IMG/VR virus record: IMGVR_UViG_3300008267_001991 | Coordinates: 1 to 20,668 of that record | Strand: one strand, 5' to 3' | From: a virus | Length of the DNA stretch: 20,668 nucleotides | Shown here: positions 1 through 20,668 of the stretch, in pieces | Layout of the letters: each line of letters opens with the position of its first letter | How positions within the stretch are numbered: position 1 is the first letter of the stretch | Made by a program: the position numbers and the translations under genes | Notes under the pieces: model-generated | The model's database searches: none | Seen by the model: only the letters and a program-made list of their open reading frames with translations | Told to the model about the DNA's origin: nothing

Positions 1-231
1 TCTTCCAAGTAAATGAGCTTTATCAAATTTACCTGCATCATCAATCCATGATTTGAATATAGACTTCTTTGGTGCTACAACCAAAACTTTTTGAAGAGGT
101 GAAGTATTTCTTTCAAGGTGAGTTAAACCAACTTTGGTTTTACCAACACCTGTACCTAATACTATTGTACACCTTCTATGATCATCAGTCTTGCTTATAG
201 CAATATCTTGTACATCATCTTTTGTAATCAT
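1..231 (-). CDS. SNF2-like superfamily 2 helicase, N-terminal part (cut by window edge)
   Basis: The first 77 codons of a minus-strand gene that runs off the left edge. Residues 26-32 read GTGVGKT, a Walker A (motif I) loop for ATP binding. Residues 50-64 (LVVAPKKSIFKSWID) match the motif Ia region of SNF2-type helicases, where a hydrophobic strand is followed by P-x-S-x-x-x-x-W. SNF2 proteins are ATP-driven DNA translocases, and helicases of this type are known in crAss-like phage replication blocks. The ATG at 229-231 is the only Met start after an upstream in-frame TAG and lies 5 nt after the stop of the HNH gene, so the two genes are probably co-transcribed. The helicase motifs beyond Ia are outside the window, so the exact subfamily is an inference. 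Confidence 0.75.
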   Translation of the reverse strand, partial: MITKDDVQDIAISKTDDHRRCTIVLGTGVGKTKVGLTHLERNTSPLQKVLVVAPKKSIFKSWIDDAGKFDKAHLLGR

Positions 232-236
232 CTCTA

Positions 237-629
237 TTATTTTAAATAATTCATTATTCTAGCATCTTCCGGATGTGTGTGTATCCAGTCATGACAGTTT
301 CTACAAACCGGTAACCATGTTGATTGAACTAAATAGAATGCATCTCTGTTAGCTCCTGCATATGTATGGTGAACATCAGTTGCTTTGGTTGAACAACCAG
401 CAACACTAACCTTACACATAGTATGCTCTGTGAGAAATTTGTATCTTAACTTGAGATACTCAGCATCTTTCTTAGCTCTTTTATCAGATACTTTAGGTAT
501 CAAAGATTTAAATTCAGGTTCTCCTGATTTAACTTTACTCCAACAGTACTGACAATACTTGTTACCTTCATGATTTTTCCAGATAACTTTCTCTTCATGA
601 CAACCACTACAAACTTTAAGCTTTTTCAT
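237..629 (-). CDS. HNH endonuclease with N-terminal zinc finger
   Basis: 130 residues. An N-terminal zinc-finger-like pattern is formed by C7-x2-C10 and C26-x2-C29. The nuclease part has C72 and C79, the motif DVHH with H87/H88, then C109-x2-C112-H113 and H117. This is the order expected of an HNH (beta-beta-alpha metal) nuclease, with structural cysteines around the fold and His residues for metal and catalysis. Such small HNH proteins in phages act as recombination or packaging nucleases, or as free-standing homing enzymes. Its place directly before a helicase gene favours a role in replication or recombination, which is an inference. The start overlaps the upstream gene by 14 nt, typical of translational coupling. 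Nothing suggests truncation. Confidence 0.8.
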   Translation of the reverse strand: MKKLKVCSGCHEEKVIWKNHEGNKYCQYCWSKVKSGEPEFKSLIPKVSDKRAKKDAEYLKLRYKFLTEHTMCKVSVAGCSTKATDVHHTYAGANRDAFYLVQSTWLPVCRNCHDWIHTHPEDARIMNYLK

Positions 630-822
630 CCATTAAACTTAATATAGTTTCAGCTATTTCTTTTACTCTAATTGAAAAGCCTTCTTCTTTACCAGTCCAT
701 TTACCTGTTTTGATTAGACTTTGAGCAGTGTTATTTAAAACCACTTCCCTTTTTGTCATACCTGGTTGAAGGTAGCCAGCATGTACCGTAGCAAATGCTG
801 GCGTATTATCATTCTTTCTCAT
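616..822 (-). CDS. Small phage protein with GMTKRE motif
   Basis: 68 residues, function unknown. The stretch LQPGMTKREVVLNNTAQSLI (about residues 18-37) resembles the G-[LM]-T-K-R-E helix seen in many short phage proteins of unknown role. The C-terminal half (RVKEIAETILSLMDEKA) is a predicted amphipathic helix. The gene starts where its upstream neighbour stops (a 1-nt overlap at 822) and overlaps the HNH gene by 14 nt, so it sits inside a tightly packed leftward operon. The family resemblance is from memory of motif shape, not a search. Confidence 0.65.
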   Translation of the reverse strand: MRKNDNTPAFATVHAGYLQPGMTKREVVLNNTAQSLIKTGKWTGKEEGFSIRVKEIAETILSLMDEKA

Positions 823-1283
823 TATTGGTTTTTTTCCAAAGATAAGAAATTCTTAGGTAATATTCCTTCAGTGATAAAGAGCTCTACAATCAAGTCTTTT
901 TCAATACTTAGGTCTTTAAAAGTAAGAGTATTCTTATACTTATTATCAATATCATTATAATTGATAATTTCACTTATAAGTAAACTGTTTGGGAATAAAG
1001 AACCAAGTAACTTATCAGTTAACTGTTTAGTTACCTGATGTTTATACTTGTTGACAACTAACTGTCCTCTGTTATAAACATTGACAATACGGGACCTTTT
1101 CTTACTGCACATAGTGTTCAACTCTTCTACAGATAAAGAGTCTAAACCATATAGAGCTCTCTTATATAAATAGTTTTGATAAGGACTATACTTATCTTTT
1201 TCAAATTCTTGATACTTGCTTGGTGCAAGCATGTAATTTTGAATGTCTTGTTTTAGCTTTTCCATTTCCATAATCATATACAT
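822..1283 (-). CDS. Hypothetical phage protein, helical
   Basis: About 153 residues, no family recognised. The open frame extends to a TTG at 1289, but the first ATG is at 1283 and further ATGs follow within ten codons, so the exact start is uncertain (MYMIMEMEKLKQ or MEKLKQ). The sequence is mostly helical and rich in Lys, Leu and Asn. A basic patch around CSKKRSRIVNVYNRG could contact nucleic acid, but this is only suggestive. It lies between the 63-residue gene upstream and the GMTKRE-type gene downstream, abutting the latter with a 1-nt overlap, and is therefore part of the operon leading to the HNH and helicase genes. Confidence 0.65.
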   Translation of the reverse strand: MYMIMEMEKLKQDIQNYMLAPSKYQEFEKDKYSPYQNYLYKRALYGLDSLSVEELNTMCSKKRSRIVNVYNRGQLVVNKYKHQVTKQLTDKLLGSLFPNSLLISEIINYNDIDNKYKNTLTFKDLSIEKDLIVELFITEGILPKNFLSLEKNQ

Positions 1284-1304
1284 TAACAATCATACAATAA
1301 TTTA

Positions 1305-1496
1305 CTAAACAGATTCTTTCAAATCTTCTTCACTTAATTCAGATATTTCTAATTCAGTTCCTAAAAATAATTGATGAAGCATAGTTGCTCTACTATCTTG
1401 TGCAAAATTTTCCACATCAAAATTTTCTTCTAGTATTTTAATGCTTTTTATAGTTAATTCTATTAATTCAGTTTTAAGTTGTTCTAAATTTTTCAT
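1305..1496 (-). CDS. Small acidic helical protein, unknown
   Basis: 63 residues. The whole sequence looks alpha-helical, with heptad-like spacing of Leu/Ile in the N-terminal half and an acidic C-terminal third (ELEISELSEEDLKESV). No family recognised. It is the first gene after the terminator-like hairpin at 1528-1547, so it may start a transcript or depend on read-through. It lies 21 nt before the next gene. Good codon use for an AT-rich genome and lack of a competing frame support it as real. Confidence 0.55.
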   Translation of the reverse strand: MKNLEQLKTELIELTIKSIKILEENFDVENFAQDSRATMLHQLFLGTELEISELSEEDLKESV

Positions 1497-1527
1497 TGCT
1501 GTATTTATTAAAAAAATTATAAAATAA

Positions 1528-1547
1528 GAGCCTGCCGTAACAGGCTC
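1528..1547 (-). terminator. Intrinsic terminator after the 1559-2056 gene
   Basis: Perfect 7-bp stem GAGCCTG/CAGGCTC with a 6-nt loop. Reading leftward it is followed by TTATTTTAT and then a T-rich run. It lies 11 nt past the stop of the upstream minus-strand gene. Confidence 0.75.
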
Positions 1548-1558
1548 CTTGTTAATTA

Positions 1559-2056
1559 CTATAAGTTGAAACCTTCTGCTTCTGAATCAAATTCAGCATT
1601 AGGTTGCATTGCTTTTGCTTTTGTTTTAGCAGCTTCAGACGCAGCATAAGCAGCTTTAACTTCTGCTTTGTTGTCATGTGCTATCAACATATCTTCAGAA
1701 TTTACTTTATCTGTGTACTTAGTACGTCTGTATATTGGGTATCCACCTAACGTACAAATAACATTAGTATCACCTGCAGTTTTAGGTTTGTTAGGTCCTT
1801 TTTTACTAAAAGGTTCTAAACTTTCTTCTGCAATTACTTTACCATTTAGTTCCATACCATCATAGTAACCTACTGTTTGTAAATCTTCTATAAGACCATG
1901 GATAAGAGCACTGTATTCTTTGCGCTTCATAAAACCATTGTCATCTATAACAACACGGTTTTGCACAACTCTAACATAACCAAATAATGGATTTGCGGAT
2001 TGGTTGATAACCAATTTTGTTGTAGCATCAGCTACTACTTTTACTTTTGAGTCCAT
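1559..2056 (-). CDS. Hypothetical phage protein with acidic C-terminal tail
   Basis: 165 residues. The N-terminal part (residues about 1-110) alternates short hydrophobic strands (KLVINQSAN, YVRVVQNRVVI, NVICTLGGYPIYRR), suggesting a beta-rich domain. It is followed by an Ala/Lys-rich helix (EVKAAYAASEAAKTKAKA) and an acidic tail ending EFDSEAEGFNL. A beta domain followed by a flexible acidic tip is the layout of single-stranded DNA-binding proteins, but no SSB signature is recognised, so this is only a possibility. It is transcribed alone: the TTTTTGAGATTAAT leader motif sits 9 nt before its ATG and a strong terminator follows its stop. That arrangement suggests a well-expressed gene. Confidence 0.7.
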   Translation of the reverse strand: MDSKVKVVADATTKLVINQSANPLFGYVRVVQNRVVIDDNGFMKRKEYSALIHGLIEDLQTVGYYDGMELNGKVIAEESLEPFSKKGPNKPKTAGDTNVICTLGGYPIYRRTKYTDKVNSEDMLIAHDNKAEVKAAYAASEAAKTKAKAMQPNAEFDSEAEGFNL

Positions 2057-2065
2057 CTCTTTAAA

Positions 2066-2080
2066 TTTTTGAGATTAATA
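2066..2080 (-). promoter_or_regulatory. Conserved leader motif (TTTTTGAGATTAATA), copy 1
   Basis: On the coding (minus) strand it reads TATTAATCTCAAAAA and ends exactly 9 nt before the ATG of the 1559-2056 gene. The same motif with the same spacing precedes the genes starting at 4495 and 4992. It could be a promoter/start-site element or a translation-initiation leader. Confidence 0.6.
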
Positions 2081-2092
2081 AAATTGATTGTT

Positions 2093-2122
2093 GAGTAGAA
2101 ATACTATATCACACAACTACTC
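2093..2122 (-). other. Stem-loop upstream of the leader motif
   Basis: GAGTAG/CTACTC, 6 bp with an 18-nt loop, placed just upstream of leader-motif copy 1. The other two gene-linked copies also have a stem-loop in this position. Confidence 0.4.
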
Positions 2123-2138
2123 CATTGTGCAATAAGTA

Positions 2139-2159
2139 ATAAATACAGGAAGTATTTAT
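2139..2159 (-). terminator. Weak terminator hairpin overlapping the end of the 2156-2422 gene
   Basis: 8-bp stem ATAAATAC/GTATTTAT with a 5-nt loop overlapping the stop codon region of the 2156-2422 gene. The tail on the minus strand (TACTTATTG) is only moderately U-rich. Confidence 0.4.
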
Positions 2160-2422
2160 ATATCCAGATTATCTGTTAAATCAATGATATCATCAAATGG
2201 CATACTGTCATCTGCTATATCATCAATTTCATCATTTGGGAGAAATTCAAAGTCATAAGACTTTTCTTTTGCATTTTCTATGCATGCTGAATCCGTAAAT
2301 GGATTAGTAGCATAATCACCTCCATTGATAGACATAAAGTACTGAATATCTTGATCAGTTAAATCTAGAAACTGGTCAATTGAGATATTAATTACTTTAC
2401 CGTTGGGAAGCTGATATATCAT
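2156..2422 (-). CDS. Conserved-looking phage protein, QLPNGK type, acidic tail
   Basis: 88 residues. The N-terminus MIYQLPNGKVINISIDQFLDLTD followed by DQDIQYFMSINGGD resembles a small protein I associate with crAss-like phages, which is family memory and not a search. The C-terminal third is strongly acidic (EIDDIADDSMPFDDIIDLTD), which may be a disordered protein-binding tail. The gene stands alone between the terminator at 2511-2535 and the leader of the next gene. Its stop overlaps a hairpin. The upstream region contains no copy of the TTTTTGAGATTAAT motif, so its promoter differs from that of the next gene. Function unknown. Confidence 0.7.
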   Translation of the reverse strand: MIYQLPNGKVINISIDQFLDLTDQDIQYFMSINGGDYATNPFTDSACIENAKEKSYDFEFLPNDEIDDIADDSMPFDDIIDLTDNLDI

Positions 2423-2510
2423 GCTTGATTAATGTGTAGTAAATGTATTACATAAATAACAAATACTGCTTAAAATTAATCAAAAACATGGCACTATATA
2501 GCTAATAACA

Positions 2511-2535
2511 AAGAGAGAGCTATTAACTCTCTCTT
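2511..2535 (-). terminator. Strong hairpin terminator
   Basis: Perfect 9-bp stem AAGAGAGAG/CTCTCTCTT with a 7-nt loop, followed on the minus strand by TGTTATTAG. It lies between the 2574-2990 and 2156-2422 genes. The opposite side is also T-rich (TTATTATTA), so it could act in both directions. Confidence 0.7.
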
Positions 2536-2573
2536 ATTATTATCTGGGAAAAGCGTCCATACAGGACAAAATG

Positions 2574-2990
2574 CTATATTATATCTTCCATATTGCTTAC
2601 TGCATCTAAAGGAAGCTGTACTGTTCCATCAGGAAATCCAATTTCATAGTTACTATAACCATGGTAACCATTAAACTTCAAAACAATACCATAAGTAACA
2701 TCATTTTTAGTTGCCTTATCTAGTATTTCTTTATCACTAGTAGATAACCAGCCTGATTTACTTGGATTAATAACAACTCTTGTGCCTGGACGGATAGGTT
2801 CCGGAATCACATTTCCTACAACCACATCCATAACCCTTCTACAAAATTGTTCTGAATCAAAGGTATAGTAAGCTAACATTTCTATTAGCTTACTTTTCTC
2901 TATACTATCAGGACCATTTAATATTCTATGTAATAATACTTTTATAGTGTTGAAGTCATATTTAACCATTACACTTCTATTATCTTCCAT
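2574..2990 (-). CDS. Hypothetical phage protein
   Basis: 138 residues from ATG at 2990. The frame also allows a GTG at 3002, but the ATG gives a shorter overlap with the preceding gene (11 nt). The N-terminal half is helical (YDFNTIKVLLHRILNG, KLIEMLAYYTFDSEQF). The C-terminal half looks like a small beta domain (GTRVVINPSKSG, VTYGIVLKFNGYHGYSNYE, IGFPDGTVQLPLDAV). No family recognised. It is the last gene of the 2574-4495 operon and is closed by the terminator at 2511-2535. Confidence 0.65.
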   Translation of the reverse strand: MEDNRSVMVKYDFNTIKVLLHRILNGPDSIEKSKLIEMLAYYTFDSEQFCRRVMDVVVGNVIPEPIRPGTRVVINPSKSGWLSTSDKEILDKATKNDVTYGIVLKFNGYHGYSNYEIGFPDGTVQLPLDAVSNMEDII

Positions 2991-3231
2991 AGAATAAAGC
3001 ACAAAAAAATAAAAAACTAGCTCCTATAATTAGAACTATCATACCAATAGTAAATTCACGCATGAAAGCTCTAAACTTTCTTTCATCAAGAATGTTTTCA
3101 AGAAATATCTTCTCACGCTCAATTTCACTTAACTTTTCCCTTTTTAATTCTATTGGTGTGTCACTCCTTTCTACAGAGTCACTATATAATATTAGTGACT
3201 TAATCCTATACTCAATCTCTTTCTTTTCCAT
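2980..3231 (-). CDS. Small membrane protein: coiled coil plus C-terminal TM helix
   Basis: 83 residues. Residues 1-55 are highly charged with heptad-like spacing (ELKREKLSEIEREKIFLENI), indicating a coiled coil. Residues 60-80 (TIGMIVLIIGASFLFFCALF) are one hydrophobic segment long enough to cross a membrane, followed by a short basic end (YGR). This is a tail-anchored layout with the coiled coil probably in the cytoplasm. Roles seen for such phage proteins include lysis accessories and exclusion factors; the sequence does not decide. It overlaps its upstream neighbour by 40 nt, unusually long, and its downstream one by 11 nt. Confidence 0.65.
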   Translation of the reverse strand: MEKKEIEYRIKSLILYSDSVERSDTPIELKREKLSEIEREKIFLENILDERKFRAFMREFTIGMIVLIIGASFLFFCALFYGR

Positions 3232-3383
3232 TCTTTTTCTGTTTTATAATCAGTACTACTCTTTTTTCCAAATACAGTGTGTATAAAAGACTGTGGTTTA
3301 TAATCAAAGTCTTCATATCCACTTAAACAAGCAACAAACTTTGTTACTTCAATTACTTCTTTGTTTTTTCTTTTCAGATTCAT
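3192..3383 (-). CDS. Small basic protein, unknown
   Basis: About 63 residues from the ATG at 3383 (MNLKRKNKEV); an ATG two codons earlier at 3389 is also possible. It has a basic N-terminus and a basic C-terminus (EKEWKRKRLSIGLSH). No family recognised. It overlaps the HTH gene upstream (stop at 3349) by about 35 nt and the membrane-protein gene downstream by 40 nt. These long overlaps leave some doubt about the start, though codon use is consistent with its neighbours. Confidence 0.5.
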   Translation of the reverse strand: MNLKRKNKEVIEVTKFVACLSGYEDFDYKPQSFIHTVFGKKSSTDYKTEKEWKRKRLSIGLSH

Positions 3384-3669
3384 AATCATATATTATTTTT
3401 TCATCAATACTAAGTTCTTTATATGTAGGGACTTGATACCCTTCAAGCATTTCTTCTTCAGTAAGATATGCTTCATTTTTATAGCCAAAACAAATTGGTG
3501 TAACTTCTTCACGGAGTAAGTGCATATATTTTTGAACACTTAATCTTACTGTGTCAACATGTACTTTTAATTGTAAAGCAATTTGATCCAATGTCCAATT
3601 TGCTTTTACCATTTCGGCCACTTTGCGGTGCCAATCCTCAGAGTGACCTTGGTATTTTTTATAAACCAT
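3349..3669 (-). CDS. Helix-turn-helix DNA-binding protein
   Basis: 106 residues. Residues 13-50 (WHRKVAEMVKANWTLDQIA followed by LQLKVHVDTVRLSVQKYM) form a helix-turn-helix: a first helix, W-T-x-x-Q-I-A as the second helix, a turn at LKVH, and a recognition helix DTVRLSVQKYM. This is the pattern of small sigma-70-region-4 or Xre-like DNA binders that decide on stepwise recruitment to promoters. The C-terminal 55 residues are acidic and rich in Glu/Tyr with no recognised domain. It is likely a phage transcription regulator, possibly of the repeated promoter-like motifs in this window (inference). Its start abuts the stop of the gene upstream (1-nt overlap). Confidence 0.7.
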   Translation of the reverse strand: MVYKKYQGHSEDWHRKVAEMVKANWTLDQIALQLKVHVDTVRLSVQKYMHLLREEVTPICFGYKNEAYLTEEEMLEGYQVPTYKELSIDEKIIYDYESEKKKQRSN

Positions 3670-3908
3670 TAGTTATTAGTATAAAATACTTCTTCATCTA
3701 TATCTTCTTTCAAAGATTCAAACTCTAATGACTCATCATAAACAAGCTCACCTGTTTTGATGTAGTTCATTACTTCACCTTTATACATGTGATCAGCAAC
3801 TTTGTTCTCTTCTTTAAACCAAAGAGTATATAGTTTATGACCTTCATGCTCACCTGCTGGTGTTAGTGTACCATTCACTAACCACCAAATAAATACTATC
3901 TTGCTCAT
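3669..3908 (-). CDS. Hypothetical small acidic phage protein
   Basis: 79 residues from the ATG at 3908 (MSKIVFIWWLVNGTLTPAGE). The open frame reaches 3992, but the extra N-terminus lies inside the preceding gene and is not needed. It begins with strands typical of a small beta fold (KIVFIWWLVNG, HKLYTLWFKEE) and ends in an acidic tail (LEFESLKEDIDEEVFYTNN). The short gap of 10 nt after the upstream stop supports this start. No family recognised. Confidence 0.6.
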   Translation of the reverse strand: MSKIVFIWWLVNGTLTPAGEHEGHKLYTLWFKEENKVADHMYKGEVMNYIKTGELVYDESLEFESLKEDIDEEVFYTNN

Positions 3909-3918
3909 AATTAATAAT

Positions 3919-4212
3919 TTAGGGTTTTGTATAAAAGTGTTTATTACAAATAGTACATTTGTATGGTAATGGAGTAATATTTTTATGCTCACTTACAGCA
4001 GTATTAGAGATAATATTATGTTTACAATCTTGTTGAAACATAAATTCTATTGAGCTATCTAAAGTCTCAAAACATACACCATAACCTGTATCATTTGTTT
4101 TTCTTGGTGAATATATATAACCATCTCTTGTTTCATAATCAGGAGATTTGATAACAATTCTATCTTCACCATTAGGTAGTTTTACTTTAAGGGTTGTTGA
4201 TTTTCTTGTCAT
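3919..4212 (-). CDS. Hypothetical protein with C-terminal zinc-knuckle-like motif
   Basis: 97 residues from ATG at 4212 (MTRKSTTLKVKLPNGEDR). The frame is open to 4329, but that extension is a shadow of the upstream gene, and the chosen ATG gives an ATGA-type overlap of stop and start near 4212-4214. The C-terminus reads YKCTICNKHFYTKP, a C-x2-C-x2-H pattern. Together with H/C residues in FMFQQDCKHN and SEHKN it could bind one zinc ion. A nucleic-acid or protein-binding role is possible but unproven. The N-terminal portion has beta-strand character. Confidence 0.6.
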   Translation of the reverse strand: MTRKSTTLKVKLPNGEDRIVIKSPDYETRDGYIYSPRKTNDTGYGVCFETLDSSIEFMFQQDCKHNIISNTAVSEHKNITPLPYKCTICNKHFYTKP

Positions 4213-4213
4213 A

Positions 4214-4495
4214 TTAAAAGCTTCTATAGTATTCATCCATAAAATGGAAATCTTCAGCATCAAAGACATCATCTGCATCTTGTTGATCAGCAAAATAAGT
4301 TTCATGGAACTGTTGTGCCATATCACCATTAAGCTGTATGTGATGTTTCTTTCTTGATGCTTCTTGAGCTATTAAAGCTCTCTTAGCTTCTACATTTCTC
4401 AAGATCATCTTGAGAGTATTTCTTAGATGTGTGATATCCATATCATCTACATCTATTTGTTTACCATTCTGCATGGTCCAGTAATACTTTTTCAT
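4214..4495 (-). CDS. Conserved-looking phage protein, YWTMQNGKQIDVDDM type
   Basis: 93 residues. The N-terminus YWTMQNGKQIDVDDMDITH then LRNTLKMILRNVEAKRA resembles a small protein seen in many large phages, with the pattern W-x2-x-x-G-x-x-I-x-[IV]-x-x-M-x-x-x-H-[LI]-x-N (family memory). The middle is helical. The C-terminus is acidic and aromatic (ADDVFDAEDFHFMDEYYRSF). It is the first gene of the 2574-4495 operon: leader-motif copy 2 lies exactly 9 nt before its ATG, with a structured, probably terminating, hairpin just beyond. Function unknown. Confidence 0.75.
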   Translation of the reverse strand: MKKYYWTMQNGKQIDVDDMDITHLRNTLKMILRNVEAKRALIAQEASRKKHHIQLNGDMAQQFHETYFADQQDADDVFDAEDFHFMDEYYRSF

Positions 4496-4504
4496 TTGAA
4501 ATTG

Positions 4505-4520
4505 TTTTTGAGATTAATAA
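4505..4520 (-). promoter_or_regulatory. Conserved leader motif (TTTTTGAGATTAATAA), copy 2
   Basis: On the minus strand TTATTAATCTCAAAAA, ending 9 nt before the ATG at 4495. Identical in its core and spacing to copies at 2066 and 5002. It heads the 2574-4495 operon. Confidence 0.65.
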
Positions 4521-4526
4521 TAAATA

Positions 4527-4567
4527 ACTACAGTCCTCTCTTATTCAGAGCATACCATTACTGTAGT
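4527..4567 (-). terminator. Hairpin upstream of leader-motif copy 2
   Basis: Perfect 8-bp stem ACTACAGT/ACTGTAGT (4527-4534 with 4560-4567) with an inner CTCT/AGAG stem. On the minus strand it is followed by TATTTATTATT, so it may end the transcript arriving from 4992. A second hairpin AACTTG/CAAGTT (4570-4587) lies just upstream. Confidence 0.45.
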
Positions 4568-4594
4568 AAAACTTGATGGTGCAAGTTAAATTGG

Positions 4595-4770
4595 TACTCT
4601 CACAAGGTTGCAATCCTTGATTTGATAGCCTCTACATATTACTATGCTTCATATGCTACTATCTTGGTATAAAATCCACACGCTCAGCAATACTGATTGT
4701 GTTTACCTGCAATTGGATGAGAGTAATAACACATTGCACGCACCTATCTCAAGCGTGTTACTCTTGAGCC
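4595..4770. ncRNA. Structured RNA element A (multibranched)
   Basis: No protein gene fits this stretch. The closing stem is TACTCTCA (4595-4602) with TGAGAGTA (4718-4725), 8 bp perfect. Inside lie three hairpins: CAAGG/CCTTG with loop TTGCAAT (4603-4619); GATAG...CTATC (4624-4663) with an inner CATAT/ATATG; and GGTA...TACC (4666-4707) with inner ACAC/GTGT and TCAG/CTGA. Together these form a four-way junction. Downstream, CTCAAG/CTTGAG (4748-4768) forms another hairpin. Element B at 5398 shares the first 25 or so bases, the last 20 or so, and the closing stem with a compensated pair. The strand is undetermined because no G-U pair decides it; flanking genes and the candidate promoter at 5886 favour the minus strand. 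Function unknown; no known RNA family recognised. Confidence 0.6.
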
Positions 4771-4811
4771 TTATAAGGGAAAGTTTCTAACAACTTACAA
4801 AGTTTTCTTTA

Positions 4812-4830
4812 ACCAGATATACTATCTGGT
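4812..4830 (-). other. Hairpin at the 3' end of the 4822-4992 gene
   Basis: ACCAGATA/TATCTGGT, 8 bp with a 3-nt loop, spanning the stop codon. The tail is only weakly U-rich, so it may be an RNA-protecting structure rather than a terminator. Confidence 0.4.
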
Positions 4831-4992
4831 CATCGACTTTGGTATGTCTTTATTTGATTTATCTACATAAGCATAAGCCCAAGTGATTTCTTCTTTCTCT
4901 CCATCAAAATCAACAGTGACTGTGATTTTAATTGAGCGGTAGTTGTTAGCAATAAGCATATCTAATGCTTGTTGCTTAGTTAAATTTTCCAT
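4822..4992 (-). CDS. Small hypothetical protein (56 residues)
   Basis: A complete short reading frame from ATG at 4990-4992 to TAG at 4822-4824. The product begins MENLTKQQALDMLIANNYRS, a likely helix, and continues as alternating strands (IKITVTVDFDGEKEEITWAY, then AYVDKS), a plausible small alpha-beta fold. Support for expression is strong: leader-motif copy 3 ends exactly 9 nt before the ATG, as in two longer genes, and a hairpin overlaps the stop. It is isolated between two non-coding structured regions. No family recognised. Confidence 0.65.
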   Translation of the reverse strand: MENLTKQQALDMLIANNYRSIKITVTVDFDGEKEEITWAYAYVDKSNKDIPKSMTR

Positions 4993-5001
4993 TTGATTAT
5001 A

Positions 5002-5020
5002 TTTTTGAGATTATTAATTA
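5002..5020 (-). promoter_or_regulatory. Conserved leader motif (TTTTTGAGATTATTAATTA), copy 3
   Basis: On the minus strand TAATTAATAATCTCAAAAA, 9 nt before the ATG at 4992. It lies directly after the terminator at 5024-5074, which fits a promoter starting a new transcript. Confidence 0.65.
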
Positions 5021-5023
5021 CAT

Positions 5024-5074
5024 AAAAAAGATTGTGACTGGTTATTGGTATTCCTTGACACATTGGTCACAATC
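5024..5074 (-). terminator. Terminator at the end of the non-coding region (element C)
   Basis: Perfect 9-bp stem GATTGTGAC/GTCACAATC (5030-5038 with 5066-5074), followed on the minus strand by TTTTTTATG. The loop is 27 nt and contains GGTTATTGGTATTCCTTGA, which loosely resembles the conserved hairpin of elements A and B. A second hairpin, TGCACT/AGTGCA, lies at 5082-5100. Confidence 0.65.
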
Positions 5075-5355
5075 ATCCCTCTGCACTCAGTTGTAGTGCA
5101 TATTCCAATTATCTTCCTGTTAAGGATTAAGTAACTTGTAATATGCTAATAATTGAGCAACCCTTTGGTTCTCTTTTATATTTTCTACAACTGCCTGACC
5201 TTGGGAATCAGAAATGGTGCATTACTACCCTGATAAGAAATTAATCTTATCAGAGTTATTATTACAGCCGGTGAAGTTTTCTCATAATATCCATATAACC
5301 ACCACAGTTATATCCCAATTATAATACTAAACTTGTCTTTGAATCTGTTGGTTAA

Positions 5356-5393
5356 ACAGTTAAGGGAATAAAAGACACTGTATAAAATCCCTT
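5356..5393. other. Candidate H-type pseudoknot
   Basis: Interleaved stems: ACAGT (5356-5360) with ACTGT (5377-5381), and AAGGGA (5362-5367) with TCCCTT (5388-5393). It sits immediately next to the closing stem of element B. Confidence 0.4.
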
Positions 5394-5397
5394 TGCG

Positions 5398-5582
5398 TAC
5401 TCTTACAAGGTTGCAATCCTTGATACCCTCTCTGGTATTTAATATTCTTTATCTGATGTCCTTAGTTCTAACAAGGCATTACAGTTACTACTGCCAATAG
5501 CATTAATTGCTATCTACTTGATATAAGAATATCCTGCTTGGATAAGAGTAATATATCTCTGTACTCAGTTTACAACTGTGAG
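5398..5582. ncRNA. Structured RNA element B (homologue of element A)
   Basis: The closing stem is TACTCTTA (5398-5405) with TAAGAGTA (5543-5550), 8 bp perfect. Relative to element A one C-G pair is replaced by T-A, a compensatory change. Inside are: the invariant hairpin CAAGG-TTGCAAT-CCTTG (5406-5422); ATACC/GGTAT (5423-5438); and a long stem ATATTCTTTATC with GATATAAGAATAT (5442-5453 with 5520-5532, one bulge). The long stem encloses small hairpins CAGT/ACTG and ATAGCA/TGCTAT. The 3' boundary CCTGC-TTGGAT-AGAGTAAT matches element A. Downstream a CTCAGT/ACTG-GAG hairpin (5564-5582) corresponds in place to the CTCAAG/CTTGAG hairpin of A. Strand undetermined; minus favoured by context. Confidence 0.6.
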
Positions 5583-5885
5583 CACAAAGGTTTCCGGAAG
5601 CATTTACTGTCCTAAAGCACATAACACTAATAATAGTACTAGTAGTAATAGTAATACTGATTAATATATGTATAGACTTGCTTAATATGTTGTATACAGG
5701 GAACTGGTTAGTTATGTATTAGCTATATAAATATTCAAATACAGTAAGTTAGCCTGTTTTAGTTGTGTGAGCATAGGTAGATATATGTGGAGAGTAGGAC
5801 ACCTTTTCACATATTAACACACATTCACGCAAATTATTAAAAATATAACTACTTGATTACCCGCACTGGTAGCCCAGTCTGGTGA

Positions 5886-5897
5886 AGGGTTGGCAAA
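5886..5897 (-). promoter_or_regulatory. Promoter-like box AGGGTTGGCAAA, copy 1 (no gene follows)
   Basis: On the minus strand TTTGCCAACCCT; TTTG fits the Bacteroidota -33 element, and TACCAGTG, about 22 nt downstream, is a weak -7 box. The transcript would enter the non-coding region at 5030-5880, so this copy may drive a non-coding RNA. Confidence 0.5.
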
Positions 5898-5911
5898 AAA
5901 GAGGACATAGT

Positions 5912-5947
5912 AAAAAATGAGAGACCATACGTATGTATAGTCCCTCA
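5912..5947 (-). terminator. Intrinsic terminator after the 5954-6397 gene
   Basis: Stem TGAGGGAC/GTCTCTCA on the minus strand (8 bp including one G-U), inner ATAC/GTAT, then TTTTTT. The G-U pair is allowed only on the minus-strand RNA, which supports that orientation. Confidence 0.8.
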
Positions 5948-5953
5948 CTGTTA

Positions 5954-6397
5954 TTACAAGTCCTTTAGGTCTTCCTCCTTGATAGTCACTTGTGGTGCTG
6001 ACTGAGTATCCCCAAATAGCATACCTGTTAATCGGTCTGCAAGTTTTTGGTGGTATTCTTTCCCAGCCCCTACTGCGTTAGCAAGAGCCTCAGCACGTCT
6101 CTGTTTCCCATTATCCAAATTCCATTTCTTGGACTTCATACTGCGTCTAAGTGGAACTCCCCCTTTGGCATCGTAGCCCATAACTGGGTAGGCTGTAAAG
6201 AATAGTGGTTCACCTACTTCGTTTACCCTATAGAAGTCCCCTTGGTCTTTGGCATAGCCCTCTAGGTCTTCCTTACTGCCTTTGACTGTAAATACAAATA
6301 CCTCAGTGCTAATCCCAGTTTCTTCGTTTACCTTTGGGTGGCTATCCCCAGTAAAAATTGCAGTCAAGAACTTTGCTTTTTCCATTTTTGTTTCCAT
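5954..6397 (-). CDS. Hypothetical phage protein with acidic C-terminus
   Basis: 147 residues from the ATG at 6397 (METKMEKAKFLTAIF). The frame is open to 6433, but that region holds the promoter, and an identical CATCATG context also starts the next gene, so 6397 is preferred. The N-terminal half has beta character (AKFLTAIFTGD, STEVFVFTVKGS, PLFFTAYPVMGYD). A basic patch (LRRSMKSKKWNLDNGKQRR) follows, then a helix and an acidic end (VTIKEEDLKDL). A beta domain plus basic patch plus acidic tip could suit a single-stranded nucleic-acid binder, but no signature is recognised. It is a single-gene unit between the AGGGTTGGCAAA box and a strong terminator. Its codons and base composition look somewhat richer in G+C than the genes further left. 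Confidence 0.65.
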   Translation of the reverse strand: METKMEKAKFLTAIFTGDSHPKVNEETGISTEVFVFTVKGSKEDLEGYAKDQGDFYRVNEVGEPLFFTAYPVMGYDAKGGVPLRRSMKSKKWNLDNGKQRRAEALANAVGAGKEYHQKLADRLTGMLFGDTQSAPQVTIKEEDLKDL

Positions 6398-6442
6398 GAT
6401 GTTTGTTTTTTGGTTTATAAAATTTGTTATCAAGATAAGTTA

Positions 6443-6454
6443 AGGGTTGGCAAA
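6443..6454 (-). promoter_or_regulatory. Promoter-like box AGGGTTGGCAAA, copy 2
   Basis: Minus strand TTTGCCAACCCT, with TAACAAAT about 21 nt downstream as a possible -7 region; 45 nt before the ATG at 6397. It follows the terminator at 6477-6510. Confidence 0.6.
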
Positions 6455-6470
6455 AAAAAGGATTTGAAAG

Positions 6471-6510
6471 TAAAATATAATGGTATAAGATGTTACTCTT
6501 ATACCATTAT
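6471..6510 (-). terminator. Intrinsic terminator after the 6542-6862 gene
   Basis: Perfect 13-bp stem ATAATGGTATAAG/CTTATACCATTAT (6477-6489 with 6498-6510), followed on the minus strand by ATTTTACTTTC. Confidence 0.75.
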
Positions 6511-6541
6511 GAACTTAAATTTAATTAGTAGTAATAGTTGG

Positions 6542-6862
6542 TTATAATTCCCCTAATTCATTACCATACTCCATTACCTTATTGCATGACACCGATTCCT
6601 GTTGTTGTTCTTCCTTCACGTAGTTTACAACTGAGTAAAATTGGTTGAAGCTGGTAGTTTCATGTAGTAATTCCTCAATGGTTTTACATTCCATAATGCG
6701 CTCTCTAAGCCCATGTCTTATAGCATGAAACGGAGCTGTTGTTAAACTATGGACTAACCTTGTTAGTACACTCTTGTCAATTATAACAAGATTGTCCATA
6801 TTGTTGTTATCATGGCTTAAATCAAGAATTGATTGTTCACCTACTTGCAAGTATTTTTTCAT
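6542..6862 (-). CDS. Hypothetical phage protein
   Basis: 106 residues. The N-terminus is MKKYLQVGEQSILDLSHDNN. A central helical part (KSVLTRLVHSLTTAPFHAIR) is followed by CKTIEELLHETTSFNQFYSV, and the C-terminus is Glu/Gln-rich and acidic. No family recognised. The start has the same ATCATG context as the next gene. It forms its own transcription unit: box copy 3 lies 36 nt upstream and a 13-bp terminator follows the stop. Confidence 0.65.
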   Translation of the reverse strand: MKKYLQVGEQSILDLSHDNNNMDNLVIIDKSVLTRLVHSLTTAPFHAIRHGLRERIMECKTIEELLHETTSFNQFYSVVNYVKEEQQQESVSCNKVMEYGNELGEL

Positions 6863-6898
6863 GATGTGATAGTTTTAATTGTTATACCATTTGAGTTT

Positions 6899-6910
6899 AG
6901 GGTTGGCAAA
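6899..6910 (-). promoter_or_regulatory. Promoter-like box AGGGTTGGCAAA, copy 3
   Basis: Minus strand TTTGCCAACCCT, then a 20-nt spacer and TATAACAA, close to the Bacteroidota TTTG / TAnnTTTG arrangement. 36 nt before the ATG at 6862. Confidence 0.6.
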
Positions 6911-6926
6911 GAGAAGGAAAAACTGT

Positions 6927-6947
6927 TGTACCATTTGGTGGTACAAT
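6927..6947 (-). terminator. Second hairpin behind the 6968-7282 gene
   Basis: 8-bp stem TTGTACCA/TGGTACAA with a 5-nt loop, followed on the minus strand by CAGTTTTTCC. It is probably a back-up terminator between two small transcription units. Confidence 0.5.
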
Positions 6948-6949
6948 TG

Positions 6950-6978
6950 TAAAAAAAAGAAAGAGGCCTAAGCCTCTT
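6950..6978 (-). terminator. Intrinsic terminator overlapping the stop of the 6968-7282 gene
   Basis: 7-bp stem AAGAGGC/GCCTCTT whose 4-nt loop holds the TAG stop, then TCTTTTTTTT on the minus strand. Confidence 0.85.
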
Positions 6979-7282
6979 CTTTTAGCGATAGCATGGTACT
7001 AATGTGACCAAGCTTGTTGATAAACATGATTGGGAAATCATTATTACCATTGATGACCCGGTACTCAATAGCGCAAAGGTCATTGACCTCTAGCTCTTGA
7101 GGAAGATGGTCTTTAGGAACGCGTGGTAACCACTCATTGGTTACAAAGTTCTTAATGCACCAGAATTCCGGGTACTTCTCCGACTCAAGGAAGATGACAA
7201 AGGCACTCATGTCTTTGTCTACTTTCTTAGGAGTAGAAGTTTTTGTGAAAGATTTTTTGGAGTTTGCGACAAAAGATTTCAT
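6968..7282 (-). CDS. Hypothetical phage protein, first gene of the leftward block
   Basis: 104 residues. A basic, Ser/Thr/Lys-rich N-terminus (MKSFVANSKKSFTKTSTPKK) is probably disordered. The rest looks like a compact alpha-beta domain (MSAFVIFLESEKYPEFWCIK, AIEYRVINGNNDFPIMFINK). No family recognised. As the first gene left of the divide it is a candidate immediate-early gene and could be an anti-host factor, which is an inference from position only. Box copy 4 (AGGGTTGG) lies 29 nt before its ATG, with TAAATTTA as a possible -7 box, and a terminator overlaps its stop. Confidence 0.65.
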   Translation of the reverse strand: MKSFVANSKKSFTKTSTPKKVDKDMSAFVIFLESEKYPEFWCIKNFVTNEWLPRVPKDHLPQELEVNDLCAIEYRVINGNNDFPIMFINKLGHISTMLSLKEEA

Positions 7283-7311
7283 AATAATTAAATTTAAGTT
7301 TAATTGGAGTC

Positions 7312-7319
7312 AGGGTTGG
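7312..7319 (-). promoter_or_regulatory. Promoter-like box AGGGTTGG, copy 4 (partial)
   Basis: Keeps AGGGTTGG but not the CAAA end. TAAATTTA further downstream on the minus strand fits a TAnnTTTG -7 element. 29 nt before the ATG at 7282. Confidence 0.5.
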
Positions 7320-7511
7320 TTGCTTGCAGGAGAAAACTTTTTGAAGGATGAAAAAAGTTTTTGTAGGCAAGTAGCTGAAGACTTGGCCTAAAGAACAGGG
7401 GGGTAGGGGCCCCGCTGGACTTGGCCGGGGGTTCAGCGATAGGGGGTCCACACAATCTCTAATATAGACTATCCCTATATACCTTCAGTCAGGCATATTA
7501 CCATGGGGTAA

Positions 7512-7527
7512 GTTACCACTTGGTAAC
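7512..7527. promoter_or_regulatory. Operator-like dyad GTTACCA-CT-TGGTAAC
   Basis: Perfect 7-bp inverted repeat with a 2-nt centre, in the divergent intergenic region. Size and symmetry fit a dimeric repressor site; no protein is assigned to it. Confidence 0.4.
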
Positions 7528-7571
7528 ATGTGGGGGGGGTCTTTTACTAATCTGAAAATTTTATAAAAAAT

Positions 7572-7585
7572 TTTTTGAGATTATA
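7572..7585 (-). promoter_or_regulatory. Leader motif TTTTTGAGATTATA, copy 4 without adjacent start codon
   Basis: Same core as the three gene-linked copies, but no start codon lies 9 nt downstream on the minus strand. If the motif is a promoter element, it could start a leftward transcript with a long leader across the G-rich divide. Confidence 0.4.
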
Positions 7586-7606
7586 TGTGGGGTAAGAAAT
7601 GTTGTA

Positions 7607-7614
7607 TATATTTG
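7607..7614 (+). promoter_or_regulatory. TATATTTG -7 box
   Basis: Exact match to TAnnTTTG. No well-spaced -33 box is seen. It would start RNA near 7621, leading to the terminator at 7662-7690. Confidence 0.45.
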
Positions 7615-7620
7615 TGCTGT

Positions 7621-7690
7621 GTTAGGTCGCTGTTTCCGCTCATAGTTTTCCTAATAATGTTAGCCCTGGTGTAAAATCCCAGGGCTTTCT
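7621..7690 (+). ncRNA. Candidate short non-coding RNA
   Basis: Between the -7 box at 7607 and the terminator. Contains TTAGG/CCTAA (about 7623-7655) as a first stem and the terminator stem as the second. No reading frame. Inferred from signals only. Confidence 0.35.
7662..7690 (+). terminator. Terminator hairpin upstream of the tRNA
   Basis: 8-bp stem AGCCCTGG/CCAGGGCT, 9-nt loop, then TTCTTA. Lies 10 nt before the tRNA gene. Confidence 0.6.
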
Positions 7691-7699
7691 TATAGCACT

Positions 7700-7773
7700 G
7701 CTTTTTTAGCTCAGTTGGTTAGAGCACTAGACTGTTAATCTGGGGGTCCTAGGTTCGAGCCCTAGAAAAAGCG
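7700..7773 (+). tRNA. tRNA-Asn (anticodon GUU)
   Basis: A full cloverleaf can be folded. Acceptor GCTTTTT/AAAAAGC (7700-7706 with 7766-7772); U8-A9; D stem GCTC/GAGC; anticodon stem CTAGA/TCTGG with loop CTGTTAA (anticodon GTT at 7734-7736); variable loop 7744-7748; T stem CTAGG/CCTAG with loop TTCGAGC. The discriminator base is G at 7773, as expected for tRNA-Asn. CCA is not encoded. AAC/AAT codons are extremely common in the downstream Asn-rich adhesin genes, so this tRNA may support their translation (inference). Confidence 0.95.
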
Positions 7774-7931
7774 CAACTCCTCCCTGTAGATAGAATCTGC
7801 AGGTTCAGTGCCAGGAGGGCATACCATAAGAACTGCTCGCTTACTCTCTGGCCTTCTCTGCGCAGGAAAGTGAATGTGCACTAAGTCTGGTTGACGAACC
7901 CCACTTAGTCAGTCATATAACTGTTAGCAAC
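7774..7931 (+). ncRNA. Multi-hairpin segment after the tRNA, candidate non-coding RNA
   Basis: No protein frame. Stems seen: CCTCC/GGAGG (7779-7783 with 7814-7818) enclosing CTGTAGAT/ATCTGCAG with a 3-nt loop (7784-7802, one G-T pair); GCGCA/TGTGC (7860-7879, one G-T pair); and ACTAAGT/ACTTAGT (7880-7909). A strong terminator follows. It is probably transcribed with or processed from the tRNA transcript. No known RNA family recognised. Confidence 0.45.
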
Positions 7932-7932
7932 A

Positions 7933-7976
7933 CCCAGGAAAGTTTCTCTGATCAAGAATTACTTCCTGGGTTTTTT
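7933..7976 (+). terminator. Strong terminator after the tRNA/ncRNA segment
   Basis: 10-bp stem CCCAGGA-AGT/ACTTCCTGGG with one bulged A, 17-nt loop, then TTTTTT. Separates the RNA genes from the rightward protein operon. Confidence 0.8.
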
Positions 7977-7992
7977 ATTAGAAAAAGTTTTC

Positions 7993-8000
7993 TATATTTG
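7993..8000 (+). promoter_or_regulatory. TATATTTG promoter for the 8020-9754 operon
   Basis: Exact TAnnTTTG -7 box, 19 nt before the first ATG, directly after a terminator. The T-rich stretch about 20 nt upstream may serve as the -33 region. Confidence 0.6.
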
Positions 8001-8019
8001 TTGAACCAACAAACTAAGC

Positions 8020-8259
8020 ATGAGTAAGAGTAAGATTAAGAGTAATAAAAAGGAACCTATTACCCTTGTAGAAATTGTTTCAAATGCAGATAACAGCTTT
8101 GAGATAAGATTACAAAAGATAGCACCACAAGCTGTTCCACTTCTAGTAGGTCTATTAGAAAAAGCCAAGTTTGATTTGTTAGCTAGAGATTTTGATGATC
8201 AGCCTGAAGAGCTTGATGAGTTACCTAGTAATTTTATGAATTCTAAATTTGACGCATAA
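8020..8259 (+). CDS. Hypothetical small phage protein
   Basis: 79 residues. A basic start (MSKSKIKSNKKEP), a strand-helix middle (ITLVEIVSNADNSFEIRLQK, APQAVPLLVGLLEKAKFDLL) and an acidic end (DDQPEELDELPSNF). No family recognised. It is the first gene of the rightward operon, 19 nt after the -7 box, and its TAA overlaps the next ATG (TAATG), indicating translational coupling. Confidence 0.65.
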   Translation: MSKSKIKSNKKEPITLVEIVSNADNSFEIRLQKIAPQAVPLLVGLLEKAKFDLLARDFDDQPEELDELPSNFMNSKFDA

Positions 8260-8537
8260 TGATTGAAAGATGTATGAAGAAGCCCGATTTTTTTGATGTG
8301 CTTCAACACAAAGAAGAGGATAGACAATCTGTCTATGATTTTGTTGGAAGAAAGGCTGAGTTTATCAAGCCTGTAAATACTAATGTACTGGCTCTTTATG
8401 TAGAGACATTCATTGGTCCTAAGAGAGTAGATCACAATGATTATATTGTGAAGGATGCTGAGGGGTTACTTACTGTTCATACACCAGATGAATTTGAGAG
8501 TAAGTTTGTAAAAGTAAAAAGAACACAAAATAAATAG
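8259..8537 (+). CDS. Small phage protein with KDAEG-type C-terminal module
   Basis: 92 residues; start at the TAATG overlap (an alternative ATG is five codons later). The C-terminal half reads DHNDYIVKDAEGLLTVHTPD then EFESKFVKV. It matches the common short phage pattern 'D-[YW]-[IV]-V-[KR]-D-x-[DE]-G-x-x-x-x-x-x-P-x-x-F-x-x-x-[FY]', seen in many small proteins of unknown role encoded near DUF3310-type genes. The N-terminal half contains a conserved-looking RKAEFIKPVNTNVLALYVET. Function unknown; the resemblance is from motif memory. Confidence 0.65.
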   Translation: MIERCMKKPDFFDVLQHKEEDRQSVYDFVGRKAEFIKPVNTNVLALYVETFIGPKRVDHNDYIVKDAEGLLTVHTPDEFESKFVKVKRTQNK

Positions 8538-8539
8538 TT

Positions 8540-8623
8540 ATGAGTAAAACAAGCAACAAGTTAAGAGTAGAAGCTTTGAAAGGATGGCTTCAGTGGTTAG
8601 TAATCAACAAAACAAAAAAGTAA
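8540..8623 (+). CDS. 27-residue microprotein
   Basis: A short frame of 27 codons from ATG 8540 (2 nt after the preceding stop) to TAA 8621-8623, whose stop overlaps the next ATG as TAATG. The product starts MSKTSNKLRVEALKGWLQWL and ends in a basic tail (NKTKK), forming a likely amphipathic helix with two Trp. The spacing to both neighbours is exactly that of a coupled operon gene, which is the main support. An alternative is that it only serves to couple translation. Confidence 0.45.
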   Translation: MSKTSNKLRVEALKGWLQWLVINKTKK

Positions 8624-8907
8624 TGAACACTACAGTAGAGATTGGTAATGATTTACCAGAAGTAATTGGAATGAATGAGACTAAGGTACTTTCATTTGGT
8701 GAGCAGTTAGTAGGGATTGAGTTCAATCCATCTAATGATGCTGGTGTAGCTAAAGTAAAAGAATTGTTTGCAGAAGCAGCTAATATTCTTAAAGATTCCT
8801 ACCAAGAGGGACCAGGAAATCCAATTAAGAGTTTACTATTTGACCATGCGGTAGGTGAATTAGTAAGTGCACAAATGGCCGTAGTAAAAGTTATAACATT
8901 TAAATAA
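8623..8907 (+). CDS. acb2: Acb2-like cyclic oligonucleotide sponge (probable anti-CBASS protein)
   Basis: 94 residues from ATG 8623, chosen because it overlaps the preceding TAA. The frame also allows ATG 8584, which would overlap the 27-codon ORF. Residues 24-52 (SFGEQLVGIEFNPSNDAGVA, then KVKELFAEA) and 83-94 (AQMAVVKVITFK) match the pattern I associate with the Acb2/T4 Vs.4 family: GE-x-LVG-x-x-FNPS-x-D-x-x-V-x-x-x-K, then A-x-M-x-AVK-x-x-T near the C-terminus. Family length (about 90-100) fits. Acb2 proteins form helical hexamers that trap cyclic di- and trinucleotide signals and so block CBASS defence. Its place in an early-type cluster with other accessory genes fits. The assignment is by motif memory, not by search. 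Confidence 0.72.
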   Translation: MNTTVEIGNDLPEVIGMNETKVLSFGEQLVGIEFNPSNDAGVAKVKELFAEAANILKDSYQEGPGNPIKSLLFDHAVGELVSAQMAVVKVITFK

Positions 8908-8914
8908 ACCTGAC

Positions 8915-9190
8915 ATGAAGTTATTAGGAAAAAGAATTTTGATCAACATCCCAGTTATTGAGAAACCGGTGATTGAATTAAGTGCAGCTCAAGAAGCAGA
9001 GCGCGAAAAAGAAGCTATCAAGAAATGGACTGAATTAGAAATTCATTCTGTAGGTGATGAAGTAGAGAAAGTAAAAGCTGGAGACAAAGTATATGTACAA
9101 GCTTTTGGATTAGAGTCTGCAGAAAAGATCATGATTGGTACAGAGCTAAAGTTATTAGTAAAAGAGTTTGACATTGCAATAGTGTATTAA
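8915..9190 (+). CDS. GroES-like co-chaperonin
   Basis: 91 residues, near the usual 95. The end VKAGDKVYVQAFGLESAEKI, then MIGTELKLLVKEFDIAIVY, matches the GroES C-terminal pattern (V-K-x-G-D-x-V-x-x, then a strand, then L-x-x-x-D-I-x-A-[IV]). The start KRILINIPVIE fits the first strand, and HSVGDEVEKV the VIAVG-type central strand. The segment between (residues 20-42) is Glu/Ala-rich and longer than a usual mobile loop, without an obvious I-V-L tripeptide, so its contact with host GroEL may differ. Phage co-chaperonins such as T4 gp31 help host GroEL fold capsid protein; the same job is likely here. It starts 7 nt after the Acb2-like gene. Confidence 0.7.
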   Translation: MKLLGKRILINIPVIEKPVIELSAAQEAEREKEAIKKWTELEIHSVGDEVEKVKAGDKVYVQAFGLESAEKIMIGTELKLLVKEFDIAIVY

Positions 9191-9191
9191 T

Positions 9192-9569
9192 ATGAATGAG
9201 CTGCGTTACGAACAGTATAATAAAGCAATTATGAAAGGTTTGAAAAAAGATAATGTGTCCGCTACACAAGAACCTAAATGGATTGATCCACAGGACTACA
9301 GTAAAAAGGTTTTGGACAATATGCCTAACTGGACTAACATTACTTCTCCTACTGAACAACCAAGTGCATTAAGACCTAAGCATTACGGTGGAGCTGATAG
9401 TACATACGAAGTGTTTAAAGTATTAGAAGCATGGGAACTTGATAAAGACTTCTACTTAGGTAATGTAATTAAGTATGTTGCGCGTGCAGGAAAGAAAAAT
9501 TCTGCAAAATATAAGGAGGATTTACAGAAAGCTTTAGTATATTTGCAACGAAGAATTGATCAAATCTAA
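9192..9569 (+). CDS. DUF3310 family protein
   Basis: 125 residues. Residues 61-123 form the DUF3310 domain: RPKHYGG (61-67), YEVFKVLEAWELDKDFYLGN (72-91), VIKYVARAGKKN (92-103) and a final helix EDLQKALVYLQRRID. The family occurs widely in tailed phages and is sometimes annotated as a nucleotide kinase, although the reaction is not well established. The first 60 residues are a low-complexity extension. It starts 1 nt after the GroES-like gene's stop, and its own TAA overlaps the next ATG. Confidence 0.85.
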   Translation: MNELRYEQYNKAIMKGLKKDNVSATQEPKWIDPQDYSKKVLDNMPNWTNITSPTEQPSALRPKHYGGADSTYEVFKVLEAWELDKDFYLGNVIKYVARAGKKNSAKYKEDLQKALVYLQRRIDQI

Positions 9570-9754
9570 TGAAACATATTGCTTTTTTTGTTATTGTTGC
9601 TACCATTTATGCACTGTTTTTCTTACATGAATCGTACAGAAAACCTATGTATATATTCAACACACTGCAAGAAAATGATTACAATACAACTATTGCCAAG
9701 ATAATTTTGTTTTTTATGTGTGCCCTTTCTTTTATTGGTGGACTAATCCAGTAA
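9569..9754 (+). CDS. Small two-helix membrane protein
   Basis: 61 residues with two hydrophobic segments: residues 4-19 (IAFFVIVATIYALFFL) and 43-60 (AKIILFFMCALSFIGGLI), separated by a polar loop. It is probably an inner-membrane protein with a hairpin topology. The size and fold would fit a holin or a superinfection-exclusion protein, but no lysin gene is next to it and no signature decides. Start at a TAATG overlap; it is the last gene before the terminator at 9777. Confidence 0.6.
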   Translation: MKHIAFFVIVATIYALFFLHESYRKPMYIFNTLQENDYNTTIAKIILFFMCALSFIGGLIQ

Positions 9755-9776
9755 TTTGAAATTAAACTAAAATTGA

Positions 9777-9804
9777 GCCTTTAAGAAATTAAAGGCTTTT
9801 TTTT
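9777..9804 (+). terminator. Intrinsic terminator closing the 8020-9754 operon
   Basis: Perfect 8-bp stem GCCTTTAA/TTAAAGGC with a GAAA tetraloop, followed by eight T. Confidence 0.9.
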
Positions 9805-9818
9805 ATGCAAAAAATTTT

Positions 9819-9834
9819 GTATATTATATTTGTA
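9819..9834 (+). promoter_or_regulatory. Promoter of the tail-fibre module (GTATATTATATTTGTA)
   Basis: Contains TATATTTG (9825-9832), an exact -7 box, 19 nt before the ATG at 9852. The T run of the preceding terminator is about 20 nt upstream. Similar sequences occur at 14971, 16503 and 20615. Confidence 0.6.
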
Positions 9835-9851
9835 AATATAATTTTTTTATA

Positions 9852-10064
9852 ATGCCAGCAAAATTTGTACCTCAATCACCTGATCCTTTTTTAAAAGTTG
9901 ATGCTGATACGACCCTAGTAAAGTATGGTCATATAAATTTTTTACTTAACCAAATCAACACTAATGTATACACTGATAATGCAGCAGCTATAACAGCTGG
10001 ATTAGAAGTAGGAGATTTGTATAGAAATAATTTAGGACAAGTGTTTGTAGTATTTAAACCTTAA
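9852..10064 (+). CDS. Small virion-associated protein, tail/baseplate type
   Basis: 70 residues. It contains LVKYGHINFLLNQIN, and its C-terminal half NAAAITAGLEVGDLYRNNLG resembles the motif 'A-x-x-x-G-L-x-x-G-D-[LV]-Y-R-T' found at the ends of many phage tail and fibre proteins (motif memory). It heads the tail-fibre module, 15 nt before the large adhesin gene, and is probably a small structural or adaptor protein of the tail. Its leader is very short. Confidence 0.65.
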   Translation: MPAKFVPQSPDPFLKVDADTTLVKYGHINFLLNQINTNVYTDNAAAITAGLEVGDLYRNNLGQVFVVFKP

Positions 10065-10078
10065 TAATTTTTTATAAT

Positions 10079-12781
10079 ATGAGTTTTACAGGACAAATTA
10101 ATTTTGGGTACCCAATAACTACCCAAAACATTATTACAGATGTACCAGATAATGCTGTGTTACCTTTATCAGTAGTTAATAGCTTACAAGGTAATATATT
10201 AGGTGTAACCTTTGAGACATTAAAATCTCAAATTTCTAGTATTCCTGTATGGGGTACTATTATCGGAAACATTAATGATCAGAATGACTTAATGAGCATA
10301 ATTAATGGCAAACAACCTTTATTATTTTCAGGTAGTAATATCAAAACTATTAATGGTAACTCTATATTAGGTGGAGGTAACTTAACAGTAGGTGTAACAG
10401 ATGGTGATAAAGGAGATGTAACTGTATCTGGTGGAGGTAATACTTGGACAGTTGACAATTTACCACAATCTAGAATAAACAACTTAACATCAGACTTATC
10501 TGGAAAACAAGCTACTCTTACATCAGGTTCTAACATTAAGACTATTAATGGTTCTAGTATATTAGGTTCAGGAGATTTAACAGTTGGTTTACCAAGTTTT
10601 ATTGAGTATAATACAGGTGAGAAAACTGTTTGGAATAATGGTAATGGAAACATTGATGACAATACCACATATGGTATGCAGGCTTTTAGAAGCAATACAA
10701 CTGGTTTTAGTAATACAGTATATGGCTATGCTGCAATGCAACAAAACACCACAGGAGCTGTAAATACTGCTATTGGTTCAAATGCCTTATATGCAAATAC
10801 ATCTGGTCAAAATAATATTGCAATTGGTGCTGGAGCAAGTTCTGCTTCACAAACTGTATCAAGAAATATTGCAATAGGTAATTCTACATTGCAGTTAAAT
10901 ACTTTAAGTACTGATTTAGTAGCTATTGGTTATTATGCTTTAAGAAGTTTTAATGCAGCAAGTGGTGCTAACACAGCTGTAGGTACTGATAGTATGAGAA
11001 ATACAACTACAGGTGTAAATAATACAGCAATAGGTTATCAAACAATGTATTATAATACAACTGGTAATGGTAATACGGTACTAGGTAATAAAACATTATT
11101 CAGTAATACAACAGGGGGTGGCAATGTAGCAATTGGTGAAGAAAGTCTATATACTAATACTACAGGTGTTAATAATATATCAGTTGGTGGACAAGCATTA
11201 TATAATAATACAACTGGAAGTAATCTTACGGCAATTGGTCGAAGTGCTTTAATTTCTAATACTACAGGTAATAATAATACTGCTATTGGTTATGTTGCAT
11301 TAAATACTAATACAACAGGTTATAATAATACAGCTATTGGTAGTAACTCTTTGTACAGTAATACAACAGGTTTGAATAATGCTTCTGTTGGGGTACAAGC
11401 ATTGAGTAGTAATACAACAGGATCTTTTAACAGTGCTTTTGGTTATAGAGCAGCATATTTAAATACAACAGGCGACTATAATAGTGCATTTGGTTTTTCT
11501 GCATTGCTATCTAACACTACAGGAGGTTATAATAGTGCAGTTGGTTATCAAGCATTAAAAAGTAATACTACAGGTTATAATAACACTGCGCTAGGTAATG
11601 ATGCATTATTTAATAATACAACAGGTTATTTTAATACAGCATTGGGAAATAGGGCATTATATACTAATACTACTGGTAGATTAAATACAGCAGTTAGTGA
11701 TGGAGCCTTACAAAATAATACATCAGGTGAAGAAAATGTAGCGGTTGGTAGAGGAGCCTTATCATCAAATACTACTGCTAATAGAAATACAGCAGTTGGT
11801 AATGCAGCTTTACAAAATAATACAACAGGAACACGTAATGTAGCTATTGGTACAATTTCTTTATTGAGTAATACAACGGGTAATGATAATATTGCAATAG
11901 GAGAAAGTGCTGTAGTAAATAATACTACAGGTTCATCTAAAATTGGTATTGGTAAATCAGCTTTATATAATAATACTACTGGTAGTAATATTGTAGCTCT
12001 GGGTCCTAGTGCATTAGCTAGTGATGTAAATGGAGCTTTAAAAACAAGTGTTAATGGTTTTAATAATATTGCTATAGGTTATTTATCATTAACTAATGGA
12101 ACTGATGCTTCTAATAATATTGCAATTGGTAGAAATAGTTTAAGATTTAATCTTACTGGTGGTTATAATATAGCTGTTGGTTTAAATGCATTATATAATT
12201 CTACATTAAGTAGTAGTGTAGGGGTAGGTGGTGATTCTGGATATAATAATACAACAGGTACTATTACTAGTGTTGGAACTTCATCTGCATATAATAATAC
12301 TACAGGTGTAAATATTGTTGCAATAGGACAAAGTGCCTTATATAATAATACAACCGCAAACAATGTGACAGCAGTTGGATATAATGCATTGTATAGCTCA
12401 ACTGGTGCAAGTAATGCTGGTTTTGGAGCATCCGCAGGTTCAGCTATAACAACAGGTACAGCTAATGCTGTAATAGGAACGGCTGCTGGTAATAATTTAT
12501 CTACTGGTTCAAATAATACAATGATTGGAACAAGTGCTGGTGCATCTGTTGCAACAGGAAGTAATAATACATTTATTGGAACAAACACACAAGGTTTAAC
12601 TGCAACAACAGGATCAATAGTAATTGGTTCTGGTGCTGGTTCTACTATAAATAATGAAATGGTTATTGGTTCAGGTTCATATCCAGCGGGTGCAATTGCT
12701 ACAGAAACTATTACACCTAACAGAACATGGACAGTTAAAATTAATGGAGTTAACTATAAAATACCTCTATTAGCAATTTAG
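10079..12781 (+). CDS. Giant repeat adhesin / tail fibre (17-residue beta-roll-like repeats)
   Basis: 900 residues. Residues 1-75 form an N-terminal domain (virion attachment, inferred). Residues 78-175 hold two copies of a fibre motif (GKQ-x-x-L-x-SGSNIKTINGxSILGxGxLTVG). From about residue 200 to 850 run roughly 34 repeats of 17 residues with consensus NTTGxxNTAIGxxALYx. They resemble the left-handed beta-roll repeats of trimeric adhesin heads (YadA-head-like) in the regular A-[IV]-G and N-[TN] positions, though those are usually shorter. The C-terminal 40 residues (ETITPNRTWTVKINGVNYKI) recur in the next gene. The product is probably a trimeric receptor-binding fibre on the tail. Exceptional Asn/Thr/Gly content; ORFs on the opposite strand are shadows of the repeats. 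Confidence 0.8.
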   Translation: MSFTGQINFGYPITTQNIITDVPDNAVLPLSVVNSLQGNILGVTFETLKSQISSIPVWGTIIGNINDQNDLMSIINGKQPLLFSGSNIKTINGNSILGGGNLTVGVTDGDKGDVTVSGGGNTWTVDNLPQSRINNLTSDLSGKQATLTSGSNIKTINGSSILGSGDLTVGLPSFIEYNTGEKTVWNNGNGNIDDNTTYGMQAFRSNTTGFSNTVYGYAAMQQNTTGAVNTAIGSNALYANTSGQNNIAIGAGASSASQTVSRNIAIGNSTLQLNTLSTDLVAIGYYALRSFNAASGANTAVGTDSMRNTTTGVNNTAIGYQTMYYNTTGNGNTVLGNKTLFSNTTGGGNVAIGEESLYTNTTGVNNISVGGQALYNNTTGSNLTAIGRSALISNTTGNNNTAIGYVALNTNTTGYNNTAIGSNSLYSNTTGLNNASVGVQALSSNTTGSFNSAFGYRAAYLNTTGDYNSAFGFSALLSNTTGGYNSAVGYQALKSNTTGYNNTALGNDALFNNTTGYFNTALGNRALYTNTTGRLNTAVSDGALQNNTSGEENVAVGRGALSSNTTANRNTAVGNAALQNNTTGTRNVAIGTISLLSNTTGNDNIAIGESAVVNNTTGSSKIGIGKSALYNNTTGSNIVALGPSALASDVNGALKTSVNGFNNIAIGYLSLTNGTDASNNIAIGRNSLRFNLTGGYNIAVGLNALYNSTLSSSVGVGGDSGYNNTTGTITSVGTSSAYNNTTGVNIVAIGQSALYNNTTANNVTAVGYNALYSSTGASNAGFGASAGSAITTGTANAVIGTAAGNNLSTGSNNTMIGTSAGASVATGSNNTFIGTNTQGLTATTGSIVIGSGAGSTINNEMVIGSGSYPAGAIATETITPNRTWTVKINGVNYKIPLLAI
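10691..12620 (+). repeat. Tandem 51-bp coding repeats
   Basis: About 34 in-frame units of 51 bp (17 codons), recognisable by recurring AATACTACAGG/AATACAACAGG. Units differ by many synonymous changes, so they have diverged at the DNA level while the protein pattern is kept. The ends of the array are more degenerate. Confidence 0.85.
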
Positions 12782-12802
12782 TAATTAATAAAACAAAATA
12801 AA

Positions 12803-13762
12803 ATGGATATTTTAAATTTTATATCATGGGTTAAAGGAAGTAGAATAGTTACTTCCGTAGATGGAGCTCAAACTTTATTACCAGTAGGTCTTAAAGATCC
12901 TAAAAGGGATGATGGTTATTTAGCTGGAGCTATTTCTGTTTCAGATTTAACAAGTGCATTTACACCAACATTTACTAATAATAATGTACCGTATGGTGAG
13001 AATACATTATCTAATATAAATGTAGTACAAGGTAATGTTGCTATTGGTTATCAAGCAGCAAATGCATTACAAAACGGTAATAATTTTAATGTTGCTGTTG
13101 GATTTAATTCAATGGGATTTATGAACTATGGTTCTGAAAATGTTGCTGTTGGAAATTCAACATTACGAATTGGTAGTAATTCTAGCTTTAATACAGCTTT
13201 GGGTAATCAGGCAATGTATAATACCTATGGTTCTTATACTAATGTTGCTGTTGGTCTTGATTGTATGTTTAATAGTAGTGATTCTAATAGGAATGTTGCT
13301 ATTGGTAATTCAGCAGGAAGATTTATGAGTAGCGCATACGAAAATATATTTATTGGTAATAATACAGCATCACTTAACTGGATAAACGGGGATAGAAATA
13401 TTGCTATTGGTCATGAAACCTTAAATCGACTTACAACAGGTTCTAATAATATTGTATTGGGTGATAATTCATTAAGAGGTTGTACTGTTGGTTATAATAA
13501 TATTGCATTAGGTATTAATGCAGGTTCTAATGTAGTAACAGGTTACTCAAATATATTTATTGGAAATAACATCAATAGTGTAACTACTTATGTTACAAAC
13601 TCTGTTGCTATTGGTTCTAGTGCTATTGTTGATCAAGACAATCAATTATCAATTGGTTCATCAGCAATACCATTAGGAACTGTAACAACAGAAACTGTAT
13701 CATCAACAAGAACATGGACTGTTAAAATTAATGGTACAATTAGAAAAATTTTATTAGCTTAG
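12803..13762 (+). CDS. Shorter repeat adhesin sharing the C-terminal module
   Basis: 319 residues. The N-terminus MDILNFISWVKGSRIVTSVD differs from the large adhesin. It contains LLPVGLKDPKRDDGYLAGAI, a segment I associate with structural proteins of Bacteroidota phages. Residues about 70-270 carry degenerate repeats of 17-25 residues (NVAIGYQAAN, NVAVGFNSMG, NIALGINAG). The C-terminal 35 residues (TETVSSTRTWTVKINGTIRK) match the end of the large adhesin, so the two probably arose by duplication of a C-terminal trimerisation or chaperone module. It starts 21 nt downstream with the A-rich leader AAAATAAAATG. Probably a second tail fibre or a partner of the first. Confidence 0.75.
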   Translation: MDILNFISWVKGSRIVTSVDGAQTLLPVGLKDPKRDDGYLAGAISVSDLTSAFTPTFTNNNVPYGENTLSNINVVQGNVAIGYQAANALQNGNNFNVAVGFNSMGFMNYGSENVAVGNSTLRIGSNSSFNTALGNQAMYNTYGSYTNVAVGLDCMFNSSDSNRNVAIGNSAGRFMSSAYENIFIGNNTASLNWINGDRNIAIGHETLNRLTTGSNNIVLGDNSLRGCTVGYNNIALGINAGSNVVTGYSNIFIGNNINSVTTYVTNSVAIGSSAIVDQDNQLSIGSSAIPLGTVTTETVSSTRTWTVKINGTIRKILLA

Positions 13763-13784
13763 TAATAATTTAAATCAAAATAAA

Positions 13785-14027
13785 ATGTCAGAAGAAACAA
13801 AAATTGTAGAAGAAGTAACAGAAGGTCAAGCAGCAAGATCTGTATTGGCAGCTTACGACAGTGTAGCTTTAATTAATGAATTAAAAGCTAAACCAGAATT
13901 AACTGAGGATGAAACTGCAGCAATTGAGCGCAATGTAGAGCATTTAAAAATCATGCTTGCAAAAGAATGGTTTGTTAATGCATTAAATTCAGCACAAAAA
14001 ACTGAGTTGGAAGCATTAACTAAATAA
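13785..14027 (+). CDS. Small acidic helical protein, unknown
   Basis: 80 residues, helical throughout (SVLAAYDSVALINELKAKPE, then LTEDETAAIERNVEHLKIML) with an acidic N-terminus. No family recognised. The position between fibre genes and the small size suggest a virion component or assembly helper. The leader AAAATAAAATG is the same as for its neighbours. A comparable helical small protein follows at 14075. Confidence 0.65.
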   Translation: MSEETKIVEEVTEGQAARSVLAAYDSVALINELKAKPELTEDETAAIERNVEHLKIMLAKEWFVNALNSAQKTELEALTK

Positions 14028-14074
14028 TAAATTTTATATATTTACACTTTAAATATAAACCAAATAAATTTATT

Positions 14075-14239
14075 ATGAATCCAATTGAAGCAGTACAGGT
14101 ATTAGAGCAAGCATTAAATGCAGCTAACTTAAAAGGTGTTTATTCATTAGCAGATGCTAACAAAGTGTTAGTAGCATTGAATACAATTCACAACCTTGAT
14201 GAGGTAAAAGCTTCTATTCCGGAATTAGTAACAGAGTAA
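14075..14239 (+). CDS. 54-residue helical protein
   Basis: A complete short frame, ATG 14075 to TAA 14237-14239. The product begins MNPIEAVQVLEQALNAANLK and continues as a second helix (SLADANKVLVALNTIHNL) and a third (EVKASIPELV), i.e. a compact helical bundle. Its codon use matches neighbouring genes, its leader is A-rich, and the terminator at 14263 follows its stop. Similar small helical proteins accompany fibre genes in other Bacteroidota phages (impression, not a search). Function unknown. Confidence 0.7.
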   Translation: MNPIEAVQVLEQALNAANLKGVYSLADANKVLVALNTIHNLDEVKASIPELVTE

Positions 14240-14262
14240 TTCCTACAGCACAAATTCATAAA

Positions 14263-14288
14263 CCCCGGATTAACTTCTGGGGTTTTTT
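14263..14288 (+). terminator. Intrinsic terminator after the adhesin genes
   Basis: 7-bp stem CCCCGGA/TCTGGGG (one G-T pair), 6-nt loop, then TTTTTT. Confidence 0.85.
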
Positions 14289-14307
14289 GTTTTTCTTATT
14301 TTTTTTA

Positions 14308-14325
14308 GTTATATTACTATATAGT
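14308..14325 (+). promoter_or_regulatory. Promoter-like TTATATTACTATATAG
   Basis: Preceded by a T run and AG, like the site at 20605-20631, and resembling the GTATATTATAATATAA sites. A degenerate -7 box only. Confidence 0.35.
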
Positions 14326-14340
14326 CTAAATTTTTATATC

Positions 14341-14706
14341 ATGTCAATAGGTAACTTAAAAGATACAGGAAATAAGGGTAATAACTTTCCTTATCAACTG
14401 AAAACTTTACAAGGCCTTCAACAAATTGCTGATGGTATTTCTGGTTTTTCACCTGTTGGTGGAGTAGCTACAGAAACTACTCAGTTATTAATTGAAGCTT
14501 TAGTAGAGATAATTAAAAAGAATTCTGTATCTAAAATAGGTAGAATTCAAGGTTCAGCAAATTATAGAAGAGTTTTAGCTTATAATAGTAACAATGATGT
14601 CACAAGTATTACACACACTGGTAATACAGATTTAGGTTTTGAAACTATTGTTGAAACTTTAACATATGATGCAAATAGAAATATAACAGAAATTCAATAC
14701 TCATAA
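14341..14706 (+). CDS. Phage structural protein, MSIGNLKDTGNKGNNFPYQL type
   Basis: 121 residues from ATG 14341. The frame is open back to 14287, but that extension (a hydrophobic stretch of Phe/Leu) is translated promoter/terminator DNA. The N-terminus MSIGNLKDTGNKGNNFPYQL then KTLQGLQQIA is one I associate with small structural proteins of Bacteroidota phages. The C-terminal half is beta-rich (RRVLAYNSNNDVTSITHTG, then FETIVETLTYDANRNITEI), probably a virion or fibre-linked domain. It is followed after 2 nt by the next gene, showing co-transcription. Confidence 0.7.
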   Translation: MSIGNLKDTGNKGNNFPYQLKTLQGLQQIADGISGFSPVGGVATETTQLLIEALVEIIKKNSVSKIGRIQGSANYRRVLAYNSNNDVTSITHTGNTDLGFETIVETLTYDANRNITEIQYS

Positions 14707-14708
14707 TT

Positions 14709-14960
14709 ATGAAAAATAAATACAATCCGGTATCTGGTGAGTTTGATCTTGTAAATTCACTTCAAGACATAAGTTATGTACATACTCAATCAGTTCCAGC
14801 AACTACCTGGGTTGTTAATCATAATTTAAATACTAAATGTTCTGTGCAAGTTGTAGATGTTGACGGTAATGAAATTATTGCTCAAATTGACTGGATAGAT
14901 ACTAACACTGTAAACATAACTTTTAATATTCCTGTTGCAGGATATGTTTATTGCAATTAA
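14709..14960 (+). CDS. Small tail-fibre-associated beta protein
   Basis: 83 residues. After MKNKYNPVSGEFDLVNS, the segment YVHTQSVPATTWVVNHNLNT, KCSVQVVDVDGNEII and VNITFNIPVAGYVYC matches a beta-sandwich module common at fibre and baseplate loci (pattern H-x-Q-x-x-P-x-x-x-W-x-[IV]-x-H-N-L). There it probably forms a tip or adaptor. 2 nt after the previous stop. The assignment is by motif memory. Confidence 0.75.
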   Translation: MKNKYNPVSGEFDLVNSLQDISYVHTQSVPATTWVVNHNLNTKCSVQVVDVDGNEIIAQIDWIDTNTVNITFNIPVAGYVYCN

Positions 14961-14970
14961 TAAAATAAAA

Positions 14971-14988
14971 TTGTATATTATAATATAA
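14971..14988 (+). promoter_or_regulatory. Promoter-like TTGTATATTATAATATAA
   Basis: AT-rich site 20 nt before the ATG at 15009, sharing GTATATTATAAT with the site at 20616. Confidence 0.45.
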
Positions 14989-15008
14989 CTTAAATAAAAC
15001 AAAACAAA

Positions 15009-16439
15009 ATGGCAGAAAAAAAGTTTTTTGTAGACATTAATCTACAAGGTAGTGCGTTAACTAACGCAAAAATTGGAACTAATTCAGGTATTGGTTCAAC
15101 GGAAGGTGCATTTGGATATGATTCAGCTTCACACCGTTTACAATATTTCAATGGTACAGCTACTAAAGATGTAGCTAACTTATCTGATATTGCAGCAGTA
15201 ACAGGTGGTTTGATCTTCCAAGGTGGATATGATCCAACAACTGATACTCCTGATATTACAGACGGAACAGCATTAAAAGGTTTCTTTTGGGCAGCAACTG
15301 CAGCAGGTACTTTCTTAGGAGAGGCTGTACAAGTTGGTGATTCAATTGTTGCTAAAGCTGATGCAGCTGGTACAACATTGTCTGATTGGTTAATCTTACA
15401 AGGTAATGTTGTTATTGCAACTGATTCAGTTGATGGTATTTCTCGTTTAGCTACTCAAGCAGAAGCTAATGATGGTACTGAAGCTGGTGCAGTTGTTATT
15501 ACTCCTGCTACATTACAAGGTAAAATTGATGCTCAAATTACTCCTGAGATTTCTAGCAAATTACCTCTAGCAGGTGGTACTATGTCTGGTGCTTTAAACA
15601 TGAGTGGTAATGCTATTTCTGACATTAGCTCATTAAATGTTCAAGATACTGTATATACAGATGCAATTGAAAGTAATGCAGCATATGAAATTAATATTAA
15701 TAGCAACTTAGATTTTAATAATGCTACATCACTAATTAACTTACCTGCACCTACAAACGGAGGAGACGCAGCTAATAAAACTTATGTTGATGATAATACA
15801 TCTAACAAGTTGCCATTAGCAGGTGGAACTATGAGTGGTGATATTAATATGAATAGTAATTCTATTAATAATGCAACAGGGGTAACAGCGGTAGATATTT
15901 ATACTAATGGTATTCAATCAATAGAACCAGGTAATGATGTATATTTATTTTCAAATATTAATGCTAATAACAATAAGATTACCAACTTACAAACACCAAC
16001 TAACGGTACTGATGCTGCTAACAAAAATTACGTTGATGGTGTTGGTGCTCTTAAATTAGACTTGGCTGGTGGTACTATGAGTGGGGCTATCAATATGGGT
16101 AGCTATCCTATTAACAATATAGAAACTCCATCCTTTGACACTGATGCTGCAAACAAATTGTATGTAGACAATACTGCTTCTACAGCTGAATCTAATGCTA
16201 ATGCTTATACTGATGCAAGATCAACTGCTGAATTTGTTGCTACTGGTGATTGGGTAGATGGTGGTGGTTTCTATTATGCAGAAGTAGCTCACGGTATTTC
16301 AGGAAATGTAATGATTACTTTATTGTATAATGATAGACCTGCTGAATTTGATTTTGAACAATTAGGTGGTTCAATCACTCTTTATTCAAATATATTACCT
16401 ACTGCAACAACTCAAGTTAATGTAATGAAAGTTTCATAA
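15009..16439 (+). CDS. Tail fibre protein
   Basis: 476 residues. The N-terminal MAEKKFFVDINLQGS is shared with the next fibre and is probably the virion-attachment end. Residues about 15-175 form a domain with GGYDPTTDTPDITDG and EAVQVGDSIVAKADAAGTTL, of the kind found in many phage fibres. Residues about 185-390 hold three shaft repeats, [KL]-x-LAGGTMSG-x-[IL]-NM, each followed by DAANKxYVD motifs, a classic tail-fibre pattern. The last 80 residues form a beta-rich C-terminal domain (AEVAHGISGNVMITLLYN, ITLYSNILPTATTQVNVMKV). The protein is expected to trimerise and contact the host surface. A-rich leader (ACAAAACAAAATG) and a terminator downstream make it a single-gene unit. Confidence 0.85.
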   Translation: MAEKKFFVDINLQGSALTNAKIGTNSGIGSTEGAFGYDSASHRLQYFNGTATKDVANLSDIAAVTGGLIFQGGYDPTTDTPDITDGTALKGFFWAATAAGTFLGEAVQVGDSIVAKADAAGTTLSDWLILQGNVVIATDSVDGISRLATQAEANDGTEAGAVVITPATLQGKIDAQITPEISSKLPLAGGTMSGALNMSGNAISDISSLNVQDTVYTDAIESNAAYEININSNLDFNNATSLINLPAPTNGGDAANKTYVDDNTSNKLPLAGGTMSGDINMNSNSINNATGVTAVDIYTNGIQSIEPGNDVYLFSNINANNNKITNLQTPTNGTDAANKNYVDGVGALKLDLAGGTMSGAINMGSYPINNIETPSFDTDAANKLYVDNTASTAESNANAYTDARSTAEFVATGDWVDGGGFYYAEVAHGISGNVMITLLYNDRPAEFDFEQLGGSITLYSNILPTATTQVNVMKVS

Positions 16440-16465
16440 TAATAAAATGAAATGGTGATAAACTT

Positions 16466-16498
16466 AAAACCCACTCCATAATAGGGGTGGGTTTTTTT
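16466..16498 (+). terminator. Intrinsic terminator between the two long fibres
   Basis: 8-bp stem CCCACTCC/GGGGTGGG (one T-G pair), extended by AAAA/TTTT; 6-nt loop, then T run. Confidence 0.85.
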
Positions 16499-16506
16499 AA
16501 ATACAC

Positions 16507-16514
16507 TATATTTG
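16507..16514 (+). promoter_or_regulatory. TATATTTG promoter for the long fibre gene
   Basis: Exact -7 box, 14 nt before the ATG at 16529 and 8 nt after the terminator T run, predicting a leader of only a few bases. No -33 box is seen. Confidence 0.55.
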
Positions 16515-16528
16515 TAAAAAATAATAAA

Positions 16529-19500
16529 ATGGCAGAGAAGAAGTTTTTTGTTGATATTAATCTTCAAGGAAGTGATATCAATAATTTAAAAGCAGATACA
16601 TTAGATATTACATCCAATTTAGCAAGTGCTAATACTAAAAGAATAGCATATTGGTCTGGCCAATATTATTATTCAAATGGAACATCTTGGATTGCATTGG
16701 GTGCTACCGGAACTTTACCAGTAGGAGGTGTAACAGGAGATATTCTAGCAAAAGCAAGTGGTACTGATTATGATGTAGAATGGATAAGCAACTACACTAG
16801 TACAGTACAACATGAAGTAAAAGCCGGAGTTGCATTAACTAAAGGACAAGCTGTTTATGTTAGTTCAGCAAATGGTACAAACATGATTGTTTCTAAAGCA
16901 TCCAATGCATCAGAATCAACATCAAGTAAAACAATGGGGCTTGTAGCAAGTTCAGCCGCATTAAATGATATTATATTTGTTATCACTGAAGGTTTACTTA
17001 CCGGAACAGGTGGTGCACCTTTAGATACAAGTTCAGCTACAGAAGGAGATCCTGTGTGGTTAGGTACTAATGGTAACTTAATTTTTGGTTTAGCAAATAA
17101 ACCAGTAGCTCCAGCACATTTAGTATTTATTGGTATTGTTACCAGATCAAGTGCTACTGTAGGAGAGATCTTTGTTAAAGTCCAAAATGGATATGAATTA
17201 GGGGAACTACATGATGTAGATGCTTTAAATGCATCTAACAATGATGGTTTATTCTATAATACAACTACTAGTTTATGGGAACATAAATCAATAGCTACTG
17301 CTCTAGGATATACTCCGGAGAATGTAGCAAATAAATCAACTGATGTTTCATTAGGTACATCAGATACATTATACCCAACACAGAATGCTGTTAAAGTTTA
17401 TACAGATAACATATTAGGTAACTCTAATGCATTAGTGTATAAAGGAACTATAGATTGCTCTACTAACCCTGATTATCCTACAGCAGATGCAGGTTGGATG
17501 TATATTGCAAGTGTTGCTGGTAAAATTGGTGGGGTAAGCGGTACAGATGTTGAAGTAGGGGATATGATTATTTGTAATACAGATGGAACTGTATCAGGTG
17601 ATCAAGCTACTGTGGGTCAATACTGGAATGTAATACAAAAGAATATTATAGGTGCTGTAACTGGTCCTGCAAGTTCAGTTAATAATACTGTTGCAGTATT
17701 TGATGGAACTACTGGTAAAGTAATCAAACAAGGTATTATCACAGATACAGGCACTAATGTTGGTATTGGAACTGATACTCCCACAGCTAAATTACATATT
17801 AGTAATACTGGTAATGGAATTTCATTTCTAGTTGATGATGAAAATCCAGATTCAACACCATTTATTATAGATGATCTAGGTAATGTTGCTATTGGTAATG
17901 CTACTCCTGGTGGAACAGGTGCTAAATTAACAGTACAAACATCTGCAACAGAAGGTGGTATAAGGCTTGGTGGTGGAAATGGTGTTGGAAATGCTCGTTT
18001 GTATTTAGAATCAGATGCTAATAATGCTTATATTGATATGTATGGAAATAATGGATATCTTCCATTAAGAATTGATGCTGCACCATTACTATTAAATTCA
18101 ATAGCAGGAACAGGTAATGTTGGTATTGGAACCGATACACCGACTACAAAACTAGAAGTGAATGGTACTTATAAATTTGGAGAAGCTGGAGGAATTTTGT
18201 TTAGTGGATCTAATTCAGGTACTAACTTAGATATGACTGCACTTAATAATAGTGGTTGGACTGGATCTCATAAAATTTCAACAAGTGATTCTAATGGTAC
18301 TGTGTTTTTTGGGACTTATGGTAGTAATACTTCATTAATAAGTTCTCACTGGACTGTAGGCACCTCATCCTCAGTAAATGGATATGACTTAACAACAGGA
18401 ATTCATTTACTTAAAAATGGTAATGTAGGTATAGGAACTGCTACACCTACTCAAAAGTTAAGTGTATCTGGAGGTTCGGTAACTGCTGATAATTATTATA
18501 TAAATGGAGCTGAATATGCTCAAGTACCTTATAGATACGTTAAGCAAGTTTCAGGATTAGTTTCAGGGACTTGGACTAATATTTGTAATGTACTAGGGGA
18601 TTCATTATCATCTGGAGTTAGTATATCTATTATGGGTACTGCTGCATCAACTGTAGTTAATGTTGTAGCTGATATATTAGTTAATCACTATCAAGATATA
18701 TTTATTGAATCTAAGGCAGGGGCATATACAGTACTTACTCTTAGAGTTATTAGTGATGATAATCAAAACTTTACTATACAAGCAACTACTAATTCAGTTA
18801 ATTCAATTACTGCAAGTGTAGAAGTATATCCTTTAAATAGCGAGTCAGTTATATTTGATTCTATAACACCCTACTCTGGGATGTTATTACAACATGACTG
18901 TGTTCCAGGTTTATCAATATCTGGTAATGATGGAGGTACCTCTGATATAAGTAATATAACTACCAAAGGAGCTGTTGGAATTGGAATCCTAGGTATAAAT
19001 AATCCTACAGCTAAGCTGCATATCAACAATACAGGTGATGGGAATTCATTCTTAGTTGAGGATGATAGTAATGTAGATAATACTCCATTTATCATAGATG
19101 AATTAGGTAGAGTTGGTATTGGAACTATTAATCCAGATGCAAAGTTACAAGTAGATGGTGATGTATATATTAATGGAAGTCACTATATTTATCATCCTGT
19201 AAATTCAACTTCTGGTTATTTAAACCTTGACCATGCTGGTGTTCAGATGTGGAAAATCGGAATATTTAATGACAACACAAGTACATTCTCAATTGGTAAT
19301 GGTGCAGGTAATACTTTTGGAGATAGGGTATTAAACCTTACAACAGGAGGTAATCTAGGTCTTGGAACTAATACCCCTACTACTAAATTGGAAGTAAACG
19401 GAGATGTAAAAGTATCAACAATAGCAAATGCTACAACAGATACAGATAAATTCTTAGTAAGTGATTCAGGAGTTATAAAATACAGAACAGGTGCTGAAGT

Positions 19501-20350
19501 ATTAAGTGATTTAGGTGCTCAAGGTTCATTAACTGTTACTACAACTGGTACAAATGGTGCAGCAACTTTTGTTGGAAATACTTTAAACATACCTGTATAT
19601 GAATCATCTTTGATTCCTAAAATGTCTGGTAATGAAATTTGGAGAGGTAGTACATTTAGAAACAACATTACAACTATTGATACCACATCAGGTATTGTTT
19701 TATCAACAACTGGTACTAATACGGCTAGATCGGTAGGAACAACCTCTTATGCAGCAAGAGGTATAAGATTAGGTGTTGCAGCTACAACTGCTTCAGTTGG
19801 AAGATATCAAGGAATGAGAGGATCGGCATTATTATGGTATGTTACAGGTGGATTCTTATATACTGGTGAATTTAATATATCAGATACTGCTTTTGTAACA
19901 GGTACACATAATTTCTGGGGATTAGCTTCATCTACTTCTGATTTATTAATAGGCGGTAGTAATAATGATCAACCATCAGCATTAACAAATATTATTGCTT
20001 TTGCAAATGATTCAGGAGATGCTAACTTACAGATTATGCACAATGATGCAAGTGGTACGGCAACTAAAACAGATTTAGGCTCTTCATTCCCATCTAATAG
20101 AACTGCGGGTGCAGCTATTACAACAATATACAGTTGTTATTTATACAACGCTCCAAACTCATCAGATGTTATTTATAGAATAGTTAATAAAGAAACTGGT
20201 GCCGTAGCACAAGGAACTTTATCAACTAACTTACCTGCTTCTACAGTAGGATTAAATTTCTTTGGTGCAAGAACTATGGGTACACCATTAGGTGGTATTA
20301 ATAACTCAGGACAATTTGATGTTTATAGATTAGGTGTTTATTCTTTATAA
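16529..20350 (+). CDS. Long tail fibre with GIGT repeats and probable receptor-binding tip
   Basis: 1273 residues from ATG 16529. The frame opens at 16487, but the first 14 codons are promoter DNA, and this start aligns with the neighbouring fibre (MAEKKFFVDINLQGS). A head domain follows (YWSGQYYYSNGTSWIALG, then a KAGVALTKGQAVYVS region). Residues about 410-1000 contain seven copies of a [NRA]-[VL]-G-[IL]-G-T-x-[TN]-P-x-x-KL-x-[VI]-x-[GN] motif, common in long fibres, including an internal duplication of a KLHI-NNTG-x-G-x-SFLV...PFIID block. The last 230 residues (from NEIWRGSTFRNNI) form a beta-rich domain likely to be a jelly-roll receptor binder, ending DVYRLGVYSL. Function on the host surface is inferred from architecture. 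Confidence 0.85.
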   Translation: MAEKKFFVDINLQGSDINNLKADTLDITSNLASANTKRIAYWSGQYYYSNGTSWIALGATGTLPVGGVTGDILAKASGTDYDVEWISNYTSTVQHEVKAGVALTKGQAVYVSSANGTNMIVSKASNASESTSSKTMGLVASSAALNDIIFVITEGLLTGTGGAPLDTSSATEGDPVWLGTNGNLIFGLANKPVAPAHLVFIGIVTRSSATVGEIFVKVQNGYELGELHDVDALNASNNDGLFYNTTTSLWEHKSIATALGYTPENVANKSTDVSLGTSDTLYPTQNAVKVYTDNILGNSNALVYKGTIDCSTNPDYPTADAGWMYIASVAGKIGGVSGTDVEVGDMIICNTDGTVSGDQATVGQYWNVIQKNIIGAVTGPASSVNNTVAVFDGTTGKVIKQGIITDTGTNVGIGTDTPTAKLHISNTGNGISFLVDDENPDSTPFIIDDLGNVAIGNATPGGTGAKLTVQTSATEGGIRLGGGNGVGNARLYLESDANNAYIDMYGNNGYLPLRIDAAPLLLNSIAGTGNVGIGTDTPTTKLEVNGTYKFGEAGGILFSGSNSGTNLDMTALNNSGWTGSHKISTSDSNGTVFFGTYGSNTSLISSHWTVGTSSSVNGYDLTTGIHLLKNGNVGIGTATPTQKLSVSGGSVTADNYYINGAEYAQVPYRYVKQVSGLVSGTWTNICNVLGDSLSSGVSISIMGTAASTVVNVVADILVNHYQDIFIESKAGAYTVLTLRVISDDNQNFTIQATTNSVNSITASVEVYPLNSESVIFDSITPYSGMLLQHDCVPGLSISGNDGGTSDISNITTKGAVGIGILGINNPTAKLHINNTGDGNSFLVEDDSNVDNTPFIIDELGRVGIGTINPDAKLQVDGDVYINGSHYIYHPVNSTSGYLNLDHAGVQMWKIGIFNDNTSTFSIGNGAGNTFGDRVLNLTTGGNLGLGTNTPTTKLEVNGDVKVSTIANATTDTDKFLVSDSGVIKYRTGAEVLSDLGAQGSLTVTTTGTNGAATFVGNTLNIPVYESSLIPKMSGNEIWRGSTFRNNITTIDTTSGIVLSTTGTNTARSVGTTSYAARGIRLGVAATTASVGRYQGMRGSALLWYVTGGFLYTGEFNISDTAFVTGTHNFWGLASSTSDLLIGGSNNDQPSALTNIIAFANDSGDANLQIMHNDASGTATKTDLGSSFPSNRTAGAAITTIYSCYLYNAPNSSDVIYRIVNKETGAVAQGTLSTNLPASTVGLNFFGARTMGTPLGGINNSGQFDVYRLGVYSL

Positions 20351-20352
20351 TT

Positions 20353-20595
20353 ATGAAACAGTTTACATTATCAACAAGTTATTTCATTGAGCCAGATTTA
20401 GAGGCTAATGTATGTTTAAGACCATCTGATCCAGAGATATCAGATTATATAGCAAGTTTTTTTACTTTTCCTAATGAACAAACAGCATTGGATGAAATCT
20501 ATGAACTAGCAATAGTTCATAAACCAATTTTGTTTGAGAAGTTTCAGGAGATGGATAATGTTCCTATAGAAGTCAGAGAACAGTATTTTTTATAG
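20353..20595 (+). CDS. Small hypothetical protein after the fibre gene
   Basis: 80 residues. Starts MKQFTLSTSYFIEPDLEANV, contains ISDYIASFFTFPNEQTALDE, and ends NVPIEVREQYFL. It starts 2 nt after the long fibre's stop, so it is co-expressed with it. Genes in this position often encode fibre-assembly chaperones, which is a guess from position. No family recognised. Confidence 0.6.
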   Translation: MKQFTLSTSYFIEPDLEANVCLRPSDPEISDYIASFFTFPNEQTALDEIYELAIVHKPILFEKFQEMDNVPIEVREQYFL

Positions 20596-20614
20596 TAATA
20601 TCTTGATTTTTTTT

Positions 20615-20631
20615 AGTATATTATAATATAA
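20615..20631 (+). promoter_or_regulatory. Promoter-like AGTATATTATAATATAA
   Basis: After a T run, 14 nt before the ATG at 20645. Nearly identical to the site at 14971. Confidence 0.45.
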
Positions 20632-20644
20632 AATATTTATAAGT

Positions 20645-20668
20645 ATGGACGCAATAATTACAATAGCA
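20645..20668 (+). CDS. Start of the next gene (cut by window edge)
   Basis: An ATG followed by seven codons (MDAIITIA) at the right edge, behind a promoter-like site. Too short to identify; reading frame assumed from position. Confidence 0.4.

What the first reader, a model, noticed from the sequence alone, without database searches (positions are those of the whole stretch)
4595..5550. Two diverged copies of a multibranched RNA-like element with a compensated closing stem
Seen: 4595-4725 and 5398-5550 share the 5' block GTACTCT-ACAAGG then TTGCAATCCTTGAT, and the 3' block CCTGC..TTGGAT-AGAGTAATA, while the interiors differ. The 8-bp closing stem is TACTCTCA/TGAGAGTA in one and TACTCTTA/TAAGAGTA in the other, so a C-G pair became T-A with both sides changed. 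Each copy has the invariant CAAGG/CCTTG hairpin plus further, unrelated internal stems (a four-way junction in A, a 12-bp stem with sub-hairpins in B). Inference: a structured phage RNA of unknown class; neither strand has a protein frame.
Basis: partly seen in the sequence, partly recalled or inferred. Interest (0 to 1): 0.78.

Follow-up and report, generated by a model that had tools for sequence, protein, structure and literature searches.

The report
Phage RNA frame with swappable inserts
Viruses of aquatic bacteria, distantly related to crAss-like phages, carry a small pseudoknotted RNA whose outer frame is nearly constant while the structured RNA piece inside it is exchanged between more than 70 types, a design that matches no catalogued RNA family and whose job is unknown.

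Summary
Scans of viral contigs gave 202 copies (156 distinct). All share a frame: an 8-bp closing stem P1, a conserved joining strand UCCAA(UU)GCAGG, and a hairpin P3 (YAAGG-RUUGCAA-CCUUR) abutting P1. P1 and P3 covary strongly. The joining strand also forms a pseudoknot with the P3 loop, supported by four independent compensatory C-G to U-A changes. Wobble pairs and gene orientation show that the RNA is the MINUS strand of the window, inside a leftward operon. Inside the frame sits one of about 75 mutually unrelated, structured RNA inserts. Phages with 93-99% identical flanks carry different inserts, identical inserts sit in different frames and flanks, and some inserts also occur free-standing under other closing stems. 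Genomes (85-123 kb, crAss-related) usually hold 1-2 copies, near Hatchet ribozymes, a Pistol ribozyme, tRNAs and other recurrent RNA modules. No Rfam family matches. Structure and modularity are shown. Function is inferred: most likely a processed, trans-acting phage RNA whose frame stabilises an exchangeable specificity domain. A new ribozyme or a cis-acting mRNA element remains possible.

The parts
4595..4725 (-). Copy A: complete frame element, RNA read from 4725 down to 4595
   Evidence: CM R1 matches at 4594-4631 and 4678-4726 on the minus strand
4718..4725 (-). Copy A P1 5' strand UACUCUCA
   Evidence: pairs with 4595-4602; covariation over the family
4706..4717 (-). Copy A joining strand UCCAAUUGCAGG; UUGCA pairs with the P3 loop (pseudoknot)
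4620..4705 (-). Copy A insert (type 2), 86 nt, its own helices with compensatory changes in relatives
   Evidence: 12 contigs carry this insert
4603..4619 (-). Copy A P3 hairpin CAAGG-AUUGCAA-CCUUG
4595..4602 (-). Copy A P1 3' strand UGAGAGUA, followed by the conserved unpaired C at 4594
5398..5550 (-). Copy B: complete frame element, RNA read from 5550 down to 5398
5543..5550 (-). Copy B P1 5' strand UACUCUUA (pairs with UAAGAGUA at 5398-5405)
5533..5542 (-). Copy B joining strand UCCAAGCAGG (short form; GCA pairs with UGC of the P3 loop)
5423..5532 (-). Copy B insert (type 20), 110 nt, multibranched
   Evidence: same insert in L132 and L136, a relative in L197
5406..5422 (-). Copy B P3 hairpin CAAGG-AUUGCAA-CCUUG
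5398..5405 (-). Copy B P1 3' strand UAAGAGUA
5076..5222 (-). A second frame class in the same array: UGCAC..[CUGA-UUCCCAAGG-UCAG]..CAGUUGUA-(variable insert)-UACAACUG-A-GUGCA-GAGGGA
   Evidence: 71 distinct 5' halves of this frame in the loci, with differing inserts

Best explanation
It is a phage-encoded small structured RNA in two layers. SHOWN: a constant frame, made of the 8-bp closing stem P1, a conserved joining strand, and hairpin P3 whose loop pairs with that strand in a pseudoknot. The frame holds one exchangeable, independently folding RNA insert; about 75 types are known. Inserts are replaced at an unchanged genomic site and some exist outside the frame. SHOWN: it lies between genes, on the same strand as its neighbours, in a string of other RNA modules that in relatives includes self-cleaving ribozymes and tRNAs. 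INFERRED: the leftward transcript is processed into separate small RNAs (in one locus a Hatchet ribozyme model begins exactly where the element ends). INFERRED: the frame works like the tRNA-like domain of tmRNA, a stable pseudoknotted clamp with P3 stacked on P1 that protects the RNA or is bound by a phage or host protein, while the insert is the effector or specificity part and is swapped by recombination under diversifying selection, for example in conflict with host defences or competing phages.
For: 202 copies, 156 distinct, 75 insert types, inserts 7-202 nt. P1/P3 covariation: 98.8% of cells paired and 7 pairs changed on both sides, against 2.2 in shuffles; with the pseudoknot included, 98.4% and 10 against 3.3. 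Pseudoknot: in copies found without regard to the loop, joining-strand C->U goes with loop G->A in 4 independent contexts with no contrary case (Fisher p = 4.7e-5). Strand: (nearest upstream ORF co-oriented 135 of 145; downstream 132 of 136). Insert exchange: flanks up to 99.2% identical over 250 nt with different inserts, e.g. L046/L070/L059, L008/L095/L003, L013/L018/L023, L106/L113, L075/L136. Identical inserts in different frames and flanks (e.g. L011/L068/L073, L163/L082). Inserts also free-standing: L200, L026 and 26 of 28 contigs holding one insert motif. Inserts covary internally. Hatchet in 6 of 14 records, each once and each within about 1.6 kb of the element; in L207 the Hatchet model starts at the base after P1. 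Pistol in L094. tRNA directly upstream in L053.
Against: No transcript, no protein partner and no phenotype could be tested. Nothing here shows that the RNA is released from the mRNA or acts in trans. Hatchet abuts the element in only one locus, and the 14 records for the Hatchet count include ones chosen because Hatchet had been seen there. The CC/GG part of the joining strand never varies, so the D-arm-like reading has no covariation behind it. Search patterns fixed parts of the frame, so its apparent invariance is partly a product of the search. Many metagenomic contigs are close relatives, so counts are not all independent.
Confidence: 0.4

Rival explanations
1. The frame is an undescribed self-cleaving ribozyme. 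Its conserved core (joining strand plus P3 loop, held by the pseudoknot) is the active site, and the insert sits in a permissive position, as extra stems do in other small ribozymes. It cuts the polycistronic transcript next to P1.
For: Compact conserved core with a pseudoknot; Hatchet and Pistol ribozymes lie in the same region of related phages; a pyrimidine (C 79%, U 19%) directly 3' of P1 is conserved although unpaired.
Against: Few conserved unpaired nucleotides remain once the pseudoknot is drawn. A ribozyme alone does not explain why each insert type is conserved and covaries internally. No known ribozyme model matches the element.
Confidence: 0.2
2. A cis-acting mRNA element: an exonuclease barrier, stabiliser, or control element between genes of the leftward operon. 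The insert is a separate aptamer or regulator.
For: Always between co-oriented genes; pseudoknotted, closed fold; one insert motif, when free-standing, often lies a short way upstream of a start codon; some copies carry extra hairpins before the 3' strand ending in UUGGAUGAGAGUUUUU, which resembles a terminator.
Against: The gene next to it varies widely (even the commonest neighbouring ORF family is in 48 of about 140 loci and lies about 2 kb away), and a given gene family lies upstream of the element in some genomes and downstream in others. Median distance to the next ORF of 80 aa or more is over 400 nt.
Confidence: 0.25
3. A miniature mobile DNA element (MITE-like, or HUH/IS200-type hairpin element) with conserved ends and variable cargo.
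For: Conserved ends in inverted orientation; identical inserts at different genomic sites.
Against: Usually only 1-2 copies per 85-123 kb genome; ends covary by pairing instead of keeping a fixed terminal sequence; strand bias towards transcription; G.U wobble on one strand only; no target-site duplication evident in the flanks.
Confidence: 0.05
4. A tRNA decoy or degenerate tRNA used against tRNA-targeting host nucleases.
For: P1 with P3 abutting it reproduces the acceptor/T-arm stack, and the joining strand contacts the P3 loop as the D loop contacts the T loop; tRNAs lie in the same arrays; a few inserts contain a tRNA-like T arm, e.g. L141, L175.
Against: ARAGORN and Rfam tRNA do not match; loop RUUGCAA is not the T-loop consensus UUCRANY; no CCA end; no anticodon arm conserved among inserts.
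Confidence: 0.08

Closest known systems
tmRNA tRNA-like domain
   Same: A closed tRNA-like head with acceptor-type stem, a stemless D-like segment and a T-arm-type hairpin, with a large structured body inserted where the anticodon arm would be (own knowledge of tmRNA).
   Different: Here the head's loop contact is Watson-Crick pairing of UUGCA with UGCAA, there is no CCA end, no reading frame, and the body is exchanged between about 75 unrelated types. ARAGORN does not call it (window).
Hatchet (RF02678) and Pistol (RF02679) ribozymes
   Same: Small multi-stem RNAs of the same phages and the same operon region.
   Different: Sequence and fold of the element match neither model; self-cleavage not tested.
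GOLLD and ROOL (large ornate phage-associated RNAs; see PMC12286853)
   Same: Structured non-coding RNAs of unknown function in phage genomes, often near tRNA genes (own knowledge).
   Different: Those are several hundred nucleotides long; this is mostly 70-170 nt with one small frame and interchangeable inserts. No Rfam match.
HDV-like theta ribozymes of gut phages (PMC10879173)
   Same: Small RNAs placed next to phage tRNAs and thought to process them.
   Different: Different structure; no HDV-like match; our element is not systematically next to tRNAs.

Membership tests
tRNA | Recognised by tRNA models | tested here: not met
   ARAGORN finds only tRNA-Asn 7700-7774 in the window; the Rfam tRNA model does not match the elements
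tRNA | T loop UUCRANY and 3' NCCA | tested here: not met
   Loop is RUUGCAA or UGCAA; after P1 the sequence is C-N-A
tRNA-like topology (works like) | T-arm-type hairpin stacked on the acceptor stem without linker, and a loop contact with the 5' joining strand | tested here: inconclusive
   Zero-linker arrangement follows from the A-U to G-C change of the eighth P1 pair; pseudoknot covariation met; stacking itself not testable here
Hatchet or Pistol ribozyme | Match to the curated covariance model | tested here: not met
   Neither model matches the element; separate Hatchet/Pistol copies are found nearby
Self-cleaving ribozyme (any) | Site-specific self-cleavage | not testable with these tools
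   needs in-vitro transcription
Any Rfam 15 family | Score above gathering threshold | tested here: not met
   permissive search of the window region gives only chance-level hits, none on copy A or B
MITE / transposon | Fixed terminal inverted repeats, multiple copies, target-site duplications | tested here: not met
   ends vary with compensation; 1-2 copies per genome as a rule; no duplications evident in the printed flanks
Protein-coding feature | Open frame across the element | tested here: not met
Covarying structured RNA | Compensatory changes in the proposed helices beyond controls | tested here: met

The most novel reading that the evidence does not exclude
A modular RNA-effector system in crAss-related phages: a dedicated pseudoknotted RNA chassis carries interchangeable effector domains that recombine between phages, are released from ribozyme- and tRNA-containing transcripts, and act in trans against varied host targets, an RNA counterpart of domain swapping in polymorphic protein effectors.
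Probability: 0.25. Interest if true: 0.95.

Novelty: categorically new. Interest (0 to 1): 0.78.

Why it matters
It appears to be an uncatalogued RNA class with an unusual design: constant chassis, exchangeable RNA payload. It shows domain shuffling at the level of RNA, inside phages that also carry Hatchet and Pistol ribozymes, whose roles in nature are poorly understood. If the inserts are effectors, each of about 75 types is a candidate RNA-based inhibitor or regulator, and the frame could become a general scaffold for displaying RNA domains in cells.

Tried and rejected
Plus-strand reading (rejected by wobble polarity and gene orientation). Anticodon-arm or canonical T-arm reading of the P3 hairpin (loop does not fit). 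MITE/IS200-type element. Known Rfam class. DNA similarity to named phages: none. The frame in named relatives (Leptolyngbya phage Lbo-JY46, Cellulophaga phi17:2, crAssphage cr130_1, csAssE-Sib): no match. Bacterial and archaeal genomes: 0 hits for the 3' half and 2 for the 5' half, one a genuine copy on a 4.5-kb MAG contig that is probably a phage fragment (L249), the other chance; so no sign that these are integrated prophages. Variation in the CC/GG of the joining strand to test a D-arm-like mini-stem: none found. Stand-alone version of the window's own copy-A insert: 11 of its 12 contigs were already known frame copies and the twelfth (L248) is also in the frame. Papers on such an RNA: none in the held library; the key ribozyme-discovery paper is not held, so a prior description cannot be excluded.

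Full report
Observation. The two copies are present at the given coordinates. The shared 20-base block occurs exactly twice in the window and never in shuffles.

Family. An exact scan of viral contigs with the hairpin block gave 34 contigs, nearly all with the full architecture. Three gapped scans that fixed only GGTTGCAAYCC and CCTGCTTGGAT, and one that fixed only the 5' half of the frame, extended the set. A strict parser finds 202 copies, 156 distinct. Chance pattern hits without the second half (e.g. L143, L186) were left out. Per genome the number is small: usually 1-2 copies in records of 85-123 kb (long inserts make the covariance model report one copy as two hits).

Strand. In P1 and P3, changes on one side give C.A pairs when read on the window's plus strand and G.U pairs on the minus strand (hairpin 7 CA + 1 AC, no GT/TG). 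The nearest ORF of at least 80 aa is co-oriented with the minus-strand RNA in 135 of 145 upstream and 132 of 136 downstream cases, and 154 of 164 distinct contexts overlap no such ORF. The RNA is therefore read from 4725 to 4595 and from 5550 to 5398, with the leftward genes.

Frame. The RNA is 5'-UACUCUCA-UCCAA(UU)GCAGG-[insert]-YAAGG-RUUGCAA-CCUUR-UGAGAGUA-C-3'. P1 has 8 pairs; the eighth, A-U, is G-C in L073 and L165, so P3 abuts P1 without a linker. On 35 distinct frames 98.8% of pair cells are standard and 7 of 12 pairs have changes on both sides (shuffles 2.2; slid controls at most 3). A set of 34 frames chosen for diversity, with the pseudoknot added, gives 98.4% and 10 of 18 (shuffles 3.3).

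Pseudoknot. The UUGCA of the joining strand complements UGCAA of the P3 loop. In copies found by a pattern that did not look at the loop, 48 type-level cases pair C with G and 4 pair U with A; none pair C with A, and the two remaining U cases carry a loop G (U.G wobble). Fisher p = 4.7e-5. Copies lacking the UU keep GCA:UGC; five-nucleotide UGCAA loops occur only with the UU form. The CC and GG around this segment never vary, so a D-arm-like mini-stem is possible but unproven.

Inserts. The interiors fall into 75 groups by blastn (41 in the first set). Within a group they are conserved and covary: copy A's group has 9 predicted pairs with compensatory changes, including P1 pairs, and another large group likewise 9, including several inside the insert. 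Variation concentrates in hairpin tips.

Exchange. With flanks almost unchanged the insert differs altogether: L046 and L070 share 250 nt of 5' flank at 99.2% but carry unrelated inserts; L008/L095/L003, L013/L018/L023, L106/L113/L056 and L075/L136 behave alike. Conversely one 48-nt insert is identical in L011, L068 and L073 although frame bases and flanks differ, and one 55-nt insert is identical in L163 (UU frame) and L082 (short frame with an extra 3' hairpin). The insert is therefore a unit that is replaced within the frame.

Inserts outside the frame. Three insert groups also occur, wholly or in part, under other closing stems. For one motif, CUACUAACACAUCUAGCGGA, a scan gave 28 contigs: 2 inside the frame and 26 free-standing, with many different closing stems. 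What looks like a diverged relative of it sits inside a second frame class in L016, L084 and L127.

Surroundings. The flanks are themselves recurrent structured modules in changing order. A second frame class with its own hairpin, closing stem and variable insert is present in the window at 5076-5222 minus, and 71 distinct 5' halves of it occur in the loci. Hatchet ribozymes are found once each in 6 of 14 records tested (records partly chosen because Hatchet had been seen), each close to the element. They directly follow different RNA modules, and in L207 the Hatchet model begins at the base after P1. Pistol is in L094. A tRNA directly precedes the element in L053. This is a chain of small RNA modules in which self-cleaving RNAs could separate the units; the separation is inferred.

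Host phages. In the related 113.5-kb record the terminase, portal and DNA polymerase match PHROG head-and-packaging and polymerase families. The terminase is closest to crAss-like phages at about 25% identity, and the capsid protein to Leptolyngbya phage Lbo-JY46, csAssE-Sib and Cellulophaga phi17:2. None of the four named relatives tested has the frame.

Mechanism. Committed reading: the frame is a stabilising and recognition chassis, the insert the effector or specificity part, the RNA is processed out of the leftward transcript, and the insert is swapped under diversifying selection. Structure, strand, modularity and exchange are shown; processing, trans action and diversifying selection are inferred. 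Confidence in the shown part is about 0.95, in the functional reading about 0.35-0.4. A new ribozyme (0.2) and a cis-acting mRNA element (0.25) are the main rivals; a mobile DNA element and a tRNA decoy are less likely.

Novelty. No Rfam 15 family matches and no held paper describes it. Most subscription literature and motif databases outside Rfam could not be searched, so 'categorically new' rests on the absence of matches and on the frame-plus-exchangeable-insert design.

Noticed in passing
window 5076-5222 (-); 71 distinct 5' halves in the loci: A second RNA frame class with covarying hairpin (CUGA/UCAG, CUCAC/GUGAG, CUAC/GUAG around UUCCCAAGG), closing stem CAGUUGUA/UACAACUG, variable insert, and a possible pseudoknot UUCCC with GAGGGA.
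   Followed up: partly
L207 1709-1846(-), L091 1792-1928(-), L040 2069-2206(-), L095 4453-4619(-), L113 7663-7825(-), L018 968-1104(-): Hatchet ribozymes in the same leftward operon, each once per record, directly following different RNA modules.
   Followed up: partly
L094 1122-1190(+): Pistol ribozyme about 220 nt upstream of a frame element.
   Followed up: no
L026, L223-L247: A compact RNA motif GUAUGG-hairpin-CCUACUAACACAUCUAGCGGAC closed by many different stems, often just upstream of start codons, sometimes after tRNAs; looks like a separate undescribed RNA class (riboswitch- or ribozyme-sized).
   Followed up: partly
flanks of L004, L016, L056, L072, L084, L099, L101, L110 and others: Recurrent 56-nt module ACCACAAGGTTTCAGGCATAACCTCTCATCCTGTAAAGCAGGGGTTGACTTGTGGT and several others (e.g. 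CCTGAGCATGATATAAAACTGCTC; AAAACCATCCACC...GAGGTTGT), stem-closed and shuffled in order.
   Followed up: no
L004, L010, L034, L058, L063, L067, L082, L189: Frame copies with one or two extra hairpins inserted before the 3' strand, ending UUGGAUGAGAGUUUUU, which could pair with the whole 5' ACUCUCAUCCAA and resembles a terminator or switch.
   Followed up: no
L141, L175 inserts: Inserts that contain a tRNA-type T arm (GUGGUUCAAAUCCAC), suggesting capture of tRNA pieces.
   Followed up: no
window 10079-12781 (+): 900-aa ORF made of repeated TTGxxNxAIG-like motifs, probably a repeat-rich tail or adhesin protein; a shorter similar ORF follows at 12803-13762.
   Followed up: no
window 7380-7560: Unusual G-rich noncoding stretch between the leftward and rightward gene blocks, just before the tRNA-Asn at 7700-7774.
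   Followed up: no
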